Shown here one piece after another: positions 1-58,987 of a DNA stretch of 58,987 bases. Each line of letters starts with the position of its first letter. Position 1 is the first letter of the stretch. Origin of the DNA: an uncultured Clostridia bacterium (GTDB lineage Bacteria; Bacillota; Clostridia; Christensenellales; UBA3700); assembly GCA_947246685.1 (NCBI GenBank), contig CAMXSN010000008.1, positions 1 through 58,987 of the forward strand, given 5' to 3'. The translations under genes and the position numbers were made by a program. Under the pieces are notes generated by a model. That model searched no databases, had not been told where the DNA came from, and saw only the letters and a program-made list of their open reading frames with translations.

Positions 1-26
1 CTAAATTTTCCATATCCGTCTCACCC

Positions 27-58
27 TCGGTCAGGAAAGGTGTACTTTTCCTGACCGA
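27..58. repeat. Inverted repeat built on GTCAGGAAA / TTTCCTGAC
   Basis: Near-perfect hairpin: arm 27-38 (TCGGTCAGGAAA) pairs with 47-58. The core GTCAGGAAA-N-GTRYAC-TTTT recurs at 146-168 and, 35 kb away, at 35148-35169, so this is a dispersed element rather than a simple terminator. No T-run follows on plus. Confidence 0.6.
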
Positions 59-145
59 AAAGTATTGTAAACGACAGGGGGAAATAGTATAATGTAATAT
101 GTATAAAAATGTAATAATTTGTCCTATTTAAGACATAAATTTACA

Positions 146-168
146 GTCAGGAAAAGTACACTTTTTTT
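146..168. repeat. Second copy of the GTCAGGAAA element
   Basis: GTCAGGAAAAGTACAC followed by seven T. Only the left half and central AAAAGTACACTTTT palindrome are kept compared with the full inverted repeat at 27-58. Confidence 0.5.
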
Positions 169-245
169 GGAATTTTGTAATTATTCACTGAAAATTTCTT
201 CCATTTTTGTATTATTTTTTGAAAAAAGACTAAAACATACTGACA

Positions 246-278
246 TAAAAACCGCTTCTGCATTATTGCAAAAGCGGT
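246..278 (-). terminator. Rho-independent terminator after the MATE gene
   Basis: Read on minus: ACCGCTT...AAGCGGT stem (272-278 with 251-257, extended by inner TGCA pairing) followed by a run of T from the A-tract at 247-251. It lies about 80 bases past the stop of the MATE transporter. Confidence 0.65.
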
Positions 279-355
279 CGTTAAAAAATCATTTGCATAA
301 ATAAAACATTGCTATATCCATGCTGTTCTATATGCCAAAACGCGCAAATGCTACG

Positions 356-1741
356 TCAGGCAGTTGCATGCCTTTTCTTTTCGATTATAGGGATATTTGG
401 ACGCAACGAGATTTTTTTGTATTTTGCGGAGATCAAAACATAGTATCCGATTAAATATAGCACGTCAACCCCTAACCATGCGCAAGGATTGGACAGGCAA
501 AGTCCGAGATATCCCAAGACTTTGACCAACAAGAACGACGCCAGTATACGCATCAAAAGTTCGACAACTCCGCCGAGCGTGGTAATTATGCTGTATCCCA
601 TACCCTGCAAAGCGTTGCGATAGATATAAATAACCGCCAATCCTATATAGAATACGCCCTGCCAAAAAAGATATCTCTTGGAAAGTTCAAGCATCTGAAC
701 GCTTGGATTCTTGATAAAAAGCCCTGTCAACAGATCAGATCCGAAATAAACGACAATTCCGCCCAATATCGCAAGTCCTACGCTGACAATCATAGCCTGA
801 TTGACGCCCTTGTTGATCCTGACGATCTCTTTAGCGCCGTAATTTTGTCCGACGTAAGTGGCGACCGCGCTGCCCATTGCGACCAAAGCCTGCGTAACGA
901 TGCTGTCTATCTTGCTTGCCGCCGTATATGCGCTGACGTATAGTTTGCCGAAAGAATTAAGCGCAGCTTGCTGAACCATAATGCCGACTGCGATGATAGA
1001 ATACTGCACAGCCATAGGCAAACCGATAACCAAATGGTCAAAACAAAATCTAAACGACGTCTTAAAGTGTCTGCGCGAAAGTCTTAGCACATCGTATTTT
1101 CTGAACATATAAATCGCGCATGCTACTCCGGAAATCAACTGCGATATTACCGTCGCCCATCCGGCGCCCGCAACTCCCGTCTTAAACACTATGATAAACA
1201 TCAAATCTAGTCCCACATTGATAAACGACGCGAGAACAAGGAACAAAAGCGGAACTTTGCTGTCGCCCAACGCTCGTAGAATGCTAGACACCAAATTGTA
1301 TAACATAGTCGCGCCCAGGCCGGCAAAAACTACTACGATATAATCGTAAGAATAGTCTATTATCTCATCGGGCGTACGCATAAACCGAAGTATGGGCATT
1401 GTTGTGAATACGCTGACGATTGTCAGAACGAAAGTTATCGCGACGCTGAGCATAATAGAAGTGGCGACGCTCGATTTAACTTTCTCCTCATCCTGCTTGC
1501 CGAAATATTGACTTGTCTTGACAGCAAAACCCGCTGTCAGTCCTTGGACGAAACCGATTACCAAAAACGCCAGCGACGTAGTCGCCCCTACGCCCGCAAA
1601 AGCGTTTTCTCCCAATGTGTTGCCGACAATTATGTTGTCGACCATACTGTAGAGCTGTTGGAATACGTTGCCGATAAAAATAGGCAATGCAAAAAATAAA
1701 ATCTGTTTGAGCGGTCTGCCCTTTGTCAAATTCTTGACCAT
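356..1741 (-). CDS. MATE family multidrug/cation efflux transporter
   Basis: A membrane exporter of the MATE family, which typically moves drugs or metabolites out of the cell against an inward Na+ or H+ gradient. About 12 hydrophobic segments are visible. The N-terminus has the family pattern LPIFIGNVFQQLYSMVDNIIVG and the mid-protein linker pattern is normal; length about 461 residues is standard. I chose the start at 1741 (MVKNLTKGRPL) because GGAG lies seven bases upstream; the longer frame to 1843 lacks such a site. It stands alone between AT-rich gaps with its own terminator. The substrate cannot be read from sequence. Confidence 0.9.
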   Translation of the reverse strand: MVKNLTKGRPLKQILFFALPIFIGNVFQQLYSMVDNIIVGNTLGENAFAGVGATTSLAFLVIGFVQGLTAGFAVKTSQYFGKQDEEKVKSSVATSIMLSVAITFVLTIVSVFTTMPILRFMRTPDEIIDYSYDYIVVVFAGLGATMLYNLVSSILRALGDSKVPLLFLVLASFINVGLDLMFIIVFKTGVAGAGWATVISQLISGVACAIYMFRKYDVLRLSRRHFKTSFRFCFDHLVIGLPMAVQYSIIAVGIMVQQAALNSFGKLYVSAYTAASKIDSIVTQALVAMGSAVATYVGQNYGAKEIVRINKGVNQAMIVSVGLAILGGIVVYFGSDLLTGLFIKNPSVQMLELSKRYLFWQGVFYIGLAVIYIYRNALQGMGYSIITTLGGVVELLMRILASFLLVKVLGYLGLCLSNPCAWLGVDVLYLIGYYVLISAKYKKISLRPNIPIIEKKRHATA

Positions 1742-2050
1742 AGTTTTCTCCGAATTAAGACCTATAATTTTCCCGCCTCTCAATTCGATTAACCGACTTG
1801 TATTATACAACTTTTGCAGAAAAAGTAAAGAAAATAAACGCAAATTTTCGGGGAAATAAAAAATTGCATATAATGTAAATATTTATTGTGATATATTGTA
1901 AAATCAGTTAGGAAAATAATAGGAAACAATCATTTGTAAACGATTAAATAAAATCAGAGCTGTCCTATGAGAAATAAACTTATCGACTGCGTATGAATCG
2001 ATACGGCACAACTAATGCCCATATCGCCCTTCCGATATAAATAGTAATAA
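1742..2050. other. Intergenic gap, nothing clear
   Basis: AT-rich, about 309 bases between the MATE start and the FTR-like gene stop. I see no convincing ORF, hairpin with T-run, or consensus promoter; the MATE promoter must lie in the half nearest 1742 but no hexamer pair stands out. Confidence 0.4.
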
Positions 2051-2248
2051 TCAATCCTTGGACTTATAATAAAGTCCGCAGTGACAATAACCTTCAAAAT
2101 TCGGATCGGCAATCTGCTCTCTGAATTCCTTGCAGACGCACTTATTTTCTTCAATCATCTGCACTCGGCAAGGACAATATCCTCCGCGCGCTTTCAATCC
2201 CTCTTTAATAGCCGCGACAACTTCCTTGTCTTCATTGAATCTGACCAT
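2051..2248 (-). CDS. Ferredoxin:thioredoxin reductase catalytic-chain-like protein
   Basis: Small 65-residue protein with the cysteine pattern CPCR (N-terminal half), CVCKEF and CHCGLYY near the C-terminus, the pattern of the FTR catalytic beta chain that carries a 4Fe-4S cluster beside a redox disulfide and reduces thioredoxin with ferredoxin electrons. It is shorter than cyanobacterial FTR-beta (about 110) but like the compact forms in anaerobes. Start 2248 is set by GGAGG six bases before ATG; upstream in-frame residues have no site. It has its own promoter (2277-2306), so it is monocistronic. No variable chain or thioredoxin gene is adjacent; the partner is unknown. Confidence 0.75.
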   Translation of the reverse strand: MVRFNEDKEVVAAIKEGLKARGGYCPCRVQMIEENKCVCKEFREQIADPNFEGYCHCGLYYKSKD

Positions 2249-2276
2249 AAATGCACCTCCGAATATATCTATAAAT

Positions 2277-2306
2277 ATCATACGCAGATTATGACGCATA
2301 AGTCAA
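2277..2306 (-). promoter_or_regulatory. Sigma-A-type promoter for the FTR-like gene
   Basis: On minus: TTGACT (2301-2306), 18-base spacer, TATGAT (2277-2282), about 30 bases before the start codon. Confidence 0.65.
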
Positions 2307-2338
2307 CCGTTTGGTAATTTTACTGCAAAAATAGTGCA

Positions 2339-2364
2339 AAAAGCAGGCTCAAATGCCTGCTTTT
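2339..2364 (-). terminator. Terminator after aspartate kinase
   Basis: AAAAGCAGGC (2339-2348) pairs with GCCTGCTTTT (2355-2364) around a six-base loop. Read on minus it ends in TTTTTG, just beyond the lysC stop; the T-tract on plus makes it potentially bidirectional. Confidence 0.8.
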
Positions 2365-2385
2365 CTCACTCAAACTGTCACTCTC

Positions 2386-3705
2386 TTATTTTTGGAAAGC
2401 GTGATAAATTGCGTTGATAGCTCTTTCGTAATCGCTGGTAGCTATTCCGACGATGATATTCATTTCGCTAGAGCCTTGATCTATCATCCTGATATTGATA
2501 TTTTCTTTGGCGAGCGCGCCGCAAAGCGCAGAAGCAGTGCCCGGCTTGTAAGACATACCGTGCCCGACTGTCGCAACAAGCGAAATCCCGCTCTTTATCT
2601 CGATATGATCAGGTCTGACAACGCTTTTGATTCTCTCTACAACCACGTCTTCTTTTGCGGCGAGTTCGCTGTCTGGTATGATAATGCTCATCGTGTCTAT
2701 ACCCGTGGGAAGATGTTCAAACGAGATATTATAATATTCCAACACGGCAAGCACTTTGCGTACAAAACCCAACTCGCTGTTCATCATAGACTTCTCGATA
2801 TATACGATGCTGTAACCCTTCTTGCCTGCAATGCCCGTGATAACCCGCTTGTTCAACTCGCTATCGTCAAGTTCGGGCACAATCATAGTGCCGTCTGCCT
2901 GCGGACAGAACGTGTTGCGGATATTGATAGGTATGCCGCTCGCTCTCACAGGGAAAATCGACTCGGGATGAAGAACGTTGGCGCCCATATAAGCAAGTTC
3001 TCTTAATTCTTTATAAGAAAGTTTTTCTATAGGTTTAGGATTTGCGACAATGCGCGGATCTGCCGACATAAAGCCGTTGACATCCGTCCAATTCTCATAC
3101 AGACTTGCTCCGACTGCACGCGCAACGACCGCTCCGGAAACGTCCGAACCGCCTCTGCTGAAAGTGTGAACTATGCCCGATGCGTCTGCTCCGTAAAATC
3201 CGGGAATCACCGCCTTGTCGACATTGTTCAGCACTTGTTTAACTCTCTCGTTGGTCAATTCTGCCTCGAACTCGCCGTTGTCGGTAAAGATCATCAAGTC
3301 TTTTGCGTCTATGAAGTCAAAGCCCAACTTCTTTGCCACAATTACCGCCGAAAGATATTCGCCCCTCGAAGCGCAGAATTCCGCGGAATTGTATTTGTGC
3401 ATATCCCTTTCCACTTCGTCCAAATATGCGTCGATATCCAAAGAAATACCGAGATCTTGCACGATGCCTTTGAATCTCTCTCTTATCTTATTGAAAGTAT
3501 CCGCGCATTCCCCGTTGATCTGCAAGTCGTGATAGCACGCATATAGCATATCCGTAACCTTGTGATCTTGAGAAAATCTCTTGCCCGGCGCCGATACGAC
3601 AACGTATCTGCGTCTCTTGTCTTGATTGATAATGTCCGCTACCTGAGTAATAGCCTTGGCATCCGCCATTGACGTACCGCCGAATTTAACAACGGTGATT
3701 GACAT
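2386..3705 (-). CDS. lysC: Aspartate kinase
   Basis: Phosphorylates L-aspartate to aspartyl-4-phosphate, first step to lysine, diaminopimelate, threonine and methionine. The N-terminus has the kinase signature VVKFGGTSMADA (residues 5-16); the amino-acid-kinase core continues to about residue 280 with FSRGGSDVSGA, followed by two ACT domains that normally bind the feedback amino acid (SIVYIEKSMM and VATVGHGMSYKPG regions). At 439 residues it is a standard monofunctional enzyme. GAGG lies six bases before the ATG. A strong promoter lies at 3827-3855; the roughly 115-base leader has only a weak hairpin and no recognisable lysine riboswitch. Confidence 0.93.
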   Translation of the reverse strand: MSITVVKFGGTSMADAKAITQVADIINQDKRRRYVVVSAPGKRFSQDHKVTDMLYACYHDLQINGECADTFNKIRERFKGIVQDLGISLDIDAYLDEVERDMHKYNSAEFCASRGEYLSAVIVAKKLGFDFIDAKDLMIFTDNGEFEAELTNERVKQVLNNVDKAVIPGFYGADASGIVHTFSRGGSDVSGAVVARAVGASLYENWTDVNGFMSADPRIVANPKPIEKLSYKELRELAYMGANVLHPESIFPVRASGIPINIRNTFCPQADGTMIVPELDDSELNKRVITGIAGKKGYSIVYIEKSMMNSELGFVRKVLAVLEYYNISFEHLPTGIDTMSIIIPDSELAAKEDVVVERIKSVVRPDHIEIKSGISLVATVGHGMSYKPGTASALCGALAKENINIRMIDQGSSEMNIIVGIATSDYERAINAIYHAFQK

Positions 3706-3735
3706 ACTGCACCTCGCTTATATTATAAATATGCA

Positions 3736-3760
3736 AAAACGCCTTTACAACAAGCGTCTT
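3736..3760 (-). other. Weak hairpin in the lysC leader
   Basis: On minus, AAGACGC (3754-3760) can pair with GCGTTTT (3736-3742), followed by T residues. It could attenuate transcription, but the stem is only seven pairs with one G-U. Confidence 0.25.
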
Positions 3761-3826
3761 TGCGGTTTCTCGTCAGATAAAAGCAAATTTACTAATATGA
3801 ATATTATGTAAATTATGAGCAAATAT

Positions 3827-3855
3827 ATTTTACAATGCCCGCCGACATTTGGCAA
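3827..3855 (-). promoter_or_regulatory. Promoter of lysC
   Basis: On minus: TTGCCA (3850-3855), exactly 17 bases, TAAAAT (3827-3832). No other good pair lies between the DUF1015 stop and lysC. Confidence 0.6.
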
Positions 3856-3922
3856 GCGAAATAACTCCCAAATTGACAAAACCGTCGGGCGGAAGCGCTT
3901 GACGGCTTTAATCTACGCTTTT

Positions 3923-5167
3923 TCAATCGGCAATGATCTTGCGGCATTCGAGATAATATCTCTTATCCTCCGCATGTCCCATAGAGAATGATTTGCGCGG
4001 CAAAACTCCTCTTCTGACAACGTAATCAAACAGTCCGTCCTTCTCAAGACAAGGCATAAACACAGCAACGCCGTCGTTTTCTTTTGCTACGTTCAACAGA
4101 TGAGAATCTCCGTGAATGTAGTCGATCGTCATAGTTTTGTGAGAAGAATTATATTCGTCCATCAAATGCTGTATATCGGCGATAGCGTCGCTGGCATTGT
4201 CGGAAACAGTCCACGAATATTCTTGATTTCTGAAAACCACTTTGACCGAAGCGCTGCCGCCGAGAGCATTGAGTCTTTTTGTCATAAAATCAATAAAGTC
4301 TTCTCCTGCGCCGAGCACTACTCTGTGTATAGGCTGAAATTGCAAAGATTCGTCGTGAAGATTGACTAATTCGCAAAGCGCGTATCTTGCCGGATGCGTC
4401 TGACGCTGTTCCTCGCTCAAAGATTGCTTGATACTGTTCCAACATTCTTTTGCCGTTGCAAGAGAATGATTTCCGTCGCCTACGGCAAATAGTATCGGCT
4501 TTGACGAGCCGTATTTGGCAATAAGCGTATCGCTATCAGAAAGTCTGCTTATCTTCTCGATTATCTCGTCGCAATCGCTTATCTTGTAACCTTTGATATG
4601 TCCGCCGCCCATATTCAAATCAAAATCGTATGCGAGCGAAAAATCCGATCTTCTCTCGTAAAGGCTCTCTATGATTTCGCGACGGCTGTCGTCCATAAGC
4701 ATCATAATATGAGGCAGTTCCAAACAAGCGCCTTTGCGCACTTCAATCCTGGCGGGGAGCCTCTCCACGACAGTCTTTTCGGTAGCTTTTATCAAAGCGT
4801 CGTTGACGGACGTGTATTCGTAGTCTTCGAGATCTACGGCAATTACAAGCCCTTTTCTTGTCTGGCAGTCGGGAGTAATCCTCTCAACCAGTATAAATCC
4901 CTCGAAAGTTTCAAACAAATCGCTCTCAAGACAATCTCTCATCTTGGCATTGATCGCGTCGATCCTGTTCTGTTTGCCCTCTCTTTCCAAATATACTTCG
5001 GGGAAAATCATCTCAAGCGTCGACGGAGCATCCTTGACGATATCCGCCAGAGAGCGCCAATATTCCTCTTGCGAAGTAAATTGATCGCACGCTATAACGC
5101 TCCATTTCGTCATATCCACGTCGTGATTAGGCAATAGTATCTTAGGTACTTTAACTGTGCTTTCCAT
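3923..5167 (-). CDS. DUF1015 family protein
   Basis: 414-residue soluble protein with the DUF1015 hallmarks: IACDQFTSQEEYW near the N-terminus and the central VGDGNHSLATAKECW block (GDGNHSLAT). No catalytic function is established for this family; members are often found near serine or sugar metabolism genes. It precedes lysC on the same strand but 217 bases separate them and lysC has its own promoter, so co-transcription is uncertain. AGGA sits upstream of the ATG. No signal peptide or membrane segment. Confidence 0.85.
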   Translation of the reverse strand: MESTVKVPKILLPNHDVDMTKWSVIACDQFTSQEEYWRSLADIVKDAPSTLEMIFPEVYLEREGKQNRIDAINAKMRDCLESDLFETFEGFILVERITPDCQTRKGLVIAVDLEDYEYTSVNDALIKATEKTVVERLPARIEVRKGACLELPHIMMLMDDSRREIIESLYERRSDFSLAYDFDLNMGGGHIKGYKISDCDEIIEKISRLSDSDTLIAKYGSSKPILFAVGDGNHSLATAKECWNSIKQSLSEEQRQTHPARYALCELVNLHDESLQFQPIHRVVLGAGEDFIDFMTKRLNALGGSASVKVVFRNQEYSWTVSDNASDAIADIQHLMDEYNSSHKTMTIDYIHGDSHLLNVAKENDGVAVFMPCLEKDGLFDYVVRRGVLPRKSFSMGHAEDKRYYLECRKIIAD

Positions 5168-5253
5168 TAATATTCTTTTCCTTTAACGTAATTTATATCA
5201 GAAAAAATGTCAAACTTGCGTTTGACATCGTCTTCCTATCTATTGATCGAGCG

Positions 5254-6075
5254 TCAATTGTGTTTCTTATGCGCTTTCTTGTGATTATTTTTGCTCATAA
5301 CAGACGGCGAACTTATTCTGTATATGACCTTAATCTCTTCGAGTAATTTCTCGGGCGTCATATATCTCTTGATAGTTCCGCCTTGAACTACGCTGATAAT
5401 TCCGCTTTCTTCGCTGACTACGATTGCAAAAACGTCGCTCTCTTCAGTGATACCTATCGCCGCTCTGTGTCTCGTGCCCAGATCTTTGGCAAGCGTAACT
5501 TCCTGAGAAAGAGGAAGGAAACATCCGGCGGAGATAATTCTGTCGCCCAACACTACGACCGCTCCGTCGTGCAAAGGAGCCTTGGTATTAAATATGCTCT
5601 CCAACAATCCGCAGGAAATAGTCGCGTCAAGCGCGGTGCCGGTGTCGAGTATGTGCGCAGGAACTTCGGTTGGCGCGATAATAATCAATGCGCCGACGTC
5701 GTTCTTCGCCATATTCTGGCAGGCTTTGACGATTTCCGTAGCAGAGATAAGCAACTGTTCGTCAGTCGTGTTGTAGCCGTATTTAACTTTCTGTCGACGG
5801 GCTATCTTGCTCATAAATATTTTGAGATCCGATCGGTATACCTCGACAGTCGTTACAATCCAGAAGATATTGAAGAATCTCAGCACGTCGAGGGCGATAT
5901 ACGCAATATTTCTGAATTTTTGATTGAGAATCAACAGAGCAAGATATACAACCGAATACGCGGCGGTAAGAAGCGCCATGCGATAACTGTTTCTTCTTGC
6001 GAAGAATACGAACATTGCTATAGCAACCGCCAAAGTCATTGCGATGTCTATTATTACCCAAGCCGGTGAATCCAT
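5254..6075 (-). CDS. cdaA: Diadenylate cyclase CdaA
   Basis: Condenses two ATP into cyclic di-AMP at the cytoplasmic membrane, a signal controlling potassium, osmolytes and cell wall. Three N-terminal membrane helices (residues about 8-75) are followed by a DAC domain with the catalytic DGA (170-172) and RHR (202-204) motifs. Length 273 matches CdaA. GGAG lies eight bases before the ATG. The usual partners ybbR and glmM are not next to it; instead the upstream neighbour is the M28-like protein about 106 bases away, so the conserved cdaA-cdaR-glmM cluster is broken here. The basic C-terminal tail is rich in His and Lys. Confidence 0.93.
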   Translation of the reverse strand: MDSPAWVIIDIAMTLAVAIAMFVFFARRNSYRMALLTAAYSVVYLALLILNQKFRNIAYIALDVLRFFNIFWIVTTVEVYRSDLKIFMSKIARRQKVKYGYNTTDEQLLISATEIVKACQNMAKNDVGALIIIAPTEVPAHILDTGTALDATISCGLLESIFNTKAPLHDGAVVVLGDRIISAGCFLPLSQEVTLAKDLGTRHRAAIGITEESDVFAIVVSEESGIISVVQGGTIKRYMTPEKLLEEIKVIYRISSPSVMSKNNHKKAHKKHN

Positions 6076-6181
6076 ATCTTACTCTCCTTTTTAAGAATTT
6101 TTTATGTTCTATACTATAATATAATTTTTTTTGGCAAAAATAAAGCGTTTTTATTAATTTTAGACTACTTTTTTTGTTTTA

Positions 6182-7582
6182 TTACAAAAACGGGTCGTCT
6201 GAAGGCGGAGTTTTGTCATTATTTGAGTCCGAATTATTCTCCGAAGCAGTATTCTCCGTCGCGTTATCGGAAAAAGGCTCGACATTTTGCGGCGTATCCT
6301 CTTGTTTCGGCTTGACGTATTTATCGATATTTTTGCGCAAATAGTTCTTGATTGCCATTATCGCGCCGAACATAGCGCCTACCAAAACTATTCTCGTAAT
6401 CACGCTGACGAGATTGGCGGTCTTTGTGTTTTGCGTCCATTCGACCGTTTCTTCCGAACGAGCTTGATCCAACACCTTTGCAAAGGTCGCCGCGTTGTCT
6501 TTGTCCAAAGCGCGCATCGCGCCGCCGACAACGCTGTCGAGAGAGTTCCTTACGCCTTGCTCGCCTCTGCGCTTCAACATGTTTTCCAACGTGTCGTCGG
6601 CGGTGTGATAAACGTTGTCTTTTCCGTCTATCTCAGTGAGCACGGGATGATTGTTTACGGACCAATTCAGCGACAGATAATGCGCTGTCGGAACGCCTCT
6701 GTTCATAAAGAAATATTGATTGCCTAGCATTCCTATGTGCGAATAGTTGTAGAGCGTCTCGTCTTCCATGACAAACTGAGCGACGTTTTTATCTTTCGGT
6801 ATCGGTTTTGCGTCCGTCAAAGCGTTGAGATAACGATTGTAAGTCGTGCCGTTCTCCCGCGAATAAACATAGAGATTTTCTCCGCCGCCCAGCAAAGAGA
6901 AATTGACCATAATGGATATCCGATCCAATTCTTGCCTGTTAAGCTTAGATACGTAATGTCTGGCTCCGCTCCAATCGTAGCATCCTCCCGTAAAGAATGC
7001 GAACTTGAGGTCGTAATCGACGTCTGTGTCTTTGAGTAACTCGGCAAGCGTCAGCAACACCGCCGCGCCGCTTGCGCTTTCATAGCTTCCGTCGGCTTTC
7101 CACTTTTCGCCTTTGGCGGTCTTTTCCGAATAGAGATTATCGTATTGCGCGGAAAGTATAATCTCGCCTTTTGCATTTTGAGCTTTCTTTTGGAAAATCA
7201 CGTTGTATGCGTCGGCATCTTTCACCTCGCTGCCGTCATATCTGACAAACGCCGTCTTGAATTTTTGCAGCCCCGCTACGCCGTCGTCGTCGAACGCTCC
7301 CGAGTAGCCGTAACTTGCCATCCTTTCGCTTAGATATTTCGCGGCGACAAGTTCCCCTTCCGTAGCGACAGTCCTGTCGGCATACTCCGACGAAAGTATT
7401 TGCAGATTATCAAAAGCGGACGATCCGCTCGCGTCGTAATCTTTTTTCAACGAAGAGAAATCCTCGCCTTTTGAATCGCAGGAAACCGCGAACATAAGAA
7501 TGCATATCAAAACCGTCAGCGCCGTCGCCGCCGTCAAAACTCTTTTTATTTTGTCTGCCGTCACAGTCGTCTTAATACTCAT
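6182..7582 (-). CDS. Membrane-anchored M28-like protein with degenerate metal site
   Basis: The core follows zinc aminopeptidases of family M28, but the ligands are gone: the GAHxD His is Gln (SAQYDN, residue 146), the bridging Asp is Glu (168), the catalytic Glu-Glu pair is Gly-Cys (200-201) and the next Asp is Ser (229); only the C-terminal His (YHTADDT, 326) remains. It is therefore probably not a peptidase. An N-terminal hydrophobic segment ends in AVSC, a poor lipobox, and a second membrane helix lies near residues 390-412, followed by an acidic Asn/Ser-rich tail. The start at 7582 is set by GAGG. It is translated just after the upstream membrane protein (7-base gap), suggesting they act together. 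Function unknown. Confidence 0.75.
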   Translation of the reverse strand: MSIKTTVTADKIKRVLTAATALTVLICILMFAVSCDSKGEDFSSLKKDYDASGSSAFDNLQILSSEYADRTVATEGELVAAKYLSERMASYGYSGAFDDDGVAGLQKFKTAFVRYDGSEVKDADAYNVIFQKKAQNAKGEIILSAQYDNLYSEKTAKGEKWKADGSYESASGAAVLLTLAELLKDTDVDYDLKFAFFTGGCYDWSGARHYVSKLNRQELDRISIMVNFSLLGGGENLYVYSRENGTTYNRYLNALTDAKPIPKDKNVAQFVMEDETLYNYSHIGMLGNQYFFMNRGVPTAHYLSLNWSVNNHPVLTEIDGKDNVYHTADDTLENMLKRRGEQGVRNSLDSVVGGAMRALDKDNAATFAKVLDQARSEETVEWTQNTKTANLVSVITRIVLVGAMFGAIMAIKNYLRKNIDKYVKPKQEDTPQNVEPFSDNATENTASENNSDSNNDKTPPSDDPFL

Positions 7583-7589
7583 ACGCACC

Positions 7590-8219
7590 TCACACAAACA
7601 GCAATAAGCCTATCGTCGGCAAAAGCATAATATTGAAGAGTATCGGATAATATTTTTTCTCCAATCCCCTTGAAAAAGTCAGAAAAAACAAAGCCATCGC
7701 GATTATCGCCAACGCAATGCCCGATACAGCCGCGCCTAAGTTGTAAGCAAGCGGATAAAAATTGAAAATCAAGCCGCATATGCCGAGTCCGTAAGTGAGC
7801 AGAAGAAAGCTGCCGTCAAGACAAATCCTGAATTTTCTGATATTGAAATCGACGCCGATCACAAGATATTGATTGAACGTAAGATAAGCGAAAAATTTGC
7901 AATACAGCGTATAGAATAAAAAGTATAATCCGGCAAGAAACAGAGGCGCGATATATTTGAAACTCGCTACCAGCATAGCGTCGTCGAACAAAGAAAATAT
8001 TTCGGAAAAACTAATCCCCGACATCTGGGCAAACGTGCTGCCGTAAGACGGATCGATAATGTAAGCGAAAAGCAAATTGAAATTGCGCTTCCCAACAAAT
8101 ATTAATGAAAAATATATGCCGCCGATAAGTAAAATTTTGAGCAGTATGGTCACCCAATCGTTTTTAAGCTTGGGAGTCCTGGGTCTTATTGTGAATACGG
8201 GTGTCGTATTATTTTGCAT
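7590..8219 (-). CDS. Polytopic membrane protein of unknown function
   Basis: 209 residues with five to six hydrophobic helices and a proline-rich cytoplasmic N-terminus. I recognise no family motif. Its ATG overlaps the end of holA (11 bases) and its stop lies just before the M28-like gene, so the three are one transcript. A plausible job is a membrane partner of that protein, but this is inference from spacing alone. Confidence 0.7.
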   Translation of the reverse strand: MQNNTTPVFTIRPRTPKLKNDWVTILLKILLIGGIYFSLIFVGKRNFNLLFAYIIDPSYGSTFAQMSGISFSEIFSLFDDAMLVASFKYIAPLFLAGLYFLFYTLYCKFFAYLTFNQYLVIGVDFNIRKFRICLDGSFLLLTYGLGICGLIFNFYPLAYNLGAAVSGIALAIIAMALFFLTFSRGLEKKYYPILFNIMLLPTIGLLLFV

Positions 8220-9207
8220 TTGTCTTCCCCATAAGATAAGTTATTGCGAGATCGAGCGCGTTGTCGGGAGAAATCCTGCCGCTCTTGAAATCGTATTCCA
8301 ATCGATAAAGATAATATACCGTGTTTTTCAGTTTAGATAAAAATCCGCTCGTCCTGCGTTTGGCTGACTCGATATTCTTTTTTGCCATAAACAAAGCGCC
8401 CTTTTTCATCCCCAGACTTTCGCATAGGAATTCGTCGCCGCCCTCGTTGGTCATTATCGCAAACATACGCTTGTAAGTAAGCGTAATCGTAGCAAGCAAC
8501 ATAGACGGCTTGTCGCCGCGTCTGAGCAACACGTCGATTATGCCCATAGCCTTGTCGAAATCGTTGTCTTGCACTGCGAATATGAATTCAAATACCTGCG
8601 TCTCCGTGTCCGTGGGCACGAGATCTTCGATAAGCGCTTTGTCGACTTGAATTTCGCTGCCGCAATACAGCATGATTTTTTTCAATTCGTTGTTGACCTT
8701 GCCAAAATCCTTATTACAGCGATGCACGATCTCTGAAAGCGCGGACTTATCGTATTTAACCTTATAGAATTTGAATAACGTCTCTATATAGCCGACGTAA
8801 TCGGAAAGCCCCATCTTGTTGCAATCCACGTCGACAACATATTGACTGACAGCATTTTTTATCGACGCGCTGTTGATCAACAGTAGTATATTGCCTTCGC
8901 ATATATTATTGACGTAATCAAGCCATTTTTCCGTCTCGTCCAACGATAATTTGCGATTAAAATCTTTGACGATCACCAAACGTCTGTCTCCGAACATAGA
9001 ACCGTAATTCAGCGACGCGATAATATCTTCGCTTAAGACGTCGTTGCCTTCGAACTTTTCGACGCAAAAATCCAGAGTTTCTGCCGGCAATAGCGCGTAA
9101 AACTTGTCAAGAGCAAACAAAATCAGACCTTCATCGTCTCCGTTCAAGGCATAAATATCCGATATATTGGTCTTGAATGTCTGCTTTAACTGTAACGCCT
9201 GCATCAA
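8209..9207 (-). CDS. holA: DNA polymerase III subunit delta
   Basis: Clamp-loader delta subunit, which opens the beta sliding clamp at primer ends. The N-terminal segment YALNGDDEGLILFALDK and the following FGDRRLVIVKDF (residues 72-83) fit the HolA ATPase-like fold without a Walker A site; the C-terminal helical domain has the MLLATITLTYKRMF pattern. Length 332 is typical. Its start overlaps the comEC stop by four bases (ATGA), the comEC-holA pairing common in Firmicutes, which supports the call. Confidence 0.88.
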   Translation of the reverse strand: MMQALQLKQTFKTNISDIYALNGDDEGLILFALDKFYALLPAETLDFCVEKFEGNDVLSEDIIASLNYGSMFGDRRLVIVKDFNRKLSLDETEKWLDYVNNICEGNILLLINSASIKNAVSQYVVDVDCNKMGLSDYVGYIETLFKFYKVKYDKSALSEIVHRCNKDFGKVNNELKKIMLYCGSEIQVDKALIEDLVPTDTETQVFEFIFAVQDNDFDKAMGIIDVLLRRGDKPSMLLATITLTYKRMFAIMTNEGGDEFLCESLGMKKGALFMAKKNIESAKRRTSGFLSKLKNTVYYLYRLEYDFKSGRISPDNALDLAITYLMGKTNAK

Positions 9208-11351
9208 TATCTCCCAAATACGTTTGTAACTAGTTTATCATTTTTAATCTTAAAAGTAAACGTGCTCGGCATATAATTTTTGTAGTATTTTCCGCTCGCG
9301 TCGGCGCATACGCAATACTGACCTTCCTCCATATCGCCTGCAAACGCATATGTCAGCAACACGTCGAAATCATTTTCATGCAAAATATATCCGTCGGCAA
9401 GTATCCTTACGGAATTTGCGCCTATGCATAGTTCTGCCGAACCTCTGCCGTCATAGCCGAATATCAACGCGCCGTCGACAACATGATTGCGCGCAACAAA
9501 TCCTATCTGCAAATAATCGTGCTCGCCGAAAGAATATATCTCGCGACAATTCGTCGCCGAAGCCAGTCGCAACAGCGCTCCGCCGTCAACCTTATCCCCT
9601 ACGACGATAATGCCGTCGACGCTCTTGAATCTGCAATCTTCCATTGCTTTGCGCGCGGCAAATACAGAGTCGGAACTCAACTTGCCGTTGACAATCAAAT
9701 AATCTCCGCCGTCTGTGTTGTCGACAAGCATATATTGACATCCGTATATATCCTCATAACAGAATATTTGAGCTGCGGCGTCGCCGGAGCGTCTCGCCGA
9801 AAACGACATTGTCAGCAACATTGACAACGCGATTACACTTGCGGTTACGGCTTTGAATTTTTTATTGACGAATACGTATTCCGACAAAAGTACTATCGCA
9901 ATCAAGCATATTAGTATTATTATCCAAGACGAAGAAAAATCAATAACTAGCGTATCAATTCCGCTTATAGCGCTTACGGTCTTTATCACCAACGTAAACG
10001 GCGCTCCGACAAGAGTAAGCAAAACTCCGAGATAAGGTATGAACGCCAATACGGTAGAAATCAGATAAACGGGAAAAATTATCGAGATTATAGGCAGTAT
10101 AATCATATTTGCCAACACAAACAACAACGTCTGTCCGCCGAAACAATATACCATTATCGGCATTAACGCCGCATTTGCCCCAACTGTAATAGCAAGCCCG
10201 CTTGCTAACTTTTTGGGGAATTTCTTGATTTTGCCAAGTATTCTCTCAATCGGTCTCGCCGTCATTATGATTCCGACAATCGCGGCAAAACTCATGACGA
10301 ATCCCACGTCGAATAAATTAAGCGGATCGAGGGTTAGTATCAATAATCCCGCCAATGACAAAGTAGAGAGCGAATCGTTGCGCATTTTGAAAATCTTTGC
10401 CGTCATCGCGACCAATATCATTACGGTAGCGCGCACTGTCGAAGCAGAAAATCCGCAGAGCGCGCAGAAAGGCAGCAAAGCCGCGCTCACCGCAAAAGTT
10501 TTAATATAGATATTATTTAGCTTCAATCTTTTCAAAACAAAAAGAATAGCCGACGCAATAATGCCCGCATGCAATCCCGACACGGCGAAAACGTGCGCGG
10601 TACCCGTATAAGAAAACGCGTTTTTTATCTGAGTATCGAGTCCGGTTTTGTCGCCGAAAGTCATTGCATAAAGAAATCCCGCGGTGTCGCTCCTGACATT
10701 GCCGTACAGCTTGTCTTTTACGGCAAGTTTTATCTTATCGGTCGTTTTAATATCGTGAGATAAAAAACTCACGCCGGCATAATCTTCCGACGCGCTGGGA
10801 GAAATTATATAATGATAAACGCGCGAAGAATACTTATGCATGCTTGAGCCGTCCGTAACCGTCAAAATAACTGGAGAAATACTTCCTTCAAATCTTATTC
10901 TGTCGCCGATTTTCAATCCCTGCAAGACGCTCATATCGGTAAATACAGCTTGAGCTTTTCCCTCGGCTTTTACCCCGTCGATCTCGACGTCGTAGAGATA
11001 CACGGCATAGGTATTTTCGTCAAGTTCTAAATTCCCGCGGGAATCGCATTCGCTCATAATATCCACGCTCGCCTCTATAAGCGAATGCTGCGAATACACT
11101 TCCCTGCCTTCTGCAACGTCGTAATTTAGCGCCGTCCAACCCATTGTAATCAAAAATACGAGAACGGTCAAAATTATACGCATTCTCGCCTTCTTGAATT
11201 CTTTTATTAATACTGCCGCCGTCATAAAAATACCCGCGGCGACCGCTGCAACTATCTGCAACGTTTTACCGCAAAACGTAACGGCGCATATTGCTAAAAT
11301 AGCCCCTCCGAAAAGCATGGGCAGCAGCCTAAAATTAAATTTTCTTTTCAT
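9204..11351 (-). CDS. comEC: ComEC/Rec2-type DNA uptake channel protein
   Basis: Inner-membrane protein that in competent bacteria forms the channel for single-stranded DNA. An N-terminal hydrophobic pair and an OB-like DUF4131 region precede the Competence domain (about residues 220-480), with the hallmark AVSGLHAGIIAS and many membrane helices. The C-terminal 200 residues align in position to the metallo-beta-lactamase domain but I find no HxHxDH motif, so that nuclease-like domain is degenerate. The 715-residue length is near normal. The downstream gene is holA, as expected. No other competence genes are in the window. Confidence 0.88.
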   Translation of the reverse strand: MKRKFNFRLLPMLFGGAILAICAVTFCGKTLQIVAAVAAGIFMTAAVLIKEFKKARMRIILTVLVFLITMGWTALNYDVAEGREVYSQHSLIEASVDIMSECDSRGNLELDENTYAVYLYDVEIDGVKAEGKAQAVFTDMSVLQGLKIGDRIRFEGSISPVILTVTDGSSMHKYSSRVYHYIISPSASEDYAGVSFLSHDIKTTDKIKLAVKDKLYGNVRSDTAGFLYAMTFGDKTGLDTQIKNAFSYTGTAHVFAVSGLHAGIIASAILFVLKRLKLNNIYIKTFAVSAALLPFCALCGFSASTVRATVMILVAMTAKIFKMRNDSLSTLSLAGLLILTLDPLNLFDVGFVMSFAAIVGIIMTARPIERILGKIKKFPKKLASGLAITVGANAALMPIMVYCFGGQTLLFVLANMIILPIISIIFPVYLISTVLAFIPYLGVLLTLVGAPFTLVIKTVSAISGIDTLVIDFSSSWIIILICLIAIVLLSEYVFVNKKFKAVTASVIALSMLLTMSFSARRSGDAAAQIFCYEDIYGCQYMLVDNTDGGDYLIVNGKLSSDSVFAARKAMEDCRFKSVDGIIVVGDKVDGGALLRLASATNCREIYSFGEHDYLQIGFVARNHVVDGALIFGYDGRGSAELCIGANSVRILADGYILHENDFDVLLTYAFAGDMEEGQYCVCADASGKYYKNYMPSTFTFKIKNDKLVTNVFGRY

Positions 11352-11376
11352 TCTTCTTTAGTGAAATATATAACGC

Positions 11377-11910
11377 TTAATCTTTAAGAAAAACCTCGTT
11401 GTAGAGTTTTATCGCCTTTTCTATCGATTCGATAGCGCTATCTCTGCCGGACATCTCCAGCACTTCCATTTTCTTACCTTCCAACTGTTTGTACACGCCG
11501 AAGAAATGTCTCATTTCGTCGATTATATGCTGAGGGAGCTGTTTAACGTCTTTATAGTCATTCCATGTCGGATCCCTAAACGGTACTGCAAGTATTTTTA
11601 TATCCTCTTTTCCTTCGTCAATCATGGCAATTTGACCGATCGGATAACATCTAACCAATCCAAGCGGCGCGATTTCCTCGCTGCATATTACCAGGACGTC
11701 CAACGGGTCGCCGTCGTCTGCATACGTGCGCGGTATAAAGCCGTAGTTGGCAGGATAATGCGTAGCTGTATATAGTATTCTGTCAAGAATAAGCATACCC
11801 GTCTGCTTGTCTACTTCGTATTTGTTCTTAGAGCCCTTGGGGATTTCTATACAGCTGATAAAATCTTCGGGATTTATCCTGTCCTTGCTCAGGTCGTGCC
11901 AAATATTCAT
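11377..11910 (-). CDS. ppa: Inorganic pyrophosphatase (family I)
   Basis: Soluble Mg-dependent enzyme hydrolysing pyrophosphate to drive biosynthesis. Family I motifs are intact: EIPKGSKNKYEVDK near residue 22 and the signature DDGDPLDVLV (65-74) with metal-binding aspartates. Length 177 is typical. AAGGAG lies six bases before the ATG. It sits 25 bases downstream in coordinates from comEC but is upstream in transcription, so it may lead the ppa-comEC-holA-membrane protein-M28-like transcript. Confidence 0.95.
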   Translation of the reverse strand: MNIWHDLSKDRINPEDFISCIEIPKGSKNKYEVDKQTGMLILDRILYTATHYPANYGFIPRTYADDGDPLDVLVICSEEIAPLGLVRCYPIGQIAMIDEGKEDIKILAVPFRDPTWNDYKDVKQLPQHIIDEMRHFFGVYKQLEGKKMEVLEMSGRDSAIESIEKAIKLYNEVFLKD

Positions 11911-12065
11911 AGCTTTCTCCTTTATCCTAATAGTGTTTATATTGTACTATACCACGTCTGATAAATCCACACTTTTTCAAATATTTATATTTATTTTTGA
12001 GAAATTTTGATTGCAAATACAAAAATTGTATGCTAATATAATAAAGCACAAACGCATTATTCCAT

Positions 12066-12152
12066 GCCGAAGTGGTGGAATTGGCAGACGCGCCGGACTC
12101 AAAATCCGGTGATGGCGACATCGTGCGGGTTCAAGTCCCGCCTTCGGCACCA
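12066..12152 (+). tRNA. tRNA-Leu (anticodon CAA), CCA encoded
   Basis: Acceptor GCCGAAG (12066-12072) pairs with CTTCGGC (12142-12148), discriminator A, encoded CCA. Anticodon stem CCGGA/TCCGG encloses loop CTCAAAA, giving CAA. A long variable arm (class II) and T-arm GCGGGTTCAAGTCCCGC complete it. Its last ~28 bases are echoed near 22020, marking it as the likely integration site of the neighbouring island. Confidence 0.95.
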
Positions 12153-12188
12153 CCTGAATCACTGATGAAATCTGAACCCCTAGAGTTC

Positions 12189-12212
12189 GAAATCAACAGT
12201 GATTTCTTTTTT
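12189..12212 (+). terminator. tRNA-Leu terminator
   Basis: Perfect GAAATCA-ACAG-TGATTTC hairpin followed by TTTTTT. An alternative pairing of AATCACTG (12157-12164) with CAGTGATT (12197-12204) is also possible. Confidence 0.75.
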
Positions 12213-12428
12213 GTCTTATAATTGTGTCTTTGTTTTCTAACCTATTATATAAAAATATTATTATTTTCTATCTAGATTAATTTTTTACTAAATTAGACTG
12301 ATTTTCTTAAAAAACTAAAAAATGAACTGAAACACGATCTCAATCGTTTTAATGCGAACCCCCGCAGTCTAAATTGAATTCGCTTCAAAATATTCTTTTT
12401 CTTTTTGCATAGGCGTTTTATATGAGTT
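12213..12428. other. Left flank of the insertion sequence
   Basis: AT-rich, no complete gene. Positions 12369-12428 read on minus continue the transposase frame after its TAA for 19 more codons (SYKTP then EKEYF), i.e. the usual IS3 C-terminus. The outer IS end should lie near 12285-12365, but I could not fix a terminal inverted repeat or target duplication; only a shared TACTAAA hints at one. Confidence 0.4.
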
Positions 12429-13499
12429 TTAATAGTGAGGACGCTTTTCATTATAAAAATTTATGTACTCTCCTACTATCGCGTAGAACTCTTTCTCCGA
12501 CTTAATCTTCCTACGATACAATTCTTCTTGTTTCAATGAAGAGAAGAAGCTCTCCATAACAGAATTATCATACGGCGTATAAGGTCTTGAAAAAGACTGC
12601 GTTACTGACAATAACTTTAGATGCGCCTGGAAAGCCTTACTACAATAATTACTGCCGTTATCAGAGTGAAATGTCAAACCCGCGCTTGGTGTTCTATGCG
12701 TATAAGCCAACTTGAACGTACTCTTTGTCAATTGTGAGCTATTCTTAATCGCAATCTTATATCCGACCTCCAATCTTGAATACAAATCAATAATTACACA
12801 AATATAATAATTCTTATCGTTAACCCTAAAATCCGTTACATCACTTACCCATACTTGGTTTGGTTTCTCAGGATTAAATTGTCGTTGCAATAAGTTCCTA
12901 TTCTTTTTCTTATCTCTATCGTATAGACGCTTTGAATCTTGACGAATACTTTTAAGCCCCAAATCTCGCATTATTTCTCGCACGGTGCTATCACACACCT
13001 TAATGCCCTGAGACCTTAACACTGCCGTTATCTTTGCCGCTCCAAATATTTGATTGCTTTCGTGATAAACTTTTTGTATTTGCTCTTTCAGTTCTTCCTT
13101 CCGCCTTGCGTTAACCGTATACTCTTTCTTGTTTCTCAAAACATGATTGTATAGCGTTGCCCTTGAAACTTCCATAGTATCGCATAGAAGATGAACACTA
13201 TACTGACCATATAATTCTTCCAACGCATACAGCTTCTCTCGCAGTGGCGAATTATAATGGCAATTTGCTTTTCTTAGTATCTCTACCATCTCTTCCAACC
13301 GCTTGACTTTGTTTTGCAATTTCCTATAATTGCCTACGCTTATGTGATCCTCTTTCTCTTTCTGTTCTTCCTTGTACTGCTTTGCCCATAGATAAAGACT
13401 ACTGCGTGATATTTGCATCTCCGCTGTAATCTTTTCCACGCTTTCGCCTGAAAAATACCTTTGTACCACTAACTCTTTTTGCTCTTTTGTTGCTTTCAT
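12429..13499 (-). CDS. IS3-family transposase, single ORF, in-frame stop near C-terminus
   Basis: DDE transposase: N-terminal helix-turn-helix (residues 1-45) and leucine-zipper-like helix, HTH_21-type region, then rve integrase core with WVSDVTDF (first Asp), HSDNGSNY (second Asp) and the final Glu in NSVMESFFSSLKQEE. Unlike classical IS3 members, orfA and orfB are already one frame (356 residues). The frame stops at RPHY-TAA, while in the same frame the expected NSYKTPMQKEKEYF tail follows to a TAG at 12369; TAA sits where most relatives have Ser or Leu. The element may be inactive or tolerate the short loss. GGAGG precedes the ATG. Confidence 0.9.
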   Translation of the reverse strand: MKATKEQKELVVQRYFSGESVEKITAEMQISRSSLYLWAKQYKEEQKEKEDHISVGNYRKLQNKVKRLEEMVEILRKANCHYNSPLREKLYALEELYGQYSVHLLCDTMEVSRATLYNHVLRNKKEYTVNARRKEELKEQIQKVYHESNQIFGAAKITAVLRSQGIKVCDSTVREIMRDLGLKSIRQDSKRLYDRDKKKNRNLLQRQFNPEKPNQVWVSDVTDFRVNDKNYYICVIIDLYSRLEVGYKIAIKNSSQLTKSTFKLAYTHRTPSAGLTFHSDNGSNYCSKAFQAHLKLLSVTQSFSRPYTPYDNSVMESFFSSLKQEELYRRKIKSEKEFYAIVGEYINFYNEKRPHY

Positions 13500-13509
13500 T
13501 TTATTCCTC

Positions 13510-13545
13510 CAAAAAATAAATTAGGCATCTTTCTGATGCCTAATT
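13510..13545 (-). terminator. Hairpin upstream of the transposase
   Basis: AATTAGGCATC (13519-13529) pairs perfectly with GATGCCTAATT (13535-13545); on minus it is followed by TTTATTTTTT directly before the transposase GGAGG. Placed here it would shield the transposase from outside transcription, a known trick of insertion sequences, and it also ends the GHKL-TIR transcript. Confidence 0.65.
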
Positions 13546-13582
13546 ATATTTTAGTATAATAAACTAATTTCTCAAAATCCTT

Positions 13583-15625
13583 TTATTCATCTTTAATAAA
13601 GTACTTATCAATCTCGTTCTCAACATACGTTCTCCAATATGTTAGTACATTTTGATCCATATAATCAAAGATAGTTTTGCCTTCTAATGCCAACTGAACT
13701 TTATCTGGAATAGCAACTTCCATTAATTTAGGAACTATTTGCTTTCCCGCCACTATTCTATTCCTATTTAAATGATCTATTAATCTATTTAGAGTTTTAA
13801 CTATGTTATTATATTTCTCTTGACTCATCTCAACATCATGTTTTGTTTTAATGTTTAAACATGCTTCGCTCTTGCCATTAGTTAAGAAAGTTGGTATATC
13901 TTCATAATTTAGAGCCAAAATCTTATACTCGCCTACTGCCCTAGTGGCCCAAGCCGCACCTCCCTCAAATAAACAAAACTGACTTTCATTAAAATTTTTT
14001 GAAGGCATAAAAAGAATATCATTATTTTTGCGTAAGATATAGCTTTTTATTAGAGAGGATAAAGGCTCTAAATTTTCTGTATCTAGTCCGCTTGAAGAAT
14101 AAAATATTTCACATGAATCAGATGACAAATCCCCGTTAAAACCGCAGCTCTTTAAATAATAGTATATGAAATCAGAAAAAATATGATCCTTACTTGAGTG
14201 TGATATAAAAATAGTATATTCTGCTTTTGTTTCTAGATTTACATCTCCCTCCAATTTTGTTATAACAAACTGCGTTATTCTATTTCTATCTTTATCGCTC
14301 AAGTTAGTCATGGACTCTAATTCTTTTTCTATATCGCCTTTAAAAATAGTTTTAGATTTACTTGATATTTTTACATCCTCATTCTTTTTATGTTTGTTAA
14401 TCTCATCTGCCAAGTGTTGTCTTCTATTAACAAGATAATTGCCAATTTTCGCAACGATATCTTTCAAAAGAATGAACCTAGGGTCTTGCGTATCAAAGTC
14501 TTGTCTACCCGCAGTAGCAATGTCTGGCAAATCATCGTCATCCAAAATATTAAAAGAAATCTCTCCTTCTAAATAATTTGCAAATGCACGAGTGATGCCC
14601 AAGTGCTCTATTATATTTGCTAATGCCAACTTATTTCGCACATAAAGCCTAATTTGATTAGGATTATAAAATCTATTCTTGATATAATTACCGTCATTCT
14701 TTTTTGCTATATCAGAATCTATTGAAGAATGTATTCCTATCCACCCCTTAACGCAATAATCCTTTTTTAGTCCCCAAAATTCTTGCGTGCCTGAAATACT
14801 AAATTCTTCACTACATAAATCAATAATATTAGTAACTCCAGTATACTCCTTTTCTTCATCAGTTTTAGTTTTATAAGGCAAACTGAATTCATTTTGAGTT
14901 AAATTACTTAAAGTATCAGTATCTGTAGTGCAAATACAAGCCATATTCTTAAACGCAATGTGTTTCTCAATTTTCTTATAATTTTCCTCAAGATCATCGT
15001 CTTTCTTAATAATTTTGATATAAATATTTTGAGACATTTGATCATATAAGAAGAAGTTAGATAATTTTTCCTCTATTGATTCCATCGCTCTATCTCCTAA
15101 TCGAGACATATCAACATTTGAAAGACTGACTACTGTACCATGTTTTTCAGTTTCTAGAGCTTTTCCAAACACACTTTCTTCTGTTTGAAAATCTATTTCC
15201 ACTAATTGCGGTGTATCATCATCATCTAAGTTCGAGACATCTAATTCCCAAGCAGTAGCGCAATTCTCTAATTTTTTAGAATAGATTCTAAAACTATTCG
15301 ACAAATATAAAGCCGCGAGTTTACCGATTCCTTTTCGCCCCATTGCATTACCATCTTTCATGTCCTCTTCATGTTTTCTCTTATTGTAACCTATCACTAT
15401 GTAGCGTTCTTTTACATCAGTTTCATCCATTCCCTTACCATCATCATAAATCTCCACATATGACTTTTCTTTATCTCGCATATCAATGGTAATAAATACA
15501 TTATTTGCCTTTGCATCTAAACCATTAGCAACCAATTCTGAAATAGCCGAACCCACATTAGAATATAATTGCTTTCCAAACATTTTAAGCGCTGAATATG
15601 TCAGCGAAAACGAAACTTTATCCAT
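13583..15625 (-). CDS. GHKL (HSP90/MORC-type) ATPase fused to a TIR domain
   Basis: 680 residues. The N-terminal ATPase has all Bergerat-fold motifs: N-box ELVANGLDA (30-38), DDGKGMDETD (61-70) and the G2 loop GRKGIGKLA (96-104). A long middle region (about 150-460) follows, then a TIR domain from about 469: EYTIFISHSSKD, and SQFCLFEGGAAWA with Glu554 at the position of the catalytic Glu of NAD-cleaving TIR enzymes. The arrangement suggests an ATP-dependent sensor with an NADase effector. It follows dcm by 10 bases in one transcript with vsr, where a restriction nuclease would usually be. MutL/MORC-like ATPases near dcm-vsr are known; a TIR fused here is what I find unusual. Function inferred. 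Confidence 0.85.
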   Translation of the reverse strand: MDKVSFSLTYSALKMFGKQLYSNVGSAISELVANGLDAKANNVFITIDMRDKEKSYVEIYDDGKGMDETDVKERYIVIGYNKRKHEEDMKDGNAMGRKGIGKLAALYLSNSFRIYSKKLENCATAWELDVSNLDDDDTPQLVEIDFQTEESVFGKALETEKHGTVVSLSNVDMSRLGDRAMESIEEKLSNFFLYDQMSQNIYIKIIKKDDDLEENYKKIEKHIAFKNMACICTTDTDTLSNLTQNEFSLPYKTKTDEEKEYTGVTNIIDLCSEEFSISGTQEFWGLKKDYCVKGWIGIHSSIDSDIAKKNDGNYIKNRFYNPNQIRLYVRNKLALANIIEHLGITRAFANYLEGEISFNILDDDDLPDIATAGRQDFDTQDPRFILLKDIVAKIGNYLVNRRQHLADEINKHKKNEDVKISSKSKTIFKGDIEKELESMTNLSDKDRNRITQFVITKLEGDVNLETKAEYTIFISHSSKDHIFSDFIYYYLKSCGFNGDLSSDSCEIFYSSSGLDTENLEPLSSLIKSYILRKNNDILFMPSKNFNESQFCLFEGGAAWATRAVGEYKILALNYEDIPTFLTNGKSEACLNIKTKHDVEMSQEKYNNIVKTLNRLIDHLNRNRIVAGKQIVPKLMEVAIPDKVQLALEGKTIFDYMDQNVLTYWRTYVENEIDKYFIKDE

Positions 15626-15635
15626 TCTTCCTCCA

Positions 15636-16628
15636 TCATACTATCTCTTTGATAATATTTCTAATTATATATTGAACTACATCAACAACAATACTATTGC
15701 CAAATTGCTTATAATTTTTTTCTTGTGTGTCAGCTAATCTGAATGAATCCGGGAAACCCATTAATCGAGCGCATTCTCTGGGATAGAGTTTTCTAACTCG
15801 ATTTTTTATTAAATACATTCCGGTTTTACCGCCTAGTCCTCCTCCACAAGAGGATAAGGTCGTTGATTGACCATTAATTGAATAAATTCTCTCACCTTGT
15901 CGACCTAAATATATTTGTCCAATTCGACTTAACTTATTTAATCCATTGACAGGTTCATCTTGATTAATTACATAATCTCTTGAAATCCAATAATTCCCTT
16001 TAATTTCGTTCTTATCATCTTCTATTAAAATATCTTTCAATGTTTTGTAACTGGTCAAACTTGATGGAAAAGAAAAATCCTTGATATTTAAATCATTTTT
16101 AAATGCGACAATATAAATCCTTTTTCGTGCTTGTGGCACACCATAATCTGTTGCGCAAAGCACTTCCGAAAATACCTTATATCCAATATTTTCTAATTCT
16201 TCATACACAGTTGTTAATGTTCTTCCATTATCATGATTAGCAAAATTTCTGACATTCTCTAATATGATTATCTTCGGCTTATGATATTTAGCAATTCTAA
16301 CAACTTCAAAAAACAATTTTCCTCGACCTCGAGAATCTTTAAAGCCCTCTTTTTGTCCCGAAATACTAAATGGTTGACACGGAAATCCTGCGCATATTAT
16401 ATCATGTTGTGGAATGGTTTCAACTGGAATTTGAGTAATATCTCCTTCAGGAGTCATATTAAAATTTTCTTCATAAACTTTACATGCTTCTTGATTAATA
16501 TCCGAAGCAAAAACGCATTGACCGCCAAAAGATGATACTGCCAAATGAAAGCCGCCAATTCCACAAAATAAATCTATGAACTTATAATCTTTCAGAGCAT
16601 TCTTCTCATGCTCTTTCATCTCAATCAT
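15636..16628 (-). CDS. dcm: DNA (cytosine-5-)-methyltransferase
   Basis: Methylates C5 of cytosine in a specific site using SAM. Ordered motifs: FIDLFCGIGGFHLA (I, residues 18-30), PCQPFSISG (IV, catalytic Cys84), ENVRNF (VI, Glu124), QARKRIYIVAF (VIII, QxRxR) and the C-terminal FGNSIVVDVV (X). Length 330 is typical for a solitary or type II enzyme; the variable target-recognition region between VIII and IX is short. GAGG precedes ATG. It is co-oriented with vsr upstream and the GHKL-TIR gene 10 bases downstream. Target sequence cannot be read from the protein; Vsr next door predicts repair of T:G mismatches at the methylated site. Confidence 0.95.
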   Translation of the reverse strand: MIEMKEHEKNALKDYKFIDLFCGIGGFHLAVSSFGGQCVFASDINQEACKVYEENFNMTPEGDITQIPVETIPQHDIICAGFPCQPFSISGQKEGFKDSRGRGKLFFEVVRIAKYHKPKIIILENVRNFANHDNGRTLTTVYEELENIGYKVFSEVLCATDYGVPQARKRIYIVAFKNDLNIKDFSFPSSLTSYKTLKDILIEDDKNEIKGNYWISRDYVINQDEPVNGLNKLSRIGQIYLGRQGERIYSINGQSTTLSSCGGGLGGKTGMYLIKNRVRKLYPRECARLMGFPDSFRLADTQEKNYKQFGNSIVVDVVQYIIRNIIKEIV

Positions 16629-16749
16629 AACGCCTCTTTTGTTATAATAAACACTTATAGTGCTTTAAGTATAAACTAAAATACTAATATTATCAACTAT
16701 ATAATATCAATACTTTAATAAATGTTTGCCCTCTAGTTCATTCTTACAT

Positions 16750-17157
16750 CTACAACAATAACTGTAATTTCGAGACTGCCTTCTCTTTCCTTTTATTTGT
16801 TAATTCACATTCCCAAATTCTAATTACTGTCCAACCTTGAGACTCAAACTTTTCATTAATTTGAGTATCACGTAGCTTGTTTCTTTTGCGTTTGTTTTCC
16901 CAATAATCCAGATTATCTGCAGGAGTAACGTTTCTGCAATCATGGCCATGCCAAAAACAGCCGTCTACAAATATAGCTATTTTCTTTCCTAAAAATACGA
17001 AGTCGGGTTTGCCTTCAACTTTATAATTTCTTCGCCAACCTTTTATATCTAGTTCTTTAAACAATTTAATAAGCCTTAACTCCGTTGACTTATTGTTTTG
17101 GCTTCTTACTGAACTCATTATTTCAGAACGTTTTTTCTTATCAAAAATATCACTCAT
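16750..17157 (-). CDS. vsr: Very short patch repair endonuclease
   Basis: Nicks 5' of the T in T:G mismatches formed when 5-methylcytosine deaminates. The start SDIFDKKKRSEIMSSVRSQNNKSTELRL is the Vsr hallmark; PDFVFLGKKIAIFVDGCFWHGHDC (residues about 51-74) carries the catalytic Asp and zinc ligand residues, and the C-terminal WTVIRIWECEL is conserved. At 135 residues it is complete. It leads the vsr-dcm-GHKL/TIR transcript, with a promoter at 17172-17200; 121 bases separate it from dcm, in which another promoter may lie. Confidence 0.95.
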   Translation of the reverse strand: MSDIFDKKKRSEIMSSVRSQNNKSTELRLIKLFKELDIKGWRRNYKVEGKPDFVFLGKKIAIFVDGCFWHGHDCRNVTPADNLDYWENKRKRNKLRDTQINEKFESQGWTVIRIWECELTNKRKEKAVSKLQLLL

Positions 17158-17171
17158 ACTCTTTCATTAAT

Positions 17172-17200
17172 ATTTTAAACTAATCTTATTAAAAACGCAA
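17172..17200 (-). promoter_or_regulatory. Promoter of vsr
   Basis: On minus: TTGCGT (17195-17200), 17 bases, TAAAAT (17172-17177). Confidence 0.5.
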
Positions 17201-17224
17201 CATTTCAAAATTGATTTAATATTT

Positions 17225-17307
17225 GAGTTCAAGTCCCGACTTCGGCTATACGAGTGGGGTTCGAGTCCCGACTTCTGGTATGCCCCAAAAAAATCCTTTT
17301 TGTTCAT
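17225..17307 (+). repeat. 83-nt direct repeat, copy 1: two tRNA T-arm fragments plus tail
   Basis: Begins GAGTTCAAGTCCCGACTTCGG, contains a second T-arm-like GGTTCGAGTCCCGACTTCTGG 33 bases later, and ends in TCCTTTTTGTTCAT. Copy 2 at 21808-21890 differs at only four positions. The two copies flank the coiled-coil/R-M module. The T-arm fragments resemble the tRNA-Leu 3' end but no complete tRNA is present. Confidence 0.85.
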
Positions 17308-17547
17308 GAATCACACCCAGACACACGCAAAAGGAGCGTATCGAATTTAAAACTCCAAAGCGTGTGTTTTTCATATTTCAAGCACTTTGGAGAACAAAAT
17401 CCTTTTTGTTCATTCGACTATCCCCTGCAACAATGCTTTTTCACTACTCCATTAAAAGCCCATTGCCATTGTACAAAAAGGATTTTTCGTGGCTTCTCAT
17501 TATACGATAAGGATTTTTTCGCCTTGCGATTGAATAAAAAGGATTTT
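17287..17547. repeat. Cluster of five AAAATCCTTTTTGT-type motifs
   Basis: Direct copies at 17290-17307 and 17397-17414 and inverted copies at 17473-17487, 17507-17519 and 17533-17547; another direct copy ends the repeat at 21890. The whole 17158-17666 interval contains no believable gene: the only long frame there is made of these repeats. Two inverted GCGTGTGT/ACACACGC segments also lie at about 17327-17371. Confidence 0.6.
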
Positions 17548-17666
17548 CAACCTCTACAACTCGTCTACCCTATTCTAAATTATATTGAGAACCTTTCGTG
17601 GTATAAACTACCCATGACAATTGATTTTTAATAAAAGATATGTTATATTTATTTTATGGAGGAAAT

Positions 17667-18710
17667 ATGAATAAAAGAAATCTTATTTTCAGTATTAGCA
17701 CAACTATTTTATTATTTATTATTGCTTTATTGCTTGGAATTTTTACTTTCAAAAATGGATTTAATATAAGTGAAATGAAAGCAAGTAATTTATTTTCTTT
17801 CTTAGGTGGGATGCTTGGAACTCTTGTATCTATTGCTGGATCTTTTGTTGTTTTGTTGATAACAATAAAAAAGAATAACGAACATCAAGTAAAGTTAATA
17901 AACGAACAAAACTCGATTCAAGTAGAAAATAATTTGCAACAACGATACAATAAAGAAAGAGAAAACTTTAATAATGCTTATAATTCAATTGAGCAGTTAT
18001 TAATTACCTCTAAAACATATATGGTAGACGAATCATCTACAACATATATTAACGTAATAGATAGATTGAATCTAGTTTACACTGAATACAGAAAATGTAT
18101 AAACTCTGTTTTGATAACAACAAATGTATATACCCTACAAGAAAAATGTGTTGGCTGCACTTTGTGTGACATTAAAAGCTATGGTGAGCTATCAAGAGTA
18201 TTAAAGGATATTCAGTCTATAATAAAAGAAATTGAACATAGTACGTCCGAAATAAATCTAAAACAAAATATTTTATTTGACATTGCATTTAAGAATAAAC
18301 AGCTAGTAGATAATAAAGAACTATTAGTACGCAAAATAAGTGGCTATAAAAAAGAACAAAAAGAGTATCCAAAAACTTCTAAAGATTTTATAGACCTAGA
18401 AAAAGAAGTGTCCAATATGAATCAACAACTTATTAATACTGATAATAATATCTGCGCTAATCTTAGAAGTATGAAAGATGAAAATAAAAATTTATTTATC
18501 CTAATTAATAATTTGGAAACAATGAAATTAAACTTTTTTAACAAAATAAAAGAATATTTTGAAATAGTCAAATTTCATATAAGTGAACAAGTACAATTTG
18601 TAAAAAATAATGGCAGAACTTCATCTACAAAGTGTAGGAAATATGAATTAGAAACATCTAACTCCATAATAAAAAAGCCGAATCAAAATAATAAAAAATC
18701 TTTATTTTGA
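17667..18710 (+). CDS. Two-TM coiled-coil protein, possible abortive-infection type
   Basis: 347 residues from the ATG at 17667, chosen for the GGAGG six bases upstream. Two N-terminal membrane helices (about residues 7-25 and 40-65, with FLGGMLGTLVSIAGSFVVLL between) are followed by a long, Lys/Glu/Asn-rich coiled-coil region and a CVGCTLC cysteine cluster mid-protein. The twin-helix plus GG-containing loop resembles putative phage abortive-infection (PutAbiC-like) membrane proteins, but this is only pattern similarity. It is the sole plus-strand gene of the island, convergent with the R-M pair and enclosed with it by the 83-nt repeat, so it may be part of that system. Confidence 0.6.
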   Translation: MNKRNLIFSISTTILLFIIALLLGIFTFKNGFNISEMKASNLFSFLGGMLGTLVSIAGSFVVLLITIKKNNEHQVKLINEQNSIQVENNLQQRYNKERENFNNAYNSIEQLLITSKTYMVDESSTTYINVIDRLNLVYTEYRKCINSVLITTNVYTLQEKCVGCTLCDIKSYGELSRVLKDIQSIIKEIEHSTSEINLKQNILFDIAFKNKQLVDNKELLVRKISGYKKEQKEYPKTSKDFIDLEKEVSNMNQQLINTDNNICANLRSMKDENKNLFILINNLETMKLNFFNKIKEYFEIVKFHISEQVQFVKNNGRTSSTKCRKYELETSNSIIKKPNQNNKKSLF

Positions 18711-18810
18711 CGCTACTAAATACTTAAGCACATGCAATTAGAGCATTACGCACACAGCATGGTGCTTCTATGTAATAATCATAATTCTTCATGATTTGCA
18801 TTAGATATCT

Positions 18811-19776
18811 CTATATTAAATCAGAAAACCCAATAGATTTCATAGTTTCATTTATGTATTTAAAGTCTATTTTGCCATCTATAGTAGGAACATAAATCTC
18901 CATTTCAGAAAGCCTTTCATCATTTATTTTGCGTCCATAATTAAATCTAAAAATATGTTTTTCTATCAATACTTTGAAAAATAAACCTTCAAAACTATTT
19001 AACTCTTTTTCTTTAAATTTCAAAACTATTACATCAGTTGTTGTAACAATTGGATATTCATGATAGAAACAAACCCCAACAGACCCATTTTTAGCCAAAG
19101 TTAAACAATATGGCGGATAAATTGTTGTCTCCATTCCAACTAATGATATCTTTTTCTTAACTCCATTATTAAATCGGCCAGAGGAAACAAATCCTATATT
19201 GCCAATATCACACTTTTTAGCTTCTTCTTCCGAGATATGACCTCCACGTAAAACATCAAAAAGACCTAATAGCTTTTTCTTTTGCCTTTCAACACAATGT
19301 GGCATTCCAATGGAATTATTTTTTGTTTTAGCACTAATACTATAATCCTTTCTTACATATTCAGGCAACTCACATATTTCCGGAAGCAAAATGTCGCCCA
19401 AAGTTGAATTTGCTTCTCTTCCAAAAGCAGAATATCTAAATTGATTTTTCCGAATCGCCAATGCATAATAAATACGCTCGTTAAGTGTCATTTTCGAATC
19501 AATGGGCGTCAATATTGCGACATTTTGACCATTATAATATTTAGAGAATTGAACATTAGCTGTCAACCTTCCCTCACCGCCTAATGGAACAGAAATAGTT
19601 AGCGGATCATTAGGTATAATTCCTACTTGCTCATTACAAATCAAATCTATTCCATGATTTTTAGATGTGCGAGAAACAAAAATTATTGGCTCTTCTTTTC
19701 TTTCAATAGTTTTATTTTTATCAAGCTTCGTTCCATATGTTATATTAAATATTTTACTAAGCTTCTTCATCTTCAT
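18811..19776 (-). CDS. R-M specificity subunit (HsdS/BcgIB-like)
   Basis: DNA-recognition subunit of the adjacent nuclease-methylase. 321 residues arranged as two half-repeats, each a target-recognition domain followed by a helical spacer: the first ends near GDILLPEICELPEYVRK, the second carries GRFNNGVKKK...YCLTLAKNGSVGVCFYHEYPIVTTTDV and ends in SEMEIYVPTIDGKIDF. Length matches BcgI-type B subunits (about 340) rather than type I HsdS (about 400+). It overlaps the methylase gene by 20 bases; ATG at 19770 has better spacing from GAGG and is an alternative start. Confidence 0.85.
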   Translation of the reverse strand: MKMKKLSKIFNITYGTKLDKNKTIERKEEPIIFVSRTSKNHGIDLICNEQVGIIPNDPLTISVPLGGEGRLTANVQFSKYYNGQNVAILTPIDSKMTLNERIYYALAIRKNQFRYSAFGREANSTLGDILLPEICELPEYVRKDYSISAKTKNNSIGMPHCVERQKKKLLGLFDVLRGGHISEEEAKKCDIGNIGFVSSGRFNNGVKKKISLVGMETTIYPPYCLTLAKNGSVGVCFYHEYPIVTTTDVIVLKFKEKELNSFEGLFFKVLIEKHIFRFNYGRKINDERLSEMEIYVPTIDGKIDFKYINETMKSIGFSDLI

Positions 19777-21619
19777 TATCCTCGCTATTAGTTAATTTCG
19801 TGTCATATAAAGCTTTATACACAAAATATTCCTCAACTGCCTTTTGAAAATCAGATTCAGTTATCTCATCATAATTAGGTTGCAAGTATGCTTCGGAACA
19901 CCATTCATCATTATACTTGATACTCCGTTTTATACTAAATCCTGGAATTTCACTAAAATCTCTAAATGCATTGACCCATTTAGTTTTAATCTCTTCCCAT
20001 TTTTTATTACGATCTATACGCCCAGAATTTCTTGAAACAATGAAACCATCATCTCTACAATAAGCAAACCAAGACTTAACATTGCAATCATGAGGCCTAT
20101 GTGCTCTAAAAATTACTATACATGTTACAGTGCCTACTGGGTAAAATAATGTTGTAGGCATACTCATCACGCCAAGCAATGTATGTTCCTCTAATATTTT
20201 CTTTCTCTTTAATGTTTCTTTTGTCTGCACAGAACAAACACAATTTATAGGAATAATTGCTATCCCTAATCCACCTGGTTCAAGAAGATTAAGCATATTA
20301 TAAACAAAATCTAACTCACTTCCACCATCATCAGTCTGACTATAAGGAGGATTCATAAATGCAACTGTAGGTCTGTGTACATTTTTTATTTTTTCAATTA
20401 TGTTAGCATCAAAACAACTACAATTATACAGATTAGATTTTCCATCACCTCTGATTATCATATTAGCAGCAGCCAGAGTAAACATCTTTGATTCACTCTC
20501 AACACCAATTAACTGATTACGCCTAATGTTTTTTTGAATAGATGGATCATCTGTTTTCTTAAGCATAAAATTCATAGCACTTATTAAAAAACCTCCTGTA
20601 CCACAACAAGGATCAACAACTCTATCTGAAATTGATAGATTTGCTAATTCGCAAAATAAATTCGTTATGTGATTTGGAGTTAACACTATGCCTAAGCCTT
20701 TTTTGTTACCATCTGTATAAGATAAAAATTCTTTATAGAATTCGCCTATATAATCAAATGAATGTTCTATATTTATATACGGCCAAATTTCCTCTTTTAC
20801 TTTATTTATTATGAACAAAAAATCTGTATCGGTACGATTATTATTATTTAGTTTATTAATGCTCAACAAACTTCGAAAATTAGTCATCATTATACTTACT
20901 TTATCTTTAGGCATACCTTCTATTGAATCTAATTTATTCTCGATAGAGGTCAACAATAAATTTAATAAAGATTTCGGCGTTGTTTGAGTTTTATAACTAT
21001 TTAAAAAACTTTCCTCTGATAATGCAAGAAGTATAGCACTAATTATTATAGGCTTAAGTTCATCTGTGATTTTAATCTTTTCACGCAAAACTTTATGAAT
21101 TACTTTCGTATTCTTTTTGATGTTTTTTATATCATACTCTTTCTTCTCATTTGTAGCACGAATTATTTTTAAATATTCCTCTTTTGAACATAACCTATTT
21201 AAATTTAAACTAACTGGACTAAATGCACCTTTTATCCACATATAATTACTAATTGTTAAAGTATCAATACTTTCCCCACTTATACCTATGGATATCACAT
21301 GATACTCTTTAGATAAGTACTTTCCATATAATAATGCACCATCCACAGCATATTCAGCATATTTATTCTTATTGATACTTTCGTGAAACCTCGTTGAAGC
21401 CTTGCATTCGATGACCATTAATATATCAGTATTTTGAAATTGTATTATATATTCTGGTTTTCCACAGCCAGAGCCACTTTTGCTTGCCTTTTTTAGACAG
21501 TCTTTAATTATTGGATTATCGCTAATTTGTTCCTCTATTACTATATTTTTTTCATCATAGTAACCTAACCTTTTTAACATATCCCTTGTTAAAATCTCAG
21601 TTTTCCTCTCGTTAGCCAT
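19757..21619 (-). CDS. Type IIB/IIG-like nuclease-N6-adenine methyltransferase fusion
   Basis: Single protein (620 residues) that should both cut and methylate DNA. N-terminal PD-(D/E)xK nuclease-like motif: PEYII (55-59) and IECKAS (70-75). A helical linker leads to the gamma-type N6 methyltransferase with GIVLTPNHI, motif I DPCCGTGGF (336-344) and motif IV NPPYS (423-427). With a separate specificity subunit, no HsdR and no helicase, the architecture and sizes match BcgI A/B, a type IIB enzyme that cuts on both sides of its site. Transcribed first of the pair; AGGA precedes its ATG. Low GC and flanking repeats indicate transfer. Confidence 0.85.
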   Translation of the reverse strand: MANERKTEILTRDMLKRLGYYDEKNIVIEEQISDNPIIKDCLKKASKSGSGCGKPEYIIQFQNTDILMVIECKASTRFHESINKNKYAEYAVDGALLYGKYLSKEYHVISIGISGESIDTLTISNYMWIKGAFSPVSLNLNRLCSKEEYLKIIRATNEKKEYDIKNIKKNTKVIHKVLREKIKITDELKPIIISAILLALSEESFLNSYKTQTTPKSLLNLLLTSIENKLDSIEGMPKDKVSIMMTNFRSLLSINKLNNNNRTDTDFLFIINKVKEEIWPYINIEHSFDYIGEFYKEFLSYTDGNKKGLGIVLTPNHITNLFCELANLSISDRVVDPCCGTGGFLISAMNFMLKKTDDPSIQKNIRRNQLIGVESESKMFTLAAANMIIRGDGKSNLYNCSCFDANIIEKIKNVHRPTVAFMNPPYSQTDDGGSELDFVYNMLNLLEPGGLGIAIIPINCVCSVQTKETLKRKKILEEHTLLGVMSMPTTLFYPVGTVTCIVIFRAHRPHDCNVKSWFAYCRDDGFIVSRNSGRIDRNKKWEEIKTKWVNAFRDFSEIPGFSIKRSIKYNDEWCSEAYLQPNYDEITESDFQKAVEEYFVYKALYDTKLTNSEDNEDEEA

Positions 21620-21807
21620 TATCTAATCCTCAGCAAGTTTATTAAATATATATTAAGTTAGTTAATATATTTAATCTTATCATTTTTATTGGATATTGTC
21701 TATTAATAATCAAAAATAATTCTTATTTACTTTTTCATATTTACACACAGTACATTTACTTTTACTATAGATACCAGGTTAGAATCCATAACTCTGTTTT
21801 GATTAGG

Positions 21808-21890
21808 GAGTTCAAGTCCCGACTTCGGCTATACGAATGGGGTTCAAGTCCCGACTTCTGGTATGCCTTAAAAAAATCCTTTTTGTTCAT
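21808..21890 (+). repeat. 83-nt direct repeat, copy 2
   Basis: Near-identical to 17225-17307 (same two T-arm fragments and AAAAAAATCCTTTTTGTTCAT tail). Together they delimit 17225-21890. The rest of the 21620-22097 gap holds the next repeat (21970-22035), a tRNA 3'-end fragment and a terminator, and no gene. Confidence 0.85.
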
Positions 21891-21969
21891 TGAACACATT
21901 TTATAAAGGCCTACTAAACGTAGGTCTTTAGTTTTTAGGTGCGAAGTGCGTGATAGCCGAATTTGTGAC

Positions 21970-22035
21970 GCTCGCACAAGACGCATATGCTTGGTCGCTA
22001 CACCAATGCTTTGCTCATTACAAGTCCCGCCTTCG
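21970..22035 (+). repeat. 59-nt direct repeat, copy 1, joined to a tRNA 3'-end fragment
   Basis: Starts GCTCGCACAAGACGCATATG and runs to ACAAGTCCC (22028) with one mismatch to 24868-24926. Here it continues GCCTTCGGTACCCCTGAA, matching the tRNA-Leu 3' end and its downstream bases (12131-12158) apart from a couple of changes; this is the best candidate right-hand attachment sequence of the island. Confidence 0.8.
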
Positions 22036-22073
22036 GTACCCCTGAACACACGCAAAAGAAGAGTACTCCAAAT

Positions 22074-22099
22074 AAAAGCGGGCGTTTGCCTGCTTTTTT
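22074..22099. terminator. Bidirectional terminator at the queF end
   Basis: AAAAGCGGGC (22074-22083) pairs with GCCTGCTTTT (22088-22097), T-runs on both strands; it overlaps the queF stop codon. Confidence 0.75.
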
Positions 22100-22589
22100 A
22101 TCTATTGTCGATTTTTTCCGGATATATATCGTGATGCGAAAGTCTGTCCCAAGCTACCTGTTCCCACTTAGTCCCCTTTTTGCCGTAGTTGCAATAAGGA
22201 TCTATTGAAATTCCGCCGCGGGGCAGAAACTTGCCCCATACTTCTATATATGCGGGATCCATCAAATCAATAAGGTCATTCATAATTATATTCACGCAGT
22301 CTTCGTGGAAATCTCCGCGGTTTCTGAACCCGAAAAGATACAGCTTTAAAGACTTGCTTTCAACCATTTTTTCGCGCGGCACGTACGAAATGTAGATCGC
22401 GGCAAAATCGGGCTGCCCCGTAATGGGGCAAAGGCTTGTGAATTCGGGACAGTTAAACTTTACGAAATAGTCCCTTCCGGGGTGTTTATTTGTAAACGTT
22501 TCCAAAACGGATGGATTGTAAGTCTGCGGATATTCAGTGTTGCTGCTCCCGAGTAGGGTAATACTTTCGTTCTGTTTTTCTCTTGACAT
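22098..22589 (-). CDS. queF: NADPH-dependent preQ0 reductase QueF
   Basis: Reduces 7-cyano-7-deazaguanine (preQ0) to preQ1, the base later inserted into tRNA. The type-I QueF motifs are present: [14 protein letters not shown] with the nucleophilic Cys (about residue 54) and [21 protein letters not shown] (QueF signature E(S/L)K(S/A)hK...FRNH-like). 163 residues is normal for the unimodular form. AAGGAG precedes the ATG. Last gene of the que operon. Confidence 0.95.
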
Positions 22590-22590
22590 A

Positions 22591-23277
22591 TTATTCTCCT
22601 TTTATTGCAGGATCTTCTATTCCGTTGGCTTCAAATGCGGCGGCGCGGTCACGGCAAGTAGCGCATACGCCGCAAGGTTTTCCGCCGCCCGAATAACAGC
22701 TCCAAGTAAATTTATATGGAACGCCGAGTTCGAGCCCCTTTTTTACAACTTTCGATTTGTTTATATTTACAAAGGGCGCAAGAATTTTAAGCTGCCCACC
22801 GCTGCCCGTATAAATAGCTTCGCCCATAGCTGAATTAAACTTTTCGCTGCAATCGGGATAGGCGTTGCCCGCCGCGTCGTCGCTGTGCGCGCCGTAAAAT
22901 ATCACTTCGCATCCGTGCGATAGCGCCACGCTTGCCGCCGCCGAAAGAAACAGCCCGTTCCTAAAAGGAACATAGGTTGAAACGGGTTTGCCGCCCGATA
23001 CGGAAAGCTGTTCGGCATAGCTTTGCAGAGGTATGTCATTGGACGACTCCGCCAAGAGCGAACAGTCCGAATCTTCGAATATGACTGAAAGATCGAGCCT
23101 CTTTAAAACAACGCCGTAAAAATCAGCAACTTTTTGCGCGGCGTCAAGTTCTTTACTGTGAGTCTGACCGTAATAAACGGAAAGGGCGGAAACTTCCGCC
23201 GCGCCGTATTTCTGAACCGCCAACCCGAGGCAAGTTGCGCTGTCCACGCCTCCGCTTAATAAAACGAGTGCTTTCAT
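22591..23277 (-). CDS. queC: 7-cyano-7-deazaguanine synthase QueC
   Basis: Converts 7-carboxy-7-deazaguanine to preQ0 with ATP and ammonia. N-terminal PP-loop [10 protein letters not shown] (residues 6-15) and the C-terminal zinc site [18 protein letters not shown] (about 194-211) are intact; length 228 is typical. Its ATG overlaps the TGA that would close the ancestral folE frame (ATGA), showing that folE was once translated directly before it. Immediately followed by queF. Confidence 0.95.
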
Positions 23278-23501
23278 ATCCTGTCCCCCAAAAAATTTTG
23301 CCTTAAAAAGTCATTTTTGAACGCGCCGATGTAATTTTAGTAAACGTTTTTGATTCCACTAGAGACGTACGCCACATCGATTTTCTTATAATACATAAGC
23401 GCTACGCGGGTAGGCGTTTCGCCTAGACCTTCCCTATAGGAATCTTCGCCTAAGGCAACCAATAATCCGCGGATATTATTTTCTATTTCTTTAATATCCA
23501 T
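23274..23501 (-). pseudogene. folE: folE (GTP cyclohydrolase I) remnant with internal deletion
   Basis: The frame from ATG 23501 (AGGA upstream) encodes a FolE N-terminus, IRGLLVALGEDSYREGLGETP then TRVALMY, and then jumps to YVSSGIKN, which fits the late FolE segment CVSSRGIKD. A TAA follows at 23337, but the same frame continues NYIGAFKNDFLRQNFLGD, a normal FolE C-terminus, ending in a TGA that overlaps the queC start. The catalytic core with the zinc-binding Cys and His residues is gone. So about two thirds of the gene has been lost in frame, plus one nonsense change. FolE makes the QueD substrate, so another folE must exist elsewhere if the pathway works. Confidence 0.8.
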
Positions 23502-23509
23502 ACTTTTTC

Positions 23510-24175
23510 CTATACCCCGCGCATATCGGGTTTCCAAATTATTTTATGTAACTGCAATTGCAAACGTACGCCGTTAAGTTTACGCTCTTTCATAAACTCA
23601 GCTATTTCTTCGGGCTTGATTTTTCCAAACACGGGACTAAAATAAACGCGGCACACTTCCGTAAGCCCGTACTCGTTTATAATCTCGTCCGCGCGCGCCA
23701 AATCGCGCATATCTCCAATCACAAACTTGACCGCATCCCGTAACGTAAGGCAAGAAAAGTTTTCAATTAACATATATTTCTCCATCCCGCTTGAAGGAAG
23801 TTTATAATCAGCTGTAACGGCGGGACGGGGCGAAAGGGAAACGATATCTTTCAACGGCACGCTTCCATTGGTTTCTATTTCAACTTCTGCGCCCGACGCT
23901 CCCAGCAGCACTATAAGCCGCGCTATATCCGCCTGCAATAGCGGTTCGCCACCCGTCAGAGTAACGTTTTTTACGCCCGTAGATTTAACATATTCAACAA
24001 GCTCTTCAGCAGAAGCAAACCTGTATTTTGCATCGGCGGTATTTGCCCAGCGCGTATCGCAGTAGCTGCAATTAAGATTGCAGCTACAAAACCTCAGAAA
24101 TACAGCAAGCTCGCCCGCGCGCGGACCTTCGCCGTTTATGCTTACAAACTTTTCAGCAACTTTAAAACATGACAT
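23510..24175 (-). CDS. queE: 7-carboxy-7-deazaguanine synthase QueE
   Basis: Radical SAM enzyme turning 6-carboxytetrahydropterin into 7-carboxy-7-deazaguanine. Pattern: FVSINGEGPRAGELAVFLRFC, then the cluster motif CNLNCSYCDTRW (CxxxCxxC with Cys at about 33, 37, 40 including the unusual spacing), VTLTGGEPL and the C-terminal LQLHK. I set the start at 24175 (MSCFKVAEKF); the longer frame upstream is queD read in another frame. The start sits one base after the queD stop, so translation is coupled. Confidence 0.93.
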   Translation of the reverse strand: MSCFKVAEKFVSINGEGPRAGELAVFLRFCSCNLNCSYCDTRWANTADAKYRFASAEELVEYVKSTGVKNVTLTGGEPLLQADIARLIVLLGASGAEVEIETNGSVPLKDIVSLSPRPAVTADYKLPSSGMEKYMLIENFSCLTLRDAVKFVIGDMRDLARADEIINEYGLTEVCRVYFSPVFGKIKPEEIAEFMKERKLNGVRLQLQLHKIIWKPDMRGV

Positions 24176-24176
24176 A

Positions 24177-24596
24177 TCACTCACCGTACACAGCGCAGTT
24201 TTCAGGCGACTCGTAAACAGCCACACTGAAAACGGGCAAGCCCTTATTGCAAAGGTCGGCGTATATGTGCGCGGCAAAGTTTTCGGCAGTAGGTCTAAAA
24301 TTCGTTTCAACCAATGAAAACCCTTCTTCTTTAAGCGCGGCAATGGTCGCAGGTTTTAGTGTGTTTTTTTCGTAAATAAGCGTATGATCAAAGCCTTCTG
24401 CAAGCTCTCTTATTGCCTGCTTAAAATCGCCGAAGTCCAGAAGCATACCTCGTTTTTCACCGCTTCCCTGCAATTTACTATCGCCTATCTTTATTTCCAC
24501 AACCCAGTGATGACCGTGGATATTTGCGCACTTGCCATTGTATCCGTGTAGAAAGTGTGCGCTGTCAAAACTAGCCGAAGTTTTTAAGTAATACAT
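24177..24596 (-). CDS. queD: 6-carboxy-5,6,7,8-tetrahydropterin synthase QueD
   Basis: Zinc enzyme making carboxytetrahydropterin from dihydroneopterin triphosphate, first committed step to queuosine. Zinc histidines are seen in SFDSAHFLHGYNGKCANIHGHHW (His16, His30 and His32 region) and the catalytic DHTLIYE motif; C-terminal ETNFRPTAENFAAHI binds the pterin. 139 residues is standard. GGGAG precedes the ATG. It heads the queD-queE-(folE)-queC-queF operon behind a riboswitch-like leader. Confidence 0.95.
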   Translation of the reverse strand: MYYLKTSASFDSAHFLHGYNGKCANIHGHHWVVEIKIGDSKLQGSGEKRGMLLDFGDFKQAIRELAEGFDHTLIYEKNTLKPATIAALKEEGFSLVETNFRPTAENFAAHIYADLCNKGLPVFSVAVYESPENCAVYGE

Positions 24597-24610
24597 ATCT
24601 CTCCCTTTGC

Positions 24611-24639
24611 AAAAAAATACAGTCGCGACAAAACGACTG
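24611..24639 (-). terminator. Attenuator terminator in the que leader
   Basis: On minus, CAGTCG (24634-24639) pairs with CGACTG (24620-24625), followed by TATTTTTTT; it lies between the aptamer-like segment and queD, where a transcription-controlling riboswitch needs it. Confidence 0.7.
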
Positions 24640-24667
24640 CACCTAAAAAGACTATTCCACTTCAGAT

Positions 24668-24711
24668 GCCCTGGTTTTGTTTAACGACAGGATGGCGCAA
24701 ACGAACTGTCC
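24668..24711 (-). promoter_or_regulatory. preQ1-I-like riboswitch aptamer
   Basis: On minus: a GACAG/CTGTC stem with a TTCGTTTGCGCCAT loop, then the A-rich tail GTTAAACAAAACCAGGG. The tail closely follows the known preQ1-I form whose tail is UUAACAAAACAAGGG, and the loop can form the H-type pseudoknot (GCC with GGC). Location right after the predicted transcription start and before a terminator and que genes supports it. The loop is longer than usual. Confidence 0.6.
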
Positions 24712-24725
24712 GTTTAATTTGCTAT

Positions 24726-24755
24726 ATAATACCACGGACGCAACTCGTATGTCAA
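24726..24755 (-). promoter_or_regulatory. Promoter of the que operon
   Basis: On minus: perfect TTGACA (24750-24755), 18 bases, TATTAT (24726-24731). Start of transcription would fall near 24719, just ahead of the aptamer. Confidence 0.75.
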
Positions 24756-24867
24756 CTCAACCGCAAGATTTATACGCTGCGTATTTTCAAAATTTCGCCA
24801 GAAAGCGCATAGACAGCGATCAAATTGCATACGATTGCTTAGAATATCACAAAACATATTTTTTCAA

Positions 24868-24926
24868 GCTCGCACAAGACGCATATGCTTGCTCGCTACA
24901 CCAATGCTTTGCTCATTACAAGTCCC
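24868..24926 (+). repeat. 59-nt direct repeat, copy 2
   Basis: Same 59 bases as 21970-22028 with one change, again ending in ACAAGTCCC then AACTTCG, i.e. a decayed T-arm. The two copies bracket the que operon. No gene is visible in the remaining 24756-25058 sequence. Confidence 0.8.
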
Positions 24927-25058
24927 AACTTCGTTATTGGTATAAACATTGTAACCTCTGCGAAAACTTAAATAGTTTGCCGATACGGCACAAGGCTTAT
25001 TTCATTTTTTTACTTTGCCCCGTGTGTCTGAAACATATAAAATTTTATTTATGTAATT

Positions 25059-25718
25059 TTAAGAACGCATCAACGATATAAACGATATAGAGATAAGCAA
25101 TATCCAAATACCCAAAGAACTTACCGCGCATAATAAAAACATATCTCCATCCATGCCGCCGTCAAACGTCATGATAAGCGTATATTGTAAAGACAACACC
25201 GAAACCAGTGCGTCCACTAAGTTGACGGTGCGCAGTATTTTTAAGCTCAAGTTGCGATCCTTTCTGGTTTTAACAATATTTCTTGACGCTAATGTGATTT
25301 TATAAGTAGTATACGCCGCAATCGAAATTGCCGTAATCGTCGAATAGTTGACTGCCTTTGCTTGCAATACCATTAACGAAATAGGCACGATTAAAATAAA
25401 ATCGATTGCAAACATATATAAACTTTCTGCAAAAAATAATTTTTTACGTTTTATTTTTAATTGTTGTTCAGTTAATTTGTTTTTGTGAAATATCTTTTCG
25501 GAAAATATCACGCAAGCTCTGACGACCAACAGTAAAACGTAATATACGGCTATACTTATATTCCAAACCGAATGAAAGACCGCGCCTAGAAAGATATTAT
25601 ACAAAGTAAATGCAATCGTAACAAAAAAAGAAAGAGCCGAAGAAATAAAAGCGCGATATACGGCGTCGTTTTTTATTCGATCTAAAATTCTGATTTCAAC
25701 CCTTTCTTTTTCTCTCAT
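25059..25718 (-). CDS. Six-helix membrane protein, unknown
   Basis: 219 residues with about six membrane helices and a charged N-terminus and central KIKRKK loop (positive-inside). I recognise no family. It starts 12 bases after the stop of the upstream two-helix protein, with AGG seven bases before ATG, so the two form an operon. That operon is divergent from a TetR regulator sharing its promoter region, suggesting control by that regulator. Confidence 0.7.
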   Translation of the reverse strand: MREKERVEIRILDRIKNDAVYRAFISSALSFFVTIAFTLYNIFLGAVFHSVWNISIAVYYVLLLVVRACVIFSEKIFHKNKLTEQQLKIKRKKLFFAESLYMFAIDFILIVPISLMVLQAKAVNYSTITAISIAAYTTYKITLASRNIVKTRKDRNLSLKILRTVNLVDALVSVLSLQYTLIMTFDGGMDGDMFLLCAVSSLGIWILLISISFISLMRS

Positions 25719-25730
25719 TTACGTTACCTA

Positions 25731-26267
25731 CTATATGATTTCCGTATTTAATAAATCGTTGCCCTTTTCCAAAAGATTGGCAAGTTTTTCTTCGGTATCG
25801 TCGATTACCGGCAATAACGACTTTGTTTTTTTGATTACGAGCTTTTTATATATGAAATAATTTGCTCCGCAAAGTATAATGCCTATTATGCCGAGAATAA
25901 CACCGCAGACAAATGCGGGAATACTGTTAGACATCAGCATGGTGAGGCTCATCCCGCCGCCAAGAATAAGCGCGGCAATGCTGCCGAAAATATAAGCAAA
26001 AACGCTTGCACCCGCAGTCTTTGCCCGACGCAGACTGTTGACAGTCTTATACATATCTTCCGCCTGTCGTTCGAGTTTAATCAACTCTTGCTTGTGTTTT
26101 TGTTTTCTATCGCGCTTAAGCGACATAGTTACACCGTCTATCCTCGCAGTAGTCGTCGAAGTAACTTCCCAACCGAATGCCTCATACATATCAATTACTT
26201 TGATTTGATCTTTAGCTTTTACGTTTATCGTTCTGTACTCATAAGAAACGAAATCCTTGTCTTGCAT
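25731..26267 (-). CDS. Two-helix membrane protein with coiled-coil, unknown
   Basis: 178 residues: a soluble N-terminal domain (VSYEYRTINVKAKDQIKVIDMYEAFGWEVTS, which looks like an alpha/beta fold), a basic coiled-coil (about 65-90), two membrane helices (about 95-145) and an acidic C-terminal helix. No known motif. First gene of the pair; GGAGG lies eight bases before ATG and a promoter at 26351-26379 on minus. Confidence 0.7.
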   Translation of the reverse strand: MQDKDFVSYEYRTINVKAKDQIKVIDMYEAFGWEVTSTTTARIDGVTMSLKRDRKQKHKQELIKLERQAEDMYKTVNSLRRAKTAGASVFAYIFGSIAALILGGGMSLTMLMSNSIPAFVCGVILGIIGIILCGANYFIYKKLVIKKTKSLLPVIDDTEEKLANLLEKGNDLLNTEII

Positions 26268-26326
26268 ATTTGATTCCTCCGTGAATTTATTCTGTCTTTC
26301 GTTAAGTCTGCCGACGCGCGTTTCGA

Positions 26327-26379
26327 TTGACTTTTCCGTGAGACAAGTGTATCATAATATTGAAGTCGAAATAAATCAA
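26327..26379. promoter_or_regulatory. Divergent promoters with overlapping -10 boxes
   Basis: Plus: TTGACT (26327-26332), 17 bases, TATCAT (26350-26355) for the TetR gene. Minus: TTGATT (26374-26379), 17 bases, TATGAT (26351-26356) for the membrane protein pair. The -10 boxes occupy the same bases, so the two directions must compete and one bound repressor could block both. Confidence 0.65.
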
Positions 26380-26453
26380 CCCCTTAAAATCGCAAAAAGA
26401 CACTACCCTTTGATTTGTCAGCTGAAATGAGACGAAATAGGAGATTTTGTATC

Positions 26454-26972
26454 ATGGAATATGCACCGGAAGAATATACGAGGCACTATATAGTTCAAGC
26501 GCTGTTTAAGTTGATGAGCGAATACCGTTATGATAAAATAACAATAACCGATATTGCCGAAAAAGCCGGCGTAGGCAGAGCGACGTTTTATCGTTATTTT
26601 AAGAGTAAAGAAGACGTGATAAATTTTTATTTTGAACATAATAAAAAACAATTTGTCTTCCAACAGCATTTTTTACCCAGATGTAAAGAAGATTACATAG
26701 AAATAGTAACGGACGTACTGACACTTTTTAAGAAGAATAAAGAGCCGTTCCGACTTCTAAGAGGAGCGCGTCTCGAATACTTTTATCTCGACTATCTGAA
26801 CAAAAACTTTATTTCGAAATTTCAAAACCAATATCCTAACAAAAATCAATATGCCCCGTATCTATATGCCGGCATGCTGTTCAACATCTCTATGGCTTGG
26901 TTGGACAACGACTGCGATCAAGATATAAGCGCGCTTGCCGATATGATTGTCAATTCAATTTATTTCGAGTGA
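26454..26972 (+). CDS. TetR/AcrR family regulator
   Basis: 172 residues from the ATG at 26454 (AGGAG upstream; the longer frame lacks a site). N-terminal helix-turn-helix KITITDIAEKAGVGRATFYRYFKSKEDVINFY (about residues 25-56) is classical TetR; the C-terminal domain (TetR_C-type, DhaS-like) binds an unknown ligand. Divergent from the two membrane protein genes with overlapping promoters, and upstream of the sulfate-related genes, so either could be its target. Confidence 0.9.
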   Translation: MEYAPEEYTRHYIVQALFKLMSEYRYDKITITDIAEKAGVGRATFYRYFKSKEDVINFYFEHNKKQFVFQQHFLPRCKEDYIEIVTDVLTLFKKNKEPFRLLRGARLEYFYLDYLNKNFISKFQNQYPNKNQYAPYLYAGMLFNISMAWLDNDCDQDISALADMIVNSIYFE

Positions 26973-27048
26973 TTTACATTATTAACTAAATAGCCGTTAC
27001 GTTAATTTCCTTAAAAACTATTTGCTGACAACGCTTAATCGCACTATA

Positions 27049-27069
27049 ATGCGGCTACCCTAGCCGCAT
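27049..27069. promoter_or_regulatory. Perfect hairpin/operator ATGCGGCTA-CCC-TAGCCGCAT
   Basis: Nine-base arms 27049-27057 and 27061-27069 with no T-run; ten bases upstream of the -35 of the TSUP promoter. Either the TetR transcript end or an operator. Confidence 0.5.
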
Positions 27070-27079
27070 ACCGATTCGA

Positions 27080-27108
27080 TTGACAAATTCGATTTTTTAA
27101 CATATAAT
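27080..27108 (+). promoter_or_regulatory. Consensus promoter of the TSUP/sulfatase operon
   Basis: TTGACA (27080-27085), exactly 17 bases, TATAAT (27103-27108): both hexamers perfect. The start codon at 27119 is only ten bases past the -10, so the message would be nearly leaderless. Confidence 0.85.
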
Positions 27109-27118
27109 TAAATAAAAT

Positions 27119-27916
27119 ATGACAGCATTAATATATTTTTTTATAGCTTTAATTTGCACGTTTGCAGGCGCCATAACAGGCATGGGCGGCGGCGTCGTAA
27201 TCAAACCCGTGCTCGATATGATGGGCGATTTCGACAGCGCTTCGATAGGAGCTTTGTCCTCGATTACGGTATTGGCTATGTCGGTCACGACGTTTATCCG
27301 GCAAGTGGGAAAAAAAAGAAGCACTTCAATAGCTAAACTGCTTGCATTGGGCATATCTTCCGCGGGCGGCGGCGCGCTCGGTCAATATATATTCGAATTG
27401 ATGACCGAAGGAGCGGCGAATGCTCCCACGATAAAAATAATCCAAAATTCCATATTGCTCGTCTTGATAGTATGCATATTTTTCTATATGATTTTCAGAA
27501 ATAAAATCAAACCGCTGCACCTTAAAAATATCGTATTTTATATTTTGACGGGACTGGTGCTAGGCATACTATCGTCTTTTCTGGGAATCGGAGGAGGCCC
27601 GCTGAACGTCGCTATATTGATGATATTATTCGGTATGGAAATTAAAGAGGCGACGTTTGCATCTATATTGACGATAATGTTTGCGCAAATTGCAAAGATA
27701 GTGACGATACTCATAGGCGGAGGTTTCGGAACTTACAATTTGTCAATGCTCCCCTATATGGTGATCGCCGGAGTGCTGGGCGGACTCATCGGAAGTCTTG
27801 TCGGCAAAAAGATATCCGGCAAATTCACGGCTGTAGCATTCAATATAATGCAGCTAGCCGTAATGATAATATGCATAGTCAATATCACTACAAACTCACT
27901 GGCTTTGAACGCTTAA
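27119..27916 (+). CDS. TSUP family exporter (TauE/SafE type)
   Basis: Membrane permease of the family that exports sulfite or organosulfonates. Eight or so helices in two repeats, each with the hallmark glycine motif: GAITGMGGGVVIKP (residues 17-30) and SFLGIGGGPLNVA (second half). 265 residues is typical. No ribosome-binding site precedes the ATG and the promoter ends ten bases away, so I infer a leaderless start; no in-frame alternative keeps the first helix. Followed 43 bases later by a sulfatase, which fits removal of sulfur anions released by it. Confidence 0.88.
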   Translation: MTALIYFFIALICTFAGAITGMGGGVVIKPVLDMMGDFDSASIGALSSITVLAMSVTTFIRQVGKKRSTSIAKLLALGISSAGGGALGQYIFELMTEGAANAPTIKIIQNSILLVLIVCIFFYMIFRNKIKPLHLKNIVFYILTGLVLGILSSFLGIGGGPLNVAILMILFGMEIKEATFASILTIMFAQIAKIVTILIGGGFGTYNLSMLPYMVIAGVLGGLIGSLVGKKISGKFTAVAFNIMQLAVMIICIVNITTNSLALNA

Positions 27917-27959
27917 AGCCGATGCCTCGACAGGCAAATATATCAACAACGGAGACAAT

Positions 27960-29282
27960 ATGAACATTGTATTATATTTCAGCGACCAGCAACGATATGA
28001 CACCATCAACGAGGACGTGACGCCCAACATCTTCGCAATGGCGGACGACAGTATATTCTTCGACAATGCTTTTACGTGTCAACCTGTATGCGGACCGGCG
28101 CGGGCATGCATACAGACAGGCGAATACGCGTCTCGAAATAAATGTTATATCAACGGTATTTCGATGGACAAAGACAACGACGATACTCTTGCCAAAATTC
28201 TTGTCCGCAACGGATACAATACCTCGTATATAGGCAAATGGCATTTAGCGTCCGACACGGCGGGATTCAAGCCAAAATCCAATCTGCAGAAATCGGCTGT
28301 TCCGCAAGAATTACGCGGCGGCTACAACGACTATTGGCTGGCGGCGGACTGCCTGGAATTTACTTCTGACGTGCACGGCGGATATATGTTTGACAAAGAC
28401 AATAATAAGATTCAATTCCAAGGCATCCGCAGCGACTGCATAAACGATTTTGCATTAGATTATATCGACAGGTACGACAAAGACAAGCCGTTCTTTCTGA
28501 TGATATCCCAGCTCGAACCGCACCATCAAAATACCGCCAACTCATTTCAATGCGCAGAAGGCGACGACGCGCAGTTTATCGACGCTCCCTACCCTGCCGA
28601 CCTGATTGGTCTAAAAGGAAATTACAAGACGGAATATGCCCGCTATCTTGCGTGCTGTAATCGTCTGGATAAGAATTTTGCGGACATCATTCAGAAAATA
28701 AAAGATAAAGGCATTTGGGACGATACCGTAATTATTTATACTTCCGACCACGGTTGTCACTTTAAGACAAGAAATATGGAGTATAAGCGCAGCGCGCACG
28801 AAGCAAGCGCGCATTTGCCGTTTCTCATGACGGGCGGCGGACTTGAAAAGCTGAGCGCGGCGCAAAAATATATAGGCAAACGCTTCGGCGGATTCGTCAG
28901 TCTTCTCGATCTCACCGCCACGATATTGGATATATCCGGAGCCGAAATACCTCAAAGATATCAAAGCAAAAGTATTCTGCCAATGCTTGAATCCCAAAAA
29001 GGCAGGAATCACATATTTATGCAAATAAGCGAGTCGCAATTGGGACGCGCAATAATTACGGATAAGTATACTTACAGCGTAAAAAAGCCGTTCTCGTTCG
29101 GTATGGAAAGCGCGACAAGCAAATTATACAGAGAAGATTTGCTCTACGACAACACTGCCGATCCCGCCCAACATAAAAATCTTATTAGAAATAAAAAATA
29201 TAAACAGATAAAAAAAGAACTCAAAAAAATCTTACTTGCAGATATCGAAGAGATAGAAAACGTAAAGGCGAAGATTTTTTAA
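27960..29282 (+). CDS. Type I sulfatase
   Basis: Hydrolyses a sulfate ester, probably of a host or dietary glycan. The active-site motif CGPARACIQTG carries Cys44 in C-x-P-x-R, the residue converted to formylglycine; metal ligands are seen in the N-terminus (YFSDQQRYD) and in YTSDHGCHF (DHG). 440 residues, no signal peptide, so it acts inside the cell on imported substrate. GGAG precedes the ATG. The convergent neighbour encodes the anaerobic Cys-type maturase it needs. Confidence 0.93.
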   Translation: MNIVLYFSDQQRYDTINEDVTPNIFAMADDSIFFDNAFTCQPVCGPARACIQTGEYASRNKCYINGISMDKDNDDTLAKILVRNGYNTSYIGKWHLASDTAGFKPKSNLQKSAVPQELRGGYNDYWLAADCLEFTSDVHGGYMFDKDNNKIQFQGIRSDCINDFALDYIDRYDKDKPFFLMISQLEPHHQNTANSFQCAEGDDAQFIDAPYPADLIGLKGNYKTEYARYLACCNRLDKNFADIIQKIKDKGIWDDTVIIYTSDHGCHFKTRNMEYKRSAHEASAHLPFLMTGGGLEKLSAAQKYIGKRFGGFVSLLDLTATILDISGAEIPQRYQSKSILPMLESQKGRNHIFMQISESQLGRAIITDKYTYSVKKPFSFGMESATSKLYREDLLYDNTADPAQHKNLIRNKKYKQIKKELKKILLADIEEIENVKAKIF

Positions 29283-29337
29283 CGCTATTAGCATTCCGGT
29301 CGAACGGTAAAATGCTCTGCCGAGTAATTTGAGCCGC

Positions 29338-30438
29338 TCAATCGGATCTTGATTTTTGATTAGCAAATACTTGAAAAAGCGGCAAGCATTCTTTGAAAAA
29401 ACGCTTATACGCTTGACAGTAATCGCGGTCTTCTCTCGAACGTTTGCATCCCCCTCCTCGACATAAGCGGAAATATTCGCAATCATTGCATTGAGGCGCG
29501 ACTTGAACAGAGTTGCGCAAGAATTGATAAGCTTTCGGCGCCGCCGCTATTTTGTCAAAATCACTGTCGTTGACATTGCCAAGCAACCATTCGTCCAAAC
29601 AATAAAAATCACACGGATAGACGTTGCCGTTGGCTTCAACGACAAATTGACGCGAGCAAAAACCGTTCATCCCGCACTGTTCGGCATTCCCGCCTAGAAA
29701 TAATCTAACGAAATTGTCAAACTGCCTAATGCTGATGTATTCGCCGTTGACGTAATCTTTTACGTAGAGATTAAAAAGCTTGATTAGAAAAGACGCGTAT
29801 TGATCGACGTCCATATACAAATTACTTTCTCTCTTATCCCCAAAGGGTCTTAAACAAGGAATGAATTGCAAATACTTAATTCCCAAGCTCTTAAAATAAC
29901 CGTATACCTTTTCGACGCGCTCGGCGGTATACCCTGTCGCGACTGCTAGAACGTTGAAATCCGCGCCGCGCGTTGCGAGCAAGTCCATAGATTTTTTAAC
30001 CCGCGCAAACGTGTCATTTGACTCGGCGTCCAATCTAAAACGGTTGGCGTCTCGATCTCCGTCTAAACTCAATCCTAATAAAAATTTGTGTTTGATAAAA
30101 AAATCTACCCATTCGCAATCTATCAACGTACCGTTTGTCTGTAAACCGTAGAATATATTACTACCGCGCGCGTTGAACTTATCTACCAAAGAAATGAAAT
30201 TTATAAAAAACTCTTTGCCTGCAATCAAAGGTTCTCCGCCTTGAAAAGCAAAGAAAATGCTTCCGCCGTCGCAAAAATCAAGCGCTTTACGAATAAGATT
30301 CTCCGACGTATCCGACGACATTATACCGTAACATTGTTCCGTCCGCGATTGCGCCACTGAGTGATAAAAACAATATTGGCAACGCATATTGCAATTACTC
30401 GACGCAGGTTTTATCATTATTGACAAATTCTTTTTCAT
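29338..30438 (-). CDS. Anaerobic sulfatase maturase (radical SAM, SPASM)
   Basis: Converts the active-site Cys of sulfatases to formylglycine without oxygen. Radical SAM cluster CNMRCQYC (Cys16, 20, 23), GGEPL, and C-terminal SPASM cysteines (CGMNGFCSRQFVVEANGNVYPCDFYCLDEW, then CNDCEYFRLCRGGGCKRSREDRDYC). I set the start at 30438 (MKKNLSIMIKP), which is the conserved start; the longer frame would begin inside the operator palindrome. Adjacent to and convergent with its sulfatase. Its own promoter and a large palindrome lie upstream. Confidence 0.93.
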   Translation of the reverse strand: MKKNLSIMIKPASSNCNMRCQYCFYHSVAQSRTEQCYGIMSSDTSENLIRKALDFCDGGSIFFAFQGGEPLIAGKEFFINFISLVDKFNARGSNIFYGLQTNGTLIDCEWVDFFIKHKFLLGLSLDGDRDANRFRLDAESNDTFARVKKSMDLLATRGADFNVLAVATGYTAERVEKVYGYFKSLGIKYLQFIPCLRPFGDKRESNLYMDVDQYASFLIKLFNLYVKDYVNGEYISIRQFDNFVRLFLGGNAEQCGMNGFCSRQFVVEANGNVYPCDFYCLDEWLLGNVNDSDFDKIAAAPKAYQFLRNSVQVAPQCNDCEYFRLCRGGGCKRSREDRDYCQAYKRFFKECLPLFQVFANQKSRSD

Positions 30439-30460
30439 ATGATATTTCCGTATAATTTTA

Positions 30461-30496
30461 ATCGACATATTATGGAAAATTCCATAATATGTCGAT
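30461..30496. promoter_or_regulatory. 34-base inverted repeat over the maturase transcription start
   Basis: Arms of 17 bases (30461-30477 and 30480-30496), inner core TTATGGAAAATTCCATAA, two-base centre, no mismatch. It begins four bases after the -10 box on minus, so it is placed to block transcription when bound, or forms a 5' hairpin in the message. Confidence 0.75.
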
Positions 30497-30499
30497 GTC

Positions 30500-30528
30500 A
30501 GTATAACTTAAAATCGATAAAATTTCAA
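30500..30528 (-). promoter_or_regulatory. Promoter of the sulfatase maturase
   Basis: On minus: TTGAAA (30523-30528), 17 bases, TATACT (30500-30505). Confidence 0.7.
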
Positions 30529-30628
30529 GAGTATGCGTCAATCTAAATACCGACCGCACGATAAGAGATAGCTGATTTATCAATTAATAACGCGCAATAC
30601 CGCTCTTTTTCGCTGCAAAAAATAACCC

Positions 30629-30657
30629 TTGACTTTTGAGCTCGACTGTTATATATT
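30629..30657 (+). promoter_or_regulatory. Promoter of the small protein at 30697
   Basis: TTGACT (30629-30634), 17 bases, TATATT (30652-30657). Confidence 0.65.
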
Positions 30658-30696
30658 AATTATATAACAATTAATTAACTTTGTATGGAGGAAAAA

Positions 30697-31038
30697 ATGG
30701 CAAACGTTATCAGTTACAAAACAGTAAAAATCAAACCTGAAAATGCAGTTGTCGGCGAAGGTACCGTGGCAAGATGCAAATACGCGGGCAGTAGCAGCGT
30801 GGGAATCGGTCCTCTGTCGAAAACTACGCATATCTACAAAGTATACCTCGACGTCGAAGGTGTCGATAAACAGATTGTAGTCAAAGTAAAAGAAAAGCAA
30901 GGTTGGAACGCAAGCATCGTAGACAACGCTATGTCGATCGGCAAAATGTTCAGCAAAAAAATGCCGATCAACGAAGGCGAAAAACTCTCGATAACCTATG
31001 ACAAATCAAAACCGAAAAAGTGCAATATCAACGAATAA
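30697..31038 (+). CDS. Small soluble protein, unknown
   Basis: 113 residues from the ATG at 30697, preceded by GGAGG at six bases. Beta-rich and lysine-rich with no signal peptide, no cysteine pair of note and no motif I recognise; the middle reads like a DUF3592-type or OB-like strand series (HIYKVYLDVEGVDKQIVVKVK), but I do not claim a family. It has its own promoter and a terminator-like hairpin right after the stop, so it is a single-gene unit. Confidence 0.75.
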   Translation: MANVISYKTVKIKPENAVVGEGTVARCKYAGSSSVGIGPLSKTTHIYKVYLDVEGVDKQIVVKVKEKQGWNASIVDNAMSIGKMFSKKMPINEGEKLSITYDKSKPKKCNINE

Positions 31039-31043
31039 TACTC

Positions 31044-31070
31044 TTCGCCGTCCCGATAAGGGGCGGCGAA
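31044..31070 (+). terminator. Terminator-like hairpin
   Basis: TTCGCCGTCCC (31044-31054) pairs with GGGGCGGCGAA (31060-31070), one G-U; starts six bases after the stop at 31038. No T-run follows, so strength is doubtful. Confidence 0.55.
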
Positions 31071-31213
31071 AGTCGTTTATAACGATTTTGTGAATATTTT
31101 TATCGAATTTATCGTAGCTAGACTATAAAATAATTCTATGTAAATTATATGTAAAATACCAAATTATATTTACTTCTAGTAACTTTAGTGATATAATTAA
31201 AATACAAAATGAA

Positions 31214-31339
31214 ATGAGGACACATATAATCGATTCAGACGATAGAAATTTCGGTAAAAACTTACAGCTCTTGATTTTTGAAGATTATGCGGACTTCGTA
31301 CATGAATCCAGCTTGAATGGATGGACGGATTATGAATAA
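31214..31339 (+). CDS. Possible 41-codon ORF
   Basis: ATG at 31214 to TAA at 31339 reads MRTHIIDSDDRNFGKN then LQLLIFEDYADFVHES, balanced in amino-acid use and overlapping the next gene's start by eight bases. No clear ribosome-binding site, and I recognise no family. Might be a small regulator or a decayed fragment. Confidence 0.3.
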   Translation: MRTHIIDSDDRNFGKNLQLLIFEDYADFVHESSLNGWTDYE

Positions 31340-32078
31340 TAAATTCAAAACCATAATTATAATATCAATATTAGTAATTATTATTCTCATGTATTTCTGC
31401 GCTTGCGATAACGATTTTCAATCAACGTTTTCTCCCCCGTCCGACCCTGTCAAAAACCAGACTGAAGAATACGGAATTGCTCTTCCCGTAAGAGATTCTG
31501 ATTCCATAAAAATAGGAAAATTCATCTTGGCCGGCGCCGTTTCTTATAGACTTTACTGCATATACGAAGTGTTGCCTAATGATTTCGATAACTTTGAAAA
31601 GTTAATCCAATCATGTCAATATTATAAAGGCAAAATAAATATCAAGAACTTATCGGCCATTCCCAAAATGAACGAAAACGTATTCAAAGAAAACGACGAG
31701 TGCGACTGGCTATCGCACGAAGGTTATGTTTGGATAGGCAAAAAATACGCTAATAAGTTTTATTACATAGCTCAAACTAACATAATAACGATAGAAGGCG
31801 GTAAATTTTTTATTTACCTAAGTAAATTTATTTTCTCAAATAACCAAACTCCCAATGAGAGCGGCGTTGAATATAAAACAGATTTAAGTTGGGAACAACT
31901 TAAATCAATTTACAATGCTTATCCTATAAATGACAATGAGCGAACAATCGATATCGATTGCTATATATACTACAACCAGGTCAGCGGATCCGATTATACC
32001 ACAAAAGCTTACGTAAAGTTAATCTATAATGAGGAAAAGAGCACAATCGAAATTTCGAAAGACTTCACCTTAAAATAA
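31332..32078 (+). CDS. Putative lipoprotein next to ABC transporter
   Basis: 248 residues from ATG 31332 (MNNKFKTIIIIS). A very hydrophobic N-terminal helix ends at CAC before DNDF, a plausible though imperfect lipobox. The mature part is rich in aromatic and charged residues, unknown family. It ends two bases before the ATP-binding gene, so lipoprotein, ATPase and permease form one operon; it may be a surface partner of that transporter, or an immunity/sensor lipoprotein as found beside antimicrobial-peptide exporters. Confidence 0.65.
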   Translation: MNNKFKTIIIISILVIIILMYFCACDNDFQSTFSPPSDPVKNQTEEYGIALPVRDSDSIKIGKFILAGAVSYRLYCIYEVLPNDFDNFEKLIQSCQYYKGKINIKNLSAIPKMNENVFKENDECDWLSHEGYVWIGKKYANKFYYIAQTNIITIEGGKFFIYLSKFIFSNNQTPNESGVEYKTDLSWEQLKSIYNAYPINDNERTIDIDCYIYYNQVSGSDYTTKAYVKLIYNEEKSTIEISKDFTLK

Positions 32079-32080
32079 TT

Positions 32081-32950
32081 ATGTCAATTATCGAAATTAA
32101 AAAACTAAAAAAATCATACGGAAAAAAACTGGCGTTGGATATACCCTCGTTAAACGTCGAACATGGTGCGTCTATAGGCATTTTCGGCGCTAACGGCTCT
32201 GGAAAGAGCACGCTTATCAAATGTATCACCGGATTACTGCCTTATGAAGGACAGATATTTATCGACGGCAATGACATAAGAAAACAACCATCGATTCTTG
32301 CCGACGTGGGAATATTGATAGAAGAACCCGCATTATACAAAGATATGACTGGAAGAAAAAATATCATGTATTTCTGCTCTGACACAACCGCTATACACGA
32401 ATATGCAGAATTACTCGGTATCACCGACATACTTGACAAAAAAGTTAAATCGTATTCTCTGGGGATGCGACAAAAATTAGCGATACTTCTTGCATGCGTA
32501 AAAGGCAAAAAACTAATTTTGCTTGACGAGCCCTTTAACGGACTGGATATAATCAGCGTGGAAAAAGCGATAGAACTGTTGAATTTATGTCGACAACGGG
32601 GAGCAAGCATCTTACTGACTTCGCATCAATTGGAAATATCACAAAAAGCCATAGATATGTATTATTTGCTTAAAAACACGCAAATCTATGACTGCACCGC
32701 GCCGAAACCTTTCGGCGGTCTCAAATATCTTGTGGAATTTTTCGATATCGATTCTGTAAAGAGCGCGTATTCATTATTATCAGAAAACGATATTATCTGT
32801 TCGCTTTCCGATTACGCCTTAAAAATACAAAGCGACGGGCAATCCGTATCGGACATCGCACAAATACTCAAAGACTTCAACGTCAAAAAGATCGAAGACA
32901 TTTCTTATTCCGTCAAAGAAGCATATCTGCAAATGGAGATTAAAGAATGA
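32081..32950 (+). CDS. ABC transporter ATP-binding protein
   Basis: Energises the membrane protein encoded next. Walker A GANGSGKST (residues about 35-43), signature SYSLGMRQKLA, Walker B LILLDEPFNGLD and H-loop TSHQLE are all intact. 289 residues with a C-terminal extension, like the CcmA/BcrA-type ATPases of antimicrobial-peptide or lantibiotic resistance exporters. Little ribosome-binding site, so probably coupled to the lipoprotein gene before it. Overlaps the permease start by four bases. Confidence 0.92.
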   Translation: MSIIEIKKLKKSYGKKLALDIPSLNVEHGASIGIFGANGSGKSTLIKCITGLLPYEGQIFIDGNDIRKQPSILADVGILIEEPALYKDMTGRKNIMYFCSDTTAIHEYAELLGITDILDKKVKSYSLGMRQKLAILLACVKGKKLILLDEPFNGLDIISVEKAIELLNLCRQRGASILLTSHQLEISQKAIDMYYLLKNTQIYDCTAPKPFGGLKYLVEFFDIDSVKSAYSLLSENDIICSLSDYALKIQSDGQSVSDIAQILKDFNVKKIEDISYSVKEAYLQMEIKE

Positions 32951-33930
32951 AAAGAGAATTCAAAAAATTTTTTACAAGAAAATATATTCTCACCATCTTG
33001 CCGATTTTAATTATAATTATTATTCTGGGATGGAACGAAACTTTTTTCGGTGGAAACAAATCAGATTCTTCGGTATACAGTGATTTTATCAACGGAATAA
33101 AGCCCTATGATACTCGGGAAGAACTTGAAGAATTATACGACAGCGTTTTTTTTACGACGGAATATCCCGGTATGGAAATAACCTATAATCAAAAGAAAAA
33201 CAATTTCATTAAATCCGTATACGGTCTGTGCCTTGAAAAAAATCTGCCTTACGATAGCGTAACGGAAATGGGAAATTTCAAATATACGCAATTTCATTTC
33301 TTCTCTTATTTCTGTATTTATATGTGCAATTTTATATTGCTATCTGCGATAATCATAGGATCGTTTTACCAGACGTCGGACTTTCTCAATAAGACGGCAA
33401 AACTCGTATACACTTCCGGAGAAAAACGCACTAAGATAGTCGCGCGGAAGTATTGCGTATCGCTTTTCTCCCTAGCCGTAATAGTGGCGCTGATAGACGC
33501 GATATTTGCATTTGCCGGATTAAAACTTTCATTTACCGGAGCAAAGTACTGTGTGATTTTTGCCGACGGCACGCTTTATTATATGAATTACTTATCCTTT
33601 GTAACGCTGAATATATTCTCTCACCTGCTAATGTTAATAACCGTCTATACCTTCGTATATTATTTTGCCGCGCTGATTAAAAACGGAATCATAGCCTCGT
33701 GCGCGTTTTTGTCAATAACAACCATTCTGCTTTTCTTGGGCACGTCGGCGCAAGAAAGCGCGCAAGCAATATTTACCGCAATGTTTACGGAAGGTCTAGC
33801 CGCGGCAATCACGTTCCGTCCGATCTCTACGCTTAAATATATCGCGCTTTATACGCCGTTTGTATTGTCCGCAGCGATTATGGCAACCGTAACAAATCTG
33901 CGTCTCAAGCACAGTGATTACAGCCGATAG
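32947..33930 (+). CDS. ABC transporter permease
   Basis: 327 residues: one N-terminal helix, a roughly 80-residue extracellular domain, then five or so helices (FCIYMCNFILLSAIIIGSF onward), the layout of ABC-2 type permeases. Its ATG overlaps the ATPase stop (ATGA). Substrate unknown. Followed by a strong bidirectional hairpin at 33982-34017. Confidence 0.85.
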   Translation: MKREFKKFFTRKYILTILPILIIIIILGWNETFFGGNKSDSSVYSDFINGIKPYDTREELEELYDSVFFTTEYPGMEITYNQKKNNFIKSVYGLCLEKNLPYDSVTEMGNFKYTQFHFFSYFCIYMCNFILLSAIIIGSFYQTSDFLNKTAKLVYTSGEKRTKIVARKYCVSLFSLAVIVALIDAIFAFAGLKLSFTGAKYCVIFADGTLYYMNYLSFVTLNIFSHLLMLITVYTFVYYFAALIKNGIIASCAFLSITTILLFLGTSAQESAQAIFTAMFTEGLAAAITFRPISTLKYIALYTPFVLSAAIMATVTNLRLKHSDYSR

Positions 33931-33981
33931 ATATATATACTGCAAACTGCGCGATCATAGAGTTAAACGCATTATTAACGT

Positions 33982-34017
33982 ACAACGGGAATAGCGCTGT
34001 CGCTCTATTCCCGTTGT
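33982..34017. terminator. Hairpin between convergent genes
   Basis: Thirteen-base perfect stem ACAACGGGAATAG / CTATTCCCGTTGT with a ten-base loop, lying between the permease stop (plus) and the lipoprotein stop (minus). No T-run on either strand, so the role as terminator is inferred from position. Confidence 0.6.
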
Positions 34018-34048
34018 GATTAAGGAGTATTATCGTCCGGTACGAAAA

Positions 34049-34996
34049 TTAGTTGATTCCGTACTTCTCGCTCAATTTTTTATAATTCTCTTCGTATTGT
34101 TGCTCAGTGAAAGAATTGCTGCAATTGTTTTTCATATCGCGCAATAATTGCAATTCAATAGCTGCATAATCGTCTTTTATTGCCTTAAAACAGTTGTTGA
34201 GGACTTGAGAATCTTCTACGCAGAAAATATCGCTCTGAGAATTCTTCTTATATGCAACTAAATCGCTGTCAGAATTTGTATTCTCCGTCCAATCGCCGAG
34301 CATTATAAGGAATGCGTCGTCGGTATCGGCATAACAATAATACGAAGAAGTTACGCTGTCTTTAGTGCCGTCCGTCTTAAGTTCGTTCATATATAGCATA
34401 ATCATGCTGACAGAAAACTCTTCGTCGTTTATGAAATCTATATCGTATTTATAGACCACCTCGCCGTTTTCATCCATATAAAGATATATCGTCCTGCACG
34501 TACCTTTGGCAAGTACCGTGACATAGCATTTGTTAACGTCATTGGCGTCGACATTTTTCATAGGAACACCGTAAATGTCCTCTATACCGCAGACTTCATT
34601 CAACGTTTCGACGTAAGCAAGCATAGTGACAAGACCGTCTAACGCCAAATCCGAGCACATACTCTCGTATTCGGATCCGTCAGTCTTATTGTCGCAAGCG
34701 TCGAGCAGCTCGTATACTTTTTCTACGGAGCCTTTCTGCGCATACTGTTCGGTTGAAAACTCAACGCTGTTGGCTTGAACTGCCGTCGGGTTGGCTTTGC
34801 CCTTAAACTCCTTGATAACGACGTCCAAAATGTGTCTGAACTCTTCTATTTCTTTGATTTCGGTCGTATCTCCGGATACTGCGCCGCTACCGGTTCCGCC
34901 GCCGTTGTCAGTCGGTTTTTTGTCGCAAGCCGCAAATGTGAACAGTAAAAGACAGCACATTACGGACAAAACAATCAAAATTTTGCTTTTCTTCAT
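34049..34996 (-). CDS. Lipoprotein, unknown
   Basis: 315 residues with a textbook lipoprotein signal ending FAAC (Cys24), then a Gly/Thr-rich linker and a helical soluble domain. No family recognised. GGAG is placed before the ATG. It stands alone, convergent with the ABC operon. Confidence 0.8.
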   Translation of the reverse strand: MKKSKILIVLSVMCCLLLFTFAACDKKPTDNGGGTGSGAVSGDTTEIKEIEEFRHILDVVIKEFKGKANPTAVQANSVEFSTEQYAQKGSVEKVYELLDACDNKTDGSEYESMCSDLALDGLVTMLAYVETLNEVCGIEDIYGVPMKNVDANDVNKCYVTVLAKGTCRTIYLYMDENGEVVYKYDIDFINDEEFSVSMIMLYMNELKTDGTKDSVTSSYYCYADTDDAFLIMLGDWTENTNSDSDLVAYKKNSQSDIFCVEDSQVLNNCFKAIKDDYAAIELQLLRDMKNNCSNSFTEQQYEENYKKLSEKYGIN

Positions 34997-35147
34997 TTTT
35001 TCTCTCCTATAAATTTATTCTTTATAAAAAATACCCCGTCATTCCAAAAAACGTATAGTTTTACTGACTTATTATACTTGCAAAAATAATAACAATGGAG
35101 TATAATATATCTGTAAATAATATTCTCGTTTTATTCAAATTTCGTAG

Positions 35148-35169
35148 GTCAGGAAATGTATACTTTTTT
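35148..35169. repeat. Third copy of the GTCAGGAAA element
   Basis: GTCAGGAAATGTATAC followed by six T, 35 kb from copies 1 and 2. It lies in the gap after the GH36 gene end (35242) and before the lipoprotein promoter. Confidence 0.5.
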
Positions 35170-35241
35170 GGAAGTATGGAAAATTTCCTCGATTTTGCCA
35201 CTTTTCAAGACTATTTACTTCTTCAAAACAATCTCACTGTA

Positions 35242-36903
35242 TTAATCGACCAACTCGCCGTTGCGGACGTTGAACTTCAAAACTACTTTCTTGCCGTTTT
35301 CTTCAAAAACAGTTTGCATGACGTCTTTTGCGACAAATTCGGCAGAGATTATTTTGACGTCCTTTTGCGCAAACGTCTCTCTCAGCGCGGCTTTTTGCTC
35401 TTCGTTATATCGGCTGACGTCGTCGGATATAAAGAGCAATCCGCCGAACGTAGAATTGATTTTGGCAATGAGTTTACGTTTTTCCATAGGCATAAACATG
35501 TTGTTGTCTCTCAACATAAACACGTCGGGATCGTTCATCCACGCTCTGCCGTTGAGATGCCGTCTGAAAATGGTATTGCAAATCGTATGCGGAGTAGATA
35601 CGTCTTCTCTGGTCTTGTTTTTGATATTTTTCCACGACAGTTCGACATCCGCTCCTATTCTGCAATAATCGACCTTGCCGAATGCCGGCATCATCGGAAC
35701 GCCGCAACCGAGTATCAACTTGTCGCCGCAGCATTCTCTTATCAAATCCATCGCGTCGCACATTATTTCGCCGCGCGTCTTATTGCGCATAGGCAAAACG
35801 CACGCTCCGTAAAGAAAATCGAGTTTGACAAGGTCGTATCCCCAATCGTTGAGTACCACGTCAAACACGTGTCTGATATACTCTCTCGCCTCTTCGTTAT
35901 ATATATCCAGCGAATAGAATCCGCCCCAATTCGCGCCGGTGTTGTACGGTCTGCCCTTTTTATCTTTGATAAACCAATCGGGATGTTGGGTGAAAAGTTT
36001 GGATTTTTTAACCGCCGCAAAAGGAGCAAGCCAAAGTCCAGCAATCATACCCTTAGAGTGTATTGCGTCCGCGACTGCTTTCATTCCGTTGGGAAACTTT
36101 ATCTTGTCAGTCGTCAGCCAGTCGCCTATATTCTCCTGATAGCCGTCGTCTATTTGGAAACAGTCGAATTTCGCGTCTTGATTGGAGATACTTTCTAAAT
36201 CGCGATTGATGATATCCTCGCTTATACGACTGTAATAATTATACCAGGACGTATATCCGCACCTTCTCTCAAGCACGCTGGCTTTTACGCCCATTTTTTC
36301 AAAGTACTTATCGAATACTTCATCATATTGACCGCTAATAACTGCCAGTTCCAACAATTTCGCCGCGCCGTCATACGTCACGCCTTCCAATTCTTTGGAT
36401 ACGATAACTTGCTTGTTGCCGACGTCAAACGTGGCGACGGTATAACCGCATCTTTCGTCGAGCGAACCGAATATCTCCACGTTATCCCCTCTGCGCACGT
36501 AGCCGTAAGACCATCCGTAAAAAACGCCTCTCTTACGCGGATACTTCCAGAAAAGAGTGTCTCCCGACTTAGGCAAACCTATGCGTTTAACGGGAGCCAG
36601 CTTTACGAAACATTCCATTAATCGAGTCAATTCGCTCATACGGTCTGAAGGCTCGTATTCCATACTGTCCGTCCAACTTTGATAACCGTTGACGAATATC
36701 CTATCCGAGGGTAGATATTCATAATGCAATTTAATATCAAACTTTTGGAATTTTATGGGAGATTTAGCATTCAGCAATACCTTTAATACTCCCCCGTCAA
36801 AATTAACGTCCAATGAAAAATGCGCGCATTCGGTTGCGTTGCAAACATACGACGTCCCGTCGACGTTATACTTGATATCATATTTGATTTCCGATAAATT
36901 CAT
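35242..36903 (-). CDS. GH36-family alpha-galactosidase
   Basis: Removes alpha-galactosyl residues from oligosaccharides. The catalytic barrel shows the GH36 landmarks: GYTSWYNYYSRI, QIDDGYQ, GLWLAPF, the nucleophile in LVKLDFLYG and the acid/base Asp in CRIGADVE. At 553 residues it is shorter than classical GH36 (about 700) with a reduced N-terminal beta domain. No signal peptide, so it acts on imported sugar. AAGGAG precedes the ATG. It is downstream of the TIR-like gene by 43 bases on the same strand but probably functionally separate. Confidence 0.9.
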   Translation of the reverse strand: MNLSEIKYDIKYNVDGTSYVCNATECAHFSLDVNFDGGVLKVLLNAKSPIKFQKFDIKLHYEYLPSDRIFVNGYQSWTDSMEYEPSDRMSELTRLMECFVKLAPVKRIGLPKSGDTLFWKYPRKRGVFYGWSYGYVRRGDNVEIFGSLDERCGYTVATFDVGNKQVIVSKELEGVTYDGAAKLLELAVISGQYDEVFDKYFEKMGVKASVLERRCGYTSWYNYYSRISEDIINRDLESISNQDAKFDCFQIDDGYQENIGDWLTTDKIKFPNGMKAVADAIHSKGMIAGLWLAPFAAVKKSKLFTQHPDWFIKDKKGRPYNTGANWGGFYSLDIYNEEAREYIRHVFDVVLNDWGYDLVKLDFLYGACVLPMRNKTRGEIMCDAMDLIRECCGDKLILGCGVPMMPAFGKVDYCRIGADVELSWKNIKNKTREDVSTPHTICNTIFRRHLNGRAWMNDPDVFMLRDNNMFMPMEKRKLIAKINSTFGGLLFISDDVSRYNEEQKAALRETFAQKDVKIISAEFVAKDVMQTVFEENGKKVVLKFNVRNGELVD

Positions 36904-36945
36904 TGCAAATCTCCTTTACTGTGTATTCTGCTTTAATCCCACCCA

Positions 36946-38262
36946 TTAAGTCTTAATCGCGTCGTCGGGCTTATCCAACGCTTTTATATTATGTTCCAGA
37001 CGTCTGACAAGCGAACTGATATAATCGATATCAGCCTTCCACTCGTCATATTTCGACTTTACAGTGGAAATGCTTATCTTACGCTGAAAATCGTTGTTCA
37101 TATATTTGCATTTCTCGCTCAAAGCAATCATATACTCCTGCTCCAACTTGTTGGCTACGTATCTGTTGCGAGGATATTTCGTGCAGAAAGTAAGATGCAA
37201 ATTTTTACGTTCGGCAACCGATTTTTCCAAATACTGCAAATACCGCTCCTTATCGTTATAATGTCCCTCGTACAAATGCGCGGTATCATTGTAGATATAA
37301 GCGCGTATAAGGTGCAGAAGGCATTTGTTTTCCGTCAGAACTTTCTCCAATTCGTCGGTAAGGACGAGCGTCTCTTCAAAGCACTTCAACGCTTTGTTTT
37401 TGCATTCTTCTTTGACCACTGCGTCCAGATCGTCGTTTTTAAGAAAAAGCAAACAACTAAGTCCGTAAACGTCGTTGCAGAGAATAGAGACGAGTTTGGA
37501 GAAATTGTCTCCCGTGATTTCCCTATTGAGAAAAACCTCGAATATTTCCGCAAACTTGAAAAAATCTTTGGTGCTTATTTCTTTAGTCATGTTGTCGCTT
37601 TTAAGAAATACCTCGATATATGTCCTTGCAAAAAGAATCGTAGAATTAAATTCCGATGAGCCTGTAACCTTGCTGAGTTCGTCGTAGAGATACTTGTAAT
37701 CGTTGTAATAATAGGCGGCTAGACAGCCGATAATTACTCTTTCTTCAAATTCGCGTTCGGACAGACGTTTCTTCTTGTCGGAAAAATTCTGTCGGATATT
37801 AGGCCAATCGTTGATTATAGTAAAATAATCCAATCTGTTCTCGCTGTTTACCTGCGATAAAAATTTTGCTTTAATCTGTTCGGCAAGCTTAGCATCCCCG
37901 TTGTCGGGCAGAGTTTTGTCGCGTTTCATCTCGCTGACCCAAACGCCCAACAAATCGCTAGGCAGCTCTCGCGGAGATTTGTCTATCATAAATATCTGTA
38001 TATTTTGATTGCGTATATCCTTATTCGCCAATAAATATCCCCATTCAAAAAACAGGTTGGAGCTGATCTGTCCGTTGTAATCCTCAATCAGCAAAATTGC
38101 GCAGTCGCATTGATTAATCTGATCTATTACCTGCGCGCCGACGAACATATCCGTCGGAGAACCTCCGCCGACAATAACGTTGAATTTATCGCTTTGCAAA
38201 ATATTTTTGATCTGATTGGCGAGAGATACGTTGCCTCCCCAAGCTATGAAAACGTTATGCAT
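36946..38262 (-). CDS. TIR-like nucleotide-binding protein with helical C-terminus
   Basis: The first 85 residues follow the predicted nucleotide-binding TIR-like family (PF10137 type): HNVFIAWGGNVSLANQIK, DMFVGAQVIDQINQCDCAILLIED (about 38-61) and SSNLFFEWGYLLAN (67-80) with Glu73 in the place of the catalytic Glu. The remaining 340 residues are mainly alpha-helical, TPR-like, with no membrane segment. Such TIR-like domains act as NAD hydrolases in several defence systems; here the function is inferred. AAGGG precedes ATG. It starts 10 bases after the deaminase gene, so the two are co-transcribed. Confidence 0.75.
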   Translation of the reverse strand: MHNVFIAWGGNVSLANQIKNILQSDKFNVIVGGGSPTDMFVGAQVIDQINQCDCAILLIEDYNGQISSNLFFEWGYLLANKDIRNQNIQIFMIDKSPRELPSDLLGVWVSEMKRDKTLPDNGDAKLAEQIKAKFLSQVNSENRLDYFTIINDWPNIRQNFSDKKKRLSEREFEERVIIGCLAAYYYNDYKYLYDELSKVTGSSEFNSTILFARTYIEVFLKSDNMTKEISTKDFFKFAEIFEVFLNREITGDNFSKLVSILCNDVYGLSCLLFLKNDDLDAVVKEECKNKALKCFEETLVLTDELEKVLTENKCLLHLIRAYIYNDTAHLYEGHYNDKERYLQYLEKSVAERKNLHLTFCTKYPRNRYVANKLEQEYMIALSEKCKYMNNDFQRKISISTVKSKYDEWKADIDYISSLVRRLEHNIKALDKPDDAIKT

Positions 38263-38272
38263 AATTTTCCCT

Positions 38273-38734
38273 TCAGTATTTAGTGGCGTTTTTTAATTGT
38301 TTGTATTTATCGAATAGGCTCAGACATTCGCTTCTGTCTATACATTCGATATAACCTGCAAATTTCTCTCTGCCGCCGAACATAGCGTCTATGGCTTTGT
38401 CTCTAAATCCTATATCCTCGTTGTCTCCGATCGTACAGCCGTAGTACACTTTGCCGATTCTTGCCCATATACACGCTGCAAGACACATGTTGCAAGGCTC
38501 GCCCGTAGTATAAATTTCGCAACCTGACAAGTCGAAAGACTTGAGATTTTTGCAAGCGTCTCTAATGGCCTGCATTTCTCCGTGACACGTGGAATCGAGG
38601 CGAGCAACGACCTGATTGTGTCCTCTGCCTACGATTGCGCCGTCCTTGACTACAACGCAACCGAAAGGTCCGCCCTCGCTATTAGACATTCCCTTTTCTG
38701 CTTCCTCTATCGCTATTTTCATATATTCATTCAT
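38273..38734 (-). CDS. Nucleoside/guanine deaminase family protein
   Basis: Zinc-dependent cytidine-deaminase-fold enzyme of 153 residues. Zinc motifs are CHGEMQAIR (HGE instead of the usual HAE) and EPCNMCLAACIWARI (PCxxC). GGPFGCVVVKDG and the C-terminal NATKY ending resemble Bacillus guanine deaminase more than tRNA-specific TadA (no TadA-type C-terminal helix). It deaminates guanine to xanthine if so. Unusually, it leads into a TIR-like protein gene 10 bases downstream. Confidence 0.8.
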   Translation of the reverse strand: MNEYMKIAIEEAEKGMSNSEGGPFGCVVVKDGAIVGRGHNQVVARLDSTCHGEMQAIRDACKNLKSFDLSGCEIYTTGEPCNMCLAACIWARIGKVYYGCTIGDNEDIGFRDKAIDAMFGGREKFAGYIECIDRSECLSLFDKYKQLKNATKY

Positions 38735-38788
38735 TGTTTACCTATATTCCAATTGTTTTATCCTAAGTATTATGCCGTCAAAATCAAA

Positions 38789-40231
38789 TTAAAGCGCAAA
38801 CACTCCCACTGCGTCGAGTATAGAAGTAATTAGTATTGCGGCTATACCGATCGGACAAACGTATTTGATCATGACGTTGAAAAACTTCTTCATTGCGAAT
38901 CTGCCGTTGAGTTCTATCTCGTCGGTGATAGTACGGCACTTTATCACGTAACCGATGAATACGCAAGTCAAAAACGCCGCTATCGGCATCAGCACGGAAT
39001 TGCTGAGAAAATCCACCATATCCAAGATGGTCTTTCCGCTGATAGACACCTTGCTGAGCACTCCGAATCCCAACGCCGGGAATATACCTAGCACAAGCGT
39101 GCCGACGTAAGCAACTACGCAAGATTTTCGGCGCGATAAAGAAAACTTATCCATTATGATAGAGATGACCGTTTCCATAAGAGAAATAGCAGAAGTCAGC
39201 GCGGCAAACAGCACCAGCGCAAAAAACAGCGCTCCGAGTATTCCTCCGCCAACGGGACCGAAAGTCTCGAATACCTTGGGCAGCGCGACAAACATAAGTC
39301 CCGGTCCCTGTCCCAACGTCTCGGGATTGCCGCCGGAAAATACAAATGCGGCAGGAACTATCATCAATCCGGCCAACAACGCGATGCCCGTATCGAAAAT
39401 TTCTATTTGATGCACGGATGACTCGATCTTGTTTTCTTTTTTCATATACGAGCCGTAGGTAATCATAATGCCCATTGCCAGCGACATAGAATAGAACAAC
39501 TGTCCCAAGGCGCCCAAGACCGTTTTGACGGAAAATTTTTTGAAATCGGGAAGCAAATAATATTTGACGCCTTCCCAAGAATCGGGCATAGTCAAAGTGT
39601 AGATAGTAACGCCTATAGTCAGCAGCACCAACGCCGGCATAAGAAACTTGCTTGACTTCTCTATTCCTTTTTCTACGCCGAAAAGAACTATTACGAAAAC
39701 TATGGTAACGAATATAGCAAAAAACAGCAACGATTGCCACGGCGAAGCAATAAAGGAATCAAAGAATTTATCCCCTGCCGCAGACGCTCCGCCGCCTGTC
39801 AGATACGTGAAAAAATACTTGCCTACCCAACCGCCTATGACGGAATAGTACGGCAATATCAATATCGGGATTACCGCGCAGAGTACGCCGAGAAACGCCC
39901 ATTTTTTATTGAGCTTTTTGAACGCGTTAATCGCGCTGACGCCTGTCTTTCTGCCAAGCGCTATTTCCGCTATCATCAGAGCAAAGCCAAACGTAACGGC
40001 AAGAACGACGTAAGTAAGAATAAATATCCCTCCGCCGTATTTTGCCGCAAGATACGGAAATCTCCAAATATTGCCCAAACCGACGGCCGAACCTGCCGCC
40101 GCCAACACAAATCCTATTTTCCCCGTAAAACTGCCGCGCTTCTTGACGGGAGCATTCGTCTGAGTCTGCGAAGTCTGCTCAACTTGATCGCCTTGGGGCT
40201 CCGACGTATCGCGGACGCTGTTGTCTTCCAT
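38789..40231 (-). CDS. Sodium:neurotransmitter symporter family transporter
   Basis: LeuT-fold amino-acid symporter driven by Na+. 480 residues with about 12 helices; helix 1 has the family motif GFVLAAAGSAVGLGNIWRFPYLAAKYGGG (roughly residues 40-68), carrying the sodium site. The 35-residue polar N-terminus is an extension. Ends about 55 bases before the deaminase gene, but no clear joint promoter is seen. Substrate not predictable. Confidence 0.93.
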   Translation of the reverse strand: MEDNSVRDTSEPQGDQVEQTSQTQTNAPVKKRGSFTGKIGFVLAAAGSAVGLGNIWRFPYLAAKYGGGIFILTYVVLAVTFGFALMIAEIALGRKTGVSAINAFKKLNKKWAFLGVLCAVIPILILPYYSVIGGWVGKYFFTYLTGGGASAAGDKFFDSFIASPWQSLLFFAIFVTIVFVIVLFGVEKGIEKSSKFLMPALVLLTIGVTIYTLTMPDSWEGVKYYLLPDFKKFSVKTVLGALGQLFYSMSLAMGIMITYGSYMKKENKIESSVHQIEIFDTGIALLAGLMIVPAAFVFSGGNPETLGQGPGLMFVALPKVFETFGPVGGGILGALFFALVLFAALTSAISLMETVISIIMDKFSLSRRKSCVVAYVGTLVLGIFPALGFGVLSKVSISGKTILDMVDFLSNSVLMPIAAFLTCVFIGYVIKCRTITDEIELNGRFAMKKFFNVMIKYVCPIGIAAILITSILDAVGVFAL

Positions 40232-40303
40232 AACTTAATCCTTTTGAGTATAATATATATAATTTTAACACAGTTTCCGCCCAAAAGCAAGACTATAGCC
40301 GTA

Positions 40304-40331
40304 ACGCAAACAGCTTATCTGGCATAGTATA
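40304..40331 (+). promoter_or_regulatory. Possible sporulation sigma-K-type promoter
   Basis: AC (40304-40305), 17 bases, CATAGTATA (40323-40331) fits the sigma-K pattern AC-N16/17-CATAnnnTA, about 90 bases before the DUF11 gene. A short consensus, so chance is not excluded. Confidence 0.25.
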
Positions 40332-40421
40332 AATCGGACATATATTAAACTCTTCTCTGCATACATATACATATTCAGCCGACTAAGGCTTGGTATGCAG
40401 TATTTTATAAGGAGAACATAT

Positions 40422-42119
40422 ATGCCTTTTATCAACAGATACTCCGACGTCAAAAAAGGCGGAATCGTCTTTGCAGGCAACACGCTCGGACTGAGCAAAG
40501 CGACTAATCAGAACGCCCCGGGAACGGAGGGTTCTATAGGAGCTTTTACAAGTCTTGACAACACCTTGCAAGTAGGCGCTTTCCCTGTCGGAACTACCCT
40601 CGACTATACAGAAAACGGATCCAACGCAACTGTCGATATCCCCGCCGATTCAAGCGTGCTGTACGCCGAACTCGTTTGGGGAGGTCTATACAGCTCTAGC
40701 GAAAACAATATATCCAATCTCATCAACAACAACGTAACCTTCAATACTCCGTCCGGCTCTCACAGTATCGCACCCGACGCGACGACTGCTCAGACTTTCT
40801 CTATCCCCGCCGACGATATCACGGTGGGATTCTACGTCCGCAGCGCCGACGTAACTGCATTCGTGCAGACGGGAGGCGTATATTCCGTACAAAGCGTTCC
40901 TGCGCTGATAGAAGCAATCGACGCAAGGACGTCGGATACCAATCACGCCGGATGGACGCTTGCCGTCGTATATGAAAATCCCTCTTCTCCTCTGAGAAAT
41001 CTTACTTTCTGGTGCGGAGGAACAGTCGTATCTCCCAATACGGGAAGCACCACGATAAACGTGACCGACTTCATCACCCCCGAAGTCCTGCCTATTAGCG
41101 GAAAGATATTCGTATCTGCGCAAGAGGGCGACGCGGTACTGACCAACGACAGAATGCTTTTCGGACAGGACGAAGCCTCTCTTGCCGAACTGTCAGGTCC
41201 CAACAATCCGCAAACCAATTTCTTTGCGTCGCAAATAAACGACTCAAACGGTCTGCTTGATACCAGGGGAACTTTCGGCAACAGAAATGCAAACGCCGCC
41301 AGCGGCACCAATACTTCGGCATGCCGTCAAGGTTGGGATATCACCGCAATAGACGTATCCGATCAACTTGCTGCCAATCAAACTTCCGCCGTGATCAGAT
41401 TTACCACCGACGGAGATCTGTACGTTCCCAACGCGCTTGCGCTGCAAGTCGACAGCAAAGGAGCAAACCTTAACGTCAATAAATCCGCAGATAAGACGAT
41501 TGCCGACGTCGGCGAAGAAATAACCTATACTCTTACGTTGAAAAATACGGGAAGCATGTCCGCGCTCAACGTAGTAATCAACGATTTGCTGCCTCCCGAT
41601 ACGGTTTTGGTCGAAAATTCAATAACCGTAAACGGCGCTCCGTATGCGGGCGGTCTGCCCGTCACAATTGACGAGATAGCTGCGGAAAGCGAAGCCGTAG
41701 TGACGTTCAAAGTTACGGCAAACTCCGTCCCTGCGCAAAATCCCGTCGTCAACGTCGCAAGAGCAGATTATGAATTCTTCCCCTTCCCCGAGCGTCCTGC
41801 CAACGAATCTGCCGATTCCAATCCCGTAAGCGTATATATCGTATTAAGAGAAGTATCCAACGTAAAAAGCGTTGACAAAGGTCTTGCCGTCAAAGGAGAC
41901 GTCCTAACTTATACTTCCGTGATAACAAACGAGGGCAACGTCCCCGTAAACAACGTAACGTTTACCGACGCCATCCCCGCAGGCACGCAGTTTGTCAACT
42001 CGTCAGTCTATATTGACGGAGTCAATCAGCCTGCTTACAATCCGCAGTCGGGATTCTTTGCAGCAAACCTTATGCCTCAGGAAAGCGTAACGATAACATT
42101 CCAAGTAACAATAATTTAA
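40422..42119 (+). CDS. DUF11 repeat protein, surface or spore-layer type
   Basis: 565 residues from ATG 40422 (AGGAG eight bases before). The N-terminus MPFINRYSDVKKGGIVFAGNTLGLSK has no signal peptide; a roughly 300-residue jelly-roll-like region follows, then two DUF11 repeats (about 335-455 and 465-565) with the pattern KxxDKxxAxxGDxxxYTxxxxNxG. DUF11 proteins with this start are found in spore formers. Followed by a second DUF11 protein 11 bases on and a cysteine-rich protein: one operon. Export without a signal peptide suggests deposition from the mother cell, which is inference. Confidence 0.85.
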   Translation: MPFINRYSDVKKGGIVFAGNTLGLSKATNQNAPGTEGSIGAFTSLDNTLQVGAFPVGTTLDYTENGSNATVDIPADSSVLYAELVWGGLYSSSENNISNLINNNVTFNTPSGSHSIAPDATTAQTFSIPADDITVGFYVRSADVTAFVQTGGVYSVQSVPALIEAIDARTSDTNHAGWTLAVVYENPSSPLRNLTFWCGGTVVSPNTGSTTINVTDFITPEVLPISGKIFVSAQEGDAVLTNDRMLFGQDEASLAELSGPNNPQTNFFASQINDSNGLLDTRGTFGNRNANAASGTNTSACRQGWDITAIDVSDQLAANQTSAVIRFTTDGDLYVPNALALQVDSKGANLNVNKSADKTIADVGEEITYTLTLKNTGSMSALNVVINDLLPPDTVLVENSITVNGAPYAGGLPVTIDEIAAESEAVVTFKVTANSVPAQNPVVNVARADYEFFPFPERPANESADSNPVSVYIVLREVSNVKSVDKGLAVKGDVLTYTSVITNEGNVPVNNVTFTDAIPAGTQFVNSSVYIDGVNQPAYNPQSGFFAANLMPQESVTITFQVTII

Positions 42120-42130
42120 GGAGACCCAAT

Positions 42131-42904
42131 ATGATAATACCCAATCATTCAAACATTCAATTCGAATACGTACTGCCCGACGGAGAAACTCAGACGGATT
42201 CGCTAGACAGCAACACGGTTACCACGGAAGTGCTGACGTATTCGGTGCCGAAAGTAAAAAGCTCTGACAAAACGTTCGCTCAAGAAGGCGAAAACGCGCA
42301 ACACACGGTATTGATAACCAACAACTCGCAGGTGCAGCTGACTGGTCTCAACTTCACTGACACAATGTCTCCCGGCGCGTCGTACGTTGCGGGCAGCGTA
42401 ACGGTCAACGGAGTTGCGCAGCCGACGTACGACCCGATAGCGGGATTCGCATTGCCCGACCTCGCTCCCTCGCAATCGGTAACAGTGGAATATACGATTA
42501 CCGCCGACAATCCGCTTACCCAAACGCCCGTGGAAAACTTTGCGACGTTGAGTTACAGCGCAGAAGATCCCGTAAGAGGACAGACCTCTTTCAGCGAAAA
42601 TACCAATACGGTTGAGCTGCAGATAATTTCAAACAGAGTTGCTATAGTCAAAAGCGTCGACAAAGGTCTTGCGGTCAAAGGAGATACTCTGCACTATACG
42701 ACCGTCGTCACCAATACGGGTACCATCGCCAAGACCAATCTCGTATTTACCGACGCGATTCCCGCAGGAACGTCGTTCGTCGCAGGCAGCGTAAAGATAA
42801 ACGGCGTGGCTTATCCGGCATACAATCCTCAATCGGGATTTTCCATTCCCGACCTTGCGGCAGGCGAAGCTGCAACAATAGAATTCGACGTAAAGGTGAA
42901 CTGA
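42131..42904 (+). CDS. DUF11 repeat protein, short
   Basis: 257 residues: two DUF11 repeats (about 35-150 and 165-257) and a short N-terminal extension. The second repeat shares KSVDKGLAVKGD with the last repeat of the protein before it, so the genes arose by duplication. GGAG precedes the ATG; no signal peptide. The next gene begins right after its stop. Confidence 0.85.
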   Translation: MIIPNHSNIQFEYVLPDGETQTDSLDSNTVTTEVLTYSVPKVKSSDKTFAQEGENAQHTVLITNNSQVQLTGLNFTDTMSPGASYVAGSVTVNGVAQPTYDPIAGFALPDLAPSQSVTVEYTITADNPLTQTPVENFATLSYSAEDPVRGQTSFSENTNTVELQIISNRVAIVKSVDKGLAVKGDTLHYTTVVTNTGTIAKTNLVFTDAIPAGTSFVAGSVKINGVAYPAYNPQSGFSIPDLAAGEAATIEFDVKVN

Positions 42905-42905
42905 T

Positions 42906-43151
42906 ATGAGAACTATAATCAATATTTCCAATCTGAGCGGCATATCGGGCGAAACGCCTTTTGCAATCTCAAGCAATCCCGTACAGACGCTGATAAACGA
43001 CGGAACAGTGATAAGATCGTTTGTCCCGATGTATTCTTGCTGTAACAATTGCTGTCTTTGTCCGTGCCGTAACAGCTGCTGCAACTGCAGTAACAACCGC
43101 GCGCAATGCTGTTACCAATCCGATTTCTGGACTGTTATTTATACAGTCTGA
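42906..43151 (+). CDS. Cysteine-rich small protein
   Basis: 81 residues with 11 cysteines in a 28-residue cluster near the C-terminus, mainly CC pairs (SCCNNCCLCPC, NSCCNC, QCC), in a protein with no signal peptide. The first 40 residues look like a beta-strand segment similar to the start of DUF11 modules. Such CC clusters can crosslink structural layers by disulfides or bind metal. Directly follows the DUF11 genes, so a shared structural role is likely. I know no named family. Confidence 0.75.
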   Translation: MRTIINISNLSGISGETPFAISSNPVQTLINDGTVIRSFVPMYSCCNNCCLCPCRNSCCNCSNNRAQCCYQSDFWTVIYTV

Positions 43152-43178
43152 TCGCGATAAATCAAACTCATAAAAATT

Positions 43179-43204
43179 TTGCCGCGAGATAAAAATCGCG
43201 GCAA
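43179..43204. terminator. Bidirectional terminator hairpin
   Basis: TTGCCGCGA (43179-43187) pairs perfectly with TCGCGGCAA (43196-43204) between the convergent cysteine-rich gene and SDR gene; a TTTTT tract follows on minus a few bases beyond the stem. Confidence 0.65.
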
Positions 43205-43218
43205 TTAATTATGATGAA

Positions 43219-43995
43219 TTATTTAATCTTCTGCTGTCTTAACCACAGTCTCATCATCAGCTTCTGCGGCAAGATTTTTGCGGCGACATGAGCGGTTTTG
43301 ACGTAAATACCGAAAATCGACGTATCTTTGTTTTTCAATGCGTCTTTAAGCGCTTTTGCGGCGACGACGTCGGGCATGACCGTATGCGGGAAATATCTGG
43401 TGCCTTTTTTCGCTCCTATGCTCGCCCTGGCAATAAGTCCCGTCTGCATCCAACCGGGACAAACTGCGGTAGCGCAGATATTTCTCTCTTTTAATTCCAC
43501 GTTGAGCGCCCTCGTATAATTGCGCACGAAAGCTTTTGTAGAACTGTATATATTCTGATAAGGCAACGGCTGAAAAGCCGCCTGCGACGCCATATTGATT
43601 ATATGCGCGCCGCTCTCCATATAAGGCAGGCATATCAACCCCATTGCTATGAGCGCATTGACGTTGAGATCGACCATATTCAACGACGTATCTACGTCGA
43701 TATCGGCATAGGAACAGAATTTTGCAAATCCCGCGCTGTTGATAAGAAATCTGACAGTAACGTTGTGATCTCTCAACATGACGGCGATTTGTTGCAGATT
43801 GTCCCTTTTTGTTAGATCGCAAGGAATAACGCGGACGGGCTTTTCAACCTCCGAGCGCAATTCTTCGAGAGCGTCTTGGCTCCTGGCTATTGCCCAAACC
43901 TCTTCTACGTCCTGCCTATCAGCCATCAGCTTTGCAAATTCTCTGCCTATGCCGCTGCTCGCGCCCGTGACAACGGCGATTCGTTTCTTGACCAT
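43219..43995 (-). CDS. SDR family NAD(P)-dependent oxidoreductase
   Basis: Classical short-chain dehydrogenase: TGASSGIGREFA (residues 10-21, coenzyme-binding Rossmann loop), NSAGF (NAG-equivalent), MASQAAFQPLPYQNIYSSTKAF with catalytic Ser, Tyr and Lys (YxxxK as YSSTK). 258 residues; the C-terminal tail is hydrophobic-basic, as in membrane-associated acyl-chain or hydroxysteroid-type SDRs. GGAG precedes the ATG. Alone between alaS and the terminator. Confidence 0.9.
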   Translation of the reverse strand: MVKKRIAVVTGASSGIGREFAKLMADRQDVEEVWAIARSQDALEELRSEVEKPVRVIPCDLTKRDNLQQIAVMLRDHNVTVRFLINSAGFAKFCSYADIDVDTSLNMVDLNVNALIAMGLICLPYMESGAHIINMASQAAFQPLPYQNIYSSTKAFVRNYTRALNVELKERNICATAVCPGWMQTGLIARASIGAKKGTRYFPHTVMPDVVAAKALKDALKNKDTSIFGIYVKTAHVAAKILPQKLMMRLWLRQQKIK

Positions 43996-44125
43996 AAAAC
44001 ACTGCTCCTATTTTTGTATGCAATTGATTTATGTCCATATTTACTGATTTTAACAATAAACGAAAAAGAGAGGATAATCCCCTCTTTTATTATTTTTACC
44101 GCAATAGTGCAAACGTTAACCGTTA

Positions 44126-45910
44126 TCAGTATTTTATCGTACCTCTGATACGTCTGATGCCTGCCGAGGACGACTGCTCTTTTTCCAACGTAAAATGTCC
44201 TAGCAATCCCGTATGCGCGGCATGCGGACCTCCGCATATCTGCAGATCGACGTCTCCTATCTGATATACTTTGACCACCTCGCCGTAGCGCGAACCAAAT
44301 ACTCCGACCGCGTTCTTCTCTCTAGCTTCCTCTATCGTCATTTCTCTGCAAACTACGGGGATATCTCTGGCTATAGCGTCGTTAACGGCGTCTTCGACCG
44401 CCTTCTTTTCTTGCTCTGTAAGCGGTCTTGGGAAATTGAAATCGAATCTAAGTCTTTCGGGCGTGATATTGCTGCCTTTCTGTTGGATCGTGTCGTCACC
44501 GAGAACCTTTTTAAGACTTGCCAAAAGAAGATGCGTTGCGGTATGCAGATATGTGGTCATCTCGCTGCTGTCCGCAAGACCGCCCTTAAATTTTTGCTCC
44601 GCTCCCTGCTGAGACTTCTTGATATGTTCCTCCTGAGCGAGCTTGTAACCGTCTATGTCGACGCCGAAGCCCTTCTCTTTGCATATTTCCACCGTCATCT
44701 CTATAGGAAATCCGTAAGTGTCATATAGCCTAAAAGCCGTCTTGCCGTTGAGCGTATCGCCCTTGACGAACTGCAAAACTTTGTCAAGCTGTTTGATACC
44801 GTCTTCCAAAGTCTTGGAAAATTTGTCTATTTCCTTGGTAAGTTCATCGTAGATTTTATCGCAATTTTGCGCAAGTTCTGCATAGACGTCTTTGTATTGT
44901 TCGACGTATAAGCGCGCTATCTCTACAAGCTTTTGGGGATCTATCGCCAGCTGACGCGCAAAACGTACGCTCCTGCGAATAAGTCTTCTCAATACGTATC
45001 CCTGATCGACGTTGGACGGCACGATACCGTTCTCGTCTCCCAGCATAAACGTCGCCGTACGAATATGGTCGGCGATAATTCTCATAGCTCTGGTGCTCTG
45101 CTCGTCGTCTCCGTATTTCTTGCCCGAAAGCTCGCCTATCTTCTCTATAGCGCCTGCAAACAGATCGGTCTCATACACGGATTTGAATCCGTTGAGCATA
45201 CATATCGTACGCTCCAAACCCATTCCCGTATCTACGTTCTGCTGAGCGAGTTTTTCAAATTTTCCCTCGGCGTTGCGGTTGAATTCCATAAAAACGTTGT
45301 TCCATATCTCCACCCACTTTCCGCAATCGCAGCTCGGATCGCAATGTTCGGAACAAGCGGGCTTGCCCGTGTCGATAAAAATCTCCGTATCGCTGCCGCA
45401 AGGTCCCGTAGCGCCGGCATACCACCAATTGTTGGCTTTTGGCAAATAGAATATCCTCTCTCGCGGAATGCCGAGTTCCGCCCAAGTATCCGCGGCTTCC
45501 TCGTCTCTGGCGCAATCTTCATCGCCTGCAAAAACGGTAACGGCTATCTTTTCGACGGGTATCTGCAATACCTCCGTCAGAAATTCAAAAGAAAATTTGA
45601 TGGACTCTTTTCTGAAATAATCCCCGAGCGACCAATTGCCCAGCATTTCAAAAAACGTGCAATGCGTTGCGTCGCCGACTTCGTCGATATCTCCCGTACG
45701 AACGCATTTCTGCACGTCGCACAGTCTCTTTCCCGCGGGATGCTTCTGTCCCAAAAGATAAGGAACGAGAGGATGCATACCTGCAGTGGTAAACAAAACC
45801 GACGGATCGTTTTCGGGTATCAAAGACGCCGAAGGAATTATGCGGTGTCCTTTGGATTGAAAAAATTCGAGATATTTATCTCTTAATTCATAAGATTTGA
45901 TTTCTTTCAT
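44126..45910 (-). CDS. alaS: Alanyl-tRNA synthetase, short form lacking C-Ala
   Basis: Charges tRNA-Ala. 594 residues from the ATG at 45910 (AAAGG seven bases upstream; its promoter lies inside the longer frame, which rules that start out). The class II core (GHRIIPSASLIPENDPSVLFTTAGM and the R/T-GDIDEVGDATHCTFFEMLGNWS block) and the editing domain (HTATH zinc motif; CGGPHAAHTG) are intact, but the protein stops right after the editing domain. The usual 250-residue oligomerising DHHA1/C-Ala domain is absent and no frame for it follows. Confidence 0.92.
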   Translation of the reverse strand: MKEIKSYELRDKYLEFFQSKGHRIIPSASLIPENDPSVLFTTAGMHPLVPYLLGQKHPAGKRLCDVQKCVRTGDIDEVGDATHCTFFEMLGNWSLGDYFRKESIKFSFEFLTEVLQIPVEKIAVTVFAGDEDCARDEEAADTWAELGIPRERIFYLPKANNWWYAGATGPCGSDTEIFIDTGKPACSEHCDPSCDCGKWVEIWNNVFMEFNRNAEGKFEKLAQQNVDTGMGLERTICMLNGFKSVYETDLFAGAIEKIGELSGKKYGDDEQSTRAMRIIADHIRTATFMLGDENGIVPSNVDQGYVLRRLIRRSVRFARQLAIDPQKLVEIARLYVEQYKDVYAELAQNCDKIYDELTKEIDKFSKTLEDGIKQLDKVLQFVKGDTLNGKTAFRLYDTYGFPIEMTVEICKEKGFGVDIDGYKLAQEEHIKKSQQGAEQKFKGGLADSSEMTTYLHTATHLLLASLKKVLGDDTIQQKGSNITPERLRFDFNFPRPLTEQEKKAVEDAVNDAIARDIPVVCREMTIEEAREKNAVGVFGSRYGEVVKVYQIGDVDLQICGGPHAAHTGLLGHFTLEKEQSSSAGIRRIRGTIKY

Positions 45911-45947
45911 ACTGTTACCTTTCCGTAAAAATAATATAACAAATATA

Positions 45948-45976
45948 ATTATATATAAAGCGATTTCAAATAGCAA
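45948..45976 (-). promoter_or_regulatory. Promoter of alaS
   Basis: On minus: TTGCTA (45971-45976), 17 bases, TATAAT (45948-45953). Confidence 0.65.
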
Positions 45977-46015
45977 GAAATCGGAAGTCATTTTGCCTAA
46001 TTTCTATTATATATA

Positions 46016-46041
46016 CAAAAAGGACTTCCGAAGAAGTCCTT
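46016..46041 (-). terminator. Terminator of the FtsX-type ABC gene
   Basis: Perfect nine-base stem AAGGACTTC / GAAGTCCTT with a TTCG tetraloop on minus, followed by TTTTTG. Confidence 0.85.
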
Positions 46042-46054
46042 GTATCATTAACCG

Positions 46055-48742
46055 TCATTCCGTTCTCAGCGCGACGACCGGATCTCTCTTTGCGGCTATT
46101 CTCGCAGGTACAAGTCCCGCAATGGACGTGAGCGCTATGCTTAGCAATATCAATAATATCGCGTGCAGAGGATTGAGTATACAAATGCCGGTAATAGTGG
46201 CTTCTATATACGTTATGACAAGATTAATCGGAATGCTGAGCAGATAAGTCACAAGCACGCCTATCAAACCTGCGGTAAATCCTATGATAACCGTCTCGGC
46301 ATTGAATATATTGGAAACGTCGCGTTTGCGCGCGCCGAGCGATCGCAATATACCTATTTCCTTTGTTCTCTCGACAACCGACACGTAGGTTATGATACCT
46401 ATCATTATCGAAGATACGACGAGCGATACCGATGAGAAACATACCAGCGCAATAGTGATTATTCTTATGATCTGATTCATCATGCCGATGATTACCGCCG
46501 CGCTGTCGGTATATTTAATCTCCTGTTTGCTGTGAGTCTTGTTCCATGCGTCGAGATCGTCGAGCACGAACGCCTTGTTGTCAAAGCTGCTGGCGTATAT
46601 GCTGATAGAGCTGGGAATATCGCTTGCGCCTATCATCTGAGCAACTACTTTGCTCGTCATCGCCGTCGAACCGCCGTTGATGATATTCATAATATTGTCG
46701 ATATTGGAAAAATCCAAATTAAAAGACGACTTGTCGAATTCCTTGCCCGTAAGCGAGTTGTAATCGATAGAGTTTTGGAATTTGACTATCTCACTATTCT
46801 TGGCGTCTTTTCTCATCAGATCGGTAAGCTGTTGCGTATAAGCTATACCTTGCATGACGGGCGAATACTCCTTGCCCTCTTTGGGTCTGAGAATGCCTAC
46901 GACTTTGCATCTGTAAGCGCCCTGCTCCTCGCTCAAAGCTTTTATGTCTTTATAATTTCTAACTGCGTAATAATCTTTTCCCGTCTCGGCGTTGTTGGTT
47001 CGGAAATACTTTGCGTCGTTGTTTGGAACGATAAACGTTACGGGTTCCCTGAGTTTGCCTTTGTCCGGATCGGTGTTGCCTATGATTTTATCGAAATCCT
47101 GATCCATAGCGGTCAAAGCTCCCGTGTTGATTCCGCCGATATCAAGACCCTTGCCGAATCCCATACCGTTGAGATATACGGATAGCAACGAGTTGGTATT
47201 GTCGACAATAAGTACCAAATCGGTAGCTTGCTCGGGGAATTTGCCGCCGATGATATCAAAGTTATTCTCCATATAAGCTCTGTCGCCTACCATTTCCTGC
47301 CAATTAACGGTCTTCATATCCGTGCCGACCGCCTTGCCTACGTTGTCGCCGTTTTTGTTATATACGTTGTAAGTATAGCCGTAGTTGTAATATACGCTGT
47401 CTACGTAGCCCTCCTTCTCCCAAACGGCTTTCTTCGCGTCGAAGTAATCAATATAGTTTTTATCCAGCTTATTCTCATGAATCATCGTCTTAAACAAATC
47501 GGCAAGATTGTAAGAATAAACTTTATCCTCCGTTGGATATTTGGTCTTTCCCGAATTCATAAAAGACATATACGTGCCCATCATACTCTCCATGCTTGTC
47601 GCATTGCTGGTGATGGTAACAGGATATCCTGAAAGCATTGTCTTCTGCATATTGTTGACGTAACCGGAAAAACCGTTGGAAATGGCGAGCACCAAAGCAA
47701 CGCCTATGATACCTATACTGCCTGCAAAAGCCGTCATAAACGTCCTGCCCTTCTTCGTCATCAAGTTTGTAAACGAAAGCTTGATAGCCGACGCAAACGA
47801 CATAGAGGTCTTCTTGAGCATCATCTTCCTGTGCTTTTTCGCCTTATGCTTTGCAAATTCTATCTTGGGTTTTTTCTTAGTCGTCTCCTGCAACTTTCCG
47901 TCACCCTCGCAAGTGACTTCTTCTAGCGCAAGGTTCTGTCCGATATCGTCAGCCTGATCTGCCGCGTCGTCCTTATCGACGCCGCTCGATTCCGTTTCTT
48001 GATTGTTATCCTGCACGATCTGCGTCTCTTCATCGGCGGACTGGTTATAAACGGTCTCGCTGTGATAGGGATTGGTGTCGTCTACCACTTCTCCGTCTTT
48101 GAGTCTGACTATACGGTTGGAATACTCATAGGCAAGTTCGGGATTGTGAGTGACCATTATAATCAGCTTGTTGTAAGAAATCTCTTTGAGAATTTCCATA
48201 ATCTGCAGACTCGTGGTACTGTCCAACGCGCCGGTGGGCTCGTCTGCCAAAATAATGCTGGGATTATTAATCAACGCTCTGGCAATCGAAACTCTTTGCA
48301 TCTGACCGCCGGAAAGCTGATTAGGCTTTTTATGTATATGCTCGCCGAGACCTACTTCTTCGAGAGCCTTGATTGCGCGCGCTCTTCTCTCGCTCTTGCT
48401 TACGCCGGAAAGCAACAGCGCCATTTCGACATTGGTGAGAATATCGATATGCGTGATAAGATTATAGCTTTGGAAAATAAAACCTATTCGAATATTTCTA
48501 TACGCGTCCCAGTCGACGTCCGAATAATGCATAGTCGAAATACCGTCTATCGACATGTCGCCGTCGGTATATCTGTCGAGACCGCCTATAATATTGAGCA
48601 AAGTCGTCTTACCGCAACCCGACGGTCCCAAAATGGAAACGAATTCGCTCTGTCTAAACTCAAGATTAACTCCTTTGAGAGCGGGAACGGTATCGCCGCC
48701 GTTGAGCACGTAATCTTTCTTAATTTCCGCAAGTTTTAACAT
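46055..48742 (-). CDS. ABC transporter, ATPase fused to FtsX-type permease
   Basis: 895 residues. N-terminal LolD/MacB-type ATPase: Walker A GPSGCGKTT (39-47), signature LSGGQMQR, Walker B IILADEPTGALD, H-loop THNPE. A highly charged linker (about 230-305) with acidic then lysine-rich stretches leads to a first membrane helix (about 335-360), a 400-residue extracellular domain and three C-terminal helices of the FtsX fold (about 770-890). Such single-chain exporters act on peptides, lipoproteins or envelope stress. GAGG precedes the ATG; an inverted repeat TTATCACA/TGTGATAA flanks the likely -10. It has no neighbour partner. Confidence 0.9.
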   Translation of the reverse strand: MLKLAEIKKDYVLNGGDTVPALKGVNLEFRQSEFVSILGPSGCGKTTLLNIIGGLDRYTDGDMSIDGISTMHYSDVDWDAYRNIRIGFIFQSYNLITHIDILTNVEMALLLSGVSKSERRARAIKALEEVGLGEHIHKKPNQLSGGQMQRVSIARALINNPSIILADEPTGALDSTTSLQIMEILKEISYNKLIIMVTHNPELAYEYSNRIVRLKDGEVVDDTNPYHSETVYNQSADEETQIVQDNNQETESSGVDKDDAADQADDIGQNLALEEVTCEGDGKLQETTKKKPKIEFAKHKAKKHRKMMLKKTSMSFASAIKLSFTNLMTKKGRTFMTAFAGSIGIIGVALVLAISNGFSGYVNNMQKTMLSGYPVTITSNATSMESMMGTYMSFMNSGKTKYPTEDKVYSYNLADLFKTMIHENKLDKNYIDYFDAKKAVWEKEGYVDSVYYNYGYTYNVYNKNGDNVGKAVGTDMKTVNWQEMVGDRAYMENNFDIIGGKFPEQATDLVLIVDNTNSLLSVYLNGMGFGKGLDIGGINTGALTAMDQDFDKIIGNTDPDKGKLREPVTFIVPNNDAKYFRTNNAETGKDYYAVRNYKDIKALSEEQGAYRCKVVGILRPKEGKEYSPVMQGIAYTQQLTDLMRKDAKNSEIVKFQNSIDYNSLTGKEFDKSSFNLDFSNIDNIMNIINGGSTAMTSKVVAQMIGASDIPSSISIYASSFDNKAFVLDDLDAWNKTHSKQEIKYTDSAAVIIGMMNQIIRIITIALVCFSSVSLVVSSIMIGIITYVSVVERTKEIGILRSLGARKRDVSNIFNAETVIIGFTAGLIGVLVTYLLSIPINLVITYIEATITGICILNPLHAILLILLSIALTSIAGLVPARIAAKRDPVVALRTE

Positions 48743-49083
48743 CTTTCACCTCACTTATCACATCTTTATATTATATATTGAGCCAATAATTTGTGTGATA
48801 AACCACTTCTTTCACATTTGCCTGACATTCCGCAACGTTGCGGATCCACTTACGGACGAAAAAGCGATTTGTTGCAAATAAACCGCTTGATTTCTCATCT
48901 TACGACCGCTGATTTTTATAATAACAGGATTATAAATATTTTATACTTTTTTACGCCGAAATTCAAGAGCTTTTTCACCCAAATCACTAAGTTTTATATA
49001 ATATTTACATACGGTGTTTTATGTAAATATTATGAAAAATAAATATGGAAATTTCTGCCGCGTCTACTTAGGTCTACCGCGTC
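48743..49083. other. Gap with two possible regulatory palindromes
   Basis: No gene. TTATCACA (48755-48762) and TGTGATAA (48794-48801) flank a likely -10 (TATAAT on minus, 48771-48776) of the ABC exporter, and a perfect 16-base palindrome TCCGCAACGTTGCGGA lies at 48829-48844. Both could be operators. The rest is AT-rich with no readable signal. Confidence 0.4.
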
Positions 49084-50280
49084 TTATTTTATTCTGCCCA
49101 GAAGACATTTCGTCTCGCCTTTTTCAATCACGAGACCGCAATAATTACACATTACGCACTGACTTGCGTCCGTCTTGCCTTCTTTGAGCTTGCGCGCGAA
49201 ATTGGGCTCGCATATAAATGGTCTGCACATCGACACGGCGCTCATACCTCCCTCTATTGCCCTAATCATATCTTCGCGTTTCGCGACGCCGCCCACTAAA
49301 ATCAAATCGGTGTCGACAGCCTGTCCGATAGCTTTTGCGGACTCGAAGTTAAACATTTGCAAAGGTTTTGGCTGAGGAATCAAAGGATTGACGAGTTTTG
49401 CGCATGCCAGACAGAATTTGTTGAGAAACTTCGGCATACTCGCAACCGGCTCTCTATATTTGAAAACCGCCTCCATAGGCATACGCTTGGAACGCATTGT
49501 GTTCATTCCGTCCTGCACGCTTCCACAAGAAACTTCTATAGCGTCCACTCCGTATTGTCGAAGCAGCTTGCACACCTCGACCGCATAGTTCAACCTCATG
49601 CCTTTTCTTCGCTTGTCGGTCGCGGATATCTTGACCCAAATTGGGAAATCGCCGACTTTTTCCCGCGCTTTAATCATAATCTCTTTGACGATACGGCATC
49701 TGCCGTGAACGTCTCCGCCGTAAGCGTCTTTTCTCTTATTGCCGTTGGCGGAAATAAAGTCATGGAGCAGATATCCGTGAGCCAAATGTATTTGCGCTCC
49801 GTCAAATCCGTATTCTTTTGCCTTGACTATAGCCGCCACGAACGCGTCTTCTACTCTTATCACATCGTCAACACTCATGCGAGCGGCTTTGTCGGGGTAA
49901 AACAAATGTCTTTTTGCCGAAGGCGCGATCTTTTGCATGCCTATGACTTTGCTGGACGTCTGCCGTCCGCAATGCGCCAACTGCGCGATGATAGGAGTGC
50001 CGAAGGAATGCACCGCCTGCGTAAGCTTTCTGTATTTATCTGCCGAAGAATCGTTGAAATAATTGAGACAGCGAGGATAAGAGGACGCCCCTTCCTCGCT
50101 GACTATCGCGTATCCTGCGATAATACATCCCACGTCGTTTTTTGCGAGAAAAGAATATTTAGATATAAGTTTTTCACTCGGTCCTCCGTCTTCGTCGGCA
50201 AGACCGTCGTGCGTGGCCGATCTGATAATTCTGTTTTTAAGGTTTACTTTTCCTACCACGCAAGGCTCAAACAAATCCAT
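49084..50280 (-). CDS. NADH:flavin oxidoreductase (OYE family)
   Basis: FMN enzyme of the Old Yellow family, reducing activated C=C bonds. 398 residues with the barrel pattern LKNRIIRSATHDG at the N-terminus, AQLAHCGRQ, and DGAQIHLAHGYLLHDFIS (His-x-x-His substrate pair HLAH), ending in a small cysteine cluster CVMCNYC near the C-terminus that may bind a 4Fe-4S-like centre or a metal, as in bile-acid or 2,4-dienoyl reductase relatives. GAGG precedes the ATG. It begins at the stop of the beta-helix gene, so the two are co-transcribed. Confidence 0.9.
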   Translation of the reverse strand: MDLFEPCVVGKVNLKNRIIRSATHDGLADEDGGPSEKLISKYSFLAKNDVGCIIAGYAIVSEEGASSYPRCLNYFNDSSADKYRKLTQAVHSFGTPIIAQLAHCGRQTSSKVIGMQKIAPSAKRHLFYPDKAARMSVDDVIRVEDAFVAAIVKAKEYGFDGAQIHLAHGYLLHDFISANGNKRKDAYGGDVHGRCRIVKEIMIKAREKVGDFPIWVKISATDKRRKGMRLNYAVEVCKLLRQYGVDAIEVSCGSVQDGMNTMRSKRMPMEAVFKYREPVASMPKFLNKFCLACAKLVNPLIPQPKPLQMFNFESAKAIGQAVDTDLILVGGVAKREDMIRAIEGGMSAVSMCRPFICEPNFARKLKEGKTDASQCVMCNYCGLVIEKGETKCLLGRIK

Positions 50281-50281
50281 A

Positions 50282-51910
50282 TTACTTGACCTCTTTTACT
50301 TGTGAATTGATAGCGACCGTCTTTACAGGTTTTTCCGACACGTTGTTTTCTATGACCACTCCGTCGGTGGATTTGAAATAAAAACCGCCCTCGTCGCCGC
50401 TGTTTATCTCATTGTCATGAATATATATGTCTTTGTGCACCGCGCCTTCGTGTACGGTGTTTTCGGGCAACACCTGCACGTTGTAACCTACGCATCTGCC
50501 GAAACGGTTGCGAGTTATCTCCACTCCGTTGACGTTGCCGCTCTCAAACCAGCTTTTGGCGTCGTCGGATATCAAAATCGAATGCATCGAAGTGCTGACA
50601 AAATCGTTATCGGCAATAAGCGCCTTGCCGCCGCCGGTCATTAGCACCCCTCTGGTGATTATCCTGTTCATACGGTTGCGTACAAATTCAAATTCGGGCA
50701 CCGCCGATTTATTCTCGATGACTTCGCCGATTTTAGCGCCCGCCACGCTGTCAAGTTTCAACCTGATAGTATGCTCGTCGACAAGCTGTGAATCTACTAT
50801 TTTAGCGCGTCCCTGTTCCAACAACGTCGTAGGAGCTATAAACGCGATTCTGTCGCCCGCTTTCAGCGGATTGAAACCGTGCGTCTGATGATGGCAGAAC
50901 TTGACTTCTACCGTGTCTTCCTTGATCTTAACTATCTTGAAATGAATACCGTGAACGTTGATACAGTCGTCGCCGGCGCCCACAAATTCACTGTCGCGCA
51001 CGGAAACTTTGCCTCTGCACATGCAAATCTGTATGAAATCCGCTGCCGACGCCATAAGAAAGTCGCTGCCTTCTTTGGGCGCAAAGCGGCATCCCGCCAC
51101 GTCGATATCGGCGCTGTCCTGACATACCAACGCCAATCCGTAATTGAAATTCTGCTCAATAGATTCTAATGTTATTCGCTCGCATCTGTCTACGAAAATA
51201 CCGTTGTATTTGCGCCGCTCGTCGTATACGTAATACCTGTCGCCGACTTTGAATCTTCCAGTCTTGACAAAGGTCACTTTGAAAAGGTGCGGTTCTATCT
51301 CTTTGATATACAACGCTCCTCGAAGAGGATGTGCCACTCTGCATATAGAATCGGTATCGTCCGCGGAAACTTTGCCTATCCAATAAGCCGTATTGCTGTG
51401 CTTGGTGAATCTGCTGCGATAATCTTCGCCCACAAAACAGTACTGACAGTTGATCTTATGATATCTGCTGCCTTTATCGACGGCGAATTCAACGTGGAAT
51501 TTCCCCACGCGAACTACTTCCAATTCGTGCATATCGGGATTTTCCGTGCGGAAGGTAATGTTTTTTAATCTGACGTTTTTACATCCGATAAGTACGGCGT
51601 TGGTCATCCTGCCGTGCAATACGAATACGCTTCCGTTGCCGTCCAAAGTAAGATCCTGTTGATTTTCCAACCATAACGCCGCGCGGTTGAGATGCTGAAC
51701 CTCGCCTCTTTTCCACTGTTTGTCTCCGACAGTATTGGTGATATATAAAACTCTGGAACAAGCCTTGGAAGAATGGAAATGATATTCTCCTTTTTCAAAC
51801 GACAAAGTCTTGTCGCCTTTGATTTTTGCAATTTCGCACAGCGCTTTCTGTAAAGCGACCGTGACGTCTTCGCCTGCCTTAATATCGTAATCTATTGCGT
51901 TGATTTCCAT
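50282..51910 (-). CDS. Parallel beta-helix protein, GH110-like
   Basis: 542 residues of right-handed beta-helix repeats; motifs include GAGDDCINVHG (about residue 330) with acidic pair, as in GH110 alpha-1,3-galactosidases, and LENQQDLTLDGNGS. No signal peptide. Likely hydrolyses an alpha-galactoside or related sugar, consistent with the GH36 enzyme elsewhere in the window, but the exact activity is inferred. Start 51910 (MEINAID): AGGAG eight bases before; the TTG two codons earlier is too close. It leads the OYE gene. Confidence 0.75.
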   Translation of the reverse strand: MEINAIDYDIKAGEDVTVALQKALCEIAKIKGDKTLSFEKGEYHFHSSKACSRVLYITNTVGDKQWKRGEVQHLNRAALWLENQQDLTLDGNGSVFVLHGRMTNAVLIGCKNVRLKNITFRTENPDMHELEVVRVGKFHVEFAVDKGSRYHKINCQYCFVGEDYRSRFTKHSNTAYWIGKVSADDTDSICRVAHPLRGALYIKEIEPHLFKVTFVKTGRFKVGDRYYVYDERRKYNGIFVDRCERITLESIEQNFNYGLALVCQDSADIDVAGCRFAPKEGSDFLMASAADFIQICMCRGKVSVRDSEFVGAGDDCINVHGIHFKIVKIKEDTVEVKFCHHQTHGFNPLKAGDRIAFIAPTTLLEQGRAKIVDSQLVDEHTIRLKLDSVAGAKIGEVIENKSAVPEFEFVRNRMNRIITRGVLMTGGGKALIADNDFVSTSMHSILISDDAKSWFESGNVNGVEITRNRFGRCVGYNVQVLPENTVHEGAVHKDIYIHDNEINSGDEGGFYFKSTDGVVIENNVSEKPVKTVAINSQVKEVK

Positions 51911-51961
51911 ATACAATTCTCCTAAATCGACTATCAGCCCAATTTATTCGTCCACTCGCCA

Positions 51962-52549
51962 TCAGTTGTCGCGAGCAACCTTGTAGTCTTCAAATCCGGT
52001 CATAACTATTTGACCTATTATGTCGGTAAGCTCGCTAAGGCTTACGTCCAGTCTGCCCTTGAACACGTCTTCAAACATATTTGCAAATCCGTTGGTATAG
52101 AATCTGACTTTTATCGCAAAGATATCCGTATCCTTGATATGACTTATCTTGACGTTGTCCTCGATAACCATATTGATAAAAAAATCTTTGAGTCTGTCAA
52201 TAAAATGATCGCCCATTTTCGCGCATATCAATCTTTTGTAAAACTCAAAATCCTTTTGCAGAAATTTTGCGATATTTTTGAGAAAAGGCGTAGGGTTTTC
52301 GATAATGCTGTCTTTGTATGAAGAAAAGAAAAACAGAATTTGCTCGGAAACGTCGTTTTCTATCTCTTCCAACACGTCTATCGTGTTGCTGTAATGCGCA
52401 TAAAACGTGCCTCTGTTGAGTTGAGCCGAATTGACAATTTCCGTTACCGTTATTTTCTCAAAATCTTTTTTCTGCAACAGTTCGCTAAAAGCGTTTTTAA
52501 TTAACTTTTTCGATCTCAACGCGCTTCTGTACTGTGACTTTTCTTCCAT
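51962..52549 (-). CDS. TetR/AcrR family regulator
   Basis: 195 residues; N-terminal helix-turn-helix KITVTEIVNSAQLNRGTFYAHYSNTIDVLEEI (about residues 32-63), C-terminal ligand domain of the TetR_C type. AGAGG precedes the ATG. It lies about 50 bases upstream of the beta-helix/OYE genes on the same strand, so it may control that operon and be its first gene. Confidence 0.9.
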   Translation of the reverse strand: MEEKSQYRSALRSKKLIKNAFSELLQKKDFEKITVTEIVNSAQLNRGTFYAHYSNTIDVLEEIENDVSEQILFFFSSYKDSIIENPTPFLKNIAKFLQKDFEFYKRLICAKMGDHFIDRLKDFFINMVIEDNVKISHIKDTDIFAIKVRFYTNGFANMFEDVFKGRLDVSLSELTDIIGQIVMTGFEDYKVARDN

Positions 52550-52652
52550 TGCTGCCCTCTATTATATTTATAGTATAAAATATAATATATGCAAAAGTCA
52601 ACACTTGTTGAAAATTTAATCACCGCTGCGTAAATACGCTTATATTTAATAT

Positions 52653-52674
52653 AAAAAACGCGGGTTTACCCGCG
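52653..52674 (-). terminator. Terminator of rsmI
   Basis: On minus: CGCGGGT-AA-ACCCGCG (52659-52674) followed by TTTTTT. Confidence 0.85.
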
Positions 52675-52681
52675 CGACGGA

Positions 52682-53494
52682 TTATTCGTCTAGCTCTATA
52701 GCTATCTTGTATACTTCGTCTTTGGCGACGCCGTTGTCTTTGGCGACCTGCTTTATCGCCGACTTTTTGTCAACGCCGCCGTTAATAAGTCGAACAAGCT
52801 GCTCCTTAAGACTGCCAATAGGCGCGACTTCTTTCTTATCGGCGCACTCCACTATCACCACATACTCGCCTCTCGGATTTTCCTGCCGCCCCTGCGAGAG
52901 AAAAGCGGAGATATGTTGTTCGTGTATTTTGGTGATTTCTCTGACTATATGCAACTTCCTTTCTCCCAAAAAGTTGTACAAATAGTCTATATCTCTGTTG
53001 ACGTCATATGGCGAACAGTAAAAAACCAACGACGTCGGAACGTCTTTGAACTGCGCCAAAAGCTCGTCTCTGTCTCTATTTTTTTCGGGCAAAAAACCTA
53101 TAAAAGTAAAAATCTGCCTGCGTATTCCGCTGAGCGCAATTGCGGAAGTCAGCGCCGTCGGGCCGGGAACCACGGTTATATCCGCGCCCTTTTCCCTTAA
53201 AATATCCACAACTATTGCGCCGGGATCGGAAATAGCAGGCATACCGGCGTCTGTGATAAGCGCTACGTCCTTGCCTTGACACAGCATAGCAAAAATTTTA
53301 TCGGCGCTTTCTCTTTCATTGTATTTGTGACAGGCAAAAAGCTGTTTCTTTATATTAAAATAATTAAGAAGTTTGAGAGAATGGCGCGTGTCTTCGCAAG
53401 CAATGGCGTCAACGCTCTGCAGCGTATCCAAAGCTCTTTGACTGATATCTCCCAGATTGCCTATGGGCGTTCCTACCAAAAAAAGCGTCGCCAT
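52682..53494 (-). CDS. rsmI: 16S rRNA 2'-O-ribose C1402 methyltransferase
   Basis: SAM-dependent methylation of 16S rRNA C1402 in the decoding centre. N-terminal LFLVGTPIGNLGDISQRALDTL and ACEDTRHS, then DAGMPAISDPG and PGPTALTSAIALSG, are the tetrapyrrole-methylase fold hallmarks of RsmI. 270 residues is normal; the C-terminal helical part (GGVDKKSAIKQVAKDNGVAKDEVY) is complete. AAGGAG precedes the ATG. Confidence 0.95.
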   Translation of the reverse strand: MATLFLVGTPIGNLGDISQRALDTLQSVDAIACEDTRHSLKLLNYFNIKKQLFACHKYNERESADKIFAMLCQGKDVALITDAGMPAISDPGAIVVDILREKGADITVVPGPTALTSAIALSGIRRQIFTFIGFLPEKNRDRDELLAQFKDVPTSLVFYCSPYDVNRDIDYLYNFLGERKLHIVREITKIHEQHISAFLSQGRQENPRGEYVVIVECADKKEVAPIGSLKEQLVRLINGGVDKKSAIKQVAKDNGVAKDEVYKIAIELDE

Positions 53495-53771
53495 AATCTC
53501 TCCTTTTGTATTCGAATATTAATAATATACCATATATAACGGCAATTGTACACAACTTGAGCGGTCTTTACAAATATCCTGCGGTATGGTATAATTACCC
53601 AGATATTTTTAACAGAAATCTTAGTCAAAACCGTCGGTTTCCGCGATCCGGCAAATTAATTTGGGGCATCGCATAACAGTCCTTTTTAATTCGTTTCAAT
53701 GCCCCCAATCAATACAGTACAATGCACTGCAACAGCAGAATTTTACAGTGCTTTATACTACAATTAAAATT

Positions 53772-53984
53772 ATGATAAACGTCGAAGTCGGGAAAAGATT
53801 GAAGGAATGTCGCAAGTCAAACAAGCTTACTCAAAGGGAGATAAGTCAACAGTTGGGTATAGTCATTCAACAATATCAAACCTATGAAAGCGGTCGCTAT
53901 CAACTGGACTATGAGAAGCTGGTAAAAGTCTGCAAAATCCTCAACGTATCCGCCGATTATCTGTTGGGTATATCAGAAGTTTGA
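53772..53984 (+). CDS. XRE-family small DNA-binding protein
   Basis: 70-residue helix-turn-helix: VGKRLKECRKSNKLTQREISQQLGIVIQQYQTYESGRYQLDYEKL, the Cro/C1 fold, with a C-terminal dimer tail ADYLLGIS. Start 53772 (MINVEV) has no ribosome-binding site; a -10-like TATACT lies about 15 bases before, so it may be leaderless. The second XRE gene lies 79 bases downstream. With no toxin gene nearby, this pair is probably a stand-alone switch. Confidence 0.85.
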   Translation: MINVEVGKRLKECRKSNKLTQREISQQLGIVIQQYQTYESGRYQLDYEKLVKVCKILNVSADYLLGISEV

Positions 53985-54008
53985 AATTTTTATATGCTTT
54001 TATTATAG

Positions 54009-54048
54009 TACGCTAATCGCGTATTGTCAACGCATTTCGCGTATACGC
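54009..54048. promoter_or_regulatory. Twin GCGTA/TACGC operators before the second XRE gene
   Basis: TACGC-TAATC-GCGTA (54009-54023) and the perfect palindrome GCGTATACGC (54039-54048), with a further GCG/CGC half near 54030. They sit between the two XRE genes just upstream of a TATAAT (54052-54057), the place of an autoregulatory operator. Confidence 0.55.
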
Positions 54049-54063
54049 CGTTATAATTTTAGT

Positions 54064-54267
54064 ATGGTGATCAACACAAGACTCAAAGAATTAAGAACGG
54101 AAAGACGCTTAACCCAAAAACAGGTCGCCGACGCCCTGCGCATTTCCTCAACCGCATATGCCGGTTATGAACAAGGCTATCGCGAACCGAATATTCAAAC
54201 GCTTATATCGCTGTGCAAATTTTTTGAAGTGACGTCGGATTATTTAATAGGATTGTCGGATATCTGA
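54064..54267 (+). CDS. XRE-family small DNA-binding protein
   Basis: 67 residues: LKELRTERRLTQKQVADALRISSTAYAGYEQGYREPNIQTLISLCKFF, Cro/C1 fold, tail DYLIGLSDI similar to the protein before it. No ribosome-binding site; TATAAT ends six bases before the ATG, so the message would start at or next to the ATG (leaderless). The pair of related repressors with operators between suggests a bistable or mutually repressing circuit. Confidence 0.85.
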   Translation: MVINTRLKELRTERRLTQKQVADALRISSTAYAGYEQGYREPNIQTLISLCKFFEVTSDYLIGLSDI

Positions 54268-54456
54268 CTGTTTATCAAGTCATAGAGAAAACGTAATTAT
54301 TCCCGATACGTGTCGCAAAAACTCGAATAAACTCGCCCGTATTGTCCATTATTTTAATTATATTTAGCTAATCACTTCTTTTTGCGTGCCGAAATTGTCA
54401 AATAAGTTGAATTTTTGATTTCTTTTGTATTTTTACATATTTTTAATCCAAAACAC

Positions 54457-54485
54457 TTGTAACACAAACATCCATATGTTATTAT
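54457..54485 (+). promoter_or_regulatory. Promoter of the unknown protein at 54565
   Basis: TTGTAA (54457-54462), 17 bases, TATTAT (54480-54485). The remaining 54268-54456 sequence is AT-rich with no gene. Confidence 0.5.
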
Positions 54486-54564
54486 ATTATCGTTAGAAAA
54501 CAATTCGATTTGTAATTTCTTTAATTCCCTATCAAACATAAATTATTAATTTGGAGATTTCGCT

Positions 54565-54957
54565 ATGCCTACCTCTATTGATTTTGATTTGCACTTTTTA
54601 GCCAAAAAAGCAAAATGCAGATTAAACTGCAAAAAACAGTATTCTATGTCGGACGGATTGTCCCCTCTCGCCTTGAGAAACAAGGAAAAAGCCAATTCGG
54701 ACTACTACAAAGTAGTAAAAATGCTAATAAGCAAAGAAACCATATATGACCCGATATCGCGTCTTATAGGAAAAGATTTGTCCAGCATACCTGATTCAGC
54801 CGAAAAACAACGTATTGTTTTGGAGACTTGCAATATGTTTATGCTTATGCGTCAAAGATTTAAGCGTAATCTGCTAGTTGCGTTGAGAGAAGGTAAACAT
54901 TACGTATATAAGGACGTCGAAGTAGCGCCCAAAGAGATATTATCTAAATTACATTAA
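54565..54957 (+). CDS. Small helical protein, unknown
   Basis: 130 residues, lysine-rich and mainly alpha-helical, no signal peptide, no membrane segment. A CRLNCKK pair and the end RQRFKRNLLVALREGKHYVYKDVEV stand out, but I recognise no family. GGAG precedes the ATG, a promoter and a terminator enclose it, so it is a real single-gene unit. It might be nucleic-acid-binding by charge; that is guesswork. Confidence 0.7.
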   Translation: MPTSIDFDLHFLAKKAKCRLNCKKQYSMSDGLSPLALRNKEKANSDYYKVVKMLISKETIYDPISRLIGKDLSSIPDSAEKQRIVLETCNMFMLMRQRFKRNLLVALREGKHYVYKDVEVAPKEILSKLH

Positions 54958-54983
54958 TCGAATCGCATTAACAATAGTTATCT

Positions 54984-55017
54984 AAATCCGCCCTGATTAT
55001 CATTGGGGCGGATTTTT
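54984..55017 (+). terminator. Terminator after the 54565 gene
   Basis: AAATCCGCCC (54984-54993) pairs with GGGCGGATTT (55006-55015), followed by TTTTT overlap. Confidence 0.8.
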
Positions 55018-55062
55018 GTACAAAATTCGACAATATCAAAAATGATTTTTGTACAAAATTCG
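55011..55062. repeat. Two exact copies of GATTTTTGTACAAAATTCG
   Basis: 19-base copies at 55011-55029 and 55044-55062, 33 bases apart; each contains the palindrome TTTTGTACAAAA. The first overlaps the terminator T-run. Confidence 0.6.
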
Positions 55063-55147
55063 CCATCGGCAATTATATTGCGACTTTTGAATATAATTTT
55101 CTATGATTTGCGAATAAATTTTCCCATTTTTGACATATTTTTACACA

Positions 55148-55201
55148 ACAAACAAGCGCCCTTCGGATTTAACCGAAAGACGCCTGTTTGTAAGTTGTGT
55201 G
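55148..55201. terminator. Long hairpin after the RsgI-like lipoprotein gene
   Basis: A 19-pair stem with only G-U exceptions: ACAAACAAGCGCCCTTCGG (55148-55166) against 55183-55201. No T-run on minus, so the terminator role is inferred from position. Confidence 0.5.
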
Positions 55202-55219
55202 GGATTAGGTTATGTCTGA

Positions 55220-56641
55220 TTATGCTTTGTCTTTTAGACTTTCAAGCCTTTGTTGTTTAAGCGATTGCAACTCGCTCTGCGCTTGCTTGGCGGCATCGTC
55301 AATAGCTTTGTTGCACTGCGCGAAAGCGTCGTCTAATTGCGCCACGGCTTTTTGCTGAGCTAAAACAATCTGCTCTTTTTGCTCATTGCTGAGCGAAGCG
55401 TCCATCTTCTCTTTTGTCGTCTGAGCTTTTTGCTTGAGAGTAATTGCCAATTGCTCTAAATCTTCGAGTGTGTAGTCGGACGTAATATCCACTCCTTCGA
55501 TTTGTTTAAGCCCTGCTATCACTGCCTGAATTTGGGTTATGATTTCGCTTTCAAGAGGTTTATCCTCAATCTGCGCTTTGTATTCCTCAAGCTTGGCAGC
55601 TACGCCGTCGAGTTGCGCTTTTATCTGCTCAACCGTTTCGTTTGCGCTGTTCTTTACTAATTTATCGATATACTGGCTGATACTTTCAACCGTAACTTTG
55701 CCGTCAGCGTCTTTGAGCTTTTCGACGTCGACTCCGAGTTGCTTAGCAATCTCGAGAACCTGCTGGTCGTCCAAAGCCTTATCCGCAGCGTTTTGTGCGT
55801 ATCTCAAAGTCTCTGCGAGTCCGTCCAACGCCACAGCAGCCGTACTCAATCCTCCGTACTGCACCGTTGCCAATCCGCCTTCAACCAAACCTTTGTATTC
55901 GACGTACTTGGCGAGATAAGTTATTTCCTCAGCCGCAACTACCGCGGATCTATACGCATATTCTGCGACGGCCTTTGCCTGTTCGAAGGCTTGAGTAGAG
56001 TAACTTTCCAGATTATCGTAAGCTGAGTCTACGATTCCCAGCAACTCTTCATTGGACATCTTAACGGCTTCATCCGTACTCAACGTCCAATCGCATACCA
56101 TAGCGCTGTTGATCAATTTAAGTTTGCCTGCGGTCAAATTTTGATAATTCTCATCGCCGGGATGAGCGTCTTTGAGCTTGGCAAGTTGATAATTGAGCAT
56201 GAACGATCCTTCTTTGTTATAATTGATCTCAAAACTCAGTTTATCGTCCGCGTCGCTAATCGCAATTCCTATTTTCTGATAAATATCGGCGCTGACTTTG
56301 CCGTTGTCTGCCGACACGTCGACGTTTATTCCGCTGTTATCCTTTGTAATATATTGCATCTTTACGGCAAGATCTATGATTTTTTTGCTTGCCTCCTCAA
56401 CGTTAAGCCCTACGAGGTTTTCTCCGTAAAGCATTACGAGAGCGTCTTCATTCTCGCATTTGTAAGAAATTACGTTCTCATTTTGATCAAGCACGAGTTG
56501 GATTGAAGGATTAATCTCCATAGATACGAAGCTTGTAGGCACAGGCTCGGTCGTATCGGAAAAATCGCATCCCGCAAATACTGCGACAGCGCTTAATAAT
56601 ATTAAAGCTATCAGCACAGACGCCGTGATTTTTCTTTTCAT
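55220..56641 (-). CDS. Lipoprotein with RsgI-like domain and coiled coil
   Basis: 473 residues. Lipoprotein signal ends VFAGC (Cys25). Residues about 38-75, SFVSMEINPSIQLVLDQNENVISYKCENEDALVML, follow the periplasmic middle domain of RsgI-type anti-sigma factors (VSxxINPSIELxxNxxxxVxxxKxxN). The rest is an Ala/Gln/Lys-rich alpha-helical coiled coil (about 200-470). RsgI proteins are membrane-spanning; this one is lipid-anchored without a cytoplasmic anti-sigma part, and no sigma-I gene is adjacent. Its role is unknown, perhaps polysaccharide-linked sensing or envelope scaffolding. Confidence 0.75.
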   Translation of the reverse strand: MKRKITASVLIALILLSAVAVFAGCDFSDTTEPVPTSFVSMEINPSIQLVLDQNENVISYKCENEDALVMLYGENLVGLNVEEASKKIIDLAVKMQYITKDNSGINVDVSADNGKVSADIYQKIGIAISDADDKLSFEINYNKEGSFMLNYQLAKLKDAHPGDENYQNLTAGKLKLINSAMVCDWTLSTDEAVKMSNEELLGIVDSAYDNLESYSTQAFEQAKAVAEYAYRSAVVAAEEITYLAKYVEYKGLVEGGLATVQYGGLSTAAVALDGLAETLRYAQNAADKALDDQQVLEIAKQLGVDVEKLKDADGKVTVESISQYIDKLVKNSANETVEQIKAQLDGVAAKLEEYKAQIEDKPLESEIITQIQAVIAGLKQIEGVDITSDYTLEDLEQLAITLKQKAQTTKEKMDASLSNEQKEQIVLAQQKAVAQLDDAFAQCNKAIDDAAKQAQSELQSLKQQRLESLKDKA

Positions 56642-56783
56642 AATTGGCTCTCCTTTTTAGTCGTTTCACATATTAAACTTTTAAGGCAAGGTAATTATTG
56701 GCAAATATTGAAATTTTTCAAAAATTTTTTCAAAACGTTTTTTCTTTGAATATTCAAAAAAATAAGTTGAGAACTAATTTAAT

Positions 56784-56812
56784 TTGACACACTGAGAATA
56801 CGGATATATAAT
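56784..56812 (+). promoter_or_regulatory. Promoter of the cobalamin-riboswitch operon
   Basis: TTGACA (56784-56789), 17 bases, TATAAT (56807-56812): perfect consensus. Confidence 0.85.
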
Positions 56813-56850
56813 ATTAAAGGTCTATATTGAACCGACAAAGCTTAATACGC

Positions 56851-57012
56851 ATTGCAAGGTTGTTTTAGCGCACGCTATACATTAAAAAGGGAACGGTGTG
56901 AAAATCTCCGACAGCCCCCGCTACTGTAACGGCTACGAACGTTCGTTATCACTGAGAAATCGGGAAGAGAACGCTAGGCTTGAAGCCGTAAGTCAGGAGA
57001 CCTGCCTGCAAT
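56851..57012 (+). promoter_or_regulatory. Cobalamin riboswitch
   Basis: P1 pairs ATTGCA (56851-56856) with TGCAAT (57007-57012). Core elements are in order: GGGAACGGTGTGAAAATC, GCCCCCGCTACTGTAACGG (B12 box region), the L5/L13-type ACTGAGAAA and GGGAAG, and AGTCAGGAGACCTGCC. Binds a cobalamin and, with the following terminator, shuts off the two genes downstream when B12 is plentiful. Confidence 0.9.
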
Positions 57013-57060
57013 ATCGCTCGAATTGATTTCGGTGGGAGATCAGGTCGTTTATATCTTTTG

Positions 57061-57082
57061 CCCGCCCTTGCGGGTATTTTTT
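57061..57082 (+). terminator. Terminator of the cobalamin riboswitch
   Basis: CCCGC-CCTT-GCGGG followed by TATTTTTT, about 50 bases past the aptamer. Confidence 0.85.
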
Positions 57083-57223
57083 GTATCCGCGCTCTTTCCG
57101 TCGACAAACTCGTACTGCTTTGCGGTAAAATATACATATTAAATAAGACCGCCTGTCGAAATGCACGGAAACAATTACTTCCTGTAAATAAACAAAAAGC
57201 CCATACGGCTAAAGGAGCTACGT

Positions 57224-57685
57224 ATGAAAAAAACCGCAAAACTACTTATCGTATTATCCGTTATCGTCGCCTTGTCGGCATGTCTTTTTGCATGCACGGA
57301 CAACGTGGATACTTCTGGCAATATGACTTTGGTAATCCTAGACGGCGACAATGCAAAAGAATATTCCGTCGATCTGTCAAATATCCCTTCGGGCGAGAAC
57401 AAAAGCTCGGGACTATTTGCCGTGCTGGACTATCTCAAAGACAAAGGCGAACTCACCTACACCGCAAATCCCGACGGATTCCTTACGCAAGTAAACGATA
57501 TCAAGCCTAGCGGCAACGTCTATATTTATCTATATACCGACGTTGAGAAAGATATCAACGTAGGAGCCTATGCGACGACAATTGAATACAAAAACAAGAC
57601 TTACACCGACAGCATAAGCGGCGCAAAGGATATGACAATCAAAGACGGCTGCACGATAATAATAACCACAATCGTTTTCGGATGA
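57224..57685 (+). CDS. DUF4430 lipoprotein, B12-regulated
   Basis: 153 residues: lipoprotein signal ending LFAC (Cys24), then a single DUF4430 domain (SSGLFAVLDYLKDKGEL...PSGNVYIYLYTDVEKD). DUF4430 resembles the C-terminal beta domain of transcobalamin/intrinsic factor; with the cobalamin riboswitch directly upstream, a role in capturing cobalamin or a precursor at the cell surface is likely (inference). AAGGAG precedes the ATG. It overlaps the ECF gene start (ATGA). Confidence 0.85.
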   Translation: MKKTAKLLIVLSVIVALSACLFACTDNVDTSGNMTLVILDGDNAKEYSVDLSNIPSGENKSSGLFAVLDYLKDKGELTYTANPDGFLTQVNDIKPSGNVYIYLYTDVEKDINVGAYATTIEYKNKTYTDSISGAKDMTIKDGCTIIITTIVFG

Positions 57686-58275
57686 ATAATTCTCTTCACC
57701 GCACACGCGCGCAAAAAATCGCGCTCATAGCGCTTATGACCGCGACGATAGAAGGCGGCAAACTCGCATTGGCGTATATTCCCAACGTAGAGATAGTCAC
57801 CTTGTTGATAGGCGTATTCTCGTTCTCTTTCGGATTAGCGGGCATTGCCGCAACGTACTTTTTCGTCGCGATAGAATGTCTTATCTGGGGAATAAATACT
57901 TGGGTAGCAACGTACGTAATTTATTGGCCGTCGGTCGCAATTGTATTTGCAATTTTGGGCAGATACGGCGTAAGAAATAGATTAATCGCTACTGCGTGCG
58001 CAGTGACGCTGACAGCGTTTTTCGGCGTACTCAGTTCTCTGGTCGACACAGGACTTTTGACGGGATTTTTTAAGGACTTTTGGAAAAGATTTTCCATAAT
58101 ATACGTGCGCGGAATCGTCTTCTACGTCATTCAGGCAGTATGCAACTTTGCGCTCTTCTTGGGAATTTTCCGACCTGCAGTTGATTTTATCGACAGGGTT
58201 TGCCCAAATAAATTCAAAATCCGAAAAGCAGTAAACAGAAAGTTGAACGAAAACGATCTTCGCCCAAATCAGTAA
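57682..58275 (+). CDS. ECF transporter S component, B12-regulated
   Basis: 197 residues with six membrane helices and the RTRAQKIALIALMTATIEGGKLALAYIPNVE start, where an Ala-rich first helix contacts EcfT. S components bind the vitamin and share EcfA/A'/T from elsewhere. The cobalamin riboswitch and DUF4430 partner point to cobalamin or a corrinoid precursor (CblT-like role), not proven. Coupled to the lipoprotein by four-base overlap; ends before a strong terminator. Confidence 0.88.
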   Translation: MNNSLHRTRAQKIALIALMTATIEGGKLALAYIPNVEIVTLLIGVFSFSFGLAGIAATYFFVAIECLIWGINTWVATYVIYWPSVAIVFAILGRYGVRNRLIATACAVTLTAFFGVLSSLVDTGLLTGFFKDFWKRFSIIYVRGIVFYVIQAVCNFALFLGIFRPAVDFIDRVCPNKFKIRKAVNRKLNENDLRPNQ

Positions 58276-58290
58276 ATATCCCTACCAAAC

Positions 58291-58328
58291 AAAATACGGA
58301 CGGCATTATGCCGTCCGTATTTTGTTTT
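58291..58328 (+). terminator. Terminator of the cobalamin operon
   Basis: AAAATACGGACGGCA pairs perfectly over 15 bases with TGCCGTCCGTATTTT, then TTTT. Confidence 0.9.
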
Positions 58329-58464
58329 ATTAAGTAATAGCTCTACGTATAGTATATGCATTGATAAGAAGTACACGGACTTCATTAAGCGGATGAGATA
58401 TTGACGCGATTGACGTTAATAGCATAACGTAGCAATTGCTATTACGCTTTGATAAAGAAGTAAA

Positions 58465-58734
58465 GCGGATGAGATTCTTCGACTACGCTCAGAATGACAT
58501 TGAAATATTTTTTAGTTGAACTAGATTAGTTATTCTTGACTAAGATACTTAACTAATAAGTTCTGTCATATTGAGCGAAGTGTAACGTAGTCGAAATATC
58601 TCATCTTTTTTAATATGTTGAGACCCGTTCGACTTCACTACGTTTCGCTCAGGGTGACATATTTATTGTTCGTTACGATTTTTAGTCCTGTCATATTGAG
58701 CAGAGCGACAGCGCAGTCGAAATATCTCATCCGC
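58465..58734. repeat. Four copies of a TGTCAttnTGAGCG-type interspersed repeat, both orientations
   Basis: Inverted copies at about 58465-58500 and 58622-58660; direct copies at about 58563-58605 and 58688-58734. Each is near 40 bases and built on TGTCATATTGAGC ... GTAGTCGAAATATCTCATC. Adjacent inverted copies can pair into large hairpins. No gene seen. Confidence 0.75.
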
Positions 58735-58749
58735 TTATCTCACACTCAC

Positions 58750-58968
58750 TCTCGAGCGCAAAGATTAGTCCTATATCGCTCCGTGCGACGGTGGTAACCG
58801 AGCGGTGAACTATTCTTTGATTTTATCCTATTATTTTGATACTTTCTCTCGAGCGCGGAGAGTGGTGTGATTTTCGTCCTAGCTAGGATAAACTAATCAA
58901 TCTCACTCTGTCTCGAGCGCGGAGATTAGTTCTATATCGCTCCGTGCGACGGTAACCGAGCGGTGAGC
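58750..58968 (+). repeat. Repeats of CTCGAGCGCGGAGATTAG / CGCTCCGTGCGACGG
   Basis: Full copies at about 58750-58809 and 58911-58968 (about 58 bases, CTATATCGCTCCGTGCGAC then GGTAACCGAGCGGTGA), with a partial copy near 58846. Inner GCTCCGTGCGACGG and CCGTGCG elements form small hairpins. The window ends inside this repeat-rich zone. Confidence 0.7.
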
Positions 58969-58987
58969 GTACTCGCCGTACGTGACC

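Follow-up and report, generated by a model that had tools for sequence, protein, structure and literature searches.

The window, a stretch of 58,987 nucleotides, contains a three-gene run on the minus strand, confirmed in the ORF listing and consisting of vsr, dcm and an ORF of 680 aa, with intergenic gaps of 121 bp (vsr/dcm) and 10 bp (dcm/680-aa ORF). The GC content per kb is 0.26–0.36 at 12–22 kb versus about 0.42–0.46 at 2–12 kb. An earlier note on this DNA had placed the three genes in a tight operon on an AT-rich island, and all of this was as stated. The features of the locus are listed in Table 1.

Table 1. Coordinates of the GHKL-TIR locus and adjoining features in the window
Feature	Position	Strand	Evidence or remark
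GHKL-S5-TIR fusion, 680 aa, paraMORC4 architecture	13583..15625	-	ORF, Pfam HATPase_c_3, NF050001 match of N-half, structure model
GHKL ATPase and S5 module, residues about 1-411	14393..15625	-	motif residues invariant in 14/14 aligned
Long linker helix from ATPase to TIR, residues 382-438	14312..14482	-	DSSP on AlphaFold2 model
SpbK-type TIR domain, residues 468-600; Hx[ST]xD = H476-D480; Glu554 codon 13964-13966	13826..14224	-	
C5-cytosine DNA methyltransferase (dcm), M.HhaI-like, 330 aa	15636..16628	-	Pfam; PDB M.HhaI 345.8 bits
vsr mismatch endonuclease, 135 aa, accessory	16750..17157	-	TIGR00632; protein 92% identical to vsr in same slot of congener G791
tRNA-Leu(caa), insertion hotspot; 3' end recurs at module borders	12066..12152	+	
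Border repeat at distal side of dcm/GHKL-TIR module, with two copies resembling the tRNA-Leu 3' end	17212..17315		repeat search
Transposase adjoining effector gene, same module, not counted in the system	12429..13499	-	IS3-type by our reading of Pfam rve + HTH_21

The 3' end of tRNA-Leu(caa) (12129–12148) recurs at 17227, 17259, 21810, 21842 and 22018. These repeats delimit two modules, one comprising the transposase, GHKL-TIR, dcm and vsr genes and the other a type IIG system. No tyrosine or serine site-specific recombinase was found by Pfam among the seven island proteins scanned. The second module (18811–21619) encodes a type IIG restriction-methyltransferase and a specificity subunit (PADLOC REase_MTase_IIG, E 1.2e-111), which we take to be BcgI-like. 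A 356-aa ORF at 17640–18710, on the opposite strand, shows by eye a membrane start and a coiled coil; its best Pfam match had an E-value of 0.29, and nothing was found in PADLOC or NCBIfam. Two more cytosine methyltransferase genes lie close together in the window's own genome (G000, contig C4, 61096–64161).

Three of the eight same-genus regions fetched carry window-like R-M genes beside the same PPase and tRNA-Leu, while the remaining five contained no gene resembling those of the window island by tblastn. The slot of congener G791 holds vsr, two dcm genes, an AAA_5 ATPase, which we read as McrB-like, and a LlaJI restriction enzyme; its DNA is 88% identical to the window over 16734 to 17488. 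Two dcm genes and an NgoFVII restriction enzyme occupy the slot in G790, and a type IIG-like pair was found by tblastn in G788. Since the slots of G791 and G790 hold dcm with a restriction enzyme, the TIR protein sits in a slot used in this way in two congeners. The different R-M genes found at this site in three of the eight regions, together with the border repeats, suggest that the genus may use tRNA-Leu as an R-M cassette slot.

The ATPase and TIR halves of the fusion

The N-terminal half matched HATPase_c_3 with 75.9 bits (Pfam). In an alignment of 14 of the 19 distinct GHKL-TIR loci described below (all except L004, L012, L013, L097 and L148), the ATPase motif residues E30, N34, D61, G63, G65, G96, G99, G101, K102 and T164 were invariant. 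The earlier note had reported intact Bergerat-fold (GHKL) motifs and numbered Glu554 and Asp61, and was correct on both points. An S5 domain follows the GHKL domain, residues 7–408 of the model aligning with the ATPase modules of MORC3, MORC2 and MutL.

The NCBIfam model NF050001 (BbrUII/HgiDII family restriction enzyme) matched only residues 6–417 and scored 194.5 bits, below its cut-off of 550; the link of a MutL/MORC-like ATPase to R-M suggested earlier is supported by this kinship of the ATPase half. R.HgiDII and BbrUII cut DNA, as the family name also implies. M.HgiDII is described as a GTCGAC methyltransferase in the available text of PMC5867850. The L005 protein, whose N-half is similar but whose C-end differs, matched NF050001 with 724.5 bits. 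The C-ends of three L005-type proteins keep D...E-L-K residues in the alignment, which on visual inspection we take for a PD-(D/E)xK nuclease. The kinship of the N-halves and these nuclease-like ends indicate that TIR takes the nuclease's place in the NF050001 family. No nuclease domain was matched in the effector by Pfam, PADLOC or NCBIfam, the sole nuclease being Vsr, a mismatch nickase. By the criteria for classical type II R-M, a cognate methyltransferase (dcm) is present and a cognate restriction endonuclease is absent among the scanned proteins.

Trees of the ATPase half, built without near-copies and partial rows, grouped the TIR forms together. In the first tree the long-branch nuclease row L006 fell among the TIR rows; in the second, which dropped the long branches L006, L015 and L016 and added L023 and L024, the support was 71/97, which is not strong. 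The trees do not demonstrate multiple origins of the TIR form, the TIR rows lying on one side of the second tree at that support. A viral contig (L024, 3905–7090) contained dcm, a GHKL-HEPN/Ymh gene and vsr in a tight tandem operon. The HEPN/Ymh domain (PF09509, 57.3 bits, cut-off 25) adds a third effector to those joined to this type of ATPase.

The Pfam TIR match was below threshold (16.2 bits, cut-off 28), and the PADLOC spbK profile matched the protein with an E-value of 1.1e-9. The matches listed for the full-length model were to the ATPase module (spanning residues 7–411), and the TIR was therefore folded alone. The predicted structure is a TIR fold, as the earlier note had expected, and its closest solved relative is an NADase. 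The Hx[ST]xD motif reads H476-S-S478-K-D480, with D480 kept in only 11 of the 14 aligned sequences. E554 aligns with the catalytic E192 of SpbK at the alpha-C position and is invariant in all 14; of the alpha-C interface residues of SpbK, G194 and W197 are kept as G556 and W559, and N191, also needed for activity, is replaced by Phe553. The alignment of E554 with E192 and the TIR fold agree with the earlier claim of an NADase-type TIR carrying this glutamate, and the evidence points to a putative NADase of the NAD-destroying kind.

A nuclease function of the TIR was put forward in 2008, before TIR domains were recognised as NADases (a reference from 2018 fits this order). The TIR does occupy the position of the sister family's nuclease, the proposal is published (PMC2292703, available text), and SpbK N191 is not conserved. 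However, its age, the NADase nature of the closest solved relative and the conservation of E192, G194 and W197 speak against it, and we regard a nuclease as very unlikely. About equally improbable is a ThsB-like TIR that makes a cyclic ADP-ribose variant as a signal for another effector instead of depleting NAD. ThsB profiles gave weak matches (E 0.0048 for the window protein, 1.6e-6 for L036), but the spbK profile outscored every ThsB profile in eight of eight proteins compared, and the six island proteins scanned included no partner of the SIR2, SLOG or a comparable type.

Association with dcm and vsr and exchange of partners

A scan seeded with TIR only, in a genome collection of 84,980 species, kept 80 of 118 confirmed loci. 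Fourteen were GHKL-TIR, 65 had another TIR (including L043, a TIR piece without the ATPase part), and one (L099) had no TIR ORF by annotation. A dcm gene lay within 1.5 kb in 11/14 GHKL-TIR versus 0/65 other TIR loci (Fisher 4e-11, an optimistic value because some rows are related, for example L033/L034 and L036/L037), and within 5 kb in 11/14 versus 1/65. The corresponding numbers for vsr were 1/14 versus 0/65 within 1.5 kb (p 0.18) and 2/14 within 5 kb (p 0.03). The TIR-seeded loci, those from full-length searches and the window, with duplicates merged (L033/L034, L003/L036), made up 19 distinct GHKL-TIR loci. Of these, 16 had dcm within 1.5 kb (15/18 without the window) and at least four had an intact vsr at that distance (window, L012, L020, L035), a lower bound because several loci have short flanks. 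Among deduplicated nuclease-type rows, dcm was present within 1.5 kb in 17/21. The recurrence of the fusion with dcm and vsr suggested by the earlier note thus held for dcm and was weakly supported for vsr, which was not retained as a fixed partner.

These counts also bear on a repair role, in which Vsr-dependent very short patch repair would be aided by the MutL-like ATPase, with the TIR as a structural part. An intact vsr is within 1.5 kb in only those four of the 19 loci, though several of the 19 have short flanks, whereas the TIR glutamate is invariant, and nuclease and HEPN forms fill the same place. We consider this role extremely improbable.

Around the actinobacterial loci L040 and L042, no dcm was found on the 16 kb examined for each. 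The L040 genome has a single PF00145 match, located on another contig beside a vsr, which rules out a dcm linked at a distance. Its identity is 57% with the linked dcm of L041, which is the sister locus, and 24–29% with the five other partners compared. The only PF00145 match for L042 is 14 kb off, of another type and 29% identical to the dcm of L041. L084 may lack a dcm: its genome contained no PF00145 match, but only 162 bp of contig follow the GHKL-TIR gene, on the side where its relatives L013 and L097 carry dcm, 19 and 24 bp downstream. A vsr fragment (6136–6297) is present just upstream of the L084 GHKL-TIR gene. In L038, an ORF at 1–1245 in which a cytosine methyltransferase is fused to a piece resembling Vsr/DUF559 precedes additional dcm genes and a GHKL-TIR gene.

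The fusion is rare and patchy in the phylum and genus. NF050001 matches with E < 1e-30 were found in 7/398 phylum genomes, and the fusion in 1/17 same-genus genomes, both counts including the window's genome, the only one of the 17 to carry it. A search of 50,697 phage records with the window protein gave two matches at E 1e-5, of which H31 is nuclease-type and the other unannotated. The TIR-seeded scan of viral contigs yielded no loci; L020 (L119 being the same contig) was the only TIR form found on a viral contig, the broken L022 being left unclassed.

The dcm of nuclease-type L125 shares 67% identity with the partner dcm of TIR-type L004 and 65% with that of TIR-type L012, although the ATPase halves are only 30–34% identical and the C-ends are not related. 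Four effector changes were required in a tree of 32 partner dcm, at least three of them forced by supported branches. Such similar methyltransferases with different effectors suggest that one mark serves a common task. Pairs of nuclease and TIR systems whose methyltransferases are 65–67% identical would offer a clean experimental handle. The dcm families also differ within the window ATPase clade. Those of L032 and L033 are M.HhaI-like and 54–58% identical to the window's, and the others 28–35%; between the window and L035 the ATPase is 43% and the dcm 30% identical. The presence of several dcm families in one ATPase clade argues against a single inherited recognition site: either specificity would have changed often in the window-type TIR clade or site reading is not done by the ATPase. 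A GCGC-like candidate site is suggested for the window Dcm by its likeness to M.HhaI.

Proposed mode of action

We lean towards an abortive defence derived from R-M and guarded by methylation, in which the ATPase would survey DNA and the SpbK-type TIR would kill. Dcm would mark the host DNA at a short site, perhaps one like that of HhaI, and Vsr, if present, could mend T:G mismatches arising from deamination of 5-methylcytosine. A dimer of the MORC/MutL-like ATPase may clamp onto DNA and, on unmarked incoming DNA, change conformation or gather. The long helix could relay this change to the C-terminal TIR domains, which would stack head to tail and form a composite active site with Glu554. The assembled TIRs would consume NAD, and the infected cell would stop. 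Since the TIR stands in place of a DNA-cutting enzyme, infection would probably be halted by poisoning the infected cell, not by cutting foreign DNA. The main weakness of this mechanism is that no DNA-recognition or site-reading element was identified in the window protein. If HgiDII reads its site with the nuclease half, this ability would be missing from the TIR form. The several dcm families in the window-type clade, the loci L040 and L042, the weak vsr link, Phe553 and the incomplete conservation of D480 also weigh against it. The sequences show the domains, their intact motifs, the dcm linkage and an ATPase part common to nuclease and HEPN forms, whereas clamping, trigger, TIR assembly, NAD loss and phage defence are inferred.

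Alternatively, the ATPase-TIR protein could act as a guard with the same NADase, sensing some other sign of infection (hemimethylation, a phage protein, DNA ends, or an inhibited Dcm or neighbouring R-M system), with Dcm as its partner or ward. PrrC with EcoprrI is a precedent for such an arrangement. It would accord with the lack of a DNA-reading domain, the several dcm families within one ATPase clade, the adjoining second R-M module and the triggering of SpbK itself by a phage portal protein (PMC12847820). On the other hand, the N-half is common to a family named as restriction enzymes, dcm is linked in most loci, and a related dcm is retained though unlinked in the L040 genome; we therefore judge the guard arrangement unlikely, although less so than the nuclease, signalling and repair alternatives.

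Taken more broadly, and here our judgement is nearly balanced with a slight leaning to doubt, methylation-guarded killing by TIR could belong to an R-M superfamily with one MORC-like surveillance ATPase, one cytosine mark and swappable killers (nuclease, NAD-destroying TIR, HEPN RNase), the TIR form turning methylation-based self/non-self reading directly into suicide. R-M is taught as cutting the invader; if the proposed TIR mode is true, the same methylation check can trigger NAD loss and arrest, which links the classes of classical R-M and abortive infection.

Relation to known systems

Thoeris likewise uses a TIR domain in defence, but ThsA was absent among six island proteins scanned with PADLOC and NCBIfam. 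The TIR domain resembles that of SpbK from Bacillus subtilis ICEBs1, including the conserved E192, G194 and W197. SpbK differs in its N-domain, which senses a phage portal protein, and the available text on SpbK mentions no methyltransferase partner. In VcSduA (Shedu with GHKL), as described in the available text of PMC12137116, a GHKL ATPase also controls a C-terminal effector. VcSduA is a proven phage restrictor requiring both ATPase and nuclease residues; its effector is a nuclease, and dcm is not mentioned for it in that text.

GHKL-HEPN/Ymh paraMORC fusions, a type reported already in 2013 (PMC3710099, available text), share a GHKL fusion in an R-M neighbourhood, as in L024 with its flanking dcm and vsr, and carry HEPN, a putative RNase, instead of TIR. 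The BbrUII/HgiDII family shares the N-terminal 400 residues, the neighbouring dcm and sometimes vsr, whereas its C-terminal part is a nuclease and the window protein scores under the family cut-off. A nuclease-type relative annotated as ParaMORC3 lies together with Dcm between portal and replication genes of Coliphage PhiR44_1 (L154, 3001–6049).

The earlier view that the fusion is undescribed proved wrong. Iyer, Abhiman and Aravind reported paraMORC4 in 2008 as a GHKL-S5 protein that ends in a TIR domain with the Hx[ST]xD motif and is encoded near DNA methylase and Vsr genes in R-M neighbourhoods (PMC2292703, available text). No experimental study of a GHKL-TIR fusion was found in the openly readable literature, with most subscription papers and all bioRxiv preprints outside this scope. 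The window protein, with its intact GHKL, S5, TIR with Hx[ST]xD and neighbouring methylase and Vsr, is of this known architecture, as judged by the described features, among which no architectural difference was seen. The difference lies in the reading of the TIR, which here points to an NADase, versus nuclease or ligand binding in the available text of the 2008 proposal, and which offers a testable function for a family left open since then.
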